Below, piece by piece: positions 1 to 64,000 of a DNA stretch of 64,000 bases. How positions within the stretch are numbered: the stretch's first letter is position 1; each line of letters begins with the position of its first letter. Source of the stretch: Bacillota bacterium (GTDB lineage Bacteria > Sysuimicrobiota > Sysuimicrobiia > Sysuimicrobiales > Segetimicrobiaceae); contig JAJPJL010000070.1 in NCBI GenBank assembly GCA_021324255.1, positions 1 to 64,000 of the forward strand. Reading direction: 5' to 3'. A program made the position numbers and the translations under genes. The notes beneath the pieces were generated by a model. That model had not been told where the DNA came from, searched no databases, and worked only from the letters and a program-made list of their open reading frames with translations.

Positions 1-111
1 CTGCAGGGCGCGATCCAGAACGGCGTCCAAAAGGTCGTGTTCAAGAACGAAGCCATCCCGCAGGCGCTCCAGGAAATGCAGCAAGAGTACCTGCAGGCGA
101 TCGGCAAATAG
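1..111 (+). CDS. ABC sugar-binding protein, C-terminal fragment (partial)
   Basis: An open frame runs from the window edge to a TAG at 109-111, leaving 36 residues. The tail, which includes NEAIPQALQEMQQEYLQAI, is a helical C-terminus of the kind seen in family 1 extracellular solute-binding proteins. Two MalF/MalG-type permease genes follow on the same strand, the usual order of such cassettes. The identification rests on this context plus the helical tail. The substrate cannot be told from the fragment. Confidence 0.6.
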   Translation: MQGAIQNGVQKVVFKNEAIPQALQEMQQEYLQAIGK

Positions 112-144
112 GAGGCGGCGGCCGTTCGCACCGGCACGTCCGGG

Positions 145-1131
145 ATGGCCCACGGATCTCGAAGCCACGCCGCGGCGCCGAGGCTCATGAGCGGCCAGGG
201 GTCGGCCCCGCTCGCTCCCGGCGCCGCATGGCCGGCGCCGGGCTGGATCATGCGGGCGCGCCGCCGCTGGTTCGGACCTAGCCAGCCATGGTGGGGCTTC
301 GTCTTCGCGCTGCCGATCCTCGTGCTGCTCGTGTGCTTCAAATTCTGGCCGATGGCGTACGCTGCGTGGCTCAGCCTGACCAATGCAACCCTCACCGACC
401 GGGCCGGGCACTTCATCGGCATCCACAACTACGCGCGGCTGGCCCGCGACACGACCTTCATCGGCGCCCTGGAGACCACGGGGCGTTACGTCGGCGCGAC
501 CATCGCCGTGTCGATGATCCTCGGGCTCGCCCTGGCCGTCTTGCTGAATCAAAAGGTACCGGCCCGGGGCCTCTTTCGGACCCTGATTTTCCTTCCGGCC
601 GTGGTGCCGATCATCGTCGTGCCGATTCTGTGGCAATTTCTGTTCAACCCGTATGGCCTGGTCAACGACGCGCTCAAGGTGTTGGGCCTCCAGCCCGTGA
701 ACTGGCTGCTGTCGCCCCAGGGCGCCGTGGGAGCCCTCGTGGTCGCCACCGCCTGGCGTCTCACCCCGCTCTGCATGGTCATTTACCTTGCGGGACTGCA
801 GTCGATCCCGGGCGAGCTGTACGAAGCGGCGAAGGTCGACGGCGCGGGCGCCCCGCGGCGGTTCCGGTCGATCACGCTGCCGATGCTCAAGCCGACGTTC
901 CTCGTCGTCGTCGTGTTTGCGATCACGCTGACCGTCCAGAATTTCGTGCTGGCGCTCGTGATGACGGGCGGCGGTCCCGACAACGCCAGCACCACGCTGT
1001 CGCTGTTCGTGTACCAGACCGGCTTCCTCGGCTTCCAGATGGGGTACGCGTCCGCGGCCGCGCTCGTCATGTTGTTGATCATCGTCGCCTTCACCATGGC
1101 AAGCCTGCGCGCGTTCAGGACCGAGGAGTGA
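145..1131 (+). CDS. Sugar ABC transporter permease, MalF/UgpA type
   Basis: Inner-membrane permease of a binding-protein-dependent carbohydrate importer. About six hydrophobic segments follow a charged N-terminus, the first starting near WWGFVFALPILVLL. The cytoplasmic EAA loop that docks the ATPase is clear (EAAKVDGAG...ITLPML, about residues 229-250). The N-terminus is uncertain: ATGs at 145, 187 and 250 are all in frame and none has a strong SD. A start at 187 or 250 would remove a Pro/Ala-rich leader unusual for the family. It is followed after 7 bases by the partner permease. No ATPase gene lies nearby, which is common where one MsmX/UgpC-like ATPase serves many cassettes. Confidence 0.9.
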   Translation: MAHGSRSHAAAPRLMSGQGSAPLAPGAAWPAPGWIMRARRRWFGPSQPWWGFVFALPILVLLVCFKFWPMAYAAWLSLTNATLTDRAGHFIGIHNYARLARDTTFIGALETTGRYVGATIAVSMILGLALAVLLNQKVPARGLFRTLIFLPAVVPIIVVPILWQFLFNPYGLVNDALKVLGLQPVNWLLSPQGAVGALVVATAWRLTPLCMVIYLAGLQSIPGELYEAAKVDGAGAPRRFRSITLPMLKPTFLVVVVFAITLTVQNFVLALVMTGGGPDNASTTLSLFVYQTGFLGFQMGYASAAALVMLLIIVAFTMASLRAFRTEE

Positions 1132-1138
1132 CGCCGCG

Positions 1139-2014
1139 ATGAGCGCGCGCACCGCCGCCGTCCGTCCGTCGCCGCGCAGGGCGGCCGCGCGCGTCCGGGC
1201 GCAGGCCGCGACGGCCGCGCTCCTGCTCCTCATGACCGGCGTCACCATCGTCTTTCTCATGCCGATCGTGTGGATGGTGTCCACGTCCCTGAAGTCGAAC
1301 CAGCACGTGTTCGACCTGCCGATTCAGTGGTTCCCGGCGCACCCCCTCTGGAGCAACTACCCGGCCGCGTACACCACCGTCCGCTTCACGCGCTACTTCA
1401 TGAACAGCGCCATCGTCACCGCGAGCGTCACCGTCCTCAACGTGCTGCTGTCGGCCCTCGCGGGCTACGGCCTCGCAAAGTACCGCTTCGCCGGCCGCCA
1501 CGTCCTGCTGGTGCTCATCCTCGCCACCCTGATGCTGCCGCTCGAGGTGATCATGGTGCCCCTCTACTTGACGGTGCAGCGTCTGGGGTGGCTCAACAGC
1601 TACCAGGGCATGATCGTCCCCGTGGCCGCGAACGCCCTCGGCGTGCTGATGATGCGGCAGTACTTTCTCTCGCTGCCCGATGACCTGATCGCCGCGGCGC
1701 GCATCGACGGCGCCGGCCACGTGAGCACCTTCCTCCGCATCGGCGTGCCGCTGGCCTGGCCGGCGCTCCTTACGGTGGCGATCCTGATCTTCCAGTCGAC
1801 GTGGGACGACTTCGTCTGGCCGTTCCTCATCATCAGCAACACGGCCAAAGCGACGGTCCCGCTCGCCGTGCAGACGTTTCAGTCGGCCGAGACGTCGAAT
1901 TTCCCCATGCTGATGGCCGTGTCATCCATCGCGTCCGTGCCGCTCACCGTGCTCTTCTTCGTGTTCCAGCGCCAGATCATCGGCGGCGTCGCGACCACGG
2001 GGATGCGGCACTGA
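1139..2014 (+). CDS. Sugar ABC transporter permease, MalG/UgpE type
   Basis: Second permease of the cassette, 291 residues, with about six membrane segments. The EAA loop reads AAARIDGAGHVSTF...VPLAWPA near residue 185. The conserved N-terminal pattern of MalG proteins (WMVSTSLKSNQ) and the C-terminal QRQIIGGVATTGMR are both present. GAGGAG at 1125-1130, within the end of the upstream gene, supplies the SD. Its TGA overlaps the ATG of the downstream Dabb gene by one base, so the transporter and Dabb genes are very likely one transcript. Confidence 0.93.
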   Translation: MSARTAAVRPSPRRAAARVRAQAATAALLLLMTGVTIVFLMPIVWMVSTSLKSNQHVFDLPIQWFPAHPLWSNYPAAYTTVRFTRYFMNSAIVTASVTVLNVLLSALAGYGLAKYRFAGRHVLLVLILATLMLPLEVIMVPLYLTVQRLGWLNSYQGMIVPVAANALGVLMMRQYFLSLPDDLIAAARIDGAGHVSTFLRIGVPLAWPALLTVAILIFQSTWDDFVWPFLIISNTAKATVPLAVQTFQSAETSNFPMLMAVSSIASVPLTVLFFVFQRQIIGGVATTGMRH

Positions 2015-2706
2015 TGCTGCGATCCACGGTCCTCTGGCTCCACCGGGACACGGCCAGCGAGGATCAGAAGCTCCGGATGCTACGCGCGGTCGCCTTCCTG
2101 CGCATGGAATGTGCCGGCGTCCGCGCGGGCGACTACGGCGACGATCTCGGCGGCGGCTCGAGCCCGTTGCTCGCCGTGCCGCCGTGGAAGCGCACGCCCC
2201 GCTGGCGCGCCCGCACCGAGGGGCCTCCGAGCAACTACGACGTCGCGCTCCATCTCGACTTCGACGACGACGCCGCGCTGGCGCGCTACCTCGCCGACGA
2301 GACCCGCCGCGCCGTCGCCCGTTTCACCGCGTCGATCACGGTGCCGGAGCTGACCGCGCGTATCCGCTGGCGGTACGACGGCGAGCCGCGGATCCGCCGC
2401 GGGCTGGTCCGCCACACGGCCCTGTTCGTCTGGACCGCCGAGGCGGACGCCGCGGCGCGGGCGCGCGCGCTCGACGCGGCCCGGGCCCTGGCCGGGGCTC
2501 CGGGCGTCGTGTCCGCCGCCGCCGCCGAGGACGCCGGCGGTCCTGCGGCCACCTTCGATTGGATCCTCGACGTTCTCGTGCAGGACCAGGCGGCGGCCCG
2601 CGACCTGATCGGAGGCCGCCGTTATGCGGAGGCGATGCGCGTCATCGCGTCCGCGACCAAGTACGAATGGACCGCCCGGGTGACCCACGTGATGCGGGGC
2701 TACTAG
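2014..2706 (+). CDS. Double Dabb-domain protein (paralogue 1)
   Basis: A 230-residue protein resembling the stress-responsive dimeric alpha/beta barrel (Dabb) family. It appears to hold two Dabb-like repeats, about residues 1-110 and 125-230: each begins with a hydrophobic strand containing His (MLRSTVLWLHR; RRGLVRHTALFVW) and ends with an Arg-rich strand. The start ATG overlaps the permease stop (TGATG), indicating translational coupling. It is a close paralogue of the convergent gene at 3395-4087: both are 230 residues and share NYDVALHLDFDD and ATKYEWTAR. Dabb proteins include plant polyketide cyclases and many uncharacterised bacterial members, so the reaction is unknown. Linkage to a sugar importer suggests a role in using the imported compound. 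Confidence 0.8.
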   Translation: MLRSTVLWLHRDTASEDQKLRMLRAVAFLRMECAGVRAGDYGDDLGGGSSPLLAVPPWKRTPRWRARTEGPPSNYDVALHLDFDDDAALARYLADETRRAVARFTASITVPELTARIRWRYDGEPRIRRGLVRHTALFVWTAEADAAARARALDAARALAGAPGVVSAAAAEDAGGPAATFDWILDVLVQDQAAARDLIGGRRYAEAMRVIASATKYEWTARVTHVMRGY

Positions 2707-2715
2707 GCGAGGCGC

Positions 2716-3357
2716 GTGGCGATCTCACCGATCCTGCGGCGGGTCGTGCTGTGGCGCTGGAACGCGGCGGCCACGCCGGAGCGGCGGCTCCGGGCGAAAG
2801 AGGGACTCGCCTACATCAGCTACGCCAGCCCCGTCGATGCCGTGGACTTCGGGGAAGACCTCGGCCTCTCGGGGACCGGCAACTACGAGCTTGCGCTGCT
2901 GCGGGATCATCGCGACAAGGCGTCGTGGGACGAGTACAATCGCGACCCTCACCACGCCCGTGTCGGCGGCTTCCTCGACACGATCACCCGCGAAGAGATC
3001 ACGGCCCGCGCCGACTACGTCTACAAGGGCCCGGCATCGGTCCCGGGACGGGTGCGTCACCTGGCGCTCTACACGTGGCGTGACGCCATCGACGAGGGAC
3101 AGAAGCGGGAGGCGCGGCGCACGCTCGCGGCCTTGCGCGCCGACTGCGAGACGGCGGATGCGCTCGAGGTGGCCGGCGATCTGGGGTGGGCGAAGATGGG
3201 ACGGGCCGACCTCGTGCTCGAGGTTCACTTCGCCGATGAGCGCGGCGCCCGCGCATTTTTGGCGCACCCGGCGTACCGTGAGGCCGCGGCGACGCTCGCC
3301 GCGCTCACGCGCCCGGAGCGAACCGCCGTCATCCAGCACCGGATGAAGGCGGGATGA
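2716..3357 (+). CDS. Double Dabb-domain protein (paralogue 2)
   Basis: A 213-residue protein with the same two-repeat layout. Repeat 1 opens with ILRRVVLWRWN, repeat 2 with RVRHLALYTWRD, and the end is TAVIQHRM. It starts at GTG 2716, 9 bases after the previous stop, so it is probably the last gene of the transporter operon. It is more diverged from paralogues 1 and 3 than they are from each other, and it lacks their DYGDDL/DYGEDL segment, carrying DFGEDLGLSG instead. Function unknown. Confidence 0.75.
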   Translation: MAISPILRRVVLWRWNAAATPERRLRAKEGLAYISYASPVDAVDFGEDLGLSGTGNYELALLRDHRDKASWDEYNRDPHHARVGGFLDTITREEITARADYVYKGPASVPGRVRHLALYTWRDAIDEGQKREARRTLAALRADCETADALEVAGDLGWAKMGRADLVLEVHFADERGARAFLAHPAYREAAATLAALTRPERTAVIQHRMKAG

Positions 3358-3386
3358 GTTGCTAGATGGTGGAGGGAGACGCGGTT

Positions 3387-3405
3387 GCGGCCCGTCAAGG
3401 GCCGC
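3387..3405. terminator. Hairpin between convergent Dabb genes
   Basis: GCGGCCC-gtcaa-GGGCCGC forms a 7-bp perfect stem with a 5-base loop. It lies between the convergent ends of the plus-strand Dabb gene (stop 3357) and the minus-strand one. The TGA of the minus-strand gene sits in the loop (3395-3397). There is no T-run, so intrinsic termination is only possible, not shown. Confidence 0.4.
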
Positions 3406-4087
3406 GCATGATGTGCGACAGGCGCGCCGTCCACTCGTACTTCGTCGCGGCGGCGACCGCTTCCATGGCGCGGGCGTACTCCGGGCTTCCGAGCAGCCGC
3501 TCCGCCGCGGCACGGTCCGGCACCTGCAAGTCCATGATCCAGTCGTAGTCGCTGACCAGCTGCCCCACGTTGTAGCCGATCGCCACCGCTTCCACACTCG
3601 GCGCCTCCCCGAGGGCCGAGGCCGCGCCGAGCGCGCGCCGTTTGGCCTCTTCGGACACGCCGTCGGCCCAGACGAACATGGCCACGTGTTTGACGTGGCC
3701 GCGCCGGGTCGGCGGGGGGCCCTCGAAGTACCAGTCCACGCGGGCCGTGAGCTCATCCCACGACACCGTCCCGTTGAACACCGAGGCGGCCTGGTGGGCG
3801 GGGTGCGGGCTGTACCGCCGGTAGGCGGCCCAGTCGTCGAAGTCCAGGTGGAGCGCCACGTCGTAGTTGGCGGGCGGGCCGTTCGTTCCGCGGTGCCAGA
3901 CCGGCGCCGCCGCGAACGGCGGCGCCTCGTCGAACCGCCGGGAGCCGCCGAAGAGATCCTCGCCGTAGTCGCCCCACCGGACCATGGGGCACTCCATGCG
4001 CAGGTACGCCAGGCCCTGCAGCATCTCGGCCTGCAACGCGGGCGTGGTCGTGTCGCGCAACCGCCAGATCACGGAGTGACGCAGCAT
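3395..4087 (-). CDS. Double Dabb-domain protein (paralogue 3)
   Basis: A 230-residue protein facing the other two Dabb genes. The start chosen is the ATG at 4087 (MLRHSVIWRLRD), which aligns with the N-terminus of paralogue 1. The open frame extends further upstream as Arg-rich low-quality sequence that I reject. Repeat 2 begins at GHVKHVAMFVWAD. Shared blocks with paralogue 1 are LRMEC near residue 25, NYDVALHLDFDD, and ATKYEWTAR...MRG at the C-terminus. A duplication followed by inversion would explain the arrangement. Function unknown. Confidence 0.78.
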   Translation of the reverse strand: MLRHSVIWRLRDTTTPALQAEMLQGLAYLRMECPMVRWGDYGEDLFGGSRRFDEAPPFAAAPVWHRGTNGPPANYDVALHLDFDDWAAYRRYSPHPAHQAASVFNGTVSWDELTARVDWYFEGPPPTRRGHVKHVAMFVWADGVSEEAKRRALGAASALGEAPSVEAVAIGYNVGQLVSDYDWIMDLQVPDRAAAERLLGSPEYARAMEAVAAATKYEWTARLSHIMRGP

Positions 4088-4255
4088 CGCCGCCGTATTT
4101 CGCGCCGGCGGGCGGCGCGGCCTGCGTGAGCGGCCGTGGCGCCGTCTTCGCCGTGGGGCACAGCGCGCCACGCGGCCGTTCGCGCACAGAGGTGGATCCC
4201 GATCACCGGACGTCGTGCGGAGCATGGTCGCGGCCGATCGATCGCCGGGTTGAGA

Positions 4256-5185
4256 TCACCCGCTCATATGGCGCACGCGCGGCGGCACCGTCGCGGACGG
4301 CGCGGCCAACGCGCCACCGGTGGTGCCGGCGATCCCGGCCAGGACCAGCGCGGCGCCGGCCCAAAACCACGCGTCCAGCCGTTCCCCGAACAGCGCCGCG
4401 GCGAGGCCGACGCCCACCAGCGGCTGGAGATACTGGAGCGCGGCGACGATCCTCGCCGGCAGGCGGGTCAGCGCGCCGAACCAGATCCACAAGCCCACGA
4501 CCGTGACGAGGACCGCCAGGTAGAGCACGACGCCGATACCCTGGACCGTGGCGTGCACCCTGGCGTGCCCCAGTTCCCACACCGAGACCGGCACGAGCGC
4601 GCACGCCCCCGCCAGGGACGTGAGCGCCGCCACCGTGACCACGGAGTAGGCGGCCGCGAACGGCACGCTCAGCACGTAGTACAGCGCCACCGCCAGCGCG
4701 GAGCACACCATGAGGGCGTCGCCCCGAACGCTTGCCGCGGCAGCCGCCGCAGCCAGGTGGCGAGGATCGCCGGCGGTGACGAGCGCCACTCCCGCGAAGG
4801 CGACCGCGAGGCCGAGCGCCTGGTGCGGGCGCACCGCCTGACGCAGGCGGGCCGCCGCGAACGCGACGACCAACACGGGAATCAGCGCGGAGATGACCGT
4901 GGCAACGGACGCGGACGTTTCGCGCACGCCGAGCGTCTGGGCGACCTGGCCGCAGGCAATACCGAGGATGCCGAGGCCCGCGACCGCGCCCAGCGTCCCC
5001 CCGGACGGGATCGGCCGCCCGCGGAGCAGCACCGCGAAGAACGGGGCCGCGACGGCGTACCGCAGGGCCGTCAGGGTGAGCGGCGGGAAATCGCGCAGGC
5101 CGAGCTTTGTCAGCGGCACGCTGCCGCCCCAGATGACCGCGAGGAGCACCAGGACGCCGATCGATGCCGGCGTGACCCGGGTCAC
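4256..5185 (-). CDS. EamA-type (DMT) transporter
   Basis: A 309-residue drug/metabolite transporter with about ten hydrophobic helices in two EamA repeats (about 9-140 and 155-290). Landmarks are VIWGGSVPLTK in helix 1, RYAVAAPFF in helix 2, and the repeat-2 block LQPLVGVGLAAALFGERLD. Members export metabolites or amino acids. The substrate cannot be read from sequence. The GTG start lies one base after the stop of the SDR gene upstream, so the two are co-transcribed. The start codon sits inside a perfect 18-bp palindrome. Confidence 0.88.
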   Translation of the reverse strand: MTRVTPASIGVLVLLAVIWGGSVPLTKLGLRDFPPLTLTALRYAVAAPFFAVLLRGRPIPSGGTLGAVAGLGILGIACGQVAQTLGVRETSASVATVISALIPVLVVAFAAARLRQAVRPHQALGLAVAFAGVALVTAGDPRHLAAAAAAASVRGDALMVCSALAVALYYVLSVPFAAAYSVVTVAALTSLAGACALVPVSVWELGHARVHATVQGIGVVLYLAVLVTVVGLWIWFGALTRLPARIVAALQYLQPLVGVGLAAALFGERLDAWFWAGAALVLAGIAGTTGGALAAPSATVPPRVRHMSG

Positions 5186-5187
5186 GC
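5170..5187. repeat. Perfect 18-bp palindrome over the EamA start codon
   Basis: GCGTGACCC followed directly by GGGTCACGC is a gapless inverted repeat. It covers the GTG start (5183-5185) of the EamA gene and touches the stop codon of the SDR gene. It could be a dimeric regulator site or simply a consequence of the codons used. As RNA it could fold only with loss of the innermost pairs. Confidence 0.5.
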
Positions 5188-5960
5188 TAGAGCGCCGTGG
5201 GGTTGTTCTGCGCGCCGTCCACCGGGATGTTGGCCCCGTTGAGCCAGCGCGCCCGCGGCGAGAGGACGAACGTCACCACGTCGGCCACTTCGTCGGCGGT
5301 GCCGAGACGCCCCCACGGGAACTCCCGCTCCACAAACGCCGCGTACCGGGCCGCCTGCTGCTGCCGGAACCGGTCCCAGCCGCCGCCGGGGAACAGGATC
5401 GAACCCGGGCTGACGGTGTTGATGCGAATCCGGCGGGGCGCGAGATCCCGGGCCAGCGCGCCCGCCATGAAAATCTCCGCCGCCTTGGCCGCGCCGTACT
5501 GCGCCCGGGGCCCCGGCTTCGATCCGGAGATCGACGCGACAATCACGATGCTGCACTCGCCCGGCGTACGCATGTGCGGGACCGTCGCACGGATCGCGCG
5601 AATGGCGTGCCCCACGTTGAGGTCAAACGTGCGCACCCAGTCCTCCGCCGTGGAGTCCAGCGCTCCCCCTCCGACGGCGCCGCCGACGTTGGCGACGAGG
5701 TGATGGATCTCGCCGAACTCGGCTGCCGTGGCCTCGACCAACGGCTCCAGGGTGCCGGCCACGGTCACGTCGGCGACGCCGCCGCGGATGCGCGCCCCGT
5801 GCGCGCTCAGGTCCGCGGCCGTCCGCTCGACGTCCTCAGGCGTGCGGGCGCAGAAGGCGACGTGACATCCTTCGGCGGCCAGCGCACGGCAGATGGCCCG
5901 GCCGATGCCGCGCGTGCCGCCGGTGACGAAAGCGACGCGACCCTTCAGCCCGAGATCCAC
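5187..5960 (-). CDS. SDR family oxidoreductase
   Basis: A classical short-chain dehydrogenase/reductase of 257 residues, NAD(P)-dependent. The cofactor motif TGGTRGIG lies near residue 14. The NAG-equivalent reads NVGG. The catalytic Ser is in VASISGS and the Tyr/Lys pair is YGAAK. The GTG at 5960 is the only reasonable start (MDLGLKGRVAFVTGG), with GGAG about 9 bases upstream. The frame continues upstream without family similarity. It lies downstream of the amino-acid ABC transporter, after a 295-base gap, and is coupled to the EamA gene. Substrate unknown. Confidence 0.88.
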   Translation of the reverse strand: MDLGLKGRVAFVTGGTRGIGRAICRALAAEGCHVAFCARTPEDVERTAADLSAHGARIRGGVADVTVAGTLEPLVEATAAEFGEIHHLVANVGGAVGGGALDSTAEDWVRTFDLNVGHAIRAIRATVPHMRTPGECSIVIVASISGSKPGPRAQYGAAKAAEIFMAGALARDLAPRRIRINTVSPGSILFPGGGWDRFRQQQAARYAAFVEREFPWGRLGTADEVADVVTFVLSPRARWLNGANIPVDGAQNNPTAL

Positions 5961-6255
5961 GGGGTGCCGCTCCGAGGGTCCCTCACGCGATCCACCTTCG
6001 ACCTCGACCGAGCCCGCGCCTACCGGCCGGCCGGGCGAACCGGCAAGCCGTGCCGCAGCCTCGCAGGCGCATCGCGGCGCTTCGAGTCGAACGCGCCCGC
6101 TGTGGCACGGTGCGGGCGCTGCCACCGCGGCGACGACATCCGCCACGGTCTGAACGGTATCCTCGGCGAACAGGCGTCGGACCACCGTCCCCATGCCTGT
6201 CCGCGGCACTCCCGGGACGTCCGCGGCCGTGAAAGTCGCTTCCCGGTCCGCGGAG

Positions 6256-7029
6256 TCAGCGGGCGAGAATGGCGTCGACAAAGGCCTTGGCGCGCATATT
6301 TTGCGGATGATCGAAGAACTGCGCCGGAACGGCCTCTTCCACGACCACGCCCTGATCCATGAACACAACCCGATCGCTGATCTCGCGCGCAAATCCCATC
6401 TCGTGCGTCGCGATGAGCATGGTGACGCCCGTATGCGCGAGTTGCCGGATGACGTCGAGCACCTCTTTGATCGTTTCCGGGTCGAGCGCGGACGTCGGTT
6501 CGTCGAACAACATCACCTTGGGGTTCATTGCGAGCGCCCGGGCGATGGCAACGCGCTGCTGCTGCCCGCCCGAGAGTTCCGCCGGATACGCATGCGCCTT
6601 ATCCGCAAGCCCCACCCGCTCGAGGAGCCGCACGGCGACCTGCCGCGCGGCCTGCCGCGGCGTGCGGCGCACGTGGACGAGGCCGGACATCACGTTGTCC
6701 GCCGCGGTCATGTGCGGGAACAGATTGAAGCTCTGGAAAACCATCCCGATCTCGGTCCGCTGCTCGGCCACGGCGCGATCGGGCAGATCGACGAGCCGCC
6801 CGTTTGCCTCTCGGTAGCCGACGAGGTGCCCGTCCACCAGGATGCGGCCCCGGTCGACGCGCTCGAGGTGATTGATGCACCGGAGCAGCGTGCTCTTGCC
6901 GGAGCCGCTCGCTCCCACGAGCACGATGACTTCCCCCGGTGCGACGCGCAGCGTGACGCCGCGGAGGGCGTGCAGCGAACCATAAAACTTGTGGACGTCG
7001 CGCACCTCGACCATGAGGGCAGGGCTCAC
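6256..7029 (-). CDS. Polar amino-acid ABC transporter ATPase, GlnQ type
   Basis: A 257-residue ATPase that energises the neighbouring permease. Walker A is GASGSGKST near residue 40, the Q-loop is in [12 protein letters not shown], the signature is LSGGQQQRV, Walker B is VMLFDEP, and the H-loop is in ATHEMGFA. The N-terminal [11 protein letters not shown] and the ending [15 protein letters not shown] are typical of GlnQ/HisP-like ATPases. The start chosen is GTG 7029, which overlaps the permease TGA by 4 bases (GTGA). An internal ATG at 7014 would lose only five residues. This is the only ABC ATPase gene in the window. Confidence 0.95.
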
Positions 7030-7757
7030 GTGGGCGTCACCGACTCGAGGACCGGCCGGGCGGTCCGTGAATCTCCAGGCCCGCCGCGGCGGCGCGTCAC
7101 GGATCTCGCCAGCCGGCGCTCGATGGCGCGCTGGATGAGCGTCCATGCGCCGGTCAAGGCTAGATAGTAGATCGACGCCACGGCGAATAGCTCGAGCACC
7201 CGAAAGCTGCTCTGGATCGCTTCCTCGGTGGCGCGAAACAGCTCTTCCATGGAAATGACGGACACGAGGGACGTGCTCTTCAGCATGCTGTTGACCTGGT
7301 TGCCGATGGGCGGCACGGCGGTCCGCGCCGCCTGCGGCAGGAGCACGACCCGCATCGCCTTCCAGTAGGTCATCCCCAGCGCCTGAGCGGCTTCCATCTG
7401 CCCGCGGTGAACGGATTCGATGGCGGCGCGGATAATCTCCGCGACGTACGCCCCTTCGTTCACGCTGAGCGCCAGCAGCGCCGATTCGGCCACGCCCAAC
7501 CGGATGCCGAACGCCGGGAGGCCGCTGTAGACGAACACCAGCTGGACCAGGAGCGGCGTGCCCCGAATCAAGGTCGTGTAGCCGGCGTAGCACGCCCGCG
7601 CGATGGGATGGCCCCACACGTACAGGATCGCGGCCACGAGACCGATCGTGATCCCGCAGGCCATCGAGATCGCGGTGAGCCACACAGTGGTCCACACGCC
7701 ATGGAGGATGAACCCGGCCGGAAGGTACCGTAGGAACGCGGACCAGCTCCACGACAT
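7026..7757 (-). CDS. Polar amino-acid ABC transporter permease, HisM/GlnP type
   Basis: A 243-residue inner-membrane permease. Features are [13 protein letters not shown] in the first membrane helix, a second helix ending in the [11 protein letters not shown] region, and the ATPase-docking loop with [14 protein letters not shown]...[15 protein letters not shown], the classic His/Glu/Gln/Arg/opine motif. The start ATG 7757 encodes [13 protein letters not shown]. It lies 47 bases after the binding-protein stop and overlaps the ATPase start. A single permease gene suggests a homodimeric translocator. Confidence 0.94.
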
Positions 7758-7804
7758 GATGGCGCGCGGAATCCTCCTGCCCGACCGGCGGCGCACTCCC
7801 GGGG

Positions 7805-8638
7805 CTAGAAGAAGTCGATCATCCCCGACTCGAGATGCCACTGGCCCATGAGCCTGGCGTACGTCCCGTCGGCCTTGAGCCGGTACAGCGCCGCCGTCAG
7901 AGGACCGGTGAGGGCGGCGTCCCCGGGCGACACCGCGAGGCCGTTCAGGGTCGGATTCTTGCCGCCAAAGGCCAGCTCGATGCGGCCGCCGCCCTTTTGG
8001 GTCACGTAATAGGTGACGATCGGCTCGTCGCCCATCACCACGTCGGCGCGGCCGTCGATGAGCTGCGTGAACGCGTCGGCGACCGTGGAGAACGTCTTGA
8101 GGTCGATCGGCGGCTTTCCGTGCGCCACACAGTCCTGGCTTTGCGCCGTGATGACCCGTTCGTAAACGGATCCGAGCAGTTCGGCGGCGTGCAGGCCGCA
8201 CACGTCGGGAAGGTCGTGGACGCCGTGCGGATTGCCCTTGACGACCGCGGCACCCTGGGCGGTCCGCCGGTAGGGCACAAAGTCGACCGCTTCGGCTCGC
8301 TGGGGCGTGATCAACATGGAGCTGCACACGGCGTCGAATCGACCGGCATTGAGCGCGGGGATCAAGCCCGAGAACTGCAGGTTGGTCCACTCGACGCGGA
8401 GGCCGAGCCGCCGGCCGATCTCGTTGCACAGGGCGAAGTCGACGCCCGCCATGTTGTGGTTCGCGTCGAGAAATGTGCCCGGCGGTTGCGTAAAGTCGGC
8501 GCCGAACCGGATCACGCCGGCCTTGCGCAAGGCGTCCGGCAGCGGGATCCCGCTGGACGACGGTTGCGCGCCGGCGTTGGTGGCGAACGTGCACCAGCCT
8601 ATCAACACAGCGACACAGATCAGCCTGAGCTCGCGCAT
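7805..8638 (-). CDS. Polar amino-acid ABC transporter binding protein (SBP_bac_3)
   Basis: A 277-residue periplasmic binding protein. A signal peptide ([24 protein letters not shown]) is followed by a mature domain with the family 3 hallmarks [35 protein letters not shown] and [11 protein letters not shown]. The ATG at 8638 is preceded by GGGGAGAGG, whereas an upstream in-frame ATG lacks an SD. It has an unusually Cys-rich loop (PDVCGLHAA...SQDC). It lies 34 bases downstream of the class IV aminotransferase homologue, so uptake of an amino acid or related amine and its metabolism appear linked. Confidence 0.93.
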
Positions 8639-8672
8639 CCTCTCCCCTCTCTGTCCGCCGTCGATCTCCGGG

Positions 8673-9569
8673 TCACGCACGCGTTGCGTGCACGCGTTCC
8701 CGCCCGGACCTGACGAGCTCGCGATATGCCGAGAGCAGTTCCGCGGTCACGGGACCGAGCGTCCCGGGTCCGATCACGCGGCCGTCGATTTCGACGACCG
8801 GCATCAGCTCCTGCACCGTCCCCGTCGTGAAGACCTCGTCGGCGGAGTACACGTCGAACAGCGAGACGTCGCGCTCCCACACGTCGCGGCCGTTCGCTCT
8901 GGCGAGCTCGATCGTCGCGCGGCGCGTGATCCCGTGCAGGCAGGCCGTGGACCAGGGCGTCGCGATCACGCCGTCCCGGACGATGAAGATATTGGAGGAG
9001 TCCGTCTCGGCGACGAATCCTGCGCGGTCGAGCATCAGGGCGCCGTCGACGCCGGCGCGGTTGGCCTCCAGCTTCGCCAGAATGCTGTTGAGCTGGTTTG
9101 CGCTGTGAATTCCCGGGTCCAGGACGTCCGGCTCCGGCCGCCGGATCCCAACCGTACGCAGCCGGATGCCGGGCGGTGTCTCCGGCACCGGCTTGAGCTC
9201 GGGGATGATGACCACCGTGGCCCGGCCGCCGACGTTTTGGGGATTCATCCCCGATGTCCGCCGCTCTCCGCGGGTCACCATCAGACGGATGTGCGCGCCG
9301 TCGCGGAACCCGTTGGCCTGAAGCGTGGCATAAACGGCGTCCGAGAGCGCGGACCGGCTCAGGGGGATGGCGATCTCGAGGGCTTTCGCAGACCGCCACA
9401 GCCGGTCCAGGTGCTCGTCGAGCCGGAACACGACCCCGTCGTAGAGGCGCAGCCCCTCCCAGACTGCGTCCCCCGATTGGAACGAGGCGTCGAAGACGGA
9501 CACGCGCGCGTCCGACCGAGGCAGGACCTTGCCGTCCACGTAGATGCGAAGCTCTCGCTCCTGCGACAC
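8673..9569 (-). CDS. Class IV aminotransferase homologue with His at the PLP-lysine position
   Basis: A 298-residue fold-type IV PLP protein (branched-chain/D-amino-acid transaminase superfamily). YVDGK at the N-terminus, FRLDEHLDRLWRSAK, ETDSSNIFIV and HGITRR are all typical. The segment that normally reads IKSLN and carries the Schiff-base lysine reads IHSAN (codon CAC), so the catalytic Lys is replaced by His. The GTG at 9569 is the preferred start: GAGGAG sits six bases before it, and an ATG at 9611 would put a palindromic operator inside the coding region. It is first in the amino-acid ABC operon. It may be a divergent enzyme or not a transaminase. Confidence 0.85.
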   Translation of the reverse strand: MSQERELRIYVDGKVLPRSDARVSVFDASFQSGDAVWEGLRLYDGVVFRLDEHLDRLWRSAKALEIAIPLSRSALSDAVYATLQANGFRDGAHIRLMVTRGERRTSGMNPQNVGGRATVVIIPELKPVPETPPGIRLRTVGIRRPEPDVLDPGIHSANQLNSILAKLEANRAGVDGALMLDRAGFVAETDSSNIFIVRDGVIATPWSTACLHGITRRATIELARANGRDVWERDVSLFDVYSADEVFTTGTVQELMPVVEIDGRVIGPGTLGPVTAELLSAYRELVRSGRERVHATRA

Positions 9570-9587
9570 GGGCCGCTCCTCGTTGAA

Positions 9588-9606
9588 ATCGTATATCGGA
9601 TACGAT
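9588..9606. promoter_or_regulatory. Palindromic operator candidate, divergent gap
   Basis: ATCGTAT-atcgg-ATACGAT is a perfect 7-bp inverted repeat with a 5-base spacer, AT-rich against a GC-rich background. It lies in the 99-base gap between the aminotransferase/amino-acid ABC operon (minus) and the GntR/FCD regulator (plus). FadR-type GntR proteins commonly bind short palindromes of this size next to their own gene. The regulator at 9669 is the natural candidate binder. Confidence 0.6.
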
Positions 9607-9668
9607 ATCATTTCGATGCTATCCCGACGGTTCCACGACGTCAAGCGGTGGGTCGCCGTGCAGGACCT

Positions 9669-10421
9669 ATGGACGGATCCGTTCGTGGCGGAACGCAGAA
9701 GCGATCGGCGCTGGCCGGTTATCGGACCAAGACGCAACTCGTCTACGAAGAACTGCGCGACGCCATTCGCGCCGGCCATTATCCCCCGGGGAGCCGTCTC
9801 GTGGCCGACCAGATCGCCGATGCCCACGGCACGAGCAAGGTGCCGGTACGCGAAGCGATCGTGCGGCTGGCCGGCGAAGGATGGCTCGAGATCCACCCGC
9901 ACGTCGGAGCGGTCGTCGCCAGGCTCTCGCCCGACGAAGTGCTGGAAACGTCGATCGTACGGGCCACGCTCGAGTCGAGGGCGGTCAGATTTGCCGCGGA
10001 CCGGCTGACGGCGCGTGACTTGTCGCACCTGCGGGCGCTCCTGGTTCGCATGGACGCGGCCGTCAGCGGGGCGGCCGACGATTATCCGGAACTCAACTTT
10101 CAGTTCCATTCCGCGGTCTTTTTGCGGTGCCCGTATCCGTTGCTGCGGGAGCTCACGACGTCCATGGCGGAACGCAGTCTCAAGCTGCGCACGGTGCGGT
10201 TCTTGCCGGCCTACCTGCCGGACACGCAACGGGAGCACTGGGAGCTCCTCGGCGCCCTGGAACGCCATGACGCGGATGCCGCCGAGCGCATCACCCGGGA
10301 TCATATCGAGCGGGCCGGGCGGCTGCTGTCGCAGTTCGCGCGCGACCAGGCGAAGGGCGCGGCGTCTGGCGCGCCGCGGCGAGCCCGACCGCGCCGGCGT
10401 CCCACGAATCATGAAGGTTGA
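9669..10421 (+). CDS. GntR-family regulator, FadR/FCD subfamily
   Basis: A 250-residue transcription factor. A winged helix-turn-helix occupies about residues 20-85 (LVYEELRDAIRAGHYPPGSRL, then KVPVREAIVRLAGEGWLEI), followed by an all-helical FCD effector domain (about 95-225). The Asp and His residues expected to bind metal appear in FQFHSAVF, REHWELL and RDHIERAG. It starts at ATG 9669 with a weak AGGA upstream. It probably controls the divergent amino-acid transport operon and its own operon through the palindrome at 9588-9606. FCD ligands are usually small acids or amino acids. Confidence 0.92.
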   Translation: MDGSVRGGTQKRSALAGYRTKTQLVYEELRDAIRAGHYPPGSRLVADQIADAHGTSKVPVREAIVRLAGEGWLEIHPHVGAVVARLSPDEVLETSIVRATLESRAVRFAADRLTARDLSHLRALLVRMDAAVSGAADDYPELNFQFHSAVFLRCPYPLLRELTTSMAERSLKLRTVRFLPAYLPDTQREHWELLGALERHDADAAERITRDHIERAGRLLSQFARDQAKGAASGAPRRARPRRRPTNHEG

Positions 10422-11280
10422 GCGCCTCGCCGCCAATCCGATCATCACGCCGCTCATGAGCGCGCACGTCGGCGCGAACATCAACGGGCCGTCGCTGATC
10501 CGGGTGCCCCCATGGATCGACCGCCCGCTCGGCCGCTACTATCTGTACTTCGCCGCGCACCGCGGCACGTTCATCCGCCTGGCGCACAGCGACGCGATCG
10601 AGGGGCCGTGGGTCGTCTACGACCGGGGGACCCTGCATGTGTCGGAGTCGATGTTCACGGACCACATCGCATCCCCCGACGTCCACGTCGACGGCGACGC
10701 GCAGGAGATTCTGATGTACTACCACGGCATGCGCGACGACGGATCCCAAGCCACGCGACTTGCGGTGTCGAACGACGGCCTTCACTTCCGGCCGCTCCCG
10801 GAGATTCTGGGGCCCTGGTACTTCAGAGTCTTCGGGTGGGACGGATGGCGATACGCGCTGGCGATGCCCGGAACGCTGTGCCGATCGCGCACGGGCCGGA
10901 CGCCGTTCGAGTGCGGCCCGGCGATCCTGCCGCCCGACACGCGGCACGTCGCCCTCTGGGTCAGCGGCGATCTGCTCCAGGTTGTCTTCTCGCGCGCCGG
11001 TGATCGTCCTGAACGGCTTCTCATCTGCACGGTTCGCCTGAGCGCCGATTGGCGCTCGTGGCAGGCTTCGCCTCCGGAGGTGCTGCTGGAACCGGAGACT
11101 GCCTACGAGGGGGGCGGTCTGCCGCTGCGCTCCTCGGAACGCGGAGAGGCGCCGGGGCCTCGCCGAGAGCTCCGCGACCCCGCGGTCTTCGAGGAGGACG
11201 GCGTCCGCTATCTGCTCTACAGCGTGGCCGGAGAGTCCGGGATCGCCATCGCGCGGCTCGCTGCCGCACCAGGTTCGTGA
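10411..11280 (+). CDS. Five-bladed beta-propeller protein, GH43/GH130-like
   Basis: A 289-residue protein whose N-terminus (ANPIITP, then GPSLIRVP, YYLYFAAH, RLAHSDAIEGPW) is typical of the five-bladed propeller of glycoside hydrolase clans that include families 43, 32 and 130. Later blades contain DDGSQATRLAVSNDGLHF and DPAVFEEDGVRYLLYSVAG. Candidate acidic residues exist (SPDVHVDG, RDPAVFEEDG), but I cannot assign a catalytic pair. There is no signal peptide. The ATG lies 11 bases inside the end of the GntR gene, so it is co-expressed with the regulator. Substrate unknown. Confidence 0.7.
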   Translation: MKVERLAANPIITPLMSAHVGANINGPSLIRVPPWIDRPLGRYYLYFAAHRGTFIRLAHSDAIEGPWVVYDRGTLHVSESMFTDHIASPDVHVDGDAQEILMYYHGMRDDGSQATRLAVSNDGLHFRPLPEILGPWYFRVFGWDGWRYALAMPGTLCRSRTGRTPFECGPAILPPDTRHVALWVSGDLLQVVFSRAGDRPERLLICTVRLSADWRSWQASPPEVLLEPETAYEGGGLPLRSSERGEAPGPRRELRDPAVFEEDGVRYLLYSVAGESGIAIARLAAAPGS

Positions 11281-11473
11281 TCCCGCCGCAGCGCCTCGGC
11301 CGGACTGACGGTCCCGGCGCCCGTCGTGCGCGCTCATGCTCTCCGGCGGCGTTCGCCCGGGTCCTCTTCGCCGGCCGTGCCCGCGCCCCGGGACATGTAC
11401 AGCCGTCGTGAACGCCGTATGAGGTCATCCCGATCGGACCTCGCCTGATATACTGAGCTCCGAGGGATACGCC

Positions 11474-12040
11474 GTGCGGTCGGCGATGGCGTTGCTCGCG
11501 GTTCTGGCAGCGGTGTTTCTGCCTTCGGGGCGGACGAGCGCGGCAGCATGCCCGGCTGGACCCCCTCGGCCCGTGACCCTGGGGATCCTGGCCGCGCCCC
11601 AGCGAGGAGACCTTGCGCGGATCGCGACCGCCGCCGCCGCGCGTGTTCTCGAGCGTGCCGGATTTACGGTGACCGTGCGACCGGTAGCGCGCGGGCCCAT
11701 CCCCGGCTCGGCGTGCACGGCGACCCTCGTCGTGCAGGTCTCGCCGGGGGCCCCGCAGGCGTTCGCCGCAGCGGCCACGTGGTACTATGAGCCGCTCATC
11801 GCCAGCGCCACCTTCGTCCGCCCCGACGGGCGCCACTGGCGCGCCACCGCCACCGAAATGGCCAGGTGGTTCGGAGAGGAGACGTCCCGTGCGTACACGC
11901 CGGGGCCGCCTCGCGTGGAGATCTCCCTGAGCCCCGAGCGGTTCCGTGCCGAGCAGGATGCTACACGACGAGGGACCACGGTCTCGGTTGAGCGGGTGCT
12001 CGCTGCCGTGGGGCCACTCCCGGGCGGTGCGGCTCGCTGA
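11474..12040 (+). CDS. Secreted hypothetical protein
   Basis: A 188-residue protein that I do not recognise. A signal peptide (RSAMALLAVLAAVFLPSGRTSAAA) is followed by an alpha/beta-looking domain starting PVTLGILAAPQRGDLARIATAA. Only two Cys remain in the mature part (AACPAGP and SACTAT), which could pair. The start is GTG 11474 with GAGGGA six bases upstream. A TATACT box at 11449-11454 could be a -10 element, but I see no good -35. It appears monocistronic. Confidence 0.65.
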   Translation: MRSAMALLAVLAAVFLPSGRTSAAACPAGPPRPVTLGILAAPQRGDLARIATAAAARVLERAGFTVTVRPVARGPIPGSACTATLVVQVSPGAPQAFAAAATWYYEPLIASATFVRPDGRHWRATATEMARWFGEETSRAYTPGPPRVEISLSPERFRAEQDATRRGTTVSVERVLAAVGPLPGGAAR

Positions 12041-12159
12041 CGCGGACGTTCTGGTGACGGCGGCGTCCTACGCGGAACGGCGGCAAAGGTGCAGCATACT
12101 GAGGTAGTGGTTAGGGCCCATGACGTGAGGGGCGCATGCCGGTGGGGGACTGAAGAAGT

Positions 12160-12924
12160 GTGACGGAAGATGCGCGGCGGCGTAACGAGGCCCGATTCGC
12201 GGAGACCGCCGCCAGCTACGCGGCCAGCCGGGCCGCCGCGCGCCTGGCGCAAAACGAGGCGCTGCACCGTCTCGCCGCGCCGCGTCCCGAGGATCGGGCA
12301 CTGGACGTGGCGTGCGGGCCCGGCACCCTGCTCGCGGCGCTCTCCCCTCGGGTGCGGGTGGCCATCGGGCTCGACGTAACGCCCGCGATGCTGCGGCAGG
12401 CCCGCGCCCGGCTTTCCGGCGCCGCCGCGCGGCTCGTGCGCGGCGCGGCCGAGCACCTGCCGTTTGCGGACGGATCCTGTTCGCTCGTGACCTGCACCTC
12501 GGCCATCCACCACTTTGGCGACGCCGCGCGGGCGCTCGGCGAAATGGCGCGGGTCTGCGCACCGGGCGGCCGGATGGTGATCGCGGACCTCGTCGGCGCC
12601 GAAGACGAGGACGTGCGCGCGCGGCAAAACGCGATCGAGCGGACGCGCGATCCCGCCCACGTCGAGCTGCGCAGCCCCCGCGGGCTCCTCGCGCTGCTCC
12701 AGGGGGTGGGCGTCGTGCCGCGCGAAACGGCCGCGGGCGCCGAGCCGCGCGAGCTCGAGGAGTGGTGTCGTATCGCCAATACACCGCCGGACGTCGCGCG
12801 GCGGGTCCGGGAGATGCTCCTCGCCTCCCAGCCCGGGGATTTGGCCGGCATGTCCCCGGTCCTCGCGAACGGGCAGGTCCGCTTCACTCACCGGTGGGCC
12901 GTGGTCGTCGCCGACCGGCGCTGA
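12160..12924 (+). CDS. Class I SAM-dependent methyltransferase, UbiE-like
   Basis: A 254-residue Rossmann methyltransferase. Motif I is LDVACGPGT near residue 48, post-I is GLDVTPAML, the motif II/III region is EHLPFADGSCSLVTCTSAIHHF, and the post-motif is GEMARVCAPGGRMVIADL. This pattern fits the Methyltransf_11/UbiE group acting on small molecules. The substrate-determining C-terminal cap is not diagnostic. It starts at GTG 12160, preceded by GAAGAAG. It stands alone between the secreted hypothetical and a convergent operon. Confidence 0.85.
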   Translation: MTEDARRRNEARFAETAASYAASRAAARLAQNEALHRLAAPRPEDRALDVACGPGTLLAALSPRVRVAIGLDVTPAMLRQARARLSGAAARLVRGAAEHLPFADGSCSLVTCTSAIHHFGDAARALGEMARVCAPGGRMVIADLVGAEDEDVRARQNAIERTRDPAHVELRSPRGLLALLQGVGVVPRETAAGAEPRELEEWCRIANTPPDVARRVREMLLASQPGDLAGMSPVLANGQVRFTHRWAVVVADRR

Positions 12925-13026
12925 GACTGCGGCCCCGGCGCCGCGCGCGTTCACGGCACTGCCGTACCTTGCCCGGTCCGTCGCGGGCGCCTCGACGCGC
13001 GCATCCGGGCGCCGGTGGACATGCGG

Positions 13027-13806
13027 TCACTGCGCGGTGTATCCTCCGTCGATGACCAGCGCGGAACCCATCGCCAGGATCGAGTCGTCGGACGCCAGGA
13101 ACAACGCGGCGCGCGCGACCTCCTCCGGTTTGGCAAACCGCCCGATGGGGCGCGCTTGCTCCGATCGACGGCGCGCCTCCGCGGGATCCGGGGATGCCGC
13201 CAGCACCTGTGCCGCGAACGGCGTGTCGGTTACGCCCGGGCAGATCGCGTTCACCCGGATGTTGAACGGCGCGCAGTCGATGGCCATTTGCTTGGTGAGA
13301 ATCAAGAGGCCGCCTTTCGAAGCGCAATAGGGAGCCGATCGAGGACTCCCCACGAAGCTCACCGTCGAGCCGGCGTTGATGATGCTCCCCCCGCCGGCGC
13401 GCTTCATGTGCGGAATGGCGTACTTCGAGCACAGGAACACGCTCTTGAGGTTGACGTCCATGACCAGGTCCCAGTCGTCCTCGGAGATCTCTTCCACGCC
13501 ACCGAGCCGAACGATGCCCGCGTTGTTGTAGAGGATGTCGAGCCGTTCGAACGCGTGGACCGTGGCGTCGACCATGGCCCGCGCCTCGGCGGCGACCCTC
13601 ACATCGGTCCGCACAAAGATCGCATCCCCTCCGGCGTCCCGGATTTCGCCGGCAATCGCCTCCCCGCCGTGAGCATCGATGTCCGCGACCGTGATCCTGG
13701 CCCCCTCCCGGGCAAAGAGCAGCGCCCCCGCCCGGCCGATGCCCGAGGCCGCGCCCGTGATGATCGCCACCTTGCCGTCGAGCCGCCGCCCTCCAGTCCC
13801 CGCCAT
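13027..13806 (-). CDS. SDR family oxidoreductase, end of the amino-sugar operon
   Basis: A 259-residue classical SDR with TGAASGIG near residue 18, NNAG, the catalytic Ser in GSTVSFVG, and YCASK. AAGGAGGG lies eight bases before ATG 13806. It ends in the family-typical MGSALVIDGGYTAQ. It is the last gene of the minus-strand sugar operon, 34 bases after the SIS gene, so it is probably a sugar or sugar-acid dehydrogenase of that pathway. The exact substrate is inferred only from context. Confidence 0.9.
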   Translation of the reverse strand: MAGTGGRRLDGKVAIITGAASGIGRAGALLFAREGARITVADIDAHGGEAIAGEIRDAGGDAIFVRTDVRVAAEARAMVDATVHAFERLDILYNNAGIVRLGGVEEISEDDWDLVMDVNLKSVFLCSKYAIPHMKRAGGGSIINAGSTVSFVGSPRSAPYCASKGGLLILTKQMAIDCAPFNIRVNAICPGVTDTPFAAQVLAASPDPAEARRRSEQARPIGRFAKPEEVARAALFLASDDSILAMGSALVIDGGYTAQ

Positions 13807-13840
13807 CTCGCCACCCTCCTTCCCGTGGATGCGCCCCACG

Positions 13841-14584
13841 CTACAGTCGTCGCAGCAATTCCATGTGCGCCTGGAACACCCGGTCGTTGTGCCCGGCATC
13901 CGGGTTTACGTTCGGCGAGACAAAGACGGGCGGGGTCAGGCCCCGCGACGCCAGGCGCCGCGCGACTTCCGCAACGACGGTCATCGTCACGATGACGACG
14001 GACGCCGTCGACGCGGCGGCGACCGGGTGCGCCCAGCCGTCGACGGCGACCAGCGCGTCTTCCGGCGGCACGCAGTTGTCGATGACGATGTCGGCGACGT
14101 CTCCGAGCTTGCGGCCCGACGAATGCGTGGCGATGGCGAGACGCTGATTCGCGACGCTGGTGACCGCCACGACGGTCGCGCCACGCGTCTTGGCGTACAG
14201 CGCCATTTCCACAGGCGCGGCGTTCAGCCCGCCGTGCGAAAAGACCCACATCGTATCGGCGGAGGTCACATGAAAGCTCCGCATGAGATGCTCGATGTAG
14301 CCTTCCCGGCGCTCGATCCAGAGCAGCTCGCGCGCCCCTCCGGGCCCCGTGGCGCCATGCCACAACAGGCGAGGATCGATGATCGGCACGAACCCCGCAA
14401 ACGAACCGTAGCGTGGGAAGATGTCCATGATCGGCAGGATGGAATGACCGCTGCCGAACAGGTAGACGGCGCGGCCGCCGGCAATCGAGGCCGCCATGAC
14501 ATCCGCGGCCTGCTGGATGACCGGCGCCTGCGTCCGGCCGATCGTCTCCACCACCCCAAGGATCTTGTCGATGTACGTCAGCAT
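13841..14584 (-). CDS. SIS-domain sugar-phosphate protein (UPF0309-like)
   Basis: A 247-residue single-SIS protein. The sugar-phosphate-binding loop is YLFGSGHSILPIMDIFPRYG near residue 41, followed by MWVFSHGGLNAAPVEMALYAK and VVAVTS. This is the pattern of the UPF0309 sugar-isomerase-domain proteins found in ABC sugar operons. SIS proteins isomerise, deaminate or de-etherify phosphosugars, or regulate their use. An AGGAGG lies just before ATG 14584. The position between a ROK kinase and an SDR supports a catabolic phosphosugar step. Confidence 0.85.
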   Translation of the reverse strand: MLTYIDKILGVVETIGRTQAPVIQQAADVMAASIAGGRAVYLFGSGHSILPIMDIFPRYGSFAGFVPIIDPRLLWHGATGPGGARELLWIERREGYIEHLMRSFHVTSADTMWVFSHGGLNAAPVEMALYAKTRGATVVAVTSVANQRLAIATHSSGRKLGDVADIVIDNCVPPEDALVAVDGWAHPVAAASTASVVIVTMTVVAEVARRLASRGLTPPVFVSPNVNPDAGHNDRVFQAHMELLRRL

Positions 14585-14601
14585 GATCTCCTCCTCTACC
14601 T

Positions 14602-15534
14602 CTAGGCCCTACCGTGACCGCGGGCCCGGTGGACGAGCGCCGCGGCGCCGAGGAAACTCGCGCGGGCGCCGAGCGCGGAGCGCCGGATCGGCACCTGCCG
14701 CGCCAGCGGCTGCGCGTACGTCCGGATCGCGGCACGGAGCGGTGCGAGCGGGAACCGCCCCGGCTGCATCACCCCGCCGCCGACGATGACGACGTCCGGG
14801 TCGAGCATGCTCACCACGTCGGCGACCGTAACGCCGATGAGCCGAGCCGTATCGTCGATGAGGGCCTGCGCGCGGCGGTTTCCTCGACGCGCCTCGGACA
14901 CGAGATCCTGGACGCTCGCCCCGGGAATGCGCGATTGCCTCATGCGACGCAGGATCGCGGGCCCGGCTACCGCCGACTCCAGCGCGCCGACGCGGGAGGC
15001 CGCCGCGGCGGCGTCCGTCCGGCCGCGCGCCCACCAGCCCACGGAGCCGGCGGCGCCGTGCGCCCCCGTCCAGAAATGGCCCTCCGTCATGAACCCGAGG
15101 CCGATACCGGTGCCGATGGTGAGGAACGCCGCGGACCGAACGTTGCGCGCCGCCCCGAGCCAGACCTCGCCCAACAACGATGTCAGCCGGTCGTCCCGTA
15201 CGACCGCGCGGAGTCCGGTGGTTCGGGTCAGATGGGCGCCGAGGGACACCCGGCGCCACCCCGGAAGGTTCGGCGCCCAGACCGTCCCGTCGGCCCGCAC
15301 CGCCCCGGGCACCGCCACGCCGAGCCCGGTGATCGTTGCGCCGGCCGGTGCGGCGCGCCTGAGCGACCGCACCAACTCGACGACCTGTGCCAGGACCTGC
15401 TCTCCACCGAGCGGGTCCGCGGGAACCGTGCGGGACTCGGGGACCTCGCCCCGCGGCCCGACCAGCCCGGCGAGGATCTTGGTCCCGCCGACGTCCACCG
15501 CGACCGCTATGCGACGTCCCGTCCCGGCCCCCAC
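14602..15534 (-). CDS. ROK-family sugar kinase without the usual zinc motif
   Basis: A 310-residue ROK protein with an N-terminal phosphate-1 motif (AVDVGGTKILAGLV), GLGVAVPGAV, and GTGIGLGFM with EGHFWTGAHG. A helix-turn-helix, which ROK repressors have at the N-terminus, is absent, so it is a kinase rather than a repressor. The CxCGxxGCxE zinc-binding motif is missing: the region reads AAGSVGWWARGRTDA and contains no Cys. GTG 15534 starts six bases after the PIG-L stop. Probable role: phosphorylation of an imported sugar or amino sugar. Confidence 0.87.
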   Translation of the reverse strand: MGAGTGRRIAVAVDVGGTKILAGLVGPRGEVPESRTVPADPLGGEQVLAQVVELVRSLRRAAPAGATITGLGVAVPGAVRADGTVWAPNLPGWRRVSLGAHLTRTTGLRAVVRDDRLTSLLGEVWLGAARNVRSAAFLTIGTGIGLGFMTEGHFWTGAHGAAGSVGWWARGRTDAAAAASRVGALESAVAGPAILRRMRQSRIPGASVQDLVSEARRGNRRAQALIDDTARLIGVTVADVVSMLDPDVVIVGGGVMQPGRFPLAPLRAAIRTYAQPLARQVPIRRSALGARASFLGAAALVHRARGHGRA

Positions 15535-15540
15535 GCGCCG

Positions 15541-16242
15541 CTACTTCGCGAATTGATTGTAGATCCGCATCCGCAGCGGCTCGGCGACCATGAAAGCCTG
15601 CGCGTACCGCACGCCGGCCTGGCATCCGCGCACGCGCGCCAACGAGGTGTAAAAGTCGCGGTAGGGAAACGCCGCGAGGTTTTCTCGCGCCAGGGCGTAC
15701 GCGTCCATGGCCTCGAGCCACTGCTCATACGTATCGCTGATGTCCTCGTAGTGTTGCGGCCGGAAGTCCACCGGATCTTCCCAGTTCTCGGGGAACCACA
15801 CCTCGCTCACGGCCCACGCGGGCCGCGCGCGCTGCACGCCGGGCAGGGCGGCGAAGAAGCAGCCGTCCATCACGAGCGCGTGGGCGGCACGGTGGTCCTT
15901 GTGCCAGCTCCCCTGCCAGTGCGTGAACACCAGGTCCGGGCGGAGCTCGCGGAGCAGATCGCAGACCGCCAGCTTGGCCTCGTCGTCGTCCGGCAGATGC
16001 GTGTCCTCGTACTCGAGCACCCGCACGGTCGCCCCGAGCACGGAGGCCGAGCGCTCCGCCTCGCCCTTCTTCTGGCCGGCATAGGCCCCGGTGCGCCCGC
16101 CGGCACGATACCCGCGCTCGCCGAGCGTCATGTGCACAATGGTGATTTCGCTGCCCCGGCGGCGGAGTTTGGCCAGCACGCCGCCGGCCGTGGCCTCCAC
16201 GTCGAACGCATGCGCCCCAAAGGCGACCACGCGCGATGCCAC
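15541..16242 (-). CDS. PIG-L family de-N-acetylase (atypical active site)
   Basis: A 233-residue LmbE/PIG-L protein, a metal-dependent deacetylase family acting on N-acetyl sugars. The zinc motif usually written AHPDDE reads AHAFDVE. The His and second Asp (metal ligands) are present, but the first Asp, the general base in MshB-like enzymes, is Phe. The later HWQGSWHKDHRAAH supplies the third metal His. The GTG at 16242 is chosen because AAGGAGG precedes it by eight bases. An ATG at 16272 overlaps the permease stop and would add ten residues. It lies between the sugar permeases and the ROK kinase. Confidence 0.88.
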   Translation of the reverse strand: MASRVVAFGAHAFDVEATAGGVLAKLRRRGSEITIVHMTLGERGYRAGGRTGAYAGQKKGEAERSASVLGATVRVLEYEDTHLPDDDEAKLAVCDLLRELRPDLVFTHWQGSWHKDHRAAHALVMDGCFFAALPGVQRARPAWAVSEVWFPENWEDPVDFRPQHYEDISDTYEQWLEAMDAYALARENLAAFPYRDFYTSLARVRGCQAGVRYAQAFMVAEPLRMRIYNQFAK

Positions 16243-16268
16243 CTCGCACGCCTCCTTGCCCCGATGTG

Positions 16269-17177
16269 TCATCCGCGCAGTCCGCTCATGATGACGCCGC
16301 GGATGTACGCGCGTTGTGCGAACGCAAAGACGACGATGGTCGGCAGCGATACCAGGAGCGCCGCCGCCATCAGCAACTCCATGTGGGGCACGCCCGCCCC
16401 GCCGGACCCGCCGCCGTAGAACGTCTTGAAGAAGCTGAGCCCGAGCGAGACGGGGAACTTTTGAATGCTGCTCAGGTAGATGAGCGGCCCGAAGAAGTCG
16501 TTCCACCGGCCGACGAAGGAGATCACCGCCACGGTGGTGACGGCGGCACGGGACAGCGGCAGCAGGATGCGCCAGTAGAATGTCATGGGCCCCGCGCCGT
16601 CGATCGTCGCGGCGTCCCGAAGATCGAGCGGGATGGTGAGGAAGAACTGCCGCAGCAGGAAGATGCTGAACGCGCTGTCCGCGAAGAACGCGGGCACGAT
16701 GAACGGCTTGTACGTATCGAGCCAGCCGAGGTACCGAAACACGATGTACATCGGAATCACGGTGACCTGCGACGGAATCATGAGCGTCGCGAGGACGATC
16801 AGGAACAGCAGGTTGCGCAGCGGGAAGCGGAAGAACGCAAACCCGTACGCGACGAGCGAGCACGAGAGGATCGTCCCCGCGGTCGGCACGAGCGTAATCA
16901 CGAGCGTGTTTACGAAGAATCGGTCGAACGGCACCGTCCCGCTCCACGCCTGCGCGTAGTTCCCCCAGGCGAAGGGCCGCGGGATCGCCTGCGGCGGGAA
17001 CGCGAAGACCTGGCCCGCCGTCTTGAGTGAGGTGGAGACGGCCCACAGGATCGGCAGCAGCACGACCGCCGCGCCCGCGGCGATCAGCGCGTAGTAGGCG
17101 ACCGGGCCCGCGGCCGCGCCGTAGCGAAGCCGGGACCCGCGGCGCACGCGCGTGAGCGGCGCGGCGAGCCCGCTCAT
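16269..17177 (-). CDS. Sugar ABC transporter permease, MalG type
   Basis: A 302-residue permease with about six membrane helices. It has the MalG-type N-terminal LWAVSTSLKT, the EAA loop DAATIDGAGPMTFYW...LPLSRA, and the C-terminal QRAYIRGVIMSGLRG. ATG 17177 overlaps the partner permease stop by 4 bases (ATGA). It belongs to the amino-sugar operon. No ATPase gene accompanies it. Confidence 0.94.
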   Translation of the reverse strand: MSGLAAPLTRVRRGSRLRYGAAAGPVAYYALIAAGAAVVLLPILWAVSTSLKTAGQVFAFPPQAIPRPFAWGNYAQAWSGTVPFDRFFVNTLVITLVPTAGTILSCSLVAYGFAFFRFPLRNLLFLIVLATLMIPSQVTVIPMYIVFRYLGWLDTYKPFIVPAFFADSAFSIFLLRQFFLTIPLDLRDAATIDGAGPMTFYWRILLPLSRAAVTTVAVISFVGRWNDFFGPLIYLSSIQKFPVSLGLSFFKTFYGGGSGGAGVPHMELLMAAALLVSLPTIVVFAFAQRAYIRGVIMSGLRG

Positions 17178-18070
17178 CCAGGTGTGGCCCCGCCCTCGTA
17201 GTAGACCCAGCGCTGCATGAGGCGAAACTGCACCCAGGTAAAGGCCAATAGCAGGAGCAGCATCACCCAGGCCATGGCGGCCGCGTAGCCCATCTGGAAG
17301 TACTGGAACCCGTTGCGGTAGAGATACAGCACGTAGACCAAGGTGGAGTCGGCCGGCCCGCCGTTCGTCACGATGTACGCGGGGGTGAAGACCTGAAAGG
17401 ACGCGATCACCCCGAGGACGAAGTTGAAGAAAATCACCGGCGACAGTAGCGGCAGCGTCACGTGCCATAGACGCCGTCCCCGCGACGCGCCGTCCAGCGC
17501 GGCGGCCTCGTGAAGTTCCTCGGGAATGCCCTGCAGCCCCGCAAGAAAAATGAGCATGCGGTTACCCCCGATCGTCCACAAGCCCATCAGGACGAGCGAC
17601 GGAAGCGCCCAGGTCGTGCTCTCCAGCCACGCCACCTGCGGCAACCCAAGCCGGGAGAGCAGGTAGTTGAGCAGGCCGAAGTGCGTGTTCAGGAGCCACG
17701 TCCAGATGATGGCCGTCGCCACCGTGGGCATCAACTCGGGTAGGTAAAACAACGCCCGCAAGACAGACACGGCCGGGACGCGCCGGTTCAACAACAGGGC
17801 GAGCGTGAGAGAACCGGCAAGGGACAGCGGCACGGTAAGCACCGTATACGCCAGCGTGTTGCGAAGCGCCATCCAGAACAATGGATCGTGCCACAGATTC
17901 GCGAAGTTGGCGAGTCCCACGTAGTGCGGCGCCGTGAGGATGTCCCACTTCGTCAGGCTCAGCACCAGGGAGATCGCCATGGGGCCGGCGGTGAACGCGC
18001 AAAACCCCAGGCCCCATGGCAGGATCAGCAGGAAGCCCGTCAGCGCCTCGCGCCGCGCCCGCGGCGTCAT
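17174..18070 (-). CDS. Sugar ABC transporter permease, MalF type
   Basis: A 298-residue permease. It begins MTPRARREALTGFLLILP at ATG 18070. The EAA loop is HEAAALDGASRGRRLWH...LPLLSP, and the C-terminal half contains TNGGPADSTLVYVLYLY, typical of the UgpA/MalF group. It lies 49 bases downstream of the binding-protein stop. The frame is open upstream but gives no family similarity there. Confidence 0.94.
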   Translation of the reverse strand: MTPRARREALTGFLLILPWGLGFCAFTAGPMAISLVLSLTKWDILTAPHYVGLANFANLWHDPLFWMALRNTLAYTVLTVPLSLAGSLTLALLLNRRVPAVSVLRALFYLPELMPTVATAIIWTWLLNTHFGLLNYLLSRLGLPQVAWLESTTWALPSLVLMGLWTIGGNRMLIFLAGLQGIPEELHEAAALDGASRGRRLWHVTLPLLSPVIFFNFVLGVIASFQVFTPAYIVTNGGPADSTLVYVLYLYRNGFQYFQMGYAAAMAWVMLLLLLAFTWVQFRLMQRWVYYEGGATPG

Positions 18071-18119
18071 CTCGGGCGCGGCCGTCCGGGAGGCGCAGCC
18101 CCCGTCACGGCGGCGCGCG

Positions 18120-19442
18120 TCAGTGCTGGAGCAGCGCGTCGATCTTGGCGCACGCCTCGCCCGTCGCGGCGGCGGGTGACTTCTGGCCCGTCCAGACCAG
18201 GTCCATCTCGCTCCCAAGCGTATCCACCATCTCCGCCCAGTGCGTCGTTCGCGGGTCGAGGCGGCCGTACGCGAGCGCGTCCACGAAGACCTTGCGGTGC
18301 AACGGCACCTTACCGGGAGCCAGGAACTCCGGCGACAGCGCCGCGGCACGGAGCGCCGGAATGATCAGCCCCAGGTGGGCCAGCTCCATCGTGTTGTCCG
18401 GCTGCGACAGGAATCGGATGAGCGTCCAGGCCTGATCGGGATGCGGCGCCTTCGCCGGGATCGCGTAGGCCCCGGTCGCGACGCGCGTGGATTGGATCGT
18501 GCCCTTGGGCAGCGGCGCCACGTCCCACGCGAACGTCTTGATCGCGCTTCCGGTCACGACGATATCCCAGTAACCGCTGGCCATCATGCCGATCTTCCCG
18601 TTGGCGAACAGGTTGGTCTGCTGCGCTTGGGACGGGAGAATCCCGGCGTGCTGCTTGAGAAGCAAGTCCTGCAGAAACGCGATGCCCCGGACCGCCGCGG
18701 GCCGATCCAGGCGGCACCTCGTGTTCGTCGGGTCGAGCACGTCGCCTCCAAAGCTGTACACGACGGGGAACAGCCCGAAGGGCATGTTGACCGGCGCGAC
18801 CGTGCCCCACTGGACGATGGCGTTCGGATTGAAGCCCGGCTGGTCCGCGCTCTTGCCGTTGCTGTCGCGCGTCAGCTTCTTCGCCACGGTCAAAAAGGTA
18901 TTCCATGTCCACTGGCCCGCGGCGTAATACTCGTTCGGGGTCCGTAGCCCGGCCTGCTTGAACATGTCGGCGTTGTAGTAGAGCGCGATCGACGATGTCT
19001 CGCGGGGCAGCGCATACAGTTTCCCGTGATCGGAGAATTGTTGAATCGCCGTCGGGAAGTACGCGCTCTTCGCGAGGCCGGCCTTGGCCAGATACGGATC
19101 GATGTCGAGCAGGAAGTGCTTCGCCAGCGCGGCCGGGAACCACGAGTAGTGGCCGTAGATCACGTCGGGGTAGTCTCCGCTGGCGGCGATGACCTGCACC
19201 TTCTGGAAGTACTCGGGGTCCGAGGAGGCCACGACCGTCTCCAGGTTGACCCTGATGTCCGGATGGGACTGTTCGAACTTGGACACCAGCCCCTGGTAGA
19301 GCTTCAGTTCGTTGGCTTCGCCCTGCCAGACCATCCGTATGGTGGTGACCTTCTGCGCCTGCGCGGGCGATCCGCCCCCGAGCGTCCACATCGTGCCGGC
19401 GAGGGCCGCCATCACGAGCACGCTGGTCCACTTGCTGCGCAT
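18120..19442 (-). CDS. Sugar ABC transporter binding protein (SBP_bac_1)
   Basis: A 440-residue family 1 extracellular binding protein. The signal peptide begins RSKWTSVLVMAALAGTMW and ends near SPAQAQ. The mature domain includes WQGEANELKLYQGLVSKFEQ, the hinge-side PDVIYGHYSWFPA, YALPRETSSIALYYN and FANGKIGMMASGYWD. ATG 19442 is preceded by AAGGAGGGG. It is the first transport gene after the UTRA regulator. The family binds mono- to oligosaccharides or glycerol phosphates. The linked PIG-L and ROK genes point to an amino-sugar-containing ligand. Confidence 0.95.
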   Translation of the reverse strand: MRSKWTSVLVMAALAGTMWTLGGGSPAQAQKVTTIRMVWQGEANELKLYQGLVSKFEQSHPDIRVNLETVVASSDPEYFQKVQVIAASGDYPDVIYGHYSWFPAALAKHFLLDIDPYLAKAGLAKSAYFPTAIQQFSDHGKLYALPRETSSIALYYNADMFKQAGLRTPNEYYAAGQWTWNTFLTVAKKLTRDSNGKSADQPGFNPNAIVQWGTVAPVNMPFGLFPVVYSFGGDVLDPTNTRCRLDRPAAVRGIAFLQDLLLKQHAGILPSQAQQTNLFANGKIGMMASGYWDIVVTGSAIKTFAWDVAPLPKGTIQSTRVATGAYAIPAKAPHPDQAWTLIRFLSQPDNTMELAHLGLIIPALRAAALSPEFLAPGKVPLHRKVFVDALAYGRLDPRTTHWAEMVDTLGSEMDLVWTGQKSPAAATGEACAKIDALLQH

Positions 19443-19529
19443 TCGATCCCCTCCTTCCGCAAACCGCGCCCTGCATACCGCCTGCGTGTGTCTACTAGCG
19501 TGCGTCGATGGCATCCCCCCCTCACGCGT

Positions 19530-20282
19530 CTAGAGCCGCGCCGCTTTGCGAATCAGTTCGAGCGTCAACTGCATCCGGTCGCCCCGGAGAATGGAGGTCA
19601 CGAACTCCACAGGGCGGTTGTCCGAATCGAACGTCGTGCGCTCGACCTCGAAGGCCGCGGTTCGTGTGGACGCCCTCAACGCCGCGGCGATCACGCGCCG
19701 CAGGACGATCGGCCGGTATACCTCCTGCGCGCGGACGATCTGGATGCCGTACTCCTGCTCCAGGATCCGGTACAGGGACTCCGTCGCCAGCCGGCTGGCA
19801 TCGATGCCGCCGAACCGCGATCCTGGCAGATACACGGTCTGGAGCGCCAGCGGCTCACCGTCCGCGAAACGGAGGCGCCTGATAGCGACGACGGCCTCGC
19901 TCGGGGACACCTGGAGCGCGTCGCGGATGCGCTCGCCGGCGGGGACCGTGCCGCTCTCCAAGATCCGGGAGGTCGTGGTGAGACCCCGCTGCGCCATCTC
20001 CTCCGTGAAGGAAACCAACTCGGACACCACGTGGGAGACACGCGGCGCCGCGACGAAGGTCCCGCGCCCGCGCGCCCGGTACAGCAACCCCTCGGCGACG
20101 AGCGCGGCCACGGCCTGGCGGACGGTGATGCGGCTGACGCGATACCGTGTGCACAGCTCGGATTCGGCCGGGATTCGTTGACCGGGACGCCACGCACCGC
20201 CATTGATCCCAGCGCGCAGCACTTCCCGCAACTGGTAATGGAGGGGCAACGGCGAGGTCCGCGAGATCGTGAGCGTCGGCAT
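19530..20282 (-). CDS. GntR-family regulator, HutC/UTRA subfamily
   Basis: A 250-residue regulator. The N-terminal winged helix (about 10-75) includes HYQLREVLRAGINGGAW and YRVSRITVRQAVAALVAEG. The C-terminal UTRA ligand domain (about 95-245) starts at ELVSFTEEMAQRG and contains LQTVYLPGSRF. UTRA members such as NagR sense phosphosugars or related metabolites. It heads the minus-strand sugar operon. An AT-rich promoter with an inverted repeat lies just upstream, consistent with autoregulation. ATG 20282 has no strong SD. Confidence 0.92.
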   Translation of the reverse strand: MPTLTISRTSPLPLHYQLREVLRAGINGGAWRPGQRIPAESELCTRYRVSRITVRQAVAALVAEGLLYRARGRGTFVAAPRVSHVVSELVSFTEEMAQRGLTTTSRILESGTVPAGERIRDALQVSPSEAVVAIRRLRFADGEPLALQTVYLPGSRFGGIDASRLATESLYRILEQEYGIQIVRAQEVYRPIVLRRVIAAALRASTRTAAFEVERTTFDSDNRPVEFVTSILRGDRMQLTLELIRKAARL

Positions 20283-20307
20283 CGGCTCGTCCTAGGTAGA
20301 TTAGATC

Positions 20308-20335
20308 ATTATATTGTTATATCATCATTAACAAT
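20308..20335 (-). promoter_or_regulatory. Promoter and inverted-repeat operator of the UTRA regulator operon
   Basis: On the minus strand TATAAT (20313-20308) is a consensus -10 box. TTGTTA (20334-20329) is a plausible -35 at a short 15-base spacing. ATTGTTA (20313-20319) and TAACAAT (20329-20335) form a perfect 7-bp inverted repeat with a 9-base spacer that covers both boxes. The predicted transcript start is about 20 bases before the regulator's ATG. The AT richness contrasts sharply with the surroundings. Confidence 0.6.
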
Positions 20336-20437
20336 TCCTGCTATGCTGCATCGTCCGCCAATCGTATGGTCTCCACGGTCTCTCCATCGGGCCGGCGCGG
20401 TAGGGATCGGCCCGGGCCGCGGCGGACCTAACAATGC

Positions 20438-20896
20438 ATGCGCACGTTGTTCGCTTCGATCCTGGCCGCCGGCTGCATCATGCTCAGCGCCGCGCCCGTC
20501 GCGCCGGCGGGGGCCGCGAGCGCCGCACCCGACTACTCGCCGCCCCCGGGCGCGTACAACCCCGCGGTCACGCAGGCCAACATCGACCGGACGATCTGCG
20601 TGCGCGGGTGGACCAAGACGGTACGCCCGCCGTACGAGTACACCGAACAGCTGAAGCGCGAGCAAATCAGGGCCCGGCATCTCCCCGGCGGCGTTCGCGT
20701 CTACCAGGAGGACCACTTCATCCCGCTCGAGCTGGGCGGGCACCCGACCGATCCCCACAACCTGTGGCCGCAGCCTCGCGACCAGGCCGAACGGAAAGAC
20801 CGGTGGGAGCTCCGCCTCAACCACGCCGTGTGCAGCGGCCGCATGTCGCTGGCCGACGCGCGCCGCAAAATCGCCGATCCCCGGCTGTGGCAGTAG
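20438..20896 (+). CDS. Secreted small protein with an HNH-like motif
   Basis: A 152-residue protein. A signal peptide covers about residues 1-26 (TLFASILAAGCIML, then APVAPAGAA). The mature part has two Cys (TICVRGW; AVCSGR) that may form a disulfide. The block EDHFIPLELGGHPTDPHNLWPQ, about residues 91-112, resembles the beta-beta-alpha metal core of HNH nucleases: His next to acidic residues, then GG, then NLW. This family recurs in soil bacteria and is uncharacterised as far as I know. It could be a secreted nuclease, though the C-terminal metal-ligand His is not obvious. Confidence 0.72.
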   Translation: MRTLFASILAAGCIMLSAAPVAPAGAASAAPDYSPPPGAYNPAVTQANIDRTICVRGWTKTVRPPYEYTEQLKREQIRARHLPGGVRVYQEDHFIPLELGGHPTDPHNLWPQPRDQAERKDRWELRLNHAVCSGRMSLADARRKIADPRLWQ

Positions 20897-20995
20897 ACCG
20901 GAAGGACCGGCCGAGCCCGCGGCAAACACAGCTGAGTTTCACCTTCGCCGCGCCGTGGAGCGCCGGTGGATCATCAAAGTGCAAAGGAGCCTGAC

Positions 20996-22093
20996 GTGAC
21001 CGACGACAGCGCGAAGCTCGTGGCCGTCAGTGAGGCGATCGACAGCCTCTGCACGATCGAGATCACAGGGCGCGGCGTCGTGGGCGCCCTCGCCGCCGCC
21101 GCGCGGGCGGCGCAGGGAGGCGCGCTCTGCCTGCGGGCGGCGCGGGAGCTCGCCCGCCGCGTACAGCCGGGCGATACGGTCGTCATCGCCACCGGCCTGC
21201 CTACGTATCCCTGGTTCTGCGGCGAGCAGGATGGTCCCGTCGGCGCGGCAACGCTCGCCCGGGCGTTGGTCCTCGGGCTCGCGGCGCGGCCGGTGATCGT
21301 CACGGAGGCGATCCACGTCGACATGTGCCGCGCCGCCGTGCGGGGCGCGGGGCTGTACGCCCGCGGCGTCGACGACGCGCTCCGGTTACCCACGACGGTC
21401 GGCGTGGTCGAGTTCCCGACCGACCCGGAGCGCGCGGACCGCGAGGCGACCCGCCTGCTCGAACGGCTCCGCCCCAAGGCCATGATCGCGATCGAGCGCC
21501 CGGGCGCGAACGAGCACGGCCATTACCACGCGTCCAAGGGCTATCGCCTGACCGATCACTGCGCCAAGATCGACGGCCTGTTTGCGCGCGGGAAGGCGGC
21601 CGGCGTCTACACGGTCGGCATCGGGGACGGCGGGAACGAGCTCGGCTGCGCCGTGATCAGAGACACGGTGGTGGCGAGGGTCCCGTACGGGGCCAAGTGC
21701 CAGTGCCCCTGCGCCGGCAGCGTCGTCCCGGCGTTCGTCCCCGACCATCTCGTCATCGCAGCGATCTCCAACTGGGGCGCGTACGGCATCGAGGCGGCGC
21801 TGGGTCTCGTGCTGGAGCGCCGGGAGCTTGTGCACGATCGTGACCTCGACCGCCGCGTGCACGAGCTGTGCGCGGCCGCCGAGGCGAACAACAACGGCCC
21901 CGGCCTGCTCGACCCCGGGACCGACGCCGTGCCCACGGAGGTGCACGGGGATTTCGTGAGACTGCTCGGCTTCATGATTCAGAGCGGCATCGATTTCGGT
22001 CGCCTGTACAAGGAGCCGCGGTACCCCTGGCTCCGTCACGTGGAAGCGCCGTCCGGGCGATCGCCGGCGCAGCGGGAGGACATCCCGCGATGA
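20996..22093 (+). CDS. DUF4392 protein, D-glutamate cyclase-like
   Basis: A 365-residue protein matching the C-terminal domain of D-glutamate cyclase (GLUCM/DUF4392). Hallmarks are GLPTYPWFCGEQDGPVG, the AIERPGANEHGHYHASKG segment, the core GIGDGGNELGCA, and SNWGAYGIEAAL. The vertebrate enzyme interconverts D-glutamate and 5-oxo-D-proline; bacterial members are largely uncharacterised. The GTG at 20996 is chosen because AAGGAG stands six bases before it, although the frame is open 30 bases further up. The stop overlaps the next ATG by 4 bases, so this and the PLP-enzyme gene form a coupled pair. Confidence 0.85.
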   Translation: MTDDSAKLVAVSEAIDSLCTIEITGRGVVGALAAAARAAQGGALCLRAARELARRVQPGDTVVIATGLPTYPWFCGEQDGPVGAATLARALVLGLAARPVIVTEAIHVDMCRAAVRGAGLYARGVDDALRLPTTVGVVEFPTDPERADREATRLLERLRPKAMIAIERPGANEHGHYHASKGYRLTDHCAKIDGLFARGKAAGVYTVGIGDGGNELGCAVIRDTVVARVPYGAKCQCPCAGSVVPAFVPDHLVIAAISNWGAYGIEAALGLVLERRELVHDRDLDRRVHELCAAAEANNNGPGLLDPGTDAVPTEVHGDFVRLLGFMIQSGIDFGRLYKEPRYPWLRHVEAPSGRSPAQREDIPR

Positions 22094-23172
22094 CCCGGCC
22101 CGCCTACACCGCCGACGACCTGCGCGCGCGCATCGCCGCGCTTGCGCGCGTGCGGCTCGGATTTCTCCCGACGCCGGTCCAGCGCTGCGCCAACCTCTCC
22201 GCGGATCTCGGGGTGGATCTGTGGGTGAAGCGCGACGATCTCACGGGGCCGGCGTTCGGCGGCAACAAGATGCGCAATCTCGAATGGCGCATGGCCGAGG
22301 CGCAGGCGTCGGGCGCCGATATCCTGGTGTTCGGCGTCGAGGCGACGTCCAACTCCGCGCGACAGACGACCGCCGCGGCGAACATGCTCGGGTTGCCGCT
22401 CGTGCTCGTGCTGCGCGGCCGCCCCGACACGGAGGTCCAGGGCAACCTCTTGTGCGACCTCGTGCTGGGCGCAGAGGTGCGCCTGCTCGACCTGCCGAGC
22501 TATCACGATCTCGGCCGCGCCGCAGCGGAGGTGGCGGACGAGCTCCGCGCTCAGGGGCGGCGGCCGTGGAGCCTCAATCACGGCAAGATGTTCGAGGTGG
22601 GCGCCGCCCTTGCGACCGTCGAGAACTTCCTCGAGATCCTGGACCTGCTTGCGCCGCACGGCCGCCGCCCGGACGCGATCTATATCTCCTCGGGCGGCAA
22701 GGGGCTGGCCGGCCTCGCGCTGGCCAACAAGGCCCTCGGGCTGCACGTGCGCGTGGTCGGCGTGTCGTGCACGACCAACGAAGACCCCTGGCGGTACGCC
22801 GCCGACACCGCCAACGCGGCGGCGGCGGTGCTCGACCTCGCCGTCACGGTGTCCCCTCAGGAGATCGAGGCCACGTACGACTACATCGGTCCGGGCTACG
22901 GCATCCCGACGCCGGAGGGGCTCGACGCCATCCTCGCGTTTGCGCGCCGCGAGGGGATCATGCTCGATCCCGTGTACACGGGCAAGGCCGCCGCGGGCCT
23001 GCTGGACCACATCCGCCGGGGGATCGTGCCCCGGGGCAGCACCGTGGTTTTCATTCACACTGGCGGCCAGCCGGCGTTGTTTGCCCAGAGCGAGGCGATC
23101 GCCCGCCACATCCAGCGGCGCCGGGCCGGCGCCGCCCGGGCCACGGAGGCGCGCGCGTTCCCCACTGGGTGA
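22090..23172 (+). CDS. PLP enzyme, D-cysteine desulfhydrase/ACC deaminase family
   Basis: A 360-residue fold-type II PLP protein. The Schiff-base lysine is in GGNKMRNLEW (near residue 61). The substrate-recognition loop reads EATSNSARQT, with Ser where ACC deaminase has His. The phosphate-binding loop is SSGGKGLAGLAL rather than the common SGGTxAGL. The C-terminal part has FIHTGGQPALFAQ, typical of D-cysteine desulfhydrases. It acts on a small, often D-configured, amino acid to give a 2-oxo acid plus ammonia. Coupling to the DUF4392 gene suggests a D-amino-acid pathway. Confidence 0.87.
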   Translation: MTRPAYTADDLRARIAALARVRLGFLPTPVQRCANLSADLGVDLWVKRDDLTGPAFGGNKMRNLEWRMAEAQASGADILVFGVEATSNSARQTTAAANMLGLPLVLVLRGRPDTEVQGNLLCDLVLGAEVRLLDLPSYHDLGRAAAEVADELRAQGRRPWSLNHGKMFEVGAALATVENFLEILDLLAPHGRRPDAIYISSGGKGLAGLALANKALGLHVRVVGVSCTTNEDPWRYAADTANAAAAVLDLAVTVSPQEIEATYDYIGPGYGIPTPEGLDAILAFARREGIMLDPVYTGKAAAGLLDHIRRGIVPRGSTVVFIHTGGQPALFAQSEAIARHIQRRRAGAARATEARAFPTG

Positions 23173-23232
23173 TTCGCGCGCAGCGCGGCGGCCCTGCATC
23201 GCGGCGCGGGCGGCGGCCGCTGGGCGCGGTCG

Positions 23233-24648
23233 TCAGTCGCCGAGCACGCGGTCGCCCGCGGCTTCGACCGAGGGGCTCACGCCCGCGAACTCCACGAGCC
23301 GCAGCCCGCTCAGCACGGCGGCGGCCGCCGCAAAGGCGGCGGCCAGCGTGATCGAGATGAGTGTCCCGCGCCCGATGCCGCCGTGCCGGGCCGTGAGGCC
23401 GAACGCGAGCGCGACGAGCGCGGCGCCGGTCGTCTGACCCAGCAGCCGGGCCGAGGAGATGACGCCGCTCGCGTTGCCGCTCCGCACCCGCGGCACGCTC
23501 GCGATGATGGCGCGGTTGTTGGGGGATTGAAACAGCCCGAACCCGAGGCCGCAGAGCGCCATGCGCCACACGATCGCCCCCGCCGGCGGATGCCGCGGCA
23601 GGAGCGCCACGAGCACCAGCCCCGCGCTCAGGAGCGCCAGGCCGAGCCCGCCCAGGATGCCGGCGGGGCGACGGTCGGCCAGCCGTCCGGCGATGGGCGC
23701 GATGGCCGCCACGGCAAGCGGCCACGGCGTCATCAGGAGCCCCGTGTCGACCTGCCCCCGGCCCAGCACGTCCTGAAAATAGAACGGCAGCGACACGAAC
23801 GCGAGCCCCTGCGCCGTGAAGGAGCAGACCGAGGTCACCGCGGAGAGCGCAAAGACCGGCCGGCGGAATAGGTCGACCGGGAGCATCGGCGCGGGCAGCG
23901 CGAGTTGACGGCGCGCGAGGATGAACCCAAACGTCGCCGCCGCCAGGAACTCGCCGGCGATCAGCGCGGCGGTCTCTCCGTGACCGAGCCCGTCGATCGC
24001 GGTCACGAGCAATCCGAACGCCGCGGCGCTGACCAGCGCGCTCGCCACGTCGAACCGCTGGGGCGAGCGCGCCGTCCGCGGCAGGGACCGGAGCGACAGG
24101 GCGAGCGCAACGAGGCCCAGGGGGACGTTGATCAAGAACAGCCACTGCCACGACACGACCGAGAGGATGCCCGCCGCGACCGTCGGGCCGGCGGCGGAGG
24201 CCACGGCGACGACGAGCGTGTTGATGCCGAGGCCGCGCCCCAACAGCCGGCTCGGGTAGATGAACCGGATGAGCGCCGTGTTGACGCTCGTGATCCCCGC
24301 CGCGCCAAACCCTTGGAGCACGCGGGCCAGGGTCAGCGCGAGGAGCGAATGCGACGCCGCGCACCCGAGCGACGCCAGCGTAAACAGGCCGAGGCCGCAC
24401 CAGTAGACGCGGCGGTAGCCGAAGATGTCGCCCAGCGAGGAGAACGGCAGCAGGGAGATGGTGAGCGTCAACTGATACGCGTTGACGACCCAGATCGATG
24501 CCGCGGGGCTCGCGCCGACGTCTCTGGCGATGGTGGGGAGCGCGATGTTCGCGATCGCGCTGTCCAGGACCGCCATCGCGACCGCGATGGCAATCGTGAG
24601 GATCGCCCAGTAGCGCTGCGGGAGGGGAAGACCGTCCGTCGCTTCCAT
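23233..24648 (-). CDS. MFS exporter, EmrB/QacA (DHA2) type
   Basis: A 471-residue major facilitator protein. The DHA2 motif C-type stretch DSAIANIALPTIARDVG lies in helix 1, GDIFGYRRVYW in the loop 2-3 region, ARVLQGFGAAG in helix 4, and QWLFLINVPLG near helix 6. Drug/proton antiport or metabolite export is likely; the substrate is unknown. ATG 24648 has no visible SD. It is divergent from csbD. Confidence 0.9.
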   Translation of the reverse strand: MEATDGLPLPQRYWAILTIAIAVAMAVLDSAIANIALPTIARDVGASPAASIWVVNAYQLTLTISLLPFSSLGDIFGYRRVYWCGLGLFTLASLGCAASHSLLALTLARVLQGFGAAGITSVNTALIRFIYPSRLLGRGLGINTLVVAVASAAGPTVAAGILSVVSWQWLFLINVPLGLVALALSLRSLPRTARSPQRFDVASALVSAAAFGLLVTAIDGLGHGETAALIAGEFLAAATFGFILARRQLALPAPMLPVDLFRRPVFALSAVTSVCSFTAQGLAFVSLPFYFQDVLGRGQVDTGLLMTPWPLAVAAIAPIAGRLADRRPAGILGGLGLALLSAGLVLVALLPRHPPAGAIVWRMALCGLGFGLFQSPNNRAIIASVPRVRSGNASGVISSARLLGQTTGAALVALAFGLTARHGGIGRGTLISITLAAAFAAAAAVLSGLRLVEFAGVSPSVEAAGDRVLGD

Positions 24649-24757
24649 TTCGCGGTGGGTGCAAGTTTCGACCCGCGGGCGCCCGCGTTCCTGCGGCGCG
24701 CCCGTGTCGTGAGGGCGCGGTGGTGTCGTGGGTAAACCCTAGAGGAGGTGAGCGACC

Positions 24758-24973
24758 ATGGACGAGGCACGCTTTGCCGCCCGATGGCACGAGTTGCGCC
24801 ATGACGTACAGCGCCAGTGGAACCGCGTGACCGATGAGGAGCTGGATCGCGTGCAAGGCGACCCCGACGTGCTCATCGGCATCCTGATGGAGAAGTACGA
24901 GGAACCGCGCCGGGCGGTCGAGCTTCAGGTCAAGCGCCTGGCCGAACGGCAAACGCAGATCGGCGCGGGCTGA
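24758..24973 (+). CDS. CsbD-like general stress protein
   Basis: A 71-residue acidic/basic helical protein. It contains W..LRHDVQRQWNRVTDEELDR and a segment ending ILMEKYEEPRRAVELQV, the pattern of CsbD/YjbJ small stress proteins, which occur in many bacteria with no known activity. A near-perfect SD (AGAGGAGGTGA) ends seven bases before ATG 24758. I see no convincing stress-sigma promoter in the divergent gap. Confidence 0.85.
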   Translation: MDEARFAARWHELRHDVQRQWNRVTDEELDRVQGDPDVLIGILMEKYEEPRRAVELQVKRLAERQTQIGAG

Positions 24974-25002
24974 CCCGCGCCGGCGCGCGAGCGTATCCGC
25001 CG

Positions 25003-25431
25003 ATGATTGTGCGTCCCATCACGACCGTGCTCGGCACCGCGCTCGGCGTGGCCGTTCTGGGCGTCGTGCTGACGCCCGGGTCCGCGTGGCCGGCGGGGAT
25101 ATCCGCCCACGCGCGGTCGATCGTCGCGTCCCCCTCCGCCGCGTTCAGCGGCGGCTTGGTCGCGATGGCCGTCGTGCTGACCGGCCTGGAAATCCTGCGC
25201 CAGCGGCACCGCGGCGCGCGCGCCCGACAGGCCCGGCGTGCACGGGCGCTCCCGGGGCCGGGCCTCGCGATGCCCCGGCGCGCCGCCTGGCCCGCGGCGC
25301 GCGACCCGGACACGTCCCCCTCACGACGCGGATGGGAATGGCTCCCTGCGCTCGGCAATCGCGGCCAACGCGCTGAGCAGCAGCCGCGCGGCGGTGCGGG
25401 AGGTCACTTCCGCCCAATCGTACGGTGGTGA
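25003..25431 (+). CDS. Possible small membrane protein (hypothetical)
   Basis: An open frame of 142 codons from ATG 25003. The first about 70 residues have two hydrophobic segments (IVRPITTVLGTALGVAVLGVV and FSGGLVAMAVVLTGLEILR) and a codon pattern like real genes here. The last third is Arg/Pro-rich and overlaps the 3' end of the agmatinase gene by 111 bases. No SD is visible. The first part may be real and the tail may reflect a lost stop. Confidence 0.35.
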   Translation: MIVRPITTVLGTALGVAVLGVVLTPGSAWPAGISAHARSIVASPSAAFSGGLVAMAVVLTGLEILRQRHRGARARQARRARALPGPGLAMPRRAAWPAARDPDTSPSRRGWEWLPALGNRGQRAEQQPRGGAGGHFRPIVRW

Positions 25432-26278
25432 CACCTCGACGAGATCCAACCCGATGACGCGGCATCGGCTCGCGATGGCACGGACGGCGTCGCGCAGTTC
25501 CGCGTAGGTCAACCCGCCCGGCTCCGGCGTGCCGGTGCCGGGCGCCGTTGCGATATCGAGCACGTCGATATCGATGCTGAGGTAGCACGCGGCCCCCGGC
25601 GGCACGACCGCGGCGGCGGCGTCCGGGCCGCCGCGGCGCAGTTCGGTGGCGGACACCGCCCGAACCCCGTAGGCGGCCGCGGCCTCCAGGGGCTCCGCGT
25701 ACTTTTGCAGGGCGCGGAGGCCGAGCTGCGAGATTCCCGCGACGAACGGCAGCTCGGAGACGCGGCGCATGACGTTGCCGTGTCCGAACCGGGTCCCCTG
25801 CCGTTCGTCCACGAAATCTTGATGCGTGTCGAGCTGGACGACGTGCACCGGCCCGCGGTCCGCGAAGGCCCGCAGCACCGGAAACGTGATCGCGTGATCG
25901 CCGCCCACAACGACCGGCAGGCTGCCGTCCGCCAGGATCTCCGCCGCCGCGGCGGTGATCCGGTCCAGGTTGCCGGGGATCTCCGCCGGCGCGATCTCGA
26001 CATCGCCCCAATCGGCCATCGTCACGCCCCGCAGGATCCAGCGGCGCAGGTCGAGATCGTACCAACCCCCCGCGGCCACATCGTCGCGGGAGCGGTAGGA
26101 CCACCACATTGACGCGGCGCGGACCGCGGCCGGGCCAAACCGCGCCCGCCCGCAGCGTGGTCCCGAGATCGAACGGCATGCCGAGGAACGCCACGTCCGT
26201 CTTGACGTCGCGGCTGGGATCGCGCGGCGGCGCCCCGAAGAACGTCGGGAACCGGGCGCGGGAAGCGGCGTCGCTCAC
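25321..26278 (-). pseudogene. Agmatinase/arginase-family ureohydrolase with 2-base frameshift
   Basis: Two adjacent frames together make one ureohydrolase of about 319 residues. The N-terminal part starts at GTG 26278, with AAGGAGG eight bases upstream, and runs through TDVAFLGMPFDLGTTLRAGA. The rest is in another frame from MWWSYRSRDD onward. Loss of two bases in a GC run around 26141-26147 restores neither frame alone, and adding two gives a length divisible by three. Manganese motifs are intact: GGDHAITFPVL, QLDTHQDF (DxHxD) and SIDIDVLD. The family hydrolyses agmatine, guanidinobutyrate or similar compounds to urea. It is either a true recent pseudogene or a sequencing error. Confidence 0.8.
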
Positions 26279-26319
26279 GTCTCGTGCCTCCTTCCGGCGC
26301 TTGAGACGACCGTGGTGCG

Positions 26320-26688
26320 CTACCGCGGCAGCGCCAGCGCGCCGCCGGCGAGGAGCGCCGCACCGACCGCCGCCTGGATCGAAATGCGGCGCGCCCGGCG
26401 CCGCAGCTCCGTGCGCTCCGCCGGGTCCTCGATGCGCTCGATCGTGTCGACAAGGTTGCGCGCCCCGCGCGCAGCGAGCTGGATTCAGGTCGCCTCGCGC
26501 CACTGGAAGACGCCCAGGGCCGCGCCCCAGAACAGCGGCAGCAGCACGAGGCGCCACCAGCGATCGACCCCCGTCCCGACCAGGACCCCGAGCAGCGCGA
26601 GGCTCACGCCGAAGAGGGCGACGCCGATCGCGAGGCGCTTTCGCCGCTCGGCGGCGCCGATGTTGGTGAGGCAGGCCGCGCTGCTCAC
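26320..26688 (-). CDS. Small two-helix membrane protein with in-frame TGA
   Basis: GTG 26688 overlaps the pgi stop by 4 bases (GTGA). The frame reads 67 residues ([17 protein letters not shown], then two membrane segments including [20 protein letters not shown] and [15 protein letters not shown], ending QWREAT), meets TGA at 26487-26485, and continues 54 more residues to TAG at 26322-26320. The continuation begins [10 protein letters not shown] and looks like protein. From memory, homologues carry Cys at the TGA position (..TCVxLAARG), but I could not check this. A hairpin TGCGCGC-GGG-GCGCGCA follows the TGA with its loop 18 bases away. It may be a selenoprotein, a nonsense mutation or a sequence error. 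As ordinary translation it ends at 26485. Confidence 0.6.
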
Positions 26689-28322
26689 GAGGCGCTCGCG
26701 GGCCGGCTCCGGCGATACCATCGGATGAGCGCGTTCGTGGACCCATCGTGCGCCAGGACCGGATCGGGCGCGGCCAGCTCCGAGATGATCCGTGTGGCGA
26801 GCGCCTTGCCCAGCTCCACGCCCCATTGATCGAACGAATCGATCTGCCACACGACGCCCTGCACGAACACGCTGTGCTCATAGAGGGCGATGAGCTTGCC
26901 GAGCGTCTCCGGCGTGAGCTGCTCGGCGAGCAGCACCGTGGACGGCCGGTTGCCCGGACACACCCGATGGGGGACGAGCGCCGGCGGGGTGCCTTCCCGT
27001 GCGACCTCGCCGGCCGTCCGGCCAAACGCGAGGGCCTCCGCCTGCGCGATGAGGTTGGCCATGAGCAGGTCGCGGTGGGTCTCCAGGGGGTTCAGCGGCC
27101 GGGCGAAGCCGATGAGATCGCACGGGACCAGCTTGGTCCCCTGGTGGAGCAGCTGGTAGAACGAGTGCTGGCCGTTGGTCCCCGGCTCGCCCCAGTAGAT
27201 CGCGCCGGTGCCGTGCGTCACGGCCGTCCCATCGAGCCGGACCGACTTGCCGTTGCTTTCCATCGTCAGTTGCTGCAGGTAGGCGGGAAACCGATGGAGG
27301 TAGCGGTCGTAGGGCAGCACCGCCGCGGTCTGCGCCCCGAAGAAGTCGCCGTACCACACGGCGAGGAGCCCCATGAGGACCGGCAAGTTGCGCTCGAACG
27401 GCGCCGTCCGGAAGTGCTCGTCGATGGCATGAAACCCCGCGAGCATCTCGTGGAAGCGCTCCGGTCCGACGGCGATCATGGTCGAGAGGCCGATCGCGGA
27501 ATCCATGGAATACCGCCCGCCGACCCAATCCCAGAACCCGAACATGTTCTGCGGATCGATCCCGAACGCGGCCACCTCCCGGGCGTTTGTGGACACGGCC
27601 ACGAAATGCCGGGCGACGGCCCGCTCGTCCCCGAGCCGGGCGAGCAGCCAGGCGCGCGCGGCGCGGGCGTTCGTGAGGGTTTCGAGGGTGGTGAAGGTCT
27701 TGGAGGACACGATGACGAGCGTCTCCGCCGGGTCGAGATCCCGCGTCGCCTCGACGAGGTCGGTGGGGTCGATGTTCGACACAAACCGGAACGTCATGTC
27801 GCGCCGCGCGTACCAGCGCAGGGCCTCGTACGCCATCACCGGTCCGAGGTCCGAGCCGCCGATGCCGATGTTGATGACGTTGCGGATCGGCCGGCCGGTA
27901 TGCCCGCGCCACGCGCCGCCCCGCACACGCGCGGCGAAGTCCGCCATCCGGTCGAGCACGGCGTGCACGTCGGGGACGACGTTCCGGCCGTCGAGCACGA
28001 TCGATGCCCCGCGGGGCGCCCGCAGCGCCACGTGGAGCACGGCGCGCTGCTCGGTCGTGTTGATCTTGTCGCCGCGGAACATGGCCTCGATCCGCTCGCG
28101 CAGGCCGGACGCCGCGGCGAGCGCGCGCAGCAGCCGCAGGGTCTCGTCCATGACCCGGTGCTTGGAGTAGTCGAGGCGGAGGCCCGCGGCCTCGGCGACC
28201 ATGCGCTCGCCGCGCCCGGGATCCGCCGCGAAGAGGTCGCGGAGGTGCCGGGGCGCGACCAGCGCGTGGTGGGCGGCGAGCGCGTCCCAAGCCTGCCTGG
28301 TGGTTTCGCGGGCCGTCGCCAT
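26685..28322 (-). CDS. pgi: Glucose-6-phosphate isomerase
   Basis: A 545-residue cytosolic isomerase that interconverts glucose-6-phosphate and fructose-6-phosphate. Family blocks are all present: [96 protein letters not shown] and [13 protein letters not shown]. The catalytic Glu, His and Lys lie in the last three blocks. GGGAGGCGG precedes ATG 28322. The length is that of the long (E. coli-type) PGI. It is coupled by a 4-base overlap to the small membrane protein downstream. Confidence 0.97.
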
Positions 28323-28345
28323 CGACCGCCTCCCTGCCGCCGCGG

Positions 28346-29290
28346 TTACGCCGGCGGCGCGCCAAAGACGGCGAGCGGCACGAGCGCGCTCACGATGTAC
28401 TGGCCGGCGTCGACGATCTCCGAGATCTTGAGATCCACGCACAGGCTCGAGAGGAGATACGCGTCTTCGCGCGACAGGCGGTATGTGTCGCTCACGTGCG
28501 CCACCATCGCCCGCACGGCGTCCTGGGCCGCCTTGTAGAGGTCGGGGCCGACGCCGGTCGTTCCGTACCAGCCGCCGCGGTTGACGCGCGGCACGAGCGG
28601 CCCGGGTGTCACAAACTGCGGCGCCGGGAGCCGCCGGCCCTTTTGCAGGGTCAGCCGCAGCGCCGCGTACATCGGCGCCTCGATGCCGGTCACGCACACC
28701 TCGCCGTCGCCCTGCGCCGCGTGGGCGTCGCCGCAGCTAAAGAGCGCGCCCGGGACCTGCACCGGCAGATACAGCGTCGCGCCCCGCACGAGCTGCCGGG
28801 TGTCCATGTTGCCGCCGAACACGCCGGGCGGCATCACCGCTTGCCGCGAGGCGCCGGCCGGGCACACGCCCATCGTGCCGAAGAACGGCTCGATGGGGAC
28901 CGTGACGTCCTCGCGAAATCGCGCGACGCGGCCGTCCGAGAGGTCGAAGATCCGCAGGTACGGCGTCTTGAAGTCCTCCGGGAGCAGGCCCAAGCCTTCG
29001 AGGATGGCCGCCCAGCCCCAGCCTTCCGTGTGGATGTCGAGGATCTCCACGGCCAGCGTATCGCCGGGGCCCGCTCCGTTGACGAGGATCGGTCCGGCCA
29101 GCGGGTAGACGCGCTCCCAATCGAGGCTCGCGAGGTCCGCCGTGGTCGAGGACGGGGTCAGCTGATTGTCGCTGACATCGCGGGTCCGCACGACCACGGT
29201 GTCACCGCTGTCGACGGCGACCGCGGGCTGGTGTCGCACGTCCCACGTGAAATGCACCGCGTCATGCGGCACGTAATGGGTTCGCGCCAT
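28346..29290 (-). CDS. Acetamidase/formamidase
   Basis: A 314-residue FmdA_AmdA family amidase that releases ammonia from short amides. Blocks seen are [69 protein letters not shown] and the C-terminal [18 protein letters not shown] 29290 is chosen: AAGGAGGGG sits seven bases before it, while an in-frame GTG six bases upstream would lie against the SD. It is downstream of the M81 peptidase gene and 23 bases before pgi. Neighbouring agmatinase and amidases suggest nitrogen scavenging. Confidence 0.93.
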
Positions 29291-29393
29291 GGCCACCCCT
29301 CCTTGCGCATCGTCTCCCCGGCCCGGTCAACGTTCCCCGCGGTCCCGCGGGGTCCTCCAGAACGGTGCCTAAGGAGACCGTCGCGGTCCGCCG

Positions 29394-30881
29394 TCACACG
29401 GCCCTCCGGTAGACCTCGGGCGCCGGCTCGAACGTCACCGCGTCGTCCAGCGGAAACATCGGCCGGCGGCACACGCGGTGTCCGAGGGATCGCAGGTCGG
29501 CGCTCGTCGATCCCGGCGCGTCGATGTTGAAGGTTGTTTGCGCCCACGCGTCAAACATGTGGTATTCGCAGTACGGCGACTTCACGACCGTCAGATGGTA
29601 GTCTTGCGGGTTCCGGCCGTGCGCGAGGAACATCGCCCGGTCGAAGAGGCTGACCGGACGGCTCATCGCGAGGATCGTAACGCACCCGGCCCTGAGCACG
29701 GCGGTGGGGCCCGCATCGAGCGCGCCCCCGCTCGTCTCCAGCACGGCGCGGCCGCGCGACAGCATGTCCACCTCAACGGTCATCTCCAGCGGCGTAAACC
29801 GCGGGTCGCGCGCGCCGCCGAGCCGCACCGTGATCGTCGCGCCGACCCCGGCCCGCACGGCGGCGGCCGCCGCGGGCGGATCCACGATCGGCACCAGGAC
29901 GGGCTTCTCGTAGCCGGCGCGGAGCAGCGCGTGGAGAATGACGTTGCTGTCGCCGGTGGCGCCGGATGAGGTCGCATCCGCGGCGTCGGTGAAGATCACG
30001 GGGCCGGTCATGCCCCGCGCCTGCGCGATGGCCCGGTCGAGCGGGATGAGCCTGGCCTGCATCCGAGCGCGCTGCGCCCAAAACTCCCGGGCCAGGCGGA
30101 CCGCGTGCGCGGCGGCCGCCTCGCCATCCTCGGCCACGACGACCGTCTGGCTGCACAACTCCGGCACGTCCGTGAACGGGTTGCCGATCAGGACGGCGGC
30201 CGCGTGCGCCGCGCCTTCCCGCTCGAGGCGCTGCGCTTCGCGGACCACGTCGCCGTAACAGCCAGACTTGGTGATGAGCTCATCCCCGCGGACGAGCGCG
30301 GGAATCGCGACCCTGGCCATCGCCGGGGGACGCCGCCGCGCGAGGACCCGGAGCAACAGGCCCGCCGCGCGCGCGCCGGTGTCCGCGAAGTCGACATGCG
30401 GGTAGGTCTGATACGCGGCCACGCCGTCGATGGCGCGGAGCATCCGCGCCGTGAGGATACCGTGCAGGTCCAACGAGATGACGATCGGGACACCGTCACC
30501 GACGAGCCGGCGGGTCTCCTCGAGCAGGGCGCCCTCCGGATCGAGCTCGCCGTCCGCCGCCATCGCGCCGTGGAGCGAGAAATATACGCCGTCCACGCGG
30601 CGTGCGTGCTCGGCCACGGCGTCCAGCACCTCGCCGGACAGCCGGCGCCAGCCCGCTTGCGAGAGCATGCCCGCGCTCGTCGCCCGGGCGCCGTACGCCG
30701 GGACCACCTCGACGTCCCCGCGCGCCTCCAGGACGGCGACGGCGCCGGCGACCGCCGTGTTGCGGCCGCGCTGGTCGGCCACCGCGTCCCCGCGGCGCAC
30801 GGTGAAGTCGGCGTACTCCGTCGGCACCGGGTTGAACGACGAGATCTCCTGAGCACACTCCACCACGAGCACCTTCGGCAC
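29394..30881 (-). CDS. M81 family metallopeptidase, MlrC-like
   Basis: A 495-residue protein of the family named for microcystinase MlrC, zinc-dependent and acting on linear peptides or other amides. It begins PKVLVVECAQEISSFNP (the common ExSFSP variant). The probable metal sites are SLHGAMAADGELDPEG and SLDLHGILTARM, with QTYPHVDFADTG following. The MlrC C-terminal domain occupies about residues 310-490. The start is GTG 30881. It is divergent from the VOC gene across a 142-base gap. Confidence 0.9.
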   Translation of the reverse strand: MPKVLVVECAQEISSFNPVPTEYADFTVRRGDAVADQRGRNTAVAGAVAVLEARGDVEVVPAYGARATSAGMLSQAGWRRLSGEVLDAVAEHARRVDGVYFSLHGAMAADGELDPEGALLEETRRLVGDGVPIVISLDLHGILTARMLRAIDGVAAYQTYPHVDFADTGARAAGLLLRVLARRRPPAMARVAIPALVRGDELITKSGCYGDVVREAQRLEREGAAHAAAVLIGNPFTDVPELCSQTVVVAEDGEAAAAHAVRLAREFWAQRARMQARLIPLDRAIAQARGMTGPVIFTDAADATSSGATGDSNVILHALLRAGYEKPVLVPIVDPPAAAAAVRAGVGATITVRLGGARDPRFTPLEMTVEVDMLSRGRAVLETSGGALDAGPTAVLRAGCVTILAMSRPVSLFDRAMFLAHGRNPQDYHLTVVKSPYCEYHMFDAWAQTTFNIDAPGSTSADLRSLGHRVCRRPMFPLDDAVTFEPAPEVYRRAV

Positions 30882-31023
30882 CGACGCACCCCCGTGCGCA
30901 CCCGGTTTCGGCGCGTTGAGAGTTCTCGGCCGGCGCGGCGCCGTCCCGCCGGCCTGCTACAATGCGGGTGATGGCCCGCCGCGCGGCGGCGGGGAGCCGG
31001 AGCGAAAACGAGGTGACGGACCG

Positions 31024-31446
31024 ATGGCTTCGACCCCGAGCCCGATGTTCCAGCGGATCGACCACGTCGGCGTGATCGTTGGAGACCTCGGCGAGGCGCG
31101 CCGCTGGCTCGGCGAGGTGTTTGGGCTGCCGCTCGAACGGACAGTGGATCTCGCGGATGGGCAGATCCACGGGGAATTCTTCGGGTGCGGGGGCGTCAAC
31201 ATCGAGGTCATCTCGATCGGCGACCCGGCGGTGCGGCAGCGACGCCTCGGCAACGCCCGCGCGCGGATCGAGCACATCGCGGTCGAGGTCACCGATCTCC
31301 GCGCCGCGCTCCGCCGGCTCGAGGCGGTGGGCGCCAAGACGACGACGCCGGAGCCGCAGCGCATCGGGAACAATCTCGTTGCGTGGACCGCTGAGGAGAC
31401 CACCGGCGGGATCTCCTACCAGCTCATCGAGCGGGGTGGCGCGTAG
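31024..31446 (+). CDS. VOC-family protein, methylmalonyl-CoA epimerase-like
   Basis: A 140-residue glyoxalase-fold protein with two beta-alpha-beta-beta-beta modules. Metal-ligand positions are visible in RIDHVGVIV (His), HIAVEVTD (His) and the terminal SYQLIERG (Glu). The spacing and the VGDLGEARRWLGEVFGL start resemble methylmalonyl-CoA epimerases, but GG/TP pocket residues of that enzyme cannot be confirmed. ATG 31024 is preferred over an upstream in-frame start in low-complexity sequence. Confidence 0.82.
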   Translation: MASTPSPMFQRIDHVGVIVGDLGEARRWLGEVFGLPLERTVDLADGQIHGEFFGCGGVNIEVISIGDPAVRQRRLGNARARIEHIAVEVTDLRAALRRLEAVGAKTTTPEPQRIGNNLVAWTAEETTGGISYQLIERGGA

Positions 31447-31521
31447 CCCCCGGCGCGCCGGTAGGGAGCCGTTGGCGGAGGAGCGAATGCTCCCCCACTT
31501 CCACCGGAGGCCGCCTCCGCC

Positions 31522-32490
31522 GTGACGTTTTTGTGGCCGGCGTTTCTGTGGGGACTCGCCGTCGTGCCGCTCGCCGTGCTCGGGGCCGCCGCCGTGGCGC
31601 GGCGCCGGCGGCGGCCGTCGCTCGTATTCTCGCGGCTCGATGCCGTCGCGGACGCGGCCCGCGGGACGCGCGCGACGCGGCGGTATGCCGCGACGGCCGT
31701 GTTCGTGGTCGCCCTCATGGTCGTCCCCGTGGCGCTCGCCCGGCCCACGATTCCGCTGCTCGTTCCGGCCGACCGGGCCGCCGTCATGCTGGCGATCGAC
31801 ATCAGCGGCAGCATGATGTCGCAGGACGTCAAGCCGTCCCGGCTGCGCGCGGCGCAGGAGGCCGCCAAGACGTTTGTGCTCGGGCTGCCCGGTCACGTGC
31901 GCGCCGGCCTCGTCGTGTTTGCGGGGTACGCCACGCTGCTGTCCCCGCCGACGACCGACCACGCGCAGCTCGCGCGCACGATCGACGGCATCAGCGTGCA
32001 GCACCGGACCGCGATCGGCGATGGGTTGCTCGAGGCCGTGGCCGCGCTGCCCGGGCGGGTGCGGCCGGCGCCGGACGGCTCGTTGCCCCCGCTGCCCCGC
32101 GACCTCCCGCCGGGATTTGTTGTCTTGCTTTCCGACGGCCAGAACAACAGCGGGACCGATCCCATGCAGGCCGCCGATGTGGCGCGGCGCGAATCGGTCA
32201 CGGTATACACGGTCGGCATCGGCACCGAGTCGGTCGGGGACAACGGGGCGTTCATGATCGGCGGCGCGCTCGATGAGACGACGCTGCGCGACATGGCGCG
32301 CCATACCGGCGGCCTCTACTACCACCCGCAAACCGGCCGCGACCTGACCGATATCTATCACCGGCTGGCGCGCGCGATCGGCTGGCAGCAGCGGCGCACG
32401 GAGGTGACCGGCGGCGTCGCCGCCGGCGTCGCCGGGCTGCTCGTCGCGGCCCTCCTCGTGTCGGTGCTGACCAAGCCCATGCTCGCCTGA
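31522..32490 (+). CDS. VWA-domain membrane protein, BatA-like
   Basis: A 322-residue protein. Two N-terminal membrane helices (about 4-25 and 56-75) are followed by a von Willebrand A domain with an intact MIDAS: DISGSMMSQ, the Thr in RTAIGDGL, and the Asp in LLSDGQNNSG. A C-terminal helix ends the protein (GVAAGVAGLLVAALLVSVL). BatA proteins are usually encoded beside MoxR ATPase, DUF58 and BatB genes. None is seen here. It starts at GTG 31522. Confidence 0.9.
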   Translation: MTFLWPAFLWGLAVVPLAVLGAAAVARRRRRPSLVFSRLDAVADAARGTRATRRYAATAVFVVALMVVPVALARPTIPLLVPADRAAVMLAIDISGSMMSQDVKPSRLRAAQEAAKTFVLGLPGHVRAGLVVFAGYATLLSPPTTDHAQLARTIDGISVQHRTAIGDGLLEAVAALPGRVRPAPDGSLPPLPRDLPPGFVVLLSDGQNNSGTDPMQAADVARRESVTVYTVGIGTESVGDNGAFMIGGALDETTLRDMARHTGGLYYHPQTGRDLTDIYHRLARAIGWQQRRTEVTGGVAAGVAGLLVAALLVSVLTKPMLA

Positions 32491-32513
32491 CGCCGTCGCG
32501 CCCGGGCGGGCCC

Positions 32514-32533
32514 GCGGGCGCAGGAGCGCCCGC
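32514..32533. terminator. Hairpin after the VWA gene
   Basis: GCGGGCGC-agga-GCGCCCGC is an 8-bp perfect stem with a 4-base loop, 24 bases after the VWA stop. There is no T-run. It could act as a terminator or an RNA-stabilising end before the separate EamA gene. Confidence 0.35.
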
Positions 32534-32604
32534 CGCACCCGCGAATGGTTTGCGGCGCGCGCGCCCACGGCCGCGACCCGCCGTGCGCACGGCGGGGCTG
32601 TTCT

Positions 32605-33537
32605 ATGGCACCGATCTGCATCCTCATCTCGGCGTTCCTCTATGGGATCTCGCCGATTCTGGCGAAGGTCGCCTACGCCTCCGGCGTCACGCCGCTCACA
32701 CTGCTCTCGCTGCGCGCCACGGCCGGCGCCGCCTTGACGTGGTGCGGCCTCCTGATCACGCGCGGCGCCCGGCCGCCGGCCGCCGGCCTCCTGCTGCCGC
32801 TCGCGGGCCTCGGCGTGACGGTGGTGCCGCTGCAGGTCTGGGGCTATTTTTACGCGCTCACGGTTCTGCCGGCATCGTCGGCGTCCGTCATCGTCAACAC
32901 CACGCCCGTGCACGTGGCCTGGATCAGCCGCCTGCTCCTCGGCGAAGCGTTGCGGCCGTTCGACGTCGGGATCCTGCTCGTCATCGTGGCGGGCGCAACG
33001 CTCGTGGCCGGACAGACACCGCAGGCCGGCCACGTTGCCGGGATGGCGGCGCTCGGCGTCTCAACGCTGGGGTCTGCATTCTATCTTGTCGCGCAGCGCC
33101 GCCTCGTCCGCGACGCCCACCCGCTCGGCGTGCTGGCCGTCATCCTTCCCTGCTCGGCCGCCGTCTACTGGACGGCCGGGCTGCTCGCGGGGCAGCTCGA
33201 CCTGGCGCTCTCCTCCACCGGCCTCCTGGCGGTCGGCGCCACCACCGTCGCGGCGGCGGTCGCCTCCGTGCTCGTCCTCACGGCGCTGCGCCGCCTCCCC
33301 GCAACCCGCGCGGCGATGCTCGGTATGCTCGAACCGGTGGTCGCGGTCGTGAGCAGCGTCCTCCTGTTGGGCGACGCGATGACGTGGTTGCGGGCCGTCG
33401 GGATCGGCATCGTGCTCGCCGGGATCACGGCGCTGCAGCTCAAGGGCGCGCCGGCGGCGGCGCCGGCGCCCCAGCCGGGGTCGCGAATGCACGCGAAGTT
33501 TCGGGACAAGCCGCGGCCGGTTCCGTGGAGTTCCTAG
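32605..33537 (+). CDS. EamA-type (DMT) transporter
   Basis: A 310-residue protein with about ten membrane helices in two EamA repeats. It has YGISPILAKVAYASGVTP in helix 1, SSASVIVNTTPVHVA, and the repeat-2 motif LGMLEPVVAVVSSVLLLGD. It is unrelated in close sequence to the EamA gene at 4256. ATG 32605 is the start that begins directly with helix 1. It is probably an exporter of a small metabolite; the substrate is unknown. Confidence 0.88.
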   Translation: MAPICILISAFLYGISPILAKVAYASGVTPLTLLSLRATAGAALTWCGLLITRGARPPAAGLLLPLAGLGVTVVPLQVWGYFYALTVLPASSASVIVNTTPVHVAWISRLLLGEALRPFDVGILLVIVAGATLVAGQTPQAGHVAGMAALGVSTLGSAFYLVAQRRLVRDAHPLGVLAVILPCSAAVYWTAGLLAGQLDLALSSTGLLAVGATTVAAAVASVLVLTALRRLPATRAAMLGMLEPVVAVVSSVLLLGDAMTWLRAVGIGIVLAGITALQLKGAPAAAPAPQPGSRMHAKFRDKPRPVPWSS

Positions 33538-33609
33538 CGATGCTCGATCGCGAGGCGTGCCCCGACGCCGATCCAGGCGCAGCCCGTGGGGCGCCGCCCA
33601 ACGGGTGGG

Positions 33610-34236
33610 TTACGGGTCGTCCGGGTGCAGAACCTTGAACACGACGCCGGCGGCGGCGCCCCCGGCGAGATTGGCAACGAGGTACACCCACAAGTTTGCC
33701 CACACGGACAGGCCCATGAGGGTGATCCCGAACGCCACGGCCGGGTTGAAGGCGCCGCCCGTGATGTTGCCGACCGCGAAGGCGCCGGTCATGACCGTCA
33801 ACCCGATCGCGAGCCCGTAGAACGAGTTGCCGCTGGTGGCTTTGGCCGTGGCGACGTTGAGCACGACGTAGACCAGCGCGAACGTAAACAGAAACTCGGC
33901 GAGCAACCCCGGGCCCACCGGCATCGCCATGGGCTTGATCTCGGCGCCGGCGCGCAAGACGCCGACCGCCGCGGCGGCGAGCAGCGCGCCGGCGAGCTGC
34001 GCGATCCAATACGGCACGACGTCGCCGGACGCGCAACGACCGCGCACCCAGGCGCCGAAGGTCACCGCGGGATTGTAGTGGCCGCCGGAGATGTGTCCCC
34101 CGGCAAAGACCATGACCATCAGCGCCGCGCCGATGGCCAGCGGCGGGATGACGCCGGCTCCGCCTCCGATGACGGTGCAGCCGACCGTGAGCACGAGAAA
34201 GAACGTGCCGATCAACTCGACGGCGTACTTCCGCAT
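33610..34236 (-). CDS. MIP/aquaporin-family channel
   Basis: A 208-residue membrane channel with six helices and both half-helix motifs: GGHYNPAVTFG (near residue 50) and GGAFNPAVAFG (near 170). It is slightly short for the family (AqpZ has 231 residues). In classic aquaporins the second NPA is followed by Arg, part of the selectivity filter. Here it is Val, so the pore chemistry should differ. It is convergent with the EamA gene and divergent from the oligopeptide cassette. Water, glycerol or a small neutral solute are possible. Confidence 0.88.
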   Translation of the reverse strand: MRKYAVELIGTFFLVLTVGCTVIGGGAGVIPPLAIGAALMVMVFAGGHISGGHYNPAVTFGAWVRGRCASGDVVPYWIAQLAGALLAAAAVGVLRAGAEIKPMAMPVGPGLLAEFLFTFALVYVVLNVATAKATSGNSFYGLAIGLTVMTGAFAVGNITGGAFNPAVAFGITLMGLSVWANLWVYLVANLAGGAAAGVVFKVLHPDDP

Positions 34237-34447
34237 TGTCGAACCCCGCCCCCCGTCTGCGACATCTCTCCCATGAGGCTCCGGCGGGTGGCTACGCCGT
34301 AGTGCGTCGAGAATTCCTGCCTCCGCGCAGCGCCGGCCGCGGGCAGCCCCGACAAGGACTCCTCGAACGGCGTCACGAAACGTGGGCCAACCATTACAGC
34401 CATTCGGCGGAGTCGCCGCAGCGTGGGCTCCGCAAAGGAGGAGCGGG

Positions 34448-36082
34448 ATGACGCAGGGTGGATCGCGGCAGCGGTTGTCGCGGCGCGGGTTTCTCCGGCG
34501 GCTCGGTCTGGGGGCAGCGGCGCTGGGCGCGGGCGCCGCGGGCTTGGGAGATCTCTCCGCAGGGCCCGCAGCGGCCGCCGGCGCCGGCCCGGATACGCTG
34601 GTGGTGGCGCAGGACACGTCGGTCCAGACCCTGGATCCGCAGATCGTCTACGACAATACGGTCCGCATCACTCGCGGGATGTACGAAGGCCTCGTGGGGC
34701 TCCGCGGCGGCACGGCCCAGGTCATTCCGCGCCTCGCGACCTCGTGGCAAAGCAGTCCCGACGCCAAGACGTGGACCTTCAAGCTCCGCTCGGGTGTGAA
34801 GTTCCACGACGGCACCCCGTTCGGATCCGACGCGGTCAAGGCCACGGTCGAGCGGCTGATCACGATCAACCGCGGCATGGCCTACGCGTACAAGGGGACG
34901 GTGGACACGATCGATACGCCCGACCCGCTGACCGTGCGGTTCAACCTCTCCCACCCCGACGCGGCGTTCGCGGCGAAGCTCGCGGCCGTCTCCGGCGCCC
35001 TGATGGTGAGCCCCGCCGCGGTGAAGGGGCACGCGTCGGGCAGCGACCTCGCGCAAGGCTGGCTCGCCAGCCACGCGGCCGGGACCGGGCCGTACATGCT
35101 CGAGAGCTACGACAAGGGCGCGGGCCAGGTCGTGCTGGCGCAGTTCCCCGGGTACTGGGGCGGCTGGGCCGGCCAGCACGTGAAGCGGATCATCTTCAAG
35201 ATTACGCCCGAGGCGTCCACGCAGCGCCTGATGCTCGAGCAGCAGGACGCCGACATCCTGACGCTCGTGGCCCCCGACATCATCGACGCGCTGGCCAAGG
35301 AGTCCGGGATCAAGGTCCTGTCGTTCCCCACCATGCGCATCTTCTACGTCGCGATGCACTGCCAGCGCGAGCCGCTCAAGGACGTCAAGATCCGGCAGGC
35401 GCTATCGTATGCGTTCGACTACGAGAGCGCCCGGAGCCTGATCTTCAACGGGAACCTCCAGCCGCTGTACGGCCCGCTGCCGAACGCGGATCCGGCGCAT
35501 CTCTCCGCCGCCGACAAACCCTACCGGTTCGACATGGCGAAGGCCAAGCAGTTGCTCGGGGAGTCGAGCCATCCGAACGGCGGGTTCACGTTGAGCCTGT
35601 TCCTGTTCCAGGGGGACCAGACGTTCCGGAAGGCGGCCGAAATTCTGCAAAATCAATTGAAGCAGCTCAACATCAGCCTGAACATCCAGGAAATGGCGTC
35701 CTCGGTGCTCCTGGACAAGGCCGGCAAGCCGGAGACCGCGCCGGACCTGCTGCCGGTGCGCAACTATCCCGACTACGCCGACCCCTCGGCGATGCTCGAC
35801 GCGACCTTCGGCAAAGACGCATGGGGCTCGGCCGGATGGAACTTCAGCTTCTATGCGAACGACAAGGTCGAGGAGTACATGCGGGAGGCCAACCAGATCA
35901 CGAACCAGGCCCGGCGGATCCAGCTGTTCAAGAGCGCCCAGAAGATCGTCGTGGACGAGGCGGCGGCGATCTTCATCGGCACCTTGATCAACCGCGTGCC
36001 GATGCGGGCCAACATCCAAGGGTACAGCTACAACCCGGCGCTCGGTAACACGTTCGACCTGTACGCGATCTCAAAGAGCTAG
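34448..36082 (+). CDS. Oligopeptide/dipeptide ABC binding protein, Tat-exported
   Basis: A 544-residue family 5 binding protein. The N-terminus carries a twin-arginine signal (LSRRGFLRRLGLGAAALGAG), so it is exported folded. Family hallmarks are TLDPQIVYDNT, MYEGLVGL, WTFKLRSGVKFHDGTPFGSD, AAGTGPYMLESYD, and RQALSYAFDYESA. AAAGGAGGAG precedes ATG 34448. Two DppB/DppC-type permeases follow at once. Family 5 proteins bind peptides, nickel, heme or opines. The ligand here cannot be read. Confidence 0.94.
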   Translation: MTQGGSRQRLSRRGFLRRLGLGAAALGAGAAGLGDLSAGPAAAAGAGPDTLVVAQDTSVQTLDPQIVYDNTVRITRGMYEGLVGLRGGTAQVIPRLATSWQSSPDAKTWTFKLRSGVKFHDGTPFGSDAVKATVERLITINRGMAYAYKGTVDTIDTPDPLTVRFNLSHPDAAFAAKLAAVSGALMVSPAAVKGHASGSDLAQGWLASHAAGTGPYMLESYDKGAGQVVLAQFPGYWGGWAGQHVKRIIFKITPEASTQRLMLEQQDADILTLVAPDIIDALAKESGIKVLSFPTMRIFYVAMHCQREPLKDVKIRQALSYAFDYESARSLIFNGNLQPLYGPLPNADPAHLSAADKPYRFDMAKAKQLLGESSHPNGGFTLSLFLFQGDQTFRKAAEILQNQLKQLNISLNIQEMASSVLLDKAGKPETAPDLLPVRNYPDYADPSAMLDATFGKDAWGSAGWNFSFYANDKVEEYMREANQITNQARRIQLFKSAQKIVVDEAAAIFIGTLINRVPMRANIQGYSYNPALGNTFDLYAISKS

Positions 36083-36109
36083 GACGCGCCCCGGCACCGC
36101 GCGGGCGGC

Positions 36110-37114
36110 GTGACCCGCTACGTCGTGCGACGGTTCGCCCTGCTCCCGCCGCTCCTGGTCGGGGTGAGCCTCCTGCTGTTCGTGCTCACGCACCTCGTGC
36201 CGGCGGACCCCGCCAAGCTGATCGCGGGCGAGCATGCCGGCCCGGAGCAGATCGCGGCCGTGCGCCACGCATTCGGCCTCGACCGGCCGCTGCCCGAGCA
36301 GTATCTCGTCTTTCTCGAGAAGCTCTGCCGCGGCGACCTCGGGGTCTCGATGCTCACCAACAGCCCCGTGACCGCCGACCTCGAGCAGTACTTTCCGGCC
36401 ACGATCGAGCTGGCGGCCTCCGCGATGCTCCTGACGATCGTGCTCGGCATCCCGATCGGTGTGGTGTCCGCCGTCCGGCGCGGCGGCACGGTCGACCTGG
36501 CCGCCCAGCTGTTGAGCCTGAGCGGTTTGTCGTTCCCGATCTTCTTCTTCGGCATCCTGCTGCAGCTCGTGTTTGTCCGCTGGCTCGGCTGGTTTCCCCT
36601 CTCGGGCCGGCTCGGCGTGACCGCGGCGGCCCCGCCGCACGTCACGGGCCTGTATGTGGTGGACAGCCTGCTCACCGGGCGGTTCGGCGAGCTCCGGAGC
36701 GCGCTGCTGCACCTGGCCCTGCCCAGCCTCACCCTGGCGCTGTCCTCGCTGGCGCCGACCGTGCGCATGACGCGCTCCACGATGCTCGAGTCCCTGTCGC
36801 AGGACTACATGCGGACCGCGTGGGCCAAAGGCCTGGCCTCCGTGCGCGTGCTCCTGCACCACGCGCTGCGCAACGCCCTGATCCCGGTCATCACCGTGCT
36901 CGGCTTGTACACGGGCGGGCTGCTCGGCGGCGTGTTTCTCGTGGAGCTGATTTTCACGTGGCCCGGCGTGGGTCTCTACAGCGTCAACGCGATCACGGCG
37001 CTGGACTACCCCGCGATCATGGGGACGTCGCTGCTCCTGACGGTCGTGTTCGTCCTGGTCAACCTGGGCGTGGATCTCCTGTATGCTGTCGTCGACCCTC
37101 GCATCCGCTACTAG
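36110..37114 (+). CDS. Oligopeptide ABC permease, DppB type
   Basis: A 334-residue permease. It starts TRYVVRRFALLPPLLVGVSLLLF at GTG 36110, has the DppB pattern GLDRPLPEQYLVFLEKLCRGDLG, and a docking loop DYMRTAWAKGLASVRVLLHHALRNALIPV. It ends in DPRIRY. It overlaps the DppC-type gene by 32 bases. The usual DppD/DppF ATPase genes do not follow; the RND operon begins next. Confidence 0.95.
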   Translation: MTRYVVRRFALLPPLLVGVSLLLFVLTHLVPADPAKLIAGEHAGPEQIAAVRHAFGLDRPLPEQYLVFLEKLCRGDLGVSMLTNSPVTADLEQYFPATIELAASAMLLTIVLGIPIGVVSAVRRGGTVDLAAQLLSLSGLSFPIFFFGILLQLVFVRWLGWFPLSGRLGVTAAAPPHVTGLYVVDSLLTGRFGELRSALLHLALPSLTLALSSLAPTVRMTRSTMLESLSQDYMRTAWAKGLASVRVLLHHALRNALIPVITVLGLYTGGLLGGVFLVELIFTWPGVGLYSVNAITALDYPAIMGTSLLLTVVFVLVNLGVDLLYAVVDPRIRY

Positions 37115-38000
37115 CGTCCGGGCCGGCCCGGGCACGAGTTACCTCCGCCGGTCCTTCCGGCTGCTCGGGCGCATTCCCGCCGCGTGGATCGGGGTCGCGA
37201 TCGTGGCGCTCCTGCTGCTCGCCGCGCTGGCCGGTCCCGCCGTGGCGCCCCAGGATCCGTATCACATCTCCGCCGCCGAGAAGCTCCGGCCGCCGTCGCC
37301 CGCGCACTGGTTCGGGACGGACGACCTCGGCCGCGACCTCCTCAGCCGGGTGCTCACCGGCGCGCGGATCTCGCTCGCGGTCAGCGCGGTCGTGCTCGCG
37401 CTGGCGATGACGCTCGGGGTCGGCCTGGGGCTGATCGCGGGATACTGGGGCGGATGGGTGGACGAAGCCCTGATGCGCACCACGGACGTGTTCCTCGCCT
37501 TCCCCCGATTGGTCCTCGCGATCGTCATCGCGGCGACGCTCGGCGCGGGCCTCTCGAACACGGTCTTCGCGATTGCGCTGTCGTGGTGGCCGTGGTATAC
37601 GCGGCTGGTGCGCGGTCAGATCCTGTCGCTGCGCGAGATGGAATACGTGCAGGCGGCCGTCTCGCTCGGCGGGGGCCCGCGCCGGATCCTCCTGCGCCAC
37701 CTGCTCCCGAACGTCGCCACGACCGTCGTGATCCAGGCCTCGATCGACATCGGCTTTGCCATCCTGGCAACGGCGAGCCTGAGCTTCATCGGGCTCGGCG
37801 CGCAGCCGCCGACCCCGGAATGGGGGGCGCTCATCGCGCAGGCGCGGAGCTACATGGTGGATGCCTGGTGGTATCCAACGTTTCCCGGCCTCGCCATCTT
37901 CTTCGCCGTGCTCGGGTTCAACCTGCTCGGCAACGCGATCCGCGACGCGTTCGACCCGAAGCTCGGGGCCCCTGTGAGCGCGCCCGGACGTCGCGCATAG
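37083..38000 (+). CDS. Oligopeptide ABC permease, DppC type
   Basis: A 305-residue permease. It has HWFGTDDLGRDLLSRVLTGARISL near residue 77, docking loop EYVQAAVSLGGGPRRILLRHLLPN, and SLSFIGLGAQPPTPEWG, all diagnostic of DppC/OppC. ATG 37083 lies within the end of the DppB-type gene. It is the last gene of the cassette. Confidence 0.95.
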   Translation: MLSSTLASATSVRAGPGTSYLRRSFRLLGRIPAAWIGVAIVALLLLAALAGPAVAPQDPYHISAAEKLRPPSPAHWFGTDDLGRDLLSRVLTGARISLAVSAVVLALAMTLGVGLGLIAGYWGGWVDEALMRTTDVFLAFPRLVLAIVIAATLGAGLSNTVFAIALSWWPWYTRLVRGQILSLREMEYVQAAVSLGGGPRRILLRHLLPNVATTVVIQASIDIGFAILATASLSFIGLGAQPPTPEWGALIAQARSYMVDAWWYPTFPGLAIFFAVLGFNLLGNAIRDAFDPKLGAPVSAPGRRA

Positions 38001-38090
38001 AAGACACGCTCGACGCGGCCCGAGCCTGGTGCGCGCGATCGGATCGCCCCGGTGCCGCCGGCTCGCCCTGCATGCTTTACATGTTTTTAG

Positions 38091-38119
38091 TTGACATCGG
38101 CAAACCTGCAAGATAGAAA
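38091..38119 (+). promoter_or_regulatory. Sigma-70-type promoter of the RND efflux operon
   Basis: TTGACA (38091-38096) is a perfect -35 box. TAGAAA (38114-38119) is a fair -10 at the ideal 17-base spacing. The surrounding 60 bases are AT-rich relative to the window. The expected start point, around 38126, falls inside an operator-like palindrome. This makes an in-frame ATG at 38119 an unlikely translation start. Confidence 0.65.
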
Positions 38120-38123
38120 TGAA

Positions 38124-38137
38124 TGAGTACCCACTCA
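38124..38137. promoter_or_regulatory. TetR-like operator at the RND promoter
   Basis: TGAGT-accc-ACTCA is a 5-bp inverted repeat with a 4-base spacer placed at the predicted transcription start. Half-sites of the form TGAGT/ACTCA are common in TetR/AcrR operators that control RND pumps. No TetR gene lies in the window, so the regulator is not identified. Confidence 0.5.
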
Positions 38138-38223
38138 GCAATCTAACCCAGACCGGCGCCGCTGTGCGACGTCGGCCTGTGCGCCCTGCCATCCCGGCCG
38201 CCGTGGTTAGAGAAGGGAGACGC

Positions 38224-39645
38224 GTGTCGATGTATTGGCCCCGCTACACTTCGAACCGGAGAACGCCGCCGCACACGCGGGCAGCGGTGAGCACGCAACA
38301 GCCCACCCCCCGCGCCCACACGTGGGTCGCCGCCGCGCTGGCCGGCGCCATGCTCACCGGCTGCACGGCGGCGCGCGGCCATAGCGCGGACCCGCAGGCC
38401 GCCGCCCCCCCGCCCCCGCAGGTCGTCGTCACCGAGACGATCCAGCACACGGTGCCCGTCTACGAAGAGGACGTGGCCCAGACCGTGGCCGTGCAGACCG
38501 TGGATCTGCGCGCGCAGATCGGCGGCACGCTGGAGCAGGTCTTGTTCAAGCAGGGCGCGGAGGTGCGGCAAGGGCAGCTGCTCTTCGTCATCGATCAACG
38601 GCCGTACGTCGCGGCCCTGCAATCGGCGCGGGCCCAGTTGGCGACGGCGCGCGCAAACCTGCAGCAGGCGCTCGAGCAGGTCCAGCTCGCGCAGGCCAAG
38701 GCCCAGCTGGCGTCCCTTCAGGCGACGCTGGTGAACGCGCAGAAGCAGGTGCAGCGCGACAAGTACCTCGTCGCGCAACAGGCGCTCGCGCAGCAGCAGC
38801 TGGACAACGACACCGCGGCCGCCGACGCCGCCGCGGCGAACGTCGCCGCCCAGCAGGCGGTCGTGCAGAATACCGCGCTGTCGACCCAGGTCGGCATCGA
38901 GCAGGCGCGCGCCGGGGTGCAGCAGGCCGAGGCGGCCGTGACGCAGGCCGAGCTCAACCTGCGCTACACGACCGTGCGGGCCCCGATCGACGGCGTGGTG
39001 GGGCTGCTGGCCGTCGACCAGGGCAACCTCGTCGGGGCGAACGGGGAGCTCGCCACGATGTCCTCCGTCGATCCCATGGTCGCCCAGTTCCACATGAGCG
39101 AGGTGACGTTTCTCGGGCTCGTGAAGCGGGCGGCCGCGATCGCGGCGCAGCGCGGGACCACGGCGCTGACCGTGCCGTCCTTCCAGTTGGTGCTCGCGGA
39201 CGGCAGCACGTACGCGCATCCCGGAACCTTCCGCACGCTGGACCGCGCGGTCGATCCGCAGACCGGGACGATCATCGTCCAGGCGTTGTTCCCGAACCCC
39301 GAGCGGCTGTTGCGCCCCGGCATGTTCGCCCGCGTCCGCGCCAAGCTGCAGGACCGGCCCGACGCGGTGCTGGTGCCGCAGTTGGCGGTGCAGCAGATGC
39401 AAGGGGTGAAGACCGTGTTCGTCGTCGCGCCGGACAACACGGTGTCCGTGCGCACCATCACGGACGGCGGGCCGTACGGACAGTTCTTCATCGTGCAGAG
39501 CGGCCTGCGCGCCGGTGAGCGCGTGATCGTCGAAGGCGTCCAAAAGGCCCGGCCCGGCGCCCGCGTCTCCCCGACGCTGCGGCCCGCGCCGCCGTTGCCG
39601 CCGGACACGGGGCGCGCCAGGACGGCGGGGGCGCAACCGTGCTGA
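38224..39645 (+). CDS. RND efflux periplasmic adaptor (AcrA/MexA type) lipoprotein
   Basis: A 473-residue membrane-fusion protein. A lipobox (AGAMLTGC) with Cys at about residue 48 marks lipid anchoring. A lipoyl half follows ([32 protein letters not shown]), then a long Gln/Ala-rich coiled-coil hairpin, the second lipoyl half ([20 protein letters not shown]), and beta-barrel and membrane-proximal domains. Start candidates are GTG 38224 and ATG 38230 (AAGGGAG at 38213-38219), or GTG 38287, which would give the shortest lipoprotein signal. It overlaps the pump gene by 7 bases. Confidence 0.9.
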
Positions 39646-42600
39646 GCCGGTTTTTCATCCACCGCCCGATCTTCGCGATGTCGATCTCGCTCTTGATCGT
39701 CATCGTGGGCGCGCTGTCGTACGAGACCCTGCCCCGGGAGCAATACCCCGCGATCGCCCCGCCGACCGTCACGGTGACGACCACGTACATCGGCGCCAGC
39801 CCCGAGGTCGTCGCGGCCAACGTCGCCGTCCCGATCGAGGAGGCCGTCAACGGCGTCCCCGACATGCTGTACATGCAGTCCCAGAGCTCGGCCAACGGGC
39901 AGTACTCCCTCACCGTGACCTTCCGGCTTGGGACGGATCCCGACATCGACGCCGTGGCGGTGCAGAACCGCGTGACCCAGGCGTCGGCGAACCTCCCGGC
40001 CGCGGTGAACAACTTCGGCATCACCGTCCGCAAGGCGTCCCCCAACTTCCTCATGGGCATCGCCGTGTACTCGCCGCAGGACAGCTACGACGCCACGTTC
40101 CTCTCCAACTACGCGCTCCTCCACATCGTCGACCCGCTCGTGCGCGTCCCGGGCGTGGGCGACTACTTCGTCTTTCCGGACCAGAGCTACGCGCTGCGCG
40201 CCTGGCTGCGCCCGGACCGGCTCGCGTCGCTCGGGCTGACGGTCTCGGACGTCTCCAACGCGATCACGGCGCAGAACGTGGTGGCGCCGACCGGGACGCT
40301 GGGGCAGCGCCCGGCCGTGCCGGGCACGCAGATCCAGTACACGGTGAGCGCCGACGGGCAGGTGACGGACCCGGGCCAGCTCGGTAACATCGTCGTCCAC
40401 ACCCTGCCGGACGGCGGCATCGTCCGCCTCCGCGACGTGGCCTCCACCGACCTCGGCGCGCAGAGTTACACGACGAACGGTGCGCGGAACGGCCATCCCG
40501 CGGCGGTGGTCATCCTGCTCCAGGCGCCCGGGACGAACGCGCTGGCCGCCTCGCAAGGCGTCCGCGCCGCGCTCGCCGGCCTCGTCAAGCAGTTCCCGCC
40601 CGGGCTCACCGCGGACGTCGCGTTCGATACGACGCTGTTCATCACGGAGGCGCTCAAGGAGGTCACCCAGACCCTCGGCCTCGCCGTGCTCCTCGTGCTG
40701 TTCGTCGTCACGCTCTTCCTCGGCCGGGCGCGCGCCACCCTCATCCCGATGCTCGCGATCCCGGTGTCGCTCATCGGCGCCATGGCGGTGTTCAACGCGC
40801 TGGGATTCACGATCAACATCCTGACGATGTTCGCGATGACGCTCGCCATCGGGCTCGTCGTAGACGACGCCATCGTCGTCGTCGAGGCGGTGGAGCGCCA
40901 CATCGAGCAAGGCCTGGAACCCGTGGCGGCCGCCGAGGCCGCGATGCGGCTGGTGCAGGGACCGATCATCGGCATCGTGCTCGTGCTGGACGCCGTGTTC
41001 CTGCCCACGGCGTTCATCGGGGGGCTGAGCGGTCAGCTCTACCGCCAGTTCGCGCTGACGCTCGTGGCCAGCGTCACGCTCTCCGGCCTCGTCGCGCTGA
41101 CCCTGACGCCCGCGCTCTGCGGGCTGCTGCTCCGGCCGAGCAGCCCCGGCCGCGGGCCCCTCGCGTGGTTCTTTGCCGGCTTCAACTCGCTGTTCGCGCG
41201 CGGCACCGAGCTGTACATCCGGCTGTTGCACCGGGCCATCCGCGCGCGGTGGATCATGTTTGCCGCGCTCGTGGTCATCGCCGCCATCACGTTCCAACTG
41301 CTGCGCATGATCCCGTCCACGTTTGTGCCGATCGAGGATCAGGGGTTCTTCGTGGTGGCGTTCCGCCTGCCCGACGGCGCGACGCAGGACCGCACGGAGG
41401 CGGTGGAGCGCAAGGCGGAGCAGTTCCTGCTGCACATGCCGGGCGTGAACGGCGTCATCACCGTCGGCGGGTACGACCTCCTGGCCGGCGGCACCATCAG
41501 CTCCAACGCCTTCGCCGCGTTTGTCGTCCTGAAGCCCTGGGGCGAACGGCGGGCCAAGAACGAACAGCTGTTTCCGCTCCTGACCCGCGCCAACGCCGCG
41601 CTCTCCCAGTATCCCGAGGGGGTCGGCTTTGCATTTCCGCTTCCCCCGCTCCCGGGTGAGGGCAACGTGAACGGCTTCCAGTTCATGGCGGAGGACCTCA
41701 ACGGCACCGGCGATCTGAACCGGCTCGCCCAGGTGGCGCAGGGCGTCATCGGCGCGGCGAGCACCCATCCCACGGTGACGTCGATCTCCACCGGATTCCG
41801 CACGACGACGCCGCGCTACAACGTCACGCTGAACCGGGACAAGGCCGGAACCCTGGGCGTCTCGGTGGACAGCATCTACCAGAGCCTGTCGGCGCTGCTC
41901 GGCGGGCTCCAGATCAACAACGTGACGCTGTTCGGGCGGATCTTCAAGGTCATGATCCAAGCCGAGCCGTCGTACCGCATGACCGCCGCCAGCATCGGCG
42001 ATTTCTTCGCGCGCACGAACGCCGGCGGGATGGTGCCGCTGAGCACGCTCGTGTCGGTCGCGCCGGGGGCGGGCCCGAGCCTCGTCACGCGCTACAACGG
42101 CTACTACGCGGCGGAGGTGGACGGCCAGGCGCCGTTCGGCGCCAGCTCCGCGCGCGCCATCGACACCATGGAGCAGGTGGCCCGCACGGCGCTGCCTCCC
42201 GGCTACGGCTACGAGTGGACGGGGCTCGCGTATCAGGAGAAGCAAGCGGGGAGCACGCAGGCGCTGATCTTCGTGCTGGCGCTGGTGCTCGTCTTCCTGC
42301 TCCTCGCGGCGCTCTACGAGAGCTGGAACATCCCGCTCAGCGTGCTGCTCGCGGTGCCCATCGCCGCGTTCGGCTCGCTCGCCGCGATCATGGTACGGGG
42401 CATCGTCTTCAGGGACGTGCTCAACGACGTCTACGTGCAGATCGGCCTCGTCATGTTGATCGGCCTGACGGCTAAGAACGCGATCCTGATCGTCGAGTTC
42501 GCCAAGGAGCAGCACGAGCGGCAGGGGCTCTCGGTCATCGACGCCGCGATCGCGGGGGCGCGCCTCCGGCTGCGCCCGATCCTCATGACGTCGCTCGCGT

Positions 42601-42887
42601 TTGTGTTCGCGGCGCTGCCGATGGTCGTGGCCACCGGGGCCGGCGCGAACGCCAGGCACTCGCTCGGCACCGGCGTGGTCGGCGGTATGATCATGGCCAC
42701 GCTGCTGGGCATCTTCTTCATCCCGGTCCTGTATGTGCTGGTGGCGGGCGGAGGGCGCCGCCGCGGCCGGACGCGCCCGCGGCCGCCGGCCGGCACGCCG
42801 GAGGCCGAGCCGGGCGAGCGGCGACTGCCGCCCGCGCGCGAGGGCGGCGGGACACCAACGGACCATGACGGCGAGGCGCCCGCGTAG
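39639..42887 (+). CDS. RND multidrug efflux transporter (HAE1, AcrB/MexB type)
   Basis: A 1082-residue proton-driven inner-membrane pump. It starts at GTG 39639 with the canonical [18 protein letters not shown]. The proton relay is intact: two adjacent Asp in [14 protein letters not shown] (helix 4) and Lys in [16 protein letters not shown] (helix 10). Two large periplasmic loops are present. The C-terminal about 35 residues are Pro/Arg/Glu-rich and extend past the usual end. No outer-membrane factor gene follows, so a TolC-like channel must come from elsewhere. The operon ends in a strong hairpin. Confidence 0.95.
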
Positions 42888-42900
42888 GCGGGCGCCTCGC
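42871..42900. terminator. 13-bp hairpin with the RND stop codon in its loop
   Basis: GCGAGGCGCCCGC-gtag-GCGGGCGCCTCGC is a perfect 13-bp stem with a 4-base loop. The TAG stop of the pump gene (42885-42887) forms three of the four loop bases. There is no T-run. It lies before a convergent gene (gamma-glutamyltransferase), so it may protect or terminate transcripts from both sides. Confidence 0.6.
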
Positions 42901-43033
42901 GGGGACGCGCCCGAGCGCGCCGGATTCTTGCCGGCGTCACCCCGTGGTCGGGGCGCCGCGCGCGGCTACCGTCCGGGGTCTGAGTGAGCGCCGGCCGGCC
43001 GCCGTGGCGGCGGGGTCCCGGACGGCGCCGCCG

Positions 43034-44872
43034 CTACCATCCGATCGCGTAGTTGCGCTCGCCGCGCGAGCTGGCGCCACCCTCGATGAGGCGCCGCGCC
43101 GGATCATATCGCACCGCGGTCGTGTAGTTGAGGCTCCAGTCGCCGGCCAGGCGGATCTCGTGGCCCCGTGCGCGCAACTGCTCGAGCACGGCGTCCGGGA
43201 TCCGGCGCTCGACGACGAGCTCCAGCGGCTTGGCCTGGCGGGGGTAGAACGAGCTCGGCATGTGCGCCGTGTGAAAGCTCGGCGCATCGATCGCGTCCTG
43301 CACGTCCATCCCGAAGTCCACCGTGTTCAGGAAAAACTGGAGCGTCCACTGGTCCTGTTGGTCGCCGCCGGGCGTGCCGAACACGAGATGCGGCTCGCCC
43401 TCGCGCGTCACCAGGGACGGCGTCAGCGTGGTGCGCGGGCGCTTCCGCGGCGCGAGCGCGCCTGGATGGGCCGGATCGTGCAGCCAAAACATCTGAATGC
43501 GGGTGCCGAGGCAGAACCCCAGGCCGGGAATCACGGGCGAGCTGCGGAACCACCCGCCGCTCGGCGTCGCGGAGAACATGTTGCCGTCGGCGTCGACGGC
43601 CCGGGTCCCGGTCGTCCCTCCGCTCCACGCCCGGCCGTCCGCCGCCGCGTGCGGAGCCGGGGCGGTACGCCCCTCAAACGGGTACGGATCGCCGGGGCGG
43701 AGCTGGGCCGAGGCCGCCCGGGGATCGATGAGCCCGCGGCGGGACGCCGCGTACGCCTTGGACAGCAGCCCGCGAAGCGGCACGTCCACGTAGTCCGGAT
43801 CGCCGTAGAACCGCTCGCGGTCGGCCATCGCCAGCTTCGTCGCCTCCACGACCGTGTGGATGTAGTCCGCGGAGTTGTGCCCGAGCGCCTGGAGATCGAT
43901 CCCTTCCAGCAGGCCGAGTTGCTGCAGGAACACCGGCCCCTGCGACCAGGGGCCGCACTTGTGCACCTCGTAGCCGCGATACGTCGCGCACACCGGCGCC
44001 TCGAGCCGGACGCGGAACGCGGCAAAGTCGTCCTCCGCGAGCAGGCCGTTGGAGACGACGCCGTTCGCGTCGCGGACCTTGGTGTCGCGCTGGAACGCCA
44101 CGATCTCCCGCGCGATCGGGCCGCGGTAGAAGTAGTCGCGCGCCGCCGCGAGGCCCTCGCTCCGGCCGCGCGAGCGCGCGCCCCGCTCCGCCTCGACGAG
44201 CCGCTCGAACGTGCGGGCGAGATCGGGATTGCGCCAGGTGTCGCCGAGCCGCGGCATCGCGCCCCCCGGGAAGAACAGGGCCGCGGAAGCGGGCCACTCC
44301 CGGAGGCGCGGCTCGTGCTCCGCCACCGACCGCAGCATCCCCTCGTAGACCGGAAAGCCGCCCGCGGCCAGCTCGATCGCCGGGACGAGCACCTGCTCGA
44401 GCGACAGCCGGCCGTAGCGGTCCAGCACGGTGATGAGCGCGTCGGGCACCGCGCAGACGCCCGCGGCGAGAAACCCGTCGCCGGGAATCAGGGTAATGCC
44501 CCGCGAGCGGTACCACTCGATCGTGGCCCGGGACGGCGCGCGCGTGTTGCCGTCGATCGCGACGACCCGGCGTTCGCGCGCGTCGTACACGAGGATCGGC
44601 ACCTCGCCCCCGAAGCCGAAGCTCTGAAACTCCAGCACCGACTGCGCGAAGACCATGGCGACGCCGGCGTCGAACGCGTTGCCGCCGAGCGCGCGCATGC
44701 GCATCCCGGCCGCGGCCGCCAGGTAGTGGCCGCACGCCACGACCAGCGAGCGCCCGCGGATCACCGGGCGCGTGGCGCTCGTCGAGAACTGCCAGTCGGT
44801 GTACGCGGGGCTCGCGGTGGCGCCGGGCGCGGCCCCGGCGCCGGCGTCCGTTCGCGAGGGAGTGTCCGGCAT
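43034..44872 (-). CDS. Gamma-glutamyltransferase-family protein
   Basis: A 612-residue Ntn-hydrolase of the GGT family. The N-terminal part has GGNAFDAGVAMVFAQSVLEFQSFGFGGEVPILVYD. The autocleavage Thr is expected in GGTTGTRAVDADGNM, where standard GGTs have TTH (here TTG). RPRTTLTPSLV and the GTPGGDQQDQW block match the small subunit. I see no signal peptide, so it may be cytosolic. Function: transfer or hydrolysis of gamma-glutamyl groups, or a related acylase. ATG 44872 lies 5 bases after the class III aminotransferase stop. Confidence 0.88.
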   Translation of the reverse strand: MPDTPSRTDAGAGAAPGATASPAYTDWQFSTSATRPVIRGRSLVVACGHYLAAAAGMRMRALGGNAFDAGVAMVFAQSVLEFQSFGFGGEVPILVYDARERRVVAIDGNTRAPSRATIEWYRSRGITLIPGDGFLAAGVCAVPDALITVLDRYGRLSLEQVLVPAIELAAGGFPVYEGMLRSVAEHEPRLREWPASAALFFPGGAMPRLGDTWRNPDLARTFERLVEAERGARSRGRSEGLAAARDYFYRGPIAREIVAFQRDTKVRDANGVVSNGLLAEDDFAAFRVRLEAPVCATYRGYEVHKCGPWSQGPVFLQQLGLLEGIDLQALGHNSADYIHTVVEATKLAMADRERFYGDPDYVDVPLRGLLSKAYAASRRGLIDPRAASAQLRPGDPYPFEGRTAPAPHAAADGRAWSGGTTGTRAVDADGNMFSATPSGGWFRSSPVIPGLGFCLGTRIQMFWLHDPAHPGALAPRKRPRTTLTPSLVTREGEPHLVFGTPGGDQQDQWTLQFFLNTVDFGMDVQDAIDAPSFHTAHMPSSFYPRQAKPLELVVERRIPDAVLEQLRARGHEIRLAGDWSLNYTTAVRYDPARRLIEGGASSRGERNYAIGW

Positions 44873-44877
44873 CGTCG

Positions 44878-46185
44878 CTAGCGCCGAATCGCCGCGAACG
44901 CCGCGTCGCACGCCTCGAGCGTGCGGTCCACGTCGGCGTCGCTGTGCGCCAGCGACAGGTAGAACTTCTCGTTGGGATTGGTCAAGATCCCGCGCCGGAT
45001 GAGCTCCACGGACCAGCGCAGGTTGAGGTCCTTGTCGGCGGTGAGCAAGTCCTCCCACGTTCTGAGCGGACGGCGGTCCGTAAACCGGACGCCAAACACG
45101 GCATCCTCGCCGGGGGTCTGCACGGCAAACCCGTGGCGGGCGCCGATCGCGGCGATCTCGCGGCGCAGCCGGCCGCCGATGCGGTGGAGATGCTCGAAGG
45201 CTCCAGGACGCGCGAGAATCTCCAGGGCCGTGAGCCCGGCGATCGCGCTCACCGGGTTGCCGTTGAGCGTGCCGCTGGCCCACACGAGGTGCGCACGATC
45301 GACCCGCCGGGCGTCCAGATGCCTCATCACGTCGGCGCGGCCCGCGATCGCGGCCATCGGAAACCCGCCCGACATCGCCTTGCCGTAGGTCGCGAGGTCG
45401 GGCACCACGCCGTACCGCTCCTGCGCGCCGCCCCAGGCGATGCGGAAACCGGTCACGACCTCATCGAAGATCAACACGATCCCGTGGCGCCGCGTGGCCT
45501 CACGCAGGGTTTCGAGAAAGCCGGGTACAGGTACCAGCACCCGCTCGAGCGGCTCCACGATCACCGCGGCCAGTTCGTGCGCGTGCCGGTCGATCAGCGC
45601 GGCGGCGCGCGCGGCATCGTTGAGCGGCGCCACGAGCACCTGGCCCCGAAGCGCGTCTGGGATGCCGAGCGAGTCCGGCGCGGCGTCGGGATACGGGCTC
45701 GGTTGCGACGGGACCGTGCCCCAGAGCGCATAGTCGTGCATGCCGTGCCAGCCGCCCTCGAACTTGAGGATCTTCTGGCGCCCGGTGGCGCCGCGCGCCA
45801 GGCGGAGCGCGAAGAACGTCGCCTCGGTCCCCGAGCCGGTGAAGTGCACCTGGTCCGCGCAGGGAATCGCCTCCACCAGGCGCTCACTCAACCGAATCAC
45901 GGGCTCGTTCAGGAAGTAGTAGGTCGACCCCTTGGCGACCTGGCGCTGCACCGCCTCGACGATCTCCGGGTGGGCGTGGCCGAGGAGCGCCGGCCCCGAC
46001 CCCAGATGGTAGTCGATCAAGTCGCGGCCGGACGCGTCGGTGACGTGGCTGCCGCGCCCTTCGGCGATCACGAGGTTGACGTCGGGCGGGAGGACAAACA
46101 AACCCAAACCGCCGCCCGCGAGATAGCGGCCGGCGCGGTCCAGCAGATCCGCGTGGCGGTCGAGCTGGGTGCTGCGGGGCGTCAT
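44878..46185 (-). CDS. Class III aminotransferase, glutamate-1-semialdehyde mutase-like
   Basis: A 435-residue fold-type I PLP enzyme. Blocks are GSGPALLGHAHPEIVEAV, GSGTEATFFALRLAR (phosphate cup), FEGGWHGMHDYALWG, IFDEVVTGFRIAWGG (Asp for the pyridine N) and TYGKAMSGGFP (Schiff-base Lys). The sequence resembles HemL, but the catabolic context (M20, tautomerase, GGT) and lack of heme genes make a catabolic aminotransferase or aminomutase more likely. ATG 46185 begins MTPRSTQLDRHADLL. Confidence 0.9.
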   Translation of the reverse strand: MTPRSTQLDRHADLLDRAGRYLAGGGLGLFVLPPDVNLVIAEGRGSHVTDASGRDLIDYHLGSGPALLGHAHPEIVEAVQRQVAKGSTYYFLNEPVIRLSERLVEAIPCADQVHFTGSGTEATFFALRLARGATGRQKILKFEGGWHGMHDYALWGTVPSQPSPYPDAAPDSLGIPDALRGQVLVAPLNDAARAAALIDRHAHELAAVIVEPLERVLVPVPGFLETLREATRRHGIVLIFDEVVTGFRIAWGGAQERYGVVPDLATYGKAMSGGFPMAAIAGRADVMRHLDARRVDRAHLVWASGTLNGNPVSAIAGLTALEILARPGAFEHLHRIGGRLRREIAAIGARHGFAVQTPGEDAVFGVRFTDRRPLRTWEDLLTADKDLNLRWSVELIRRGILTNPNEKFYLSLAHSDADVDRTLEACDAAFAAIRR

Positions 46186-46311
46186 GGCAGGCCTCCAGGC
46201 GTTAACGGCGTCTAGGGGCACACTTCCATGAGGGCGCGCCGTCTCCTCTACGCGGTCCGGAGGACCGCGATCTCGAGCGCCGGACGGCACAACCGGTCTG
46301 GACGAGTCGCG

Positions 46312-46503
46312 TTACGAGCGGCGTTCGCTCAGCGGCACGCCGCCTTTGGCCTTGTTCGCCGGATCCGATTCCATGATCTCCACGAGCACCGCGTCGGCGG
46401 GAACGCCGAAATGCCGCACGACGGCATCGGTGATGTCCTTGATGAGCGCCCGCTTCTGCTCCGCTGTTCGTCCCCGCACCGCGTGTACGTAGACTTCCGG
46501 CAT
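46312..46503 (-). CDS. 4-Oxalocrotonate tautomerase-family protein
   Basis: A 63-residue protein, the exact length of 4-OT subunits (about 62). The catalytic N-terminal proline follows the initiator Met (MPEVYVHAVRGRT). The conserved pattern AEQKRALIKDITDAVVRHFG is present, and the terminal residues include Arg at the active-site end. AAGGAG lies eight bases before ATG 46503. It is 55 bases after the M20 gene on the same strand. Substrates in the family are unsaturated 2-oxo acids. Here it may act on a product of the neighbouring enzymes. Confidence 0.88.
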   Translation of the reverse strand: MPEVYVHAVRGRTAEQKRALIKDITDAVVRHFGVPADAVLVEIMESDPANKAKGGVPLSERRS

Positions 46504-46558
46504 GTCGAGTCTCCTTCCCATCCCAGACCGTGTCGGCGCACGTCCTGCGCCTCGGGAC

Positions 46559-47986
46559 CTACAGGTCGAGCGCCGGGCCCGGCACGTCCCGCACCGGCGA
46601 CACGTACGGCGATCCCGCGGTCGCATCCCGGTGCTCGCGCTGAGCGCGGGCGATCAGCTCCGGGTTTCTCATGAGTTCGCACGCCGCGGCGGCGAGGATC
46701 TGCGCCGCGAACTGCATCCCTCGGCGTCCGATGGCGCTGCCCACGCTGACCACGTTTTGCCACGAGTGGCCCGGCATGCCGAGGGGCGCCGTGACGGTTC
46801 GGACCTGGGCCGTGGGGACCACGTACGACACGTCACCGACGTCGGTAGATCCGCCCACGAACTCCCCGTAGGGGGGCGGCGGCAGGATCCGCTCCACGAG
46901 ATCGGTCCCGGCGTCGCCCGGCCGTCCCAGATCGACGCCGCGCTTGCGCAGGTCGTCGAGCGCCTTCTCGAGCGCGCCCTTGGGAAACGTGCTCTGCAGC
47001 TGCCGGGCCAGCGCGTGCTCCTCTTCGGTGTACGTCGGCGCGCCGATCTCTTCCATCACCTGCTGCAGCAGTCCGTCGAGGGTGCGGTTCGGCAGCGTGT
47101 CGTAGCAGCCCGCGACGAGGCGAACGTCGTGCGTGGTCCCGGTCATCAGGCAGGCCCCGCGCGCGATGTCCAGCAGGCGGGCATACACCTCCTCCACCTG
47201 GGCCCGGCGTGGAGCGCGCACGTAGTACCACACCTCGGCGCGGTTGGGAACCACGTTCGGGGCGAGCCCGCCATCCGTGATCACGTAGTGGATCCGGGTC
47301 GACGAGTGGACGTGCTCGCGCAGGTAGTTGGCGCCGACATTCATGAGCTCGACCGCGTCGAGCGCGCTGCGCCCGTTCTCGGGCATGCCGGCCGCGTGCG
47401 CCGCCACGCCGTGGAACGTGAACCGGGCCGAGTTCATCGCGGTGTGCACCTCGTTCATGAGCTGATTACCGGCCCCGGGGTGCCACGTCAACGCGCAATC
47501 CACGTCCGCGAAGCGCCCGTCCTTGACCATAAACACCTTGCCGACCAGCGTCTCCTCCGCCGGACACCCATAAAAACGGACCGTGCCCTTCACCTCTCCC
47601 CGGCGGATCGCGTGTCGCACCGCCATCGCGGCGCCTGCCGCGGCGGTTCCGAGCAAGTTGTGACCGCAGCCGTGCCCCGGCCCGTTGAGGACGATCGGGC
47701 GGTGTTCGGCCACCCCCCGCTGCTGGCTGAGACCCGGCAGCGCATCAAACTCCCCGAGGAGCGCGATGACCGGGCTGCCTTCTCCGTAGGTCGCAATGAA
47801 CGCCGTGGGCATGCCCGCCACCTCGCGTTCGACGGCAAAGCCCGCCGCTTCCAGCGCGCCGGCGAGCGTGGCGCTGCTCTTCGTTTCGTGCAGGCCCAGT
47901 TCCGGCGTCTCCCAGATCCGGTCGCTCAGCTCGGCGAGCACTGGGGCCTGCTCGGTCACGAAATCCAGTACCGATGACAACGGCAT
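46559..47986 (-). CDS. M20 amidohydrolase, AbgB/p-aminobenzoyl-glutamate hydrolase type
   Basis: A 475-residue zinc amidase. Metal motifs: GEFDALPGL, GHGCGHNLLGTAA, AEETLVGK and TWHPGAGNQ. The dimerisation-domain pattern AAHAAGMPENGRSALDAVELMN matches AbgB-like enzymes. Near the C-terminus, GGSTDVGDVSYVVPT and MPGHSWQNV are typical. GAGGAGGTGGATCG precedes ATG 47986. Likely hydrolysis of an aminoacyl amide. It is first in a minus-strand run with the tautomerase, aminotransferase and GGT genes. Confidence 0.92.
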   Translation of the reverse strand: MPLSSVLDFVTEQAPVLAELSDRIWETPELGLHETKSSATLAGALEAAGFAVEREVAGMPTAFIATYGEGSPVIALLGEFDALPGLSQQRGVAEHRPIVLNGPGHGCGHNLLGTAAAGAAMAVRHAIRRGEVKGTVRFYGCPAEETLVGKVFMVKDGRFADVDCALTWHPGAGNQLMNEVHTAMNSARFTFHGVAAHAAGMPENGRSALDAVELMNVGANYLREHVHSSTRIHYVITDGGLAPNVVPNRAEVWYYVRAPRRAQVEEVYARLLDIARGACLMTGTTHDVRLVAGCYDTLPNRTLDGLLQQVMEEIGAPTYTEEEHALARQLQSTFPKGALEKALDDLRKRGVDLGRPGDAGTDLVERILPPPPYGEFVGGSTDVGDVSYVVPTAQVRTVTAPLGMPGHSWQNVVSVGSAIGRRGMQFAAQILAAAACELMRNPELIARAQREHRDATAGSPYVSPVRDVPGPALDL

Positions 47987-48211
47987 CGATCCACCTCCTC
48001 GAAGTCGCGCGGGCCCGCCGCGCACCGGTCTTAGCATTTACGCGCCGGGCGAGCCAACTCCTAGAGGCGCGTGCGCGCCGCGCCCACGGGCCAATAGCGC
48101 GGGGCCCGCATGCGCGAGCCTCGCACCCGGCGCTGCCGGTCAGGACGGTGGATCGACGGGTATACCTCGTACGAGGGGCGTTACCATACCTCGGGACACG
48201 AGACGGCGCCC

Positions 48212-48466
48212 ATGAGCGAACACATCGGCAGTGTGCGTCAGGGCGGACGTGAATATACGATTGTCCTCGACTACGGAGCTCCCGGTTTCTACGAGTGGGA
48301 ACTCCTGGCCACGAGCTGGATCCCGGAGCACGGCTACGAACGGGGGAGCACCGTGACCGCGGCCCGGGGCCGCGCGACCGACCGCGAGGCCGCGGTGGCG
48401 CAGGCCCACGATGCCCTTTGCGCCGCGATCAAGGCGGCCCGCTATCCGAAGCGCAAGGACGGTTAG
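48212..48466 (+). CDS. Small hypothetical protein
   Basis: An 84-residue protein starting ATG 48212. I do not recognise it. It reads as one small alpha/beta domain: strands at REYTIVLDYG, YEWELLATSWI and RGSTVTAARGRA, then a helix EAAVAQAHDALCAAIKAA. The last residues are basic (RYPKRKDG). The frame is open upstream but with Arg-rich sequence unlikely to be coding. Stand-alone gene. Confidence 0.5.
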   Translation: MSEHIGSVRQGGREYTIVLDYGAPGFYEWELLATSWIPEHGYERGSTVTAARGRATDREAAVAQAHDALCAAIKAARYPKRKDG

Positions 48467-48894
48467 ACGGCAGGCCAGCGCGATACGGTGCCGGGCAGTC
48501 CCGTCCGGTGTGACCCCGCGAACGCGGCTGCTCGGCGCCTGATCCCGGTCGTGTTACCAGCGGCCCCACCGATCGCGGTGGTAGTCGCGATCGTAGCGCC
48601 GATTCTCCCAGCACTGCCGGTCGTAGCGCCGATCCCGGCGCCTCCGGGAATCATGCGAAGTGCCTACGGCGATCGCGTGAATAATTCACATCTCACCCCG
48701 GATGCGTCCCGCCTCCCGAGCCGTCCCCCCGGCCGGTGAGCTCCTTGCTGCGTTCGCTGAGACGCCGGCGCGCATCGCGGTCACATGTCTCGCGGGTCCG
48801 CGCGCCCCCCCGCCGAGGCGGTTGAAGCGGCGGCTGCTCTCATCCCTGACGACGCTGGCGGGAGGTCCCCCGTCTGCTCGGGGTCCGACGGCTG
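48467..48894. other. 428-base region with a start-less Arg/Tyr/Asp ORF remnant
   Basis: No complete gene is convincing here. On the minus strand 48685-48554 reads 43 codons between a TGA (48688-48686) and TAA, including DRRYDRQCWENRRYDRDYHR. This is a composition typical of the C-termini of small secreted proteins. No ATG, GTG or TTG opens it, so it may be the tail of a decayed gene. Near-copies of TCGTAGCGCCGAT occur twice inside it. The remainder shows nothing recognisable. Confidence 0.3.
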
Positions 48895-49398
48895 CTAAGC
48901 GGCGGCGACTGCCATCTCCGCCACACGGAAAGCGGCGACCCCGGCTGCGCTCGCGAGCGTCACCGCGTACAGCAGCTGCGCCGCGGGGAGCCACGTGTTC
49001 GCCCCCAGCGCGATACCGTGCCACGCGGCGGCGGCAAACGCCGGATACGCGAGCGCGTGTACGGCCCGCCAGATCCGCGGGGCGAGGCGCCGCCGCGCGT
49101 AGACGGCGACCGTCGAGAGGATCATCCCGTACAGGCCAACGACGCCGAGGGCGAGCGGGGCGCCGACGCCGGCCAGGCCCAACACCGCAAACTGGTCGCC
49201 CTGGGGGGTCGCGACGCCACGGAGCGCATGCACCGCCGACGCGCTGAGGCCGGCCAGCGAGAGGATCGTGTGCGTGCCGCTGCTGCGCGCCGCCATGGGC
49301 AGGCGGCGCCGGAGCCACGGCGACGACATCGCCGTCCCCGTGACGACGGCGAGATACAGGAGTGCGTACGCTGCGAAGCCCCAGAGCGACAGCGTCAC
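48895..49398 (-). CDS. Ferric-reductase-like membrane cytochrome domain
   Basis: A 167-residue protein with about five to six membrane helices, matching the ferric reductase-like transmembrane domain. Candidate heme-ligand His residues occur in SGTHTILSLAG, ASAVHALRG, RAVHALAYP and AAWHGIALG. It lacks any flavin- or NAD-binding domain, like MsrQ/YedZ-type proteins, but no MsrP molybdoenzyme gene is nearby. It starts at ATG 49398. Confidence 0.75.
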   Translation of the reverse strand: MTLSLWGFAAYALLYLAVVTGTAMSSPWLRRRLPMAARSSGTHTILSLAGLSASAVHALRGVATPQGDQFAVLGLAGVGAPLALGVVGLYGMILSTVAVYARRRLAPRIWRAVHALAYPAFAAAAWHGIALGANTWLPAAQLLYAVTLASAAGVAAFRVAEMAVAAA

Positions 49399-49769
49399 GC
49401 CGCCTGCGTCCTACGGCACGTCGATACTGTCAGCCTGGCGGCCCGTATCTCGGCAAGGCGCTCAATGGCGTTCGGTATGCGGGGGTCCCGCCCGAACCGG
49501 GTCCTCCTTGCCGTTCGTGGACACTCAGGACGAGCATTGCGCCATGATGTCGACGCCGACGTGACCGGATGGCGTTCCAAAGTGGTTTCGCGCCTCGTCT
49601 AGAAGACCTCTCCTACGCAGTTTATCTTCTGGACTGGAGGGTCTCAAATGCGAAGGCGTCGTTCATCGTCGGCTCGCGCGGTCTGCTCAACGCGGCACCG
49701 CGCGCCGTTGGGCCGGCATGAGACCGCAGGGTCGGACCGTCATCCGCGCCATGACCGCCGGGGGGTTGC
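49399..49769. other. 371-base intergenic region, one weak ORF
   Basis: I see no RNA gene or element. A 50-codon plus-strand ORF runs from ATG 49569 to TGA 49721 (starting MAFQSGFAPRLEDLSYAV). Its composition is protein-like, but it has no SD and I know no relative, so I do not call it. The stretch around 49610-49660 is less GC-rich and may hold the promoter of the methyltransferase gene at 49770. Confidence 0.3.
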
Positions 49770-50558
49770 ATGCCTGTAGATCTTGGATTCCACTGGTCCA
49801 TGCTCAACGACTACGATCGCAATGCCGCATACCGCGCGGCGATCCGGCGCACGGTGCCGGATCGGGTCGTCTACGACCTCGGCGCGGGAGTCGGGCCGAT
49901 GTCCTATTACGCCCTCACCGCGGGCGCGCGTCGCGTCTACGGGTTCGAGATCGATCGCGACGCGCTGCCGTACCTCCGCCGGCTGGCGGCGGAGTTCTCC
50001 GCGTTTACGGTCTGCCACGCCGACGTCGTGAGAGCCGCGCTGCCGCGCGACGCGCCGGACGTCGTGATCTGCGAGATGTGGTCGGCGTGGCTCACGGACT
50101 GGCCGATGGTCAAGGCCCTGGCACGGGTGCGAAAGCGCGCTCCGCACGCGCACATCATTCCTGCGCGCGGCCACCACCTCGTCCAGCTCGTGCGCGCGCG
50201 CCACCGCGCCGGGGTGCCGCTGCGCGTGACGCCGGGCACGGAAGCGCCGGTGATCAACGAGAGCCCGGCCACGCTCGATGTCTCGCTCCCGGCGCTGGCG
50301 TGTGTCTCCGATTTCCGCTCCGAGGTCGGGCCTGTTGATGCTACGGTGACGCTCACCCCGCTCGTCACCGGCCTGGTCGACGCCGTCCGGCTCTTTAGCT
50401 ACGAGGAGGTCTGGCCAGGGTACCTGCTCCCGCGCGCGGGCACGCGGGGGGACGAGCTGCTTCGGTGGATCACCCCGACACGCGTGCGCGAGGGACGGCG
50501 GGTCCGGCTGCGCGTGCAGTACGCGTGGGGCAAGGCGCCGCTCGTATGGCTCGAGTAG
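49770..50558 (+). CDS. PRMT-like class I methyltransferase
   Basis: A 262-residue SAM-dependent enzyme whose fold resembles protein arginine methyltransferases. It starts with a YxxM-like region (FHWSMLNDYDRNAAYRAAI), then motif I VYDLGAGVGPMSYYAL, the acidic EID after strand 2, and a double-E-like loop ICEMWSAWLTDWPM followed by a beta-barrel-like C-terminal half. The first loop Glu is kept. The position of the second is Trp, with Asp one residue earlier. The substrate need not be arginine. ATG 49770 is preceded by GGGGGGTTGC. Confidence 0.75.
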   Translation: MPVDLGFHWSMLNDYDRNAAYRAAIRRTVPDRVVYDLGAGVGPMSYYALTAGARRVYGFEIDRDALPYLRRLAAEFSAFTVCHADVVRAALPRDAPDVVICEMWSAWLTDWPMVKALARVRKRAPHAHIIPARGHHLVQLVRARHRAGVPLRVTPGTEAPVINESPATLDVSLPALACVSDFRSEVGPVDATVTLTPLVTGLVDAVRLFSYEEVWPGYLLPRAGTRGDELLRWITPTRVREGRRVRLRVQYAWGKAPLVWLE

Positions 50559-50770
50559 CCCCCGTCAGCGGCCCGCGCCGTACGCGTCGCGCCCGGGATC
50601 GACGCCGGGCCGCAGCTGATCGTCTCGGGTCACCCCGTGCGTGCGCACGGTGTACCTCCGCCGAGATGTCGCGCCGGGTGCCTCGCTGCCGCGGAGCGCG
50701 CGCTCCACGGAGGAATTTCGCGCCCCCGCCGCTCATTTTTTTGATGGCGCTGCGCCGGGAGGGGCCGAAC

Positions 50771-51484
50771 ATGAGCCTGCGGGGTGAGACGGTGGTCGTC
50801 TTCGGCGGTGGGCGCGGGCTCGGCCGGGCCGTGGCGCTTGCGGCCGCCCGGGCCGGGGCGGGCGTCGTCGTGGCCGCGCGGACCCGCGCGGACGTCGACG
50901 CGGTCGCGGCGGAGGCGCGCGCCCTTGGCGCGGAGGCCACGGCGGTCACGGCCGACGCGCGGCGGCCCGCCGACATCGCGACGGCGCTCGCCGCCACGGA
51001 TCAGCGTGGCGGCCCGAGCATCATCGTGTGCACGGTCGGCCGCAGCCTGGTGAAGCCGTTCGAAGCGTGCACCCTGGACGACTGGCAGGACATGATCGAC
51101 GGCAACCTCACGCCGGCGTTCCTCGTCGCCCAGGCCGCGATGGCGCGGCTAATTGCGCGCGGCGGCGGCCGTCTGGTGCTCGTCGCATCCCGCGTCGCGG
51201 TGCACGGTGCCGGGATCGCGGCCATCTACGGCGCGGCGCAGGCCGGGGTGGTCGGCCTCGCGCGGTCGCTCGCGCTGGTGGGAAAGCCGTACGGCGTCGC
51301 GGTGGACGCGGTCTGCCCCGGCCCGATGGACACGCCGATGCGCTGGTCGGCGACCCCGGAGTTCGACCGGGCCAAGGTCATCTCCCCGGACGCGGTCGCC
51401 GACCTGGTCCTCACCCTCGCGGCGCATCCCGGCGTGAGCCTCGATGACGCGGTCGTCCCCGCGGCGGTGACGTATGACCCCTGA
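50771..51484 (+). CDS. SDR-family protein with Lys-to-Gln change in the active site
   Basis: A 237-residue SDR. The cofactor loop is VVFGGGRGLGRAV and the Ser region VASRVAVHG, with Tyr in IYGAAQAGVVGLAR. The YxxxK motif is therefore YGAAQ: the Lys that binds NAD(P) ribose and lowers the Tyr pKa is Gln. The NNAG motif is also absent (CTVGRSL). ATG 50771 is chosen: GGGAGGGG is six bases upstream. Its end overlaps the zinc-ribbon gene by 11 bases. It may have little or altered redox activity. Confidence 0.85.
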   Translation: MSLRGETVVVFGGGRGLGRAVALAAARAGAGVVVAARTRADVDAVAAEARALGAEATAVTADARRPADIATALAATDQRGGPSIIVCTVGRSLVKPFEACTLDDWQDMIDGNLTPAFLVAQAAMARLIARGGGRLVLVASRVAVHGAGIAAIYGAAQAGVVGLARSLALVGKPYGVAVDAVCPGPMDTPMRWSATPEFDRAKVISPDAVADLVLTLAAHPGVSLDDAVVPAAVTYDP

Positions 51485-51638
51485 GGACGCCGCGGCCGGG
51501 CCCGATCGGGACGACCGCCTCGACCGCCCCATTTTGGACGGCGGCTCCGCATGTCCCGCCTGCGGCCGGCCCATGGAGCGCCTGTGGTGCCGCACGCGCT
51601 GCCCGGCATGCGGATACTTCGAAGGCTGCGAAGACTGA
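51474..51638 (+). CDS. 54-residue zinc-ribbon microprotein
   Basis: ATG 51474 lies inside the end of the SDR gene, and the stop TGA (51636-51638) overlaps an ATG (51638) in frame with the M42 peptidase. An acidic N-terminus (TPEDAAAGPDRDDRLDRP) is followed by CPACGRPM, then WCRTRCPACGYFEGCED: two CxxC knuckles expected to bind one zinc. Two further Cys lie nearby. I recall similar short ribbon proteins ending in CGYFxxCxD, function unknown. The tight nesting between two genes argues that it is real. Confidence 0.75.
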   Translation: MTPEDAAAGPDRDDRLDRPILDGGSACPACGRPMERLWCRTRCPACGYFEGCED

Positions 51639-51655
51639 TGCCCAGGGAGTCGACG

Positions 51656-52708
51656 ATGTTCGAGTTGGTGAAGCGGCTGACCGAGCTCACGGGGCCGACC
51701 GGCTACGAAGACGAGGTCCAGGCGTGGGTCGCGGACGCCTGGCGCGAGCGCGGGCTGCGCGTGGAGCGCACGCCGATCGGGAATCTCATGGCCCGCGTCG
51801 GCGGGACCGGGCCCAAGCTCCTCATCGGCGCGCACGCAGACGAGATCTGCTTCCGCGTCAAAAGCGTCGACGAGCAGGGCTTTGTCTGGTTGACCGCCGG
51901 GCGCGGCATGGGTGAGCAGCGCTTGCCCGAGCCGGTGCCGCTCGGGCTTGTCGCGGAGATCCTCACGGAGGCGGGCGTCGTGCGCGGAACGTTTGTCACC
52001 GTGACCGGGCATGTCATGACCCGCCAGCAGCGCGGCCGCGCCGAGCGCCACGGCATGGATTGGATGGATTTTTACGTCGATATCGGCGCCCGCACGCGCG
52101 CGGACGCCGAATCGCTCGGCGTCCACCCCGGCTGTGCGGTGATCAACGCGGTCACGACGCGGCGCGAGGGGCGAAACATCGTGGGCAAGGCGATGGACGA
52201 TCGCGCCGCGCTCGCGATCATGACGGCGATGCTCGACGGGTTGGACCGGTCGCGCCTCTGCTACGACGTGTGGTTGACCTCGACGGTCGCCGAGGAGATC
52301 GGCCTCATCGGCGCCCGCTCCGTGGCGGCCGGGTTCGACCTCGGCGTCATCGTCGAAGTCGGGCTCGCGGGCGACATCCCGCTCGTCGACCGGCGGCAGA
52401 TGCCGGTCTCGCTCGGCGCCGGGCCCATCGTCGTGCACAAGGACATGTCGCTGCCCTACAGTGCGGCGCCCACGCGGGCCCTGATCCAGGTGGCGCGCGC
52501 CGCGGGCATCCCGTTTCAGCACGCGGTGTTTCAAAATTTTGCCAGCGACGGGCGCGAATGGATCCAGGAAGGCGTACCCACGGCGATGGTCGCGTTCCCC
52601 TGCCGGTACACGCACAGTCCCAACGAAACCGTGGACGAGTCGGACCTTGCGCGCACGGTCGACCTCCTGCGCGCGTTTGTCACCAGCCGGCCCGACGACC
52701 GCCGGTAG
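51656..52708 (+). CDS. M42 family metallopeptidase (glutamyl aminopeptidase/endoglucanase type)
   Basis: A 350-residue dinuclear metallopeptidase of the M42 clan, usually forming dodecamers. Metal and catalytic motifs: IGAHADEICF, GKAMDDRAAL, VAEEIGLIGARS, VEVGLAGD and the final RYTHSPNE. The ATG at 51656 (MFELVKRLTELTGPTG) has AGGGAG upstream. An in-frame ATG at 51638 overlapping the ribbon gene's stop would add six residues. Likely role: trimming of N-terminal residues from imported peptides. Confidence 0.92.
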   Translation: MFELVKRLTELTGPTGYEDEVQAWVADAWRERGLRVERTPIGNLMARVGGTGPKLLIGAHADEICFRVKSVDEQGFVWLTAGRGMGEQRLPEPVPLGLVAEILTEAGVVRGTFVTVTGHVMTRQQRGRAERHGMDWMDFYVDIGARTRADAESLGVHPGCAVINAVTTRREGRNIVGKAMDDRAALAIMTAMLDGLDRSRLCYDVWLTSTVAEEIGLIGARSVAAGFDLGVIVEVGLAGDIPLVDRRQMPVSLGAGPIVVHKDMSLPYSAAPTRALIQVARAAGIPFQHAVFQNFASDGREWIQEGVPTAMVAFPCRYTHSPNETVDESDLARTVDLLRAFVTSRPDDRR

Positions 52709-52749
52709 GGTGCGGGGCGCCCCGCGCCGCCGGGACCGCCGGTGACGGG

Positions 52750-53475
52750 ATGGCGCGCCTCCTCGTCGGCACCTCAGGGTGGAACTATCCGCACTGGCGC
52801 ACCCGGTTCTATCCGCGGGACGTCGCGGTCAGCGCATGGCTGGGGTACTACGCCCGGCACTTCCCCACGGTGGAGGTCAACAACACCTTCTACCGCCTCC
52901 CGGACGCGCGCGTCTTTCGCGCATGGCAACGGGCGGTCCCGAGATCGTTCGTGTTCGCCGTCAAGGCGAGCCGGTTCATCACGCACATCCGCCGCCTCCG
53001 GCTCAGCCGGGCGCCCGTTCGGCGGCTCCTGACGCGGGCGCGGCCGCTCGGGCGGGCGCGCCGGCCGATCCTCTTCCAGCTTCCCCCGGCGTTTGCGCGC
53101 GACGACGTGCGGCTCGCGGGCCTGCTCGCGTCGCTCCCCGCCGGGCCCCGGTACGCGATCGAGTTCCGCCACGTCTCCTGGCCCTGCGATGCGGTCTACG
53201 AGCTGCTCCGGCGCCGCCGCGTCGCGTGCTGTGTCAGCCACGGTCCGGGCATCCCGTTGCGCCTCGTCCGGACGGCGCCGTTCGTGTACGCCAGATTCCA
53301 CGGCCCCGGCGGCATCGGCGCTGGCTGCTACACGGACGCGGCGCTGCGACGTTGGGCGGGCCGGCTTCGCGACCTCTGCGGCGACGGCGGGGCCTACGTG
53401 TACTTCAACAACGACCAGGAGGGCTACGCCGTGGCCAACGCCGCGCGCCTGGCCGAGCTCCTCGCGCGAGCCTAA
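52750..53475 (+). CDS. DUF72 protein, YecE-like TIM barrel
   Basis: A 241-residue DUF72 protein. It starts ARLLVGTSGWNYPHWRTRFYP, contains EVNNTFYRLP and FAVKASRFITH, then QLPPAF and IEFRHVSW, and ends with YVYFNNDQEGYAVANA, all family hallmarks. The fold is a TIM barrel distantly related to endonuclease IV; the activity is unknown. ATG 52750. Confidence 0.93.
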   Translation: MARLLVGTSGWNYPHWRTRFYPRDVAVSAWLGYYARHFPTVEVNNTFYRLPDARVFRAWQRAVPRSFVFAVKASRFITHIRRLRLSRAPVRRLLTRARPLGRARRPILFQLPPAFARDDVRLAGLLASLPAGPRYAIEFRHVSWPCDAVYELLRRRRVACCVSHGPGIPLRLVRTAPFVYARFHGPGGIGAGCYTDAALRRWAGRLRDLCGDGGAYVYFNNDQEGYAVANAARLAELLARA

Positions 53476-53476
53476 A

Positions 53477-53491
53477 CGCGCCGCTGGCGCG
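53477..53491. terminator. Short hairpin between convergent genes
   Basis: CGCGCC-gct-GGCGCG, a 6-bp stem with a 3-base loop, starts just after the DUF72 stop codon and before the convergent lactonase-like gene. There is no T-run. It is a weak candidate, given how easily GC-rich sequence forms such stems. Confidence 0.25.
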
Positions 53492-53553
53492 CGGCTTGGC
53501 GTGGCCGGGCGATCGAAGGGACGGGCCGCGGGCGTATGGCGCGTCCGCCGGGC

Positions 53554-54330
53554 CTACGCCAGCCGGAACACACCCGGCTTGACCTCCGGGAACCGCGTCC
53601 ACACCTCCCCGTCGTGGCCGGGGCAGATCCGGCTTTCGTCGCCGCCTGCGAGCGTCCGGATCCGCTCCATCGCCTCGAGGCACTCGGCGATGCTGCCGAG
53701 GTGGATCGCGGGCGGCGCCCACTCGCGCAGGTTGCGGTAGCACGTGAGGGCGTCGTTCGCGAGCACAAACAGGCCCCCGGCGGTCTGCACGGTCACAATC
53801 TGCATCCCCGGAGAATGGCCGCCCACGCGCTCCAGCCCGATCCCGTCCGCCAGCTCCACGGCCCCGTCCACGACGCGCAGCCGGTTGCCGGCGCGCAGCG
53901 TCCCGATGTCGTCTTCGAAACAGTCGCTCAGAAACCGGCGGTGCCACCGCTCCGCGGCGCCGTACCCGGTCCAAAACTCCAACTCTCGACGCTGAACCAC
54001 AAACGTTGCCTTGGGGAAGAGCCCTTCCACGTCGAAATGATCCCAGTGCAGGTGCGTGAGGACGACGGTCGACACGGCTGCCGGGTCCACCCCGGCGGCT
54101 TCCAGCAACTCATCCCGCGTCCGCATCTGGTCCACCGGCAAGCCTTTGAGCCTGCCGAGGCGATGCGTGAAGCCGGTGTCGACCACGATCGGGCCCCCCG
54201 GCGTCCGGACCACCCATACAAAGTACGCCGACGTCGTCGTCTCCCCGGCCGGGTGCAGGTACATCCGGGTCGACCAATCCACGGTCCTCCCGCCGGCACT
54301 CAGCGCCTCGATCCCATACGTCGCGGCCAT
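53554..54330 (-). CDS. Metallo-beta-lactamase-fold hydrolase, AHL-lactonase-like
   Basis: A 258-residue MBL-fold protein. Metal motif 1 is [10 protein letters not shown] (HxHxDH); later ligands are in GGHSPGMQ, the Asp in LANDALTCY, and the terminal CPGHDGEV. The overall order and [14 protein letters not shown] resemble N-acyl-homoserine lactonases (AiiA type), which open lactone rings. A broader lactonase or esterase role is equally possible. GAGGAGCGA precedes ATG 54330. Alone between two plus-strand genes. Confidence 0.87.
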
Positions 54331-54539
54331 TCGCTCCTCCTCACGCGCCAGCAAGACGCGGACTTGAACGTGCAGCCGGCGGCCGCAACCGCGGACACGC
54401 CCGCGCACTCCTTCGGCAATGGCGGGGTTTCTCCTTACGCGCGCCCGCGATGACAGGGGCGCACCGCGCGGCCATCGAACAGGGCCTGCGTCCGACGCGC
54501 CCGGCACGCGCGCCGCACCCTGTCACGTGGAGGTTACCG

Positions 54540-55295
54540 ATGGACGGCACGGCCAAGGTCGCGATGGTCACGGGGGCCGGGACCGGCATCGGCCGCGCGG
54601 CCGCGCTCGCGCTCCTCGAGGCGGGGTACGCCGTGGTCCTCGCCGGGCGCCGCCGGGAGCCGCTGGAGGAGACGGCCCGTAGCGCGCCGGCGGGCGCGCA
54701 CACGTTGGTCGTGCCCGCGGACGTATCGGACCCCGCCGCCGTCAAGGCCTTGTTCGCCGCCACGAAGGACGCGTTCGGGCGCCTCGACGTGCTGTTCAAC
54801 AACGCCGGCATCGGCGCGCCCGCGATCCCGCTCGAAGATCTCTCCTGGGACCAGTGGCGGGCGGTGGTCGATACCAATCTCACCGGCGCGTTTCTCTGCA
54901 CCCAGGAGGCGTTCCGGCTGATGAAGGCCCAGACGCCCCGGGGGGGACGCATCATCAACAACGGCTCGATTTCCGCGCATGCCCCGCGCCCCCACTCCGC
55001 GCCGTACACGGCCACGAAGCACGCGATCACCGGCCTCACGAAGTCCACCTCGCTCGACGGCCGCCGGTATGACATCGCGTGCGGTCAGATCGACATCGGC
55101 AACGCGGCGACGGACATGACGGCGCGAATGGAAGCGGGCGTCCCGCAGGCGGACGGGTCCATGCGTCCCGAGCCGCGGATGGATCTCGTCCACGTGGCGC
55201 GCGCGGTCGTCTACATGGCGAGCCTGCCGCTCGACGCGAACGTGCAGTTTCTCACGGTCATGGCGACCAAGATGCCGTTTATCGGCCGGGGCTGA
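54540..55295 (+). CDS. SDR family oxidoreductase
   Basis: A 251-residue classical SDR with a complete active site: [14 protein letters not shown], the Ser in NNGSISAHA, and YTATK. The C-terminal end [11 protein letters not shown] is well known in this subgroup. GTGGAGGTTACCG precedes ATG 54540. Substrate unknown. Confidence 0.9.
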
Positions 55296-55365
55296 CAGCG
55301 CGCCGCCGCGGCGCCGGCGAACCCCCGGCCCGCTCTGCGGCGCGGGCTTCGACCCCGTCCCCGCG

Positions 55366-56331
55366 TCAGGGCAGCGCCGCCAGCGCGTCCTCCAGGAGTC
55401 GAAGGAACGCCGGGCGATCCACGCGCAGGCCGACGCGTGCGTTCGGCGCGTCGCCGCGGGGCGGTGTCCCGGGCCGGATCGCGGGATTGAACTCGGGGAG
55501 GTGGCGAGCGTCGCACAGCGTCATGCCCCGGGTGCGCTCACCCCGCAGCTCGACGGCGACATGCATCGGCGCCCACGCCACGATCTGGGGCTCGAGCAGG
55601 ATCGCCACGGCGCACGGATCGTGCGCCGGAGCGAGGGCATTCCCCGCCCGCGCCTGCCGCGCGAGGTAGAACCGCAGCAACGCCGCGACCGTCCGCGCCG
55701 CGCGGGTGCCGAGCGCCTCGATCCGCTCGATATCGTGCAGGTCGATCCCGGCCTGCCTGGTGAGATTGAGGCCCGACATCCAGATCGGCACGCCGCTGCG
55801 AAAGACGACGTCCGCCGCTTCCGGGTCGAACCAGACGTTGAACTCCGCCGCGGCGGTGACGTTGCCCGTGGTGACCGACCCGCCCATGATCGAGAGCGCA
55901 TCGATCCTCGCGGCGAGATCGGGGGCGGCGCGCAGGGCGATCGCGAGGTTGGTCAGCGGCCCCGTCGCGATGACGGTGACCCCGTCGCGGGCCCGGAGGG
56001 TTTCCACGAGAAACTCGGCGGCGCCGCGCGGGTGGGGCCGGCGCTGCACGGCGGGGAAGTCGTACCCATCGAGCCCGCTCTCGCCGTGGATCGCCGTGCC
56101 AAAGACCGGAGCCTGCACGAGCGGGGTGGCGCAGCCGCGGGCAACCGGAACGTCCATGCCGGCGAGCTCGACGATGCGGAGCGCGTTCAGCGTCGTGCGG
56201 TCCACGTCGGCGTTCCCCGCGACCGTGGTGATCCCGAGGATGTCGAAGTGACGCGCCGCCAGTAGAATCGCCAGCATGTCGTCGTGCCCGGGGTCGCAGT
56301 CGACGATGACCGGGCGACGCGTTGGACGCAC
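55366..56331 (-). CDS. Nucleoside hydrolase (IunH/URH type)
   Basis: A 321-residue calcium-dependent N-glycosidase that splits ribonucleosides or related compounds. The N-terminal Asp cluster is VDCDPGHDDM (DxDPGxDD). TGPLTNLAIAL, IMGGSVTTGN, AAEFNVWFDPEAA and PAHDPCAVAILLEP complete the family pattern. GTG 56331 is chosen: GAGGAGGGG lies six bases upstream. An upstream in-frame ATG gives no similarity. Confidence 0.94.
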   Translation of the reverse strand: MRPTRRPVIVDCDPGHDDMLAILLAARHFDILGITTVAGNADVDRTTLNALRIVELAGMDVPVARGCATPLVQAPVFGTAIHGESGLDGYDFPAVQRRPHPRGAAEFLVETLRARDGVTVIATGPLTNLAIALRAAPDLAARIDALSIMGGSVTTGNVTAAAEFNVWFDPEAADVVFRSGVPIWMSGLNLTRQAGIDLHDIERIEALGTRAARTVAALLRFYLARQARAGNALAPAHDPCAVAILLEPQIVAWAPMHVAVELRGERTRGMTLCDARHLPEFNPAIRPGTPPRGDAPNARVGLRVDRPAFLRLLEDALAALP

Positions 56332-56478
56332 GCCGCTCCCCTCCTCGCCCGGCGCGGTGCGGGTGGCGGTACCCCCGGAACGCGCCGGCGGCCCGCCTCG
56401 TGTCAAGGCGGGCCGCCGGTCAACGCCGGGAGCCTCCGTGATGCCGGCCGGGCGGCACCCTCGCGGGAACCGTCTCGC

Positions 56479-56712
56479 TCAGTGCCCGCAGCTACATGCG
56501 CCGCCGCAGCCGCAGCCGCCGCCGGACGACGGGGCCGGAGCGTCGCCGCCCCCGGCGCCCACCATGACGGCAATCGGCGTGTACACGCGCCGCGCCCGAG
56601 CCGTCCCGCAACTCGGACACGCCGGCGCGCCGCGGGACTCGTACTCGGCCACCGTGGCCGTCATCTCGAACTCCTGTCCGCACGACTTGCAGCGGAAGAC
56701 GTAGGTCATCAT
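56479..56712 (-). CDS. FmdB-family zinc ribbon protein
   Basis: A 77-residue protein with the FmdB N-terminus TYVFRCKSCGQEFE and the second knuckle CPSCGTARARRVY, a four-Cys zinc ribbon. After a Gly/Ala/Pro linker the tail GGGCGCGGACSCGH adds four Cys and a terminal His, an extra metal-binding patch seen in many FmdB proteins. Two adjacent ATGs (56712, 56709) are possible starts. Proposed regulator role in some species; unproven here. Confidence 0.9.
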   Translation of the reverse strand: MMTYVFRCKSCGQEFEMTATVAEYESRGAPACPSCGTARARRVYTPIAVMVGAGGGDAPAPSSGGGCGCGGACSCGH

Positions 56713-56847
56713 CCCACCACCGTATCCAGGCTCGGTCGCCCGCGGCTACCGGAAATCGACGCCGGCATGCCCATGGGGCAGACCATACGTTCCTTGAGTT
56801 CGCACGCCGCCCGGGGCCTTCCTGCCGTGCGGCCGGCGCGCGGGGCG

Positions 56848-57630
56848 TTACCGTCCGGTCCACTGGGGCGCCCGCTTTTCCAGAAAGGCGGCGACGCCTT
56901 CCTGGAAGTCGGCGCTGTCGTAGCACGTCTTCACCAGCTCGTGACCGGCGTCGTCCGGCAACAGACGATGCACGACCCGCCGCACGGCCTCTTTGCTGAC
57001 CCGCAGGGTCAGCGGCGGCGCCTGCGAGATGCCCCGGGCGACCTCGCGCACGCGGTCGTCGAGCGCCGCCGCCGGCGCCACCTCGTTCACCAAGCCCCAC
57101 GTGAGCGCCTCCGCGGCGCCCACGTGGCGGGCCGTATAGATCATCTCCTTCACGCGGGCGGGACCGAGCAGGGCGACGAGGCGCGCGTAGTTCTTCATGG
57201 AGAGGCAGTTGCCGAGCCGAATGACGGGGATCCCAAATTTGGCGTTGTCCGCCGCGATGCGAAGATCGCACGCGACCGAGACCGTGAGGCCGCCGCCGAT
57301 GACGAATCCGCGGAGTGCGGCGATGGTGGGCTTGGTGACGGCCTCCAGCCGCCCGATGACGTGATCGATACGCTCCTCATAGTCGATCCCCGCCTGCGGG
57401 TTCCCCCGGAACGCCGGAAACTGGCTGATGTCCGTTCCCGAGATGAACGCCCGATCGCCCCGGCCCGCGAGAACGAGCACCTTGATATCCGGATCGCGGT
57501 CGACCCGGTCGCAGATCTCGACGAGCCGCTCGTACATGGCCCAGGTCATCGCGTTGCGCTGGTCGGGGCGGTTCACGGTGAGGTACGCGACCCCGTCCGT
57601 CACGTCGAACAGCATGTCCGGTTCAGCCAC
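56848..57630 (-). CDS. Enoyl-CoA hydratase/isomerase family protein
   Basis: A 260-residue crotonase-fold protein. It has NRPDQRNAM, the oxyanion-hole segments FISGTDISQF and GFVIGGGLTVSVACDLRIA. Of the two catalytic Glu of classic hydratases, the one in the FGxPEIxLG segment is Val (FGIPVIRLG), while a Glu remains in RVKEMIYT. It may thus be an isomerase, dehydratase or other crotonase rather than a hydratase. GTG 57630 has GGGAGGT upstream. Confidence 0.9.
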   Translation of the reverse strand: MAEPDMLFDVTDGVAYLTVNRPDQRNAMTWAMYERLVEICDRVDRDPDIKVLVLAGRGDRAFISGTDISQFPAFRGNPQAGIDYEERIDHVIGRLEAVTKPTIAALRGFVIGGGLTVSVACDLRIAADNAKFGIPVIRLGNCLSMKNYARLVALLGPARVKEMIYTARHVGAAEALTWGLVNEVAPAAALDDRVREVARGISQAPPLTLRVSKEAVRRVVHRLLPDDAGHELVKTCYDSADFQEGVAAFLEKRAPQWTGR

Positions 57631-57783
57631 CGCGGATGCACCTCCCGATGGGGCCTCGGATACAGGACGATGCGCGGCGGCGCCGGGTGGGCGACGCGCT
57701 CCGGGTCCGCGGCCCCGGCCCGGAGGGACGCAGGCCGCCGCGGTGAGTTGCGTGGTCGGTGTCGCGCGGGGTGGCGGCGGGGG

Positions 57784-59055
57784 TCAGGCCTCGGAGGGCC
57801 GCCGCGGCGTCTCGCCGCCGGCGGGATCGTCCTGACGCGCCGGCGGGCGCGCATCTTCCGCGGACGTTTCGCCGGTGCCCGGCGTCGTGACGACCTGGCG
57901 CAGCAGCTCCCCCGCGATGTCCCCGATGGTCACCCGACCTTCATCGTTCTGGGACGTGATGTACTCTTGGACCCGCGTGCGCTCGCGCTCGCGCGCCAGG
58001 CGTTTGAGGCTCAGGATCATGCGGCGCTCTTCCGCGCGGACCTCGGTCACCAGCGCTTCGACCGACTCCCCGGCCTGCACGACGTCCTCGACCTTCTGCA
58101 CGCGCCGTTCGGCCAGCTCGGAAATCGGGAGAAACGCGTCCACTTCGCCGAGCCGCACGAACGCGCCGGAGGCGACGATGCGCACGACTTTTCCGGAGAC
58201 CACCTGCCCCGGCCGGTACGCATCGCCGAGATGCTGCCAGGGATCGGGCAGGATGTGCTTCAGCCCGAGCGAGATGCGGCCGGCGTTGCGGTCCACGCGC
58301 AGCACCGCCACGGTCACGCGCTGGCCGCGGCGCACCACCTCGGACGGGTGCTTGATGTACGTCCAGGACATCTCGCTGATGGGGAGGAGCGCGTCGACGC
58401 CGCCGAGATCGACAAATGCGCCGAAGTCGGTGAGGCGCTTCACCACGCCCTCCCGCACCTGGCCCTCCTCCAAGGAGGCCAGCAGCTCCGCGCGCGTCTT
58501 GGCCCGGAGCTCCAGGGCCGCGTTCTTGTGCGACAGAATGACGCGCCCTTTGTGGCGGTCCACCTCGATGATCTTGAGGGGAATGCTCTGGCCGACGAGC
58601 GCCTCGAACTGCCGCCCCTTCACCTGCGAGAGGTCCACGTGGCTCCCCGGCACGAACCCGCGCACGCCGAGATCGACCACCAGGCCGCCCTTGACCTTGT
58701 CCACCACCATGGCGTGGAGCACGGTGCCGGCCTGGAACATCTCCTGAATGCGGTCCCAGGCGCGCACGAGGTCGGCGCGCTTCTTGCTGAGGAGGATGTT
58801 CCCCTCGTCGCCCTCGACCTTCACCACGTAGACGTCGATTCGGTCGCCGACCGCGATGCCTTCCACGGTGTCGCCCCTGGCGGAGAGCTCCCTGGGCGGG
58901 ATAAACCCCTCCGACTTGGCGCCGACGTCGACCAGGACGCCCTCGCTGTCGACGCGGACGACGGTACCCTGCACAATCTGGCGTTCCGCCAGCGTGGGCA
59001 TCTGCGCGAGATCGATCTCCTCGGCCTGAGGCGCCGCCGTCTTTTCGTCGGACAT
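57784..59055 (-). CDS. rpsA: Ribosomal protein S1 (four S1 domains)
   Basis: A 423-residue RNA-binding protein with four S1/OB domains at about residues 27-97, 110-180, 198-266 and 283-351. Characteristic strands are GAKSEGFIPPREL, GVRGFVPGSHVDLSQVKG, TDFGAFVDLGGVDALLPISEMSW and ASGAFVRLGEVDAFLPISEL. A long acidic/Pro-rich tail follows. Four domains is the form found in Firmicutes, Actinobacteria and relatives; E. coli has six. ATG 59055 is preferred to an in-frame TTG at 59082. Role: mRNA binding on the 30S subunit. Confidence 0.92.
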   Translation of the reverse strand: MSDEKTAAPQAEEIDLAQMPTLAERQIVQGTVVRVDSEGVLVDVGAKSEGFIPPRELSARGDTVEGIAVGDRIDVYVVKVEGDEGNILLSKKRADLVRAWDRIQEMFQAGTVLHAMVVDKVKGGLVVDLGVRGFVPGSHVDLSQVKGRQFEALVGQSIPLKIIEVDRHKGRVILSHKNAALELRAKTRAELLASLEEGQVREGVVKRLTDFGAFVDLGGVDALLPISEMSWTYIKHPSEVVRRGQRVTVAVLRVDRNAGRISLGLKHILPDPWQHLGDAYRPGQVVSGKVVRIVASGAFVRLGEVDAFLPISELAERRVQKVEDVVQAGESVEALVTEVRAEERRMILSLKRLARERERTRVQEYITSQNDEGRVTIGDIAGELLRQVVTTPGTGETSAEDARPPARQDDPAGGETPRRPSEA

Positions 59056-59114
59056 GGAACCGTCACCGCCCCCATTCGACAATCACACCCGCACCACGGC
59101 GCGCGGCGGGTGCG

Positions 59115-59555
59115 CTACTGCTTCGCCGACTCGATCACCTCTCCTGCCCCGGCGAGCAGCGCTCCGATCGCGTCCGGAATCCGCCGCGCGCGGCCGCCGC
59201 GATCCACCGCCGCGTGCACGGTGTACCCCTCGGCCAGGACCTCCCGGTCCGGGTGGCGCACCACCTCGTACGCGAACGCGAACGTCGCCGGCCGCACGTC
59301 GCGAACCCGGGTGCGAATGATCAGCACGTCGTCGTAGCGCGCCGGCCGCCGGTAGCGGCAGTGCGCCTCGACGACCACGAGCAGCCACCCGGCCGCCTCG
59401 ATCTCGGCGTACGACCGGCCGCGCTCGCGGATCCACTCCGTTCTCGCCGCCTCGAACCACACCAGATAGGCCGCATGGTGCGCCACGCCCATCTGATCGG
59501 TCTCCGCGTACCGGACGCGGACCCGGAGCTCCGAGATCCCCGCCGCACCTGTCAT
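59115..59555 (-). CDS. Acyl-CoA thioesterase, YbgC/4HBT hotdog family
   Basis: A 146-residue hotdog protein. The catalytic segment RYAETDQMGVAHHAAYLVWFE has the Asp of the YbgC/4-hydroxybenzoyl-CoA thioesterase group, followed by the long helix AARTEWIRERG. Strands ARYDDVLIIRTRVRDV and FAFAYEVVRH complete the fold. ATG 59555. It sits between rpsA and the second peptide transporter. Confidence 0.92.
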   Translation of the reverse strand: MTGAAGISELRVRVRYAETDQMGVAHHAAYLVWFEAARTEWIRERGRSYAEIEAAGWLLVVVEAHCRYRRPARYDDVLIIRTRVRDVRPATFAFAYEVVRHPDREVLAEGYTVHAAVDRGGRARRIPDAIGALLAGAGEVIESAKQ

Positions 59556-59683
59556 GCCGCAGCGTTCGCGCCGCCGCCCGGCGCTTCCTCGCTGCCGCGC
59601 CGGCGCCCGCGGAACGCGGCGGCCGGCGCTGTTCCTTGAAAGACGGGCCAAGCGCCCGGAAAGTTCTCCTCGCGCTCCACCGG

Positions 59684-60571
59684 CTAGAACCCGCGGCCGC
59701 GGAGGCGGGGATCGAGCAGATCGCGCAGCCCGTCGCCGACGAGGTTGAAACCGACGACGGTCACGAGGATGGACAGTCCGGGAAACGTCGCGATCCACGG
59801 GGCCGTGAGCATGTAGGAACGCCCCGTGGCCAGCATCGAGCCCCACTCCGGCGTCGGCGGGCTCGCGCCGAGGCCCAGAAACGACAGTCCGGCGGTCTCC
59901 ACGATCGTGAAGCCGACGGTCAGCGTCGCCATGACGATGATCGGCGAGAGGACGTTGGGGAGGACGTGCCGGGCGAGGATGCGGGGCGCGCGCGCCCCCA
60001 CGGCGCCGGCCGCCTCCACGAACTCTTGCTCCCGGATGGCGAGCACCGCGCCGCGAACCACGCGGGCGAACTGCGGCGTGTACACGATCCCGATCGCGAT
60101 CATCGCGTTGGTCAGGCTCGGCCCGAGAATCGCCACTACGATCATCGCCAGCAGCAGGTACGGAAACGCCAGCATCACGTCGACCACGCGCATGACCGCG
60201 GCATCCGCCCGGCCGCCGAAGTACCCCGCCACGGTCCCCAGCACGACGCCGAGCAGCATCGCGATGCCGTCGGCGATCACCCCCACGACCAGGGCGATGC
60301 GCGCGCCGTAGAGGCAGCGGGAGAAGATGTCCCGGCCGAACTCGTCGGTGCCGAACAGGTGGGCCGCGGACGGCGGCTTGAGCTGGTCCGTGAAGACCTG
60401 GTCGATCGGACTGTACGGCGCGAGCTCGCGGGCGAACCCCGCGCACCCCACGACGAGGACGAGGACGGCGAACCCCACGAGGAGGTTGGGGCTCCGCACC
60501 AGACGGCGCCACGACAGCGCCGCGGACCGGCGCGGGGCGCGTGGCGCCAAGGCCAGGGCCGGCACCGTCAT
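59684..60571 (-). CDS. Oligopeptide ABC permease, DppC type (second cassette)
   Basis: A 295-residue permease. It contains HLFGTDEFGRDIFSRCLYGARI, the docking loop EFVEAAGAVGARAPRILARHVLPN, SFLGLGASPPTPEWG, and the terminal GDGLRDLLDPRLRGRG. ATG 60571 overlaps the DppB-type stop by 4 bases (ATGA). It is the last gene of the cassette, and no ATPase gene follows. Confidence 0.95.
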   Translation of the reverse strand: MTVPALALAPRAPRRSAALSWRRLVRSPNLLVGFAVLVLVVGCAGFARELAPYSPIDQVFTDQLKPPSAAHLFGTDEFGRDIFSRCLYGARIALVVGVIADGIAMLLGVVLGTVAGYFGGRADAAVMRVVDVMLAFPYLLLAMIVVAILGPSLTNAMIAIGIVYTPQFARVVRGAVLAIREQEFVEAAGAVGARAPRILARHVLPNVLSPIIVMATLTVGFTIVETAGLSFLGLGASPPTPEWGSMLATGRSYMLTAPWIATFPGLSILVTVVGFNLVGDGLRDLLDPRLRGRGF

Positions 60572-61572
60572 GTATAGCGAATCCGGGGATCGAGATAGGC
60601 GTAAAGGACGTCCACGAGCAGGTTCGCCAGGACAAAGATCGCCGCGGCGATGAGGACGACGCCCTGCACCACGGGGTAGTCCCGGGCGAGCACGCTCGTG
60701 ATCGCCAGGCGTCCCAGCCCCGGGATCGCGAAGATCGTCTCCGTCAGCACCGCGCCGCTCAGCAGCAGGCCGAGCTGCAGCCCGATCAGCGTCACCACGG
60801 GCAGCAGCGCGTTGCGGAGCGCGTGGTGGCTCACCACCAGGCGCTCCCCCACCCCTTTGGCGCGCGCCGTCCGGACGTAGTCCAGATTGAGCACCTCGAG
60901 CATCGTCGACCGCGACATGCGGGCGATGGTGGCCATCGACGTCGCGCCGAGCGCCACCGCGGGCAGCACGAGGTGCGCCAGGCTGCTGCGGGCGACGGTC
61001 CAGTTCCCGGTGAGGAGCCCGTCCACCACGGGCATGCCCGTGACCCGCCGCCACCGCATGCCCTCGTCGATCATGCCGCCCAGCGGCAACCAGCCCAGCA
61101 CACCGCCGAAGACGAGCAGCAACAGGATGCCGGTCCAAAAGACCGGCATGGACACGCCGATGAGGACACCGACCATGGCGCCGGTATCGAGCACGGAACG
61201 CGGGTGCCGGGCCGCGAACACGCCGATGGCGAGCCCAAACAGGACCGCAAAGACGAGCGCCGCCAGGCTGAGCTGGATCGTCACCGGCAGGGCCTGGCCG
61301 ATCTCCCAGATGGCCGGTTGCCGCGTGCGGAGCGAGACGCCGAAATCGCCGCGGAGCGCGCCCGCCAGAAACCGCAGGTATTGGACGTAGACCGGTTGAT
61401 CGAGGCCGAGCTGGTGGCGCAGCCGCGCCAGGTCGGCCGCCGTCCCCTTGTCGCCGAGCAGCAGCTCGGCGACGTCGCCCGGGATCAGGTGCATCCCGAA
61501 GAACACCAGGATGCTGACGCCCAACAGGACCGGGACCAACTGCACGAGGCGGCGGGCCACGTACTTGAGCAT
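60568..61572 (-). CDS. Oligopeptide ABC permease, DppB type (second cassette)
   Basis: A 334-residue permease starting LKYVARRLVQLVPVLLGVS at ATG 61572. It has GLDQPVYVQYLRFLAGALRGDFG, the docking loop DYVRTARAKGVGERLVVSHHALRNALLPV, and a DPRIRYT end. It lies 73 bases downstream of the binding-protein stop. Confidence 0.95.
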   Translation of the reverse strand: MLKYVARRLVQLVPVLLGVSILVFFGMHLIPGDVAELLLGDKGTAADLARLRHQLGLDQPVYVQYLRFLAGALRGDFGVSLRTRQPAIWEIGQALPVTIQLSLAALVFAVLFGLAIGVFAARHPRSVLDTGAMVGVLIGVSMPVFWTGILLLLVFGGVLGWLPLGGMIDEGMRWRRVTGMPVVDGLLTGNWTVARSSLAHLVLPAVALGATSMATIARMSRSTMLEVLNLDYVRTARAKGVGERLVVSHHALRNALLPVVTLIGLQLGLLLSGAVLTETIFAIPGLGRLAITSVLARDYPVVQGVVLIAAAIFVLANLLVDVLYAYLDPRIRYT

Positions 61573-61645
61573 CGGGGCTCGGCGCCGCGCCAGCGGCGGG
61601 GGCCCGCGGCATCCGGCGGGCCCCCGCATCCCGGGCGCTCGGCGC

Positions 61646-63262
61646 TTACTGCAGCGAGACGAGCTCCATGTGAAAGAACATCTGCAGGGGGTTGAGCAGG
61701 AAGCCGCGGACGTTCGCGCGGGTCGCCCGCACCTGGTTCGTGTAGTTGATGAAGATCCACGGCGCGTCGTCGTGGAGGATCTTGTTCGCCTGCTCGTAGA
61801 GCTGCGCGCGCTTGGCCTGGTCCGTCACCTGCCGGGCCTGCACGATCAGCCGGTCGAAGGCGGGGTTGTGGTGGCGCGAGTTGTTGTTGGTCCGAGCCTT
61901 GCCGGCGGCTTCATCCCATTCGAACAGGTCGCCGAGAAAGTTGTCCGGATCGCCGTTGTCGCCGGACCAGCCGCTGATCGCCATGCCCTCCCACTGCGTG
62001 TGCCGGATCTTGTCCAGGTACGCGCCCCACTCGTACTGCGTGATCTTCACCGTGACGCCGACCTTGGCGAGGTACCCTTGGACGGCCTCGCCCAGCTTCG
62101 CGCCGCCGATCGGATTGTAGCCGCGCGGGTTGGCGTAGACCATCATGTCCGTCGTGAAGCCGTTCGGGAACCCGGCTTCCGCGAGGAGCTGCTTGGCCTT
62201 CGCCGGATCGTACGGGTACGGGGTGACGGCCTTGTTGAAGCCCCAGAGCACGGGCGGCACGCCCTGGCTCGCCGTGGTGGCTCCCCCGTAGAGCCCCTTG
62301 TTGATCGCGTCCTTGTCCACGGCGTAGTTCATCGCCTGCCGCACGCGCACGTCCTTGAACGGCCCCAGGTCGTTCGACATCGAAACGCCCAGAATCGTCA
62401 GCCCCGGCTGCGTGTACAGCTTGAGCTGGGGATTGCCCCGGACGCGCGCGTAGTCGGACGGCGGGACGTCGGCCAGGATCTGCACCTGGTTCCGCTCGAG
62501 CTGCAGCATGCGGGTGGCGCTCTCGGGCACGACCTGGAAGATGATCCGGTCTACCTTCGGGCGTCCGCCCCAGTACCCGGCGTTGGCGTCCACGGTGACG
62601 TGATCGTTGCGGACCGCCTCGACGAACTTGAACGGCCCGGTGCCGACCGGGTGTTGGCTCGCGTCGCAGTTGTACTGCTTCGTCGCGGCGGGCGACATGA
62701 TGCCCTGCCACACCATCGCCAGGCTCGTAATGAACGGCGCATTCGGCTTCGGCAGCGTAAAGCGCAGGGTGGAGTCGTCCACGACGTCCATCTTGGCCAC
62801 CGTGCCGTCCTTGGCCGATCCGAACGTGAAGTCGTCGTACGTGTCGACGCCTTTGCGGCCGAGCACGTAGCAGGGGTTGTTGGGATTGATGGCGCGGTCG
62901 ACGTCCTCGGCGACGGTGTGCGCGTTCATCGGGGTCCCGTCGTGGAACGTCACGCCGGGCCGGAGCTTGAAGGTGTACGTCCGCCCGTCCGGGGAGATCG
63001 TCCACGACTGCGCCAGCCCGGGCCCGACGATGCTCGAGCCCGGCTTGTAGTTGACGATGCTGTCGAAGATCGTCGACATGATGAAGCCCGACTCGTTGTT
63101 CTCCACCGTCTGCGGGTCCAGCCCCGTTTGGTCGGCGCCGATCGCGATGACCAGCGTCTTGGGCGCCTGCGCCTGGGCTTGACCGACGGCCGAGATGCCC
63201 ACCGGAACCAACGCCGCCGCCACGACGAGGGACACCCACCGCCGGCGGATCGCCTGCGTCAT
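61646..63262 (-). CDS. Oligopeptide ABC binding protein (SBP_bac_5, second cassette)
   Basis: A 538-residue family 5 binding protein with a Sec-type signal peptide (RRRWVSLVVAAALVPVGISA, cut near AQAQA), unlike the Tat-exported protein at 34448. Hallmarks: GLDPQTVENNESG, YTFKLRPGVTFHDGTPMNA, HPVGTGPFKFVEAV, VRQAMNYAVDKDAI. ATG 63262 is preceded by a G-rich SD (GGGGGTGG). Likely ligand a peptide or similar; not determinable. Confidence 0.94.
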   Translation of the reverse strand: MTQAIRRRWVSLVVAAALVPVGISAVGQAQAQAPKTLVIAIGADQTGLDPQTVENNESGFIMSTIFDSIVNYKPGSSIVGPGLAQSWTISPDGRTYTFKLRPGVTFHDGTPMNAHTVAEDVDRAINPNNPCYVLGRKGVDTYDDFTFGSAKDGTVAKMDVVDDSTLRFTLPKPNAPFITSLAMVWQGIMSPAATKQYNCDASQHPVGTGPFKFVEAVRNDHVTVDANAGYWGGRPKVDRIIFQVVPESATRMLQLERNQVQILADVPPSDYARVRGNPQLKLYTQPGLTILGVSMSNDLGPFKDVRVRQAMNYAVDKDAINKGLYGGATTASQGVPPVLWGFNKAVTPYPYDPAKAKQLLAEAGFPNGFTTDMMVYANPRGYNPIGGAKLGEAVQGYLAKVGVTVKITQYEWGAYLDKIRHTQWEGMAISGWSGDNGDPDNFLGDLFEWDEAAGKARTNNNSRHHNPAFDRLIVQARQVTDQAKRAQLYEQANKILHDDAPWIFINYTNQVRATRANVRGFLLNPLQMFFHMELVSLQ

Positions 63263-63294
63263 GCACCACCCCCTGCTAATGCGAGTCGACCGAA

Positions 63295-63304
63295 CCTTAT
63301 AAGG
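63295..63304 (-). promoter_or_regulatory. Palindromic -10 candidate of the second peptide cassette
   Basis: CCTTATAAGG is a perfect 10-bp palindrome and an AT-rich island. On the minus strand it contains TATAAG, a usable -10 box about 34 bases before the binding-protein ATG. I see no good -35 box at 16-18 bases. It could be a promoter element, an operator, or both. Confidence 0.4.
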
Positions 63305-63392
63305 ATACGCGCCGCGGGGGAACCAGCCCTGCTCTGGATCATGGTCGGCCCGCTCCCTGAGGGCGCCGGGCGGCAGGGACGGGGCGCGCGCG

Positions 63393-64000
63393 TCAGGCCA
63401 AGGCGTCGCGAAGCTCGCGCGCGCGGGACGCGGCCCGCTCGACCGCCTCGCGCACCGCGTGCGAAAAGCCCCGCCGCTCCAATTCGCCCACGCCCGCCAT
63501 CGTCGTCCCGTTGGGAGACGTGACGCGTGCGCGCAGCGCCGCGGGGTCCTGCCCGGTCTCCACGAGCATCTTGCCGGCCCCGAGCACGGTCTGCGCGACC
63601 AGCGCGAGCGCCGTCGCGCGGTCCAGGCCGGCGCGCAGGCCCGCGTCGACCATCGCCTCCGCGAGGAGGTAGACGTACGCCGGACCGCTGCCGGAGAGGC
63701 CGGTGACCGCGTCGAAGAGCGCCTCGGGCACGACGGCCACGCGGCCCACGGCCTCGAACAGCGCCCGCGCCACCTCATGGTGGGCCGCGGTGGCCCACCG
63801 GCCGGCGCACAGCGCGGTCGCCGACGCGCTCACAGCCGTGGACGTGTTCGGCATCGCGCGGATCGCCGGCACGCCGTGGAGATAGCGCTCGATGGTGGCG
63901 AGCGGCACGCCCGCCGCGACGGACACGACCAGGTGGCGGGGCGTGACGTGCGCGGCAATCTCATCGAGCACGCCGGCCATGTCCGCGGGTTTGACCGCGA
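63393..64000 (-). CDS. proC: Pyrroline-5-carboxylate reductase, C-terminal part (partial)
   Basis: The gene runs off the window edge: the frame stays open to 64000 and its first visible residues, AVKPADMAGVLDEI, are the ProC beta-strand/helix that precedes VVSVAAGVPLATIE. The diagnostic RAMPNTSTAVSASATALCAG and the ProC signature region GLSGSGPAYVYLLAEAMVDAG...TVLGAGKML are intact, ending in TSPNGTTMAGVGELE. Role: NAD(P)H-dependent last step of proline synthesis. The N-terminal Rossmann part lies outside. Confidence 0.95.
   Translation of the reverse strand, partial: AVKPADMAGVLDEIAAHVTPRHLVVSVAAGVPLATIERYLHGVPAIRAMPNTSTAVSASATALCAGRWATAAHHEVARALFEAVGRVAVVPEALFDAVTGLSGSGPAYVYLLAEAMVDAGLRAGLDRATALALVAQTVLGAGKMLVETGQDPAALRARVTSPNGTTMAGVGELERRGFSHAVREAVERAASRARELRDALA

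Follow-up and report, generated by a model that had tools for sequence, protein, structure and literature searches.

We propose that eight consecutive genes in the 64,000-nucleotide stretch of DNA analysed here (the window) form an operon for the import and breakdown of one carbohydrate, in which a ROK kinase would pass a phosphosugar to a SIS-fold protein, together with an NAD-type SDR oxidoreductase and an unusual metalloenzyme of the PIG-L fold; judging from the sequences, we put the probability of this reading at about one half. All eight genes lie on the minus strand between positions 13,027 and 20,282, and a check of the open reading frames found them in the order and at the coordinates given in a preliminary description of the same DNA, each with a Pfam profile match above cut-off. 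In the direction of transcription, the features are:

20299..20337, minus strand: putative operator and promoter, read directly as a TTGTTA-N9-TAACAA inverted repeat running into TATAAT
19530..20282, minus strand: GntR-family regulator with a UTRA ligand domain, the first gene (Pfam GntR 65.9 bits, UTRA 130.6 bits)
18120..19442, minus strand: family 1 extracellular solute-binding protein (SBP; Pfam SBP_bac_1)
17174..18070, minus strand: MalF/UgpA-type permease (Pfam BPD_transp_1; UgpA model 132 bits, below cut-off)
16269..17177, minus strand: MalG/UgpE-type permease (Pfam BPD_transp_1; UgpE model 156 bits, below cut-off)
15541..16242, minus strand: PIG-L/LmbE-fold metalloprotein of the D1-less subfamily described below, motif AHAFDVEA (PF02585 84.1 bits against a gathering score of 28.2)
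14602..15534, minus strand: ROK-family sugar kinase of a zinc-less GSxGW subfamily (PF00480 160 bits)
13841..14584, minus strand: SIS-fold protein, UPF0309 (sugar isomerase domain-containing), RYGS group (NF002805 260.7 bits against a cut-off of 135)
13027..13806, minus strand: SDR oxidoreductase with an NAD-type site (VADID) and a YCASK catalytic motif (PF13561 222 bits)

The intergenic spacing runs from -4 to about 87 bases, with a 4-base overlap between the MalF-type and MalG-type genes, and both the ribosome-binding sites and the overlaps fit a single operon. The SBP starts at the ATG at 19442 after AAGGAGG, with an alternative ATG upstream at 19514, and the PIG-L protein at a GTG (16242) that also follows AAGGAGG, with an alternative ATG at 16272. 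Because the flanking genes on both sides (12160-12924 and 20438-20896) lie on the opposite strand, the block is a self-contained unit. The SBP and the two permeases make up a carbohydrate ABC importer set; the operon holds no ATPase gene. The core of the putative operator and promoter is nearly identical in a same-genus genome and partly kept in genome G018. Upstream of the regulator, the segment TGTTAAT.ATGA.ATAACAATATAAT is likewise kept in the former and partly in the latter. Beyond the operon, the window carries a D-glutamate cyclase-like gene (PF14336) and after it a PLP-dependent gene (20966-23172), the latter resembling D-cysteine desulfhydrase/ACC deaminase and giving no Pfam match at the coordinates tried, an arginase-family gene near agmatinase that scores below cut-off (25321-26109; 150 versus 174 bits), and an MlrC/M81 metallopeptidase-family gene (29394-30881).

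The same gene order, with eight of eight genes, recurs in a congeneric genome (L017; 90-97% identity) and in a genome of a second family within the order (L022; 57-74% identity), which indicates that the adjacency of the genes is more than chance. The operon is conserved in three genomes of two families, and the claim of a single uptake and catabolism operon made in the preliminary description is borne out, as is the conservation of the PIG-L gene with the operon, on which that description had made its reading depend: the gene stays in place in both other genomes. The public collection's same-genus genome is a metagenome assembly from Centralia, classed as Bacillota. A search of 100 genomes placed a close PIG-L ortholog in these two other genomes only, so that the operon is conserved but patchy; a scan of a genome collection with the window PIG-L protein returned a single ortholog, the rest being distant canonical homologues.

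Characterised enzymes of the LmbE superfamily share the motif HXD1D2 and a further His, with D1 acting as the general base in every one of them, and an Arg is also important (R53 in BshB, R68 in MshB; reviewed in PMC4101496). The window protein reads H21-A-F23-D24 ... H124-K-D-H127. In the alignment, the metal ligands H21, D24 and H127 are retained and invariant, the general-base Asp is replaced by Phe (F23), and the substrate Arg is replaced by Lys (K68). These two substitutions leave the de-N-acetylase label of the preliminary description unsupported; the label is unsafe, though not disproved, and a residue other than D1 could serve as the base. The change is a property of a subfamily: a profile search of 386 genomes recovered six members, the window protein included, at E < 1e-65, with the next matches only at 1e-33, and a seventh is encoded on a Paenibacillus plasmid. 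D1 is missing in all seven, which have F, M or G there, and is D in all canonical (non-GalB) homologues sampled. The phylum of the member in genome G307 comprises two genomes in the collection and added nothing to this sample. In the tree, the subfamily is monophyletic (support 100/97), and GalB-type proteins, which also lack D1 and one of whose genes adjoins an oxoadipate aldolase gene, share a weakly supported clade with it (71/87) as its possible sister. Among solved proteins, the Paenibacillus member matches GalB best (E 3.9e-17). An AlphaFold2 model of the window protein, built on a shallow alignment, had a mean pLDDT of 48.7 and was left out of the fold search.

The pathway that the preliminary description had read from these genes, in which an N-acylated amino sugar is imported, de-N-acetylated by PIG-L while still free, phosphorylated by ROK, deaminated or isomerised by SIS and oxidised by SDR, is in our view unlikely, and its order of steps is not readable from the genes. 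It draws on the closest solved relatives of the window PIG-L protein, the deacetylases BshB1 and Dac (diacetylchitobiose deacetylase), on SIS relatives that adjoin nagA or nagB in Martelella, Priestia and Rhizobium, and on Thermococcus, where a PIG-L deacetylase is followed by a glucosaminidase and a GlcN-6P deaminase. The changes at D1 and the conserved Arg argue against it, as do a ROK protein without the residues of known GlcNAc/ManNAc kinases and the failure of UPF0309 proteins from outside the Streptomycetaceae in a GlcNAc-6P dehydratase assay (PMC12680351), a result that concerns dehydration and not deamination. As to an amino-sugar substrate more generally, some SIS and PIG-L relatives do lie beside nagA, nagB, murQ or anmK, but the atypical ROK and SIS proteins give no direct evidence for it and the best solved relative of the binding protein binds arabino-oligosaccharides. 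The absence of NagA, NagB and glycosidase genes noted earlier is true within the operon; in the genome (3.7 Mb, 95% complete; the window comes from its contig C34), however, NagA is encoded on contig C33. There, a locus at C33:58000-77900 (L152) combines MurQ (TIGR00274, 343 bits) with NagA, a BadF-type kinase, a beta-lactamase-family protein and an Opp-type transporter, and is an N-acetylmuramic acid recycling locus. Hexameric NagB was not found in the genome; its only PF01182 match was considered for this role and rejected as a 6-phosphogluconolactonase.

Outside this operon, D1-less PIG-L genes lie mostly beside AnmK or MurQ genes of N-acetylmuramic acid recycling. The Paenibacillus gene has murQ, anmK, a GNAT gene, a DUF1343 gene and a BadF-type kinase gene as neighbours. 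In two low-GC genomes of 1.8-1.9 Mb (G119 and G261), a UTRA regulator and AnmK precede the PIG-L gene and an Opp transporter follows it, the SBP of which is 60% identical to the Opp SBP of the murQ/nagA locus on contig C33 of the genome that holds the window. The G307 gene is not in a sugar operon, and its contig starts just ahead of it. These neighbourhoods, an association and not proof of a cell-wall-sugar role, together with the placement of NagS near MurQ in the NagS paper (PMC12680351), point to another reading, in which the operon would handle MurNAc, anhydro-MurNAc or a derivative, the PIG-L protein trimming or hydrating it and the SIS protein acting as a MurQ-like eliminase. We give this reading a low probability: the contexts number only two independent ones, the SIS-ROK cluster of G119 and G261 stands apart from their AnmK-PIG-L unit, the window operon contains neither AnmK nor MurQ nor a transporter for muropeptides, and the genome is already equipped with the murQ/nagA locus. 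We speculate, tentatively and with the odds against it, that the D1-less subfamily comprises metal-dependent hydratases or lyases of carbohydrate and cell-wall-sugar catabolism, which would here work alongside a ROK kinase of the zinc-less type and a SIS protein of UPF0309 in a phosphosugar pathway without NagA, NagB or MurQ.

The proposed ROK-to-SIS pathway draws on the kinase and its partner. The window ROK protein keeps the catalytic Asp and a later Glu, reads GSVGW in place of GExGH, with S and W at the Glu/His pair, and lacks the zinc cysteines. The Glu/His pair of ExGH belongs to the sugar-site residues of ROK proteins, and the sugar site of the window protein is predicted to differ from those of known glucose and N-acetylhexosamine kinases. 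SIS-linked ROK proteins from several unrelated genomes likewise have GSxGW or close variants, without the ExGH pair and the Cys zinc site, and fall on one side of the tree (99/95) with the sole exception of the Persicobacter protein, whereas all sampled ROK proteins without SIS linkage are canonical and keep both. (In this tree the row named free_L085 and L060 are one locus, which is SIS-linked.) The shared type and position mark kinase and SIS protein as a recurrent pair. One unrelated genome (L059, 5328-8018) has a UPF0309 SIS gene and a GSIGW-type ROK gene and, on the opposite strand, a convergent PIG-L gene of the canonical type (HPDD).

The window SIS protein matches NagS (SCO4393) distantly (E 1.2e-26), keeping H53, R64, E94, D179 and N228 and having Leu for S91, Gly for S121 and Tyr for A65. 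The NagS paper describes the GlcNAc-6P dehydratase clade as one of Streptomycetaceae with identity of 58.7% or more, and reports no useful GlcNAc-6P dehydration by UPF0309 homologues from elsewhere (25.7-35.7% identity; PMC12680351). Given the residue changes and these negative assays, we reject NagS function for the window protein; a literature search under the term UPF0309 returned nothing. Some SIS relatives have a mannose-type PTS but no ROK gene as a neighbour (L056), others a ROK gene, in most cases along with transporters (L055, L057, L135 and L143), which fits a SIS protein acting on the product of phosphorylation, and the chemistry of the window SIS protein is most likely a phosphosugar reaction. 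In Persicobacter, GntR, SDR, ROK and SIS genes are consecutive and in three further genomes an SDR gene adjoins the SIS gene, so that the SDR is a recurrent partner too. The window SDR scores 252.8 bits against a glucose 1-dehydrogenase subfamily model (NF005559, cut-off 215); the family is too broad for assigning a reaction. Further UPF0309 neighbourhoods are nucleoside and sugar-acid clusters. In two unrelated genomes, a GH42-type glycosidase gene lies directly 3' of the SIS gene (L055, 8232-10433; L057, 9289-11454), that of L055 being split over two reading frames.

An operon for a neutral sugar (an oligosaccharide of the arabino or galacto type, or a sugar acid), with a PIG-L function that would have nothing to do with N-acyl groups, we regard as quite improbable. 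The nearest solved relative of the SBP, the arabino-oligosaccharide-binding protein 6rjy (E 1.7e-34), is weak evidence on the ligand, which sequence similarity among SBPs predicts poorly. A GH42 enzyme occurs in related SIS-ROK clusters, yet the window operon contains no glycosidase; a Listeria SIS relative is in a cluster with PTS, phosphotriesterase-family and KDGP-aldolase genes, yet other SIS relatives adjoin nagA.

For the ROK-to-SIS pathway that we prefer, we infer the reactions, their order and the substrate as follows. The GntR-UTRA protein would sense a sugar phosphate or a pathway intermediate and control the single promoter. The SBP/MalF/MalG importer would take up the sugar with an ATPase supplied in trans, and the atypical ROK kinase would phosphorylate it. 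The UPF0309 SIS protein would act on the resulting phosphosugar by isomerisation or C2/C3 elimination, and the NAD-type SDR would oxidise a hydroxyl. The D1-less PIG-L protein would contribute a metal-dependent step to this pathway, and a classical N-deacetylase is less likely than a hydratase, a lyase or a hydrolase of another kind. Overall, the pathway reading of the preliminary description is partly supported. Beyond a possible new sugar route behind the operon, PIG-L proteins are routinely annotated as deacetylases, a name that cannot safely be given automatically to proteins without the catalytic Asp. In addition, the ROK-SIS pairing makes UPF0309 accessible to tests; in this widespread SIS family a single activity has been characterised, that of NagS, and it was reported as confined to Streptomycetaceae (PMC12680351).

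Several known systems share parts with this operon. In the chitin catabolism of Thermococcus kodakarensis (Dac TK1764, GlmA TK1754, GlmD TK1755), a PIG-L enzyme deacetylates diacetylchitobiose, cleavage follows, and GlcN-6P is later deaminated; TkDAC is an LmbE member (PMC4101496). Deacetylation before phosphorylation, which had been put forward as a distinct order, is therefore not new. This system resembles the window operon in its proposed ABC-type import, its PIG-L-family enzyme and its sugar-phosphate deamination. However, Dac keeps the general-base Asp that the window PIG-L protein lacks, T. kodakarensis has a chitinase and a glucosaminidase whereas the window operon has neither, and the window SIS protein, unlike that system, is a single-domain UPF0309 protein. 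GalB, the 4-oxalomesaconate hydratase (PDB 5cgz), has the PIG-L fold without D1 (HSAD), but it is a hydratase and not a deacetylase, and its gallate ring-cleavage pathways contrast with the sugar operon of the window. The BshB/MshB deacetylases have the same fold and metal triad, whereas the window protein scores below their curated cut-offs and has D1 and the conserved Arg changed. NagS belongs to the same UPF0309 SIS family as the window SIS protein but differs in active-site residues. The Nag pathway (NagK/NagE, NagA, NagB) and MurQ/AnmK recycling are alike in kinase and SIS-type chemistry, but none of their enzymes is encoded in the window operon, nagA residing in the murQ locus of the genome. 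The architecture of the operon is ordinary, while its PIG-L, ROK and SIS enzymes all depart, by their residues, from their textbook relatives.

Follow-up and report, generated by a model that had tools for sequence, protein, structure and literature searches.

The window analysed here, a stretch of 64,000 nucleotides from the Bacillota bacterium contig JAJPJL010000070.1, carries on its minus strand a short gene whose reading frame contains a single TGA codon (Table 1). A sequence-only reading of this DNA had described the start of the gene as overlapping the end of pgi in a GTGA motif, and this overlap was confirmed in the sequence. The stop codon of pgi is itself a TGA, and it has no SECIS-like hairpin at the equivalent spacing. 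The downstream gene is an agmatinase/arginase-like ORF. The frameshift that had been reported about 340 bases away is real, but it lies within this next gene: two base pairs are deleted at approximately 26140 (minus strand) relative to contig JAJPIA010000011.1, and the change may be either an error or a real mutation. The description of the short gene as coupled to pgi holds within the genus but does not extend to the family as a whole, in which we found no conserved neighbour genes, and the sharing of neighbours was limited to close relatives. The proximity of pgi is therefore probably incidental, and a function based on the operon was rejected because the gene neighbours are common to close relatives only.

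Table 1. Features at the locus of the TGA-containing gene (positions are those of the window).
Feature	Position	Strand	Details and basis
Predicted selenoprotein gene, 122 aa	26320..26688	minus	GTG start to TAG stop, single in-frame TGA; translation and homologues across the TGA in 62 genomes
TGA codon 68, very probably read as selenocysteine	26485..26487	minus	Sec/Cys codons of 67 members share one alignment column
Putative bacterial SECIS stem-loop	26457..26473	minus	7 bp stem TGCGCGC/GCGCGCA; loop GGG at 26466-26464
GTG start, GTGA overlap with pgi stop codon	26686..26688	minus	Sequence
Possible alternative start, upstream in-frame ATG inside pgi	26721-26719	minus	Sequence
pgi (glucose-6-phosphate isomerase) ORF, upstream	26685..28697	minus	True start somewhere within this range
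TAG stop of the predicted selenoprotein gene	26322-26320	minus	Translation

In a first search, the frame with one TGA recurred within the genus (81% identity, contig JAJPIA010000011.1), within the family (53%) and in another phylum (37%), and profiles built from the members found in this way were used to reach further homologues. The relatives include Bacillota bacterium Centralia_MAG_233. The final set comprised 67 members and left out a degenerate fragment with three TGAs from genome G885. The codon in the column of the window's TGA was TGA in 62 members, TGC in four and TGT in one, and no other codon occurred there. The members were found in the window's own group and in the phyla of four further genomes (G139, G103, G126 and G051); as these phyla are listed separately and have no rank below the domain in common with the window's genome, at least five phyla are represented. 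The homologues continue through the TGA position, and those without TGA have Cys in exactly that column (five members), in agreement with the Cys that the sequence-only reading had expected in relatives. In the excluded partial homologue (locus L126), a TGA at the Sec column is accompanied by two TGAs at positions where Trp and Arg are expected, and these extra codons may reflect a pseudogene, errors or a changed code.

The segment behind the TGA had been judged to be protein-like, and its conservation indeed equals that of the segment before it. Relative to the genus relative, amino acid identity was 81% before the TGA and 83% after it, and dN/dS was approximately 0.35 and 0.39, respectively; purifying selection is alike on both sides of the codon. 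The near-invariant positions across the family are N9, R18, G59, Q62, T67, the Sec/Cys column, L71, G75 and R77, and the tail after the TGA is nearly constant in length.

The genome, which is 94.9% complete, contains the full set of genes for selenocysteine decoding (selA, selB, tRNA-Sec and selD). The tRNA-Sec (Rfam RF01852, 74 bits; ARAGORN anticodon tca), selA and selB are clustered within approximately 5 kb on one contig. The selD gene at G000:C92:36492-37412 (L127) also encodes a selenoprotein: its frame contains a TGA where Sec is usually found, within MVACAGUASK, in accordance with the UxxK motif given for selenophosphate synthetases that contain Sec (PMC13188914). Across the family, 28 TGA genomes were tested for selA, and 27 of them had it above the cut-off; because selA is frequent in genomes that lack the short gene as well, this association by itself is weak evidence. 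Genome G531 (locus L042) carries the TGA form with a good hairpin and has no detectable selA, and as its assembly consists of 440 contigs, the selA sequence is possibly missing.

We then compared the region behind the TGA with the model of the bacterial SECIS element, which specifies a stem of 4–16 bp, a loop of 3–9 nt with a G in the first two loop positions, a distance of 16–37 nt from the UGA, and a minimum free energy of at most −7.5 kcal/mol (PMC13188914 Fig 2A). The TGCGCGC-GGG-GCGCGCA stem noticed in the sequence-only reading fits this model in every respect: the 7-bp stem begins 11 nt past the TGA, the GGG loop lies 18 nt past it, and the 45-nt fold has an energy of −12.2 kcal/mol. In this GC-rich window, a hairpin of equal or greater strength at the same spacing was present at only 2 of 1,257 TGA trinucleotides, and the best hairpin at the gene calls ending in TGA was weak (−3.8 kcal/mol). 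A hairpin with a G-bearing loop 17–19 nt from the UGA occurred in all 62 TGA genes. The hairpin alone reaches −7.5 kcal/mol in 43 of these genes and is weak (approximately −3 kcal/mol) in the most AT-rich members. Synonymous recodings of the same peptides yielded some hairpin of this kind 48% of the time on average, and the native hairpin is stronger than such recoding predicts, with a median rank of 0.08 (0.03 for the window gene), a value that is not a probability because the family sequences are related. Both sides had changed in three of the six stem pairs, a count that was equalled or exceeded in 1 of 500 column shuffles, and compensatory changes occur, as in TCTCGC-GGTCT-GCGAGA. However, the stem occurs in two registers, a good score is also obtained when the register is moved by two columns, and the stem shares nucleotides with conserved codons (RGxR), so that the covariation is modest; it supports a stem structure rather than proving it.

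The recoding of UGA by SelB at a stem-loop is an established mechanism. If it operates here, the stem-loop would recruit SelB together with Sec-tRNA(Sec), which this genome's own SelA, SelD and selC would supply, and the ribosome would read the UGA at codon 68 as selenocysteine; without selenium, a truncated protein of 67 residues would be made. Based on the sequence comparisons, we consider it very probable that this UGA is read as selenocysteine and that the product of the gene is a small selenoprotein integral to the membrane. This was the central proposal of the sequence-only reading, and the sel genes, the Cys homologues, the hairpin and the conserved TGA all agree with it.

The codon might instead be an ordinary stop, which would leave a two-helix product of 67 residues and an open frame arising from chance or decay, and TGA does terminate many of the gene calls in the window (23 of 52). 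Yet 52–61 downstream codons are conserved in 61 of the 62 genomes, always behind a TGA in one column, selection past the TGA equals selection ahead of it, and five homologues have a Cys codon there and an uninterrupted frame. The conserved column and the selection after the TGA refute an ordinary stop, and we regard it as extremely improbable. The next gene's frameshift of two base pairs, at a distance of approximately 345 bases, would be in keeping with a Cys or Trp codon misread in sequencing or assembly, or with a young pseudogene. Because the same TGA is present in 62 separate genomes, which represent at least five phyla and include that of the 81% identical relative (JAJPIA010000011.1), a sequencing error is excluded, and the conservation of the codon refutes this explanation as a whole, bringing its probability close to nil. 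Such conservation implies readthrough as such, whichever residue is inserted, so that Trp, Cys or Arg could be incorporated through a changed code or a near-cognate tRNA. Since TGA terminates pgi and further gene calls of the window, the code is not changed globally. Furthermore, the Sec machinery is complete, the residue exchanged with the TGA is always Cys, and a SECIS-like element accompanies every TGA gene and was lost in two of the five Cys genes (those of G377 and G597). Readthrough with another amino acid is consequently very unlikely.

Turning to the predicted selenoprotein itself, the family-averaged hydropathy showed three hydrophobic stretches, two ahead of the Sec and one at the C-terminus. 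The two membrane helices described earlier were thus recovered, but as part of a larger arrangement. The N-terminus is basic, as is a segment behind the Sec. These hydropathy and charge patterns suggest that the first two helices form a hairpin, that the Sec comes immediately after helix 2, and that a basic, amphipathic stretch and then a third hydrophobic helix follow. By the positive-inside rule, the basic segments would place the Sec at the cytoplasmic face of the membrane. An AlphaFold2 model built from two sequences had a pLDDT of 60 and was too poor for use.

A conserved Cys near the N-terminus had been proposed to stand beside the Sec. This did not hold for the family: the residue is present in 18 of the 67 members, for which reason it was rejected as a redox partner, and in 56 of the 67 members no further Cys follows residue 12. 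Most characterized selenoprotein families combine a thioredoxin-like fold with a redox motif, for example CxxU or UxxC. Here, in contrast, the Sec stands alone in the context T-U-[VI]-x-L-A-x-x-G at the membrane edge. The lone selenol may act at the membrane surface as a redox centre, reducing or sensing peroxides or other electrophiles, an assignment to which we give an even chance. As the family has no second conserved Cys, its regeneration would depend on a separate thiol system, and a reductase or sensor with one selenol would form a mixed selenylsulfide with an outside thiol, a step that is about equally likely to occur or not. The protein could just as well have another role, e.g., that of a subunit from which a partner receives sulfur, selenium or a metal. 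A lone Sec would be well suited to testing cleanly how a selenol acts at the surface of a membrane.

We also searched for the family among known proteins. No model in Pfam or in NCBIfam release 20 (June 2026) was above its cut-off for the window protein, and the scattered weak and unrelated NCBIfam hits included no selenoprotein model. A profile search of the PDB gave no match (best E-value, 9.4), nor did a plasmid search with one member. The weak Pfam hits (DUF6381, CwsA and others) were rejected, since they differed from member to member and, for the window protein, stayed below the cut-off. The YgaP-like transmembrane domain (PF11127) resembles the family in having a short two-helix hairpin followed by a Cys, and it gave weak Pfam hits for 5 of 32 members (best E-value, 0.03; the G003 member scored 13.0 bits, with the cut-off at 25.3). 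However, the family has a third hydrophobic stretch and no rhodanese domain, and homology to the YgaP transmembrane domain was rejected at an hhalign probability of 0.1%, obtained with the family profile against the single E. coli YgaP sequence.

The family is missing from the 119 prokaryotic selenoprotein families and subfamilies listed in 2026 (PMC13188914 Table 1), and no such family was found in titles and abstracts on selenoproteins with Gemmatimonadota or Rokubacteria. It resembles the catalogued selenoproteins in its UGA for Sec, the bSECIS element downstream, the existence of Cys homologues and its dependence on selABCD; for many of them NCBIfam holds the models cited in that table (PMC13188914), and no NCBIfam model matches the family above the cut-off. 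The hypothetical selenoproteins DG, DW and DF, which deep-Sep predicted from Sec/Cys pairs, likewise have no known domain (PMC12013277), but the corresponding models (NF049953, NF041197 and NF049942, cited in PMC13188914 Table 1) do not match the family. The protein family appears to be new, while its decoding system is known; an unnamed mention is possible, subscription papers being outside the literature search. Such genes are likely to have been annotated as a fragment of 67 residues or missed. The family would add to at least five phyla a selenoprotein that is integral to the membrane and not thioredoxin-like.

In the genomes found, Sec prevails over Cys by 62 to 5, and discovery pipelines based on Cys homologues would tend to overlook a family of this composition. 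The five Cys genes represent five separate changes on the tree, and these independent exchanges allow a direct test of what it costs to replace one residue with the other. The Cys forms may be secondary conversions. The combined reading, in which a widespread and uncatalogued family of membrane selenoproteins uses a lone Sec at the cytoplasmic face to reduce or sense a peroxide or electrophile and has given rise to these Cys forms secondarily, is in our estimation as probable as its negation. Two of the Cys genes, L034 (G676) and L047 (G571), retain a SECIS-like hairpin and occur in genomes that still have selA. They are apparently recent Sec-to-Cys conversions, after which a retained hairpin is to be expected.
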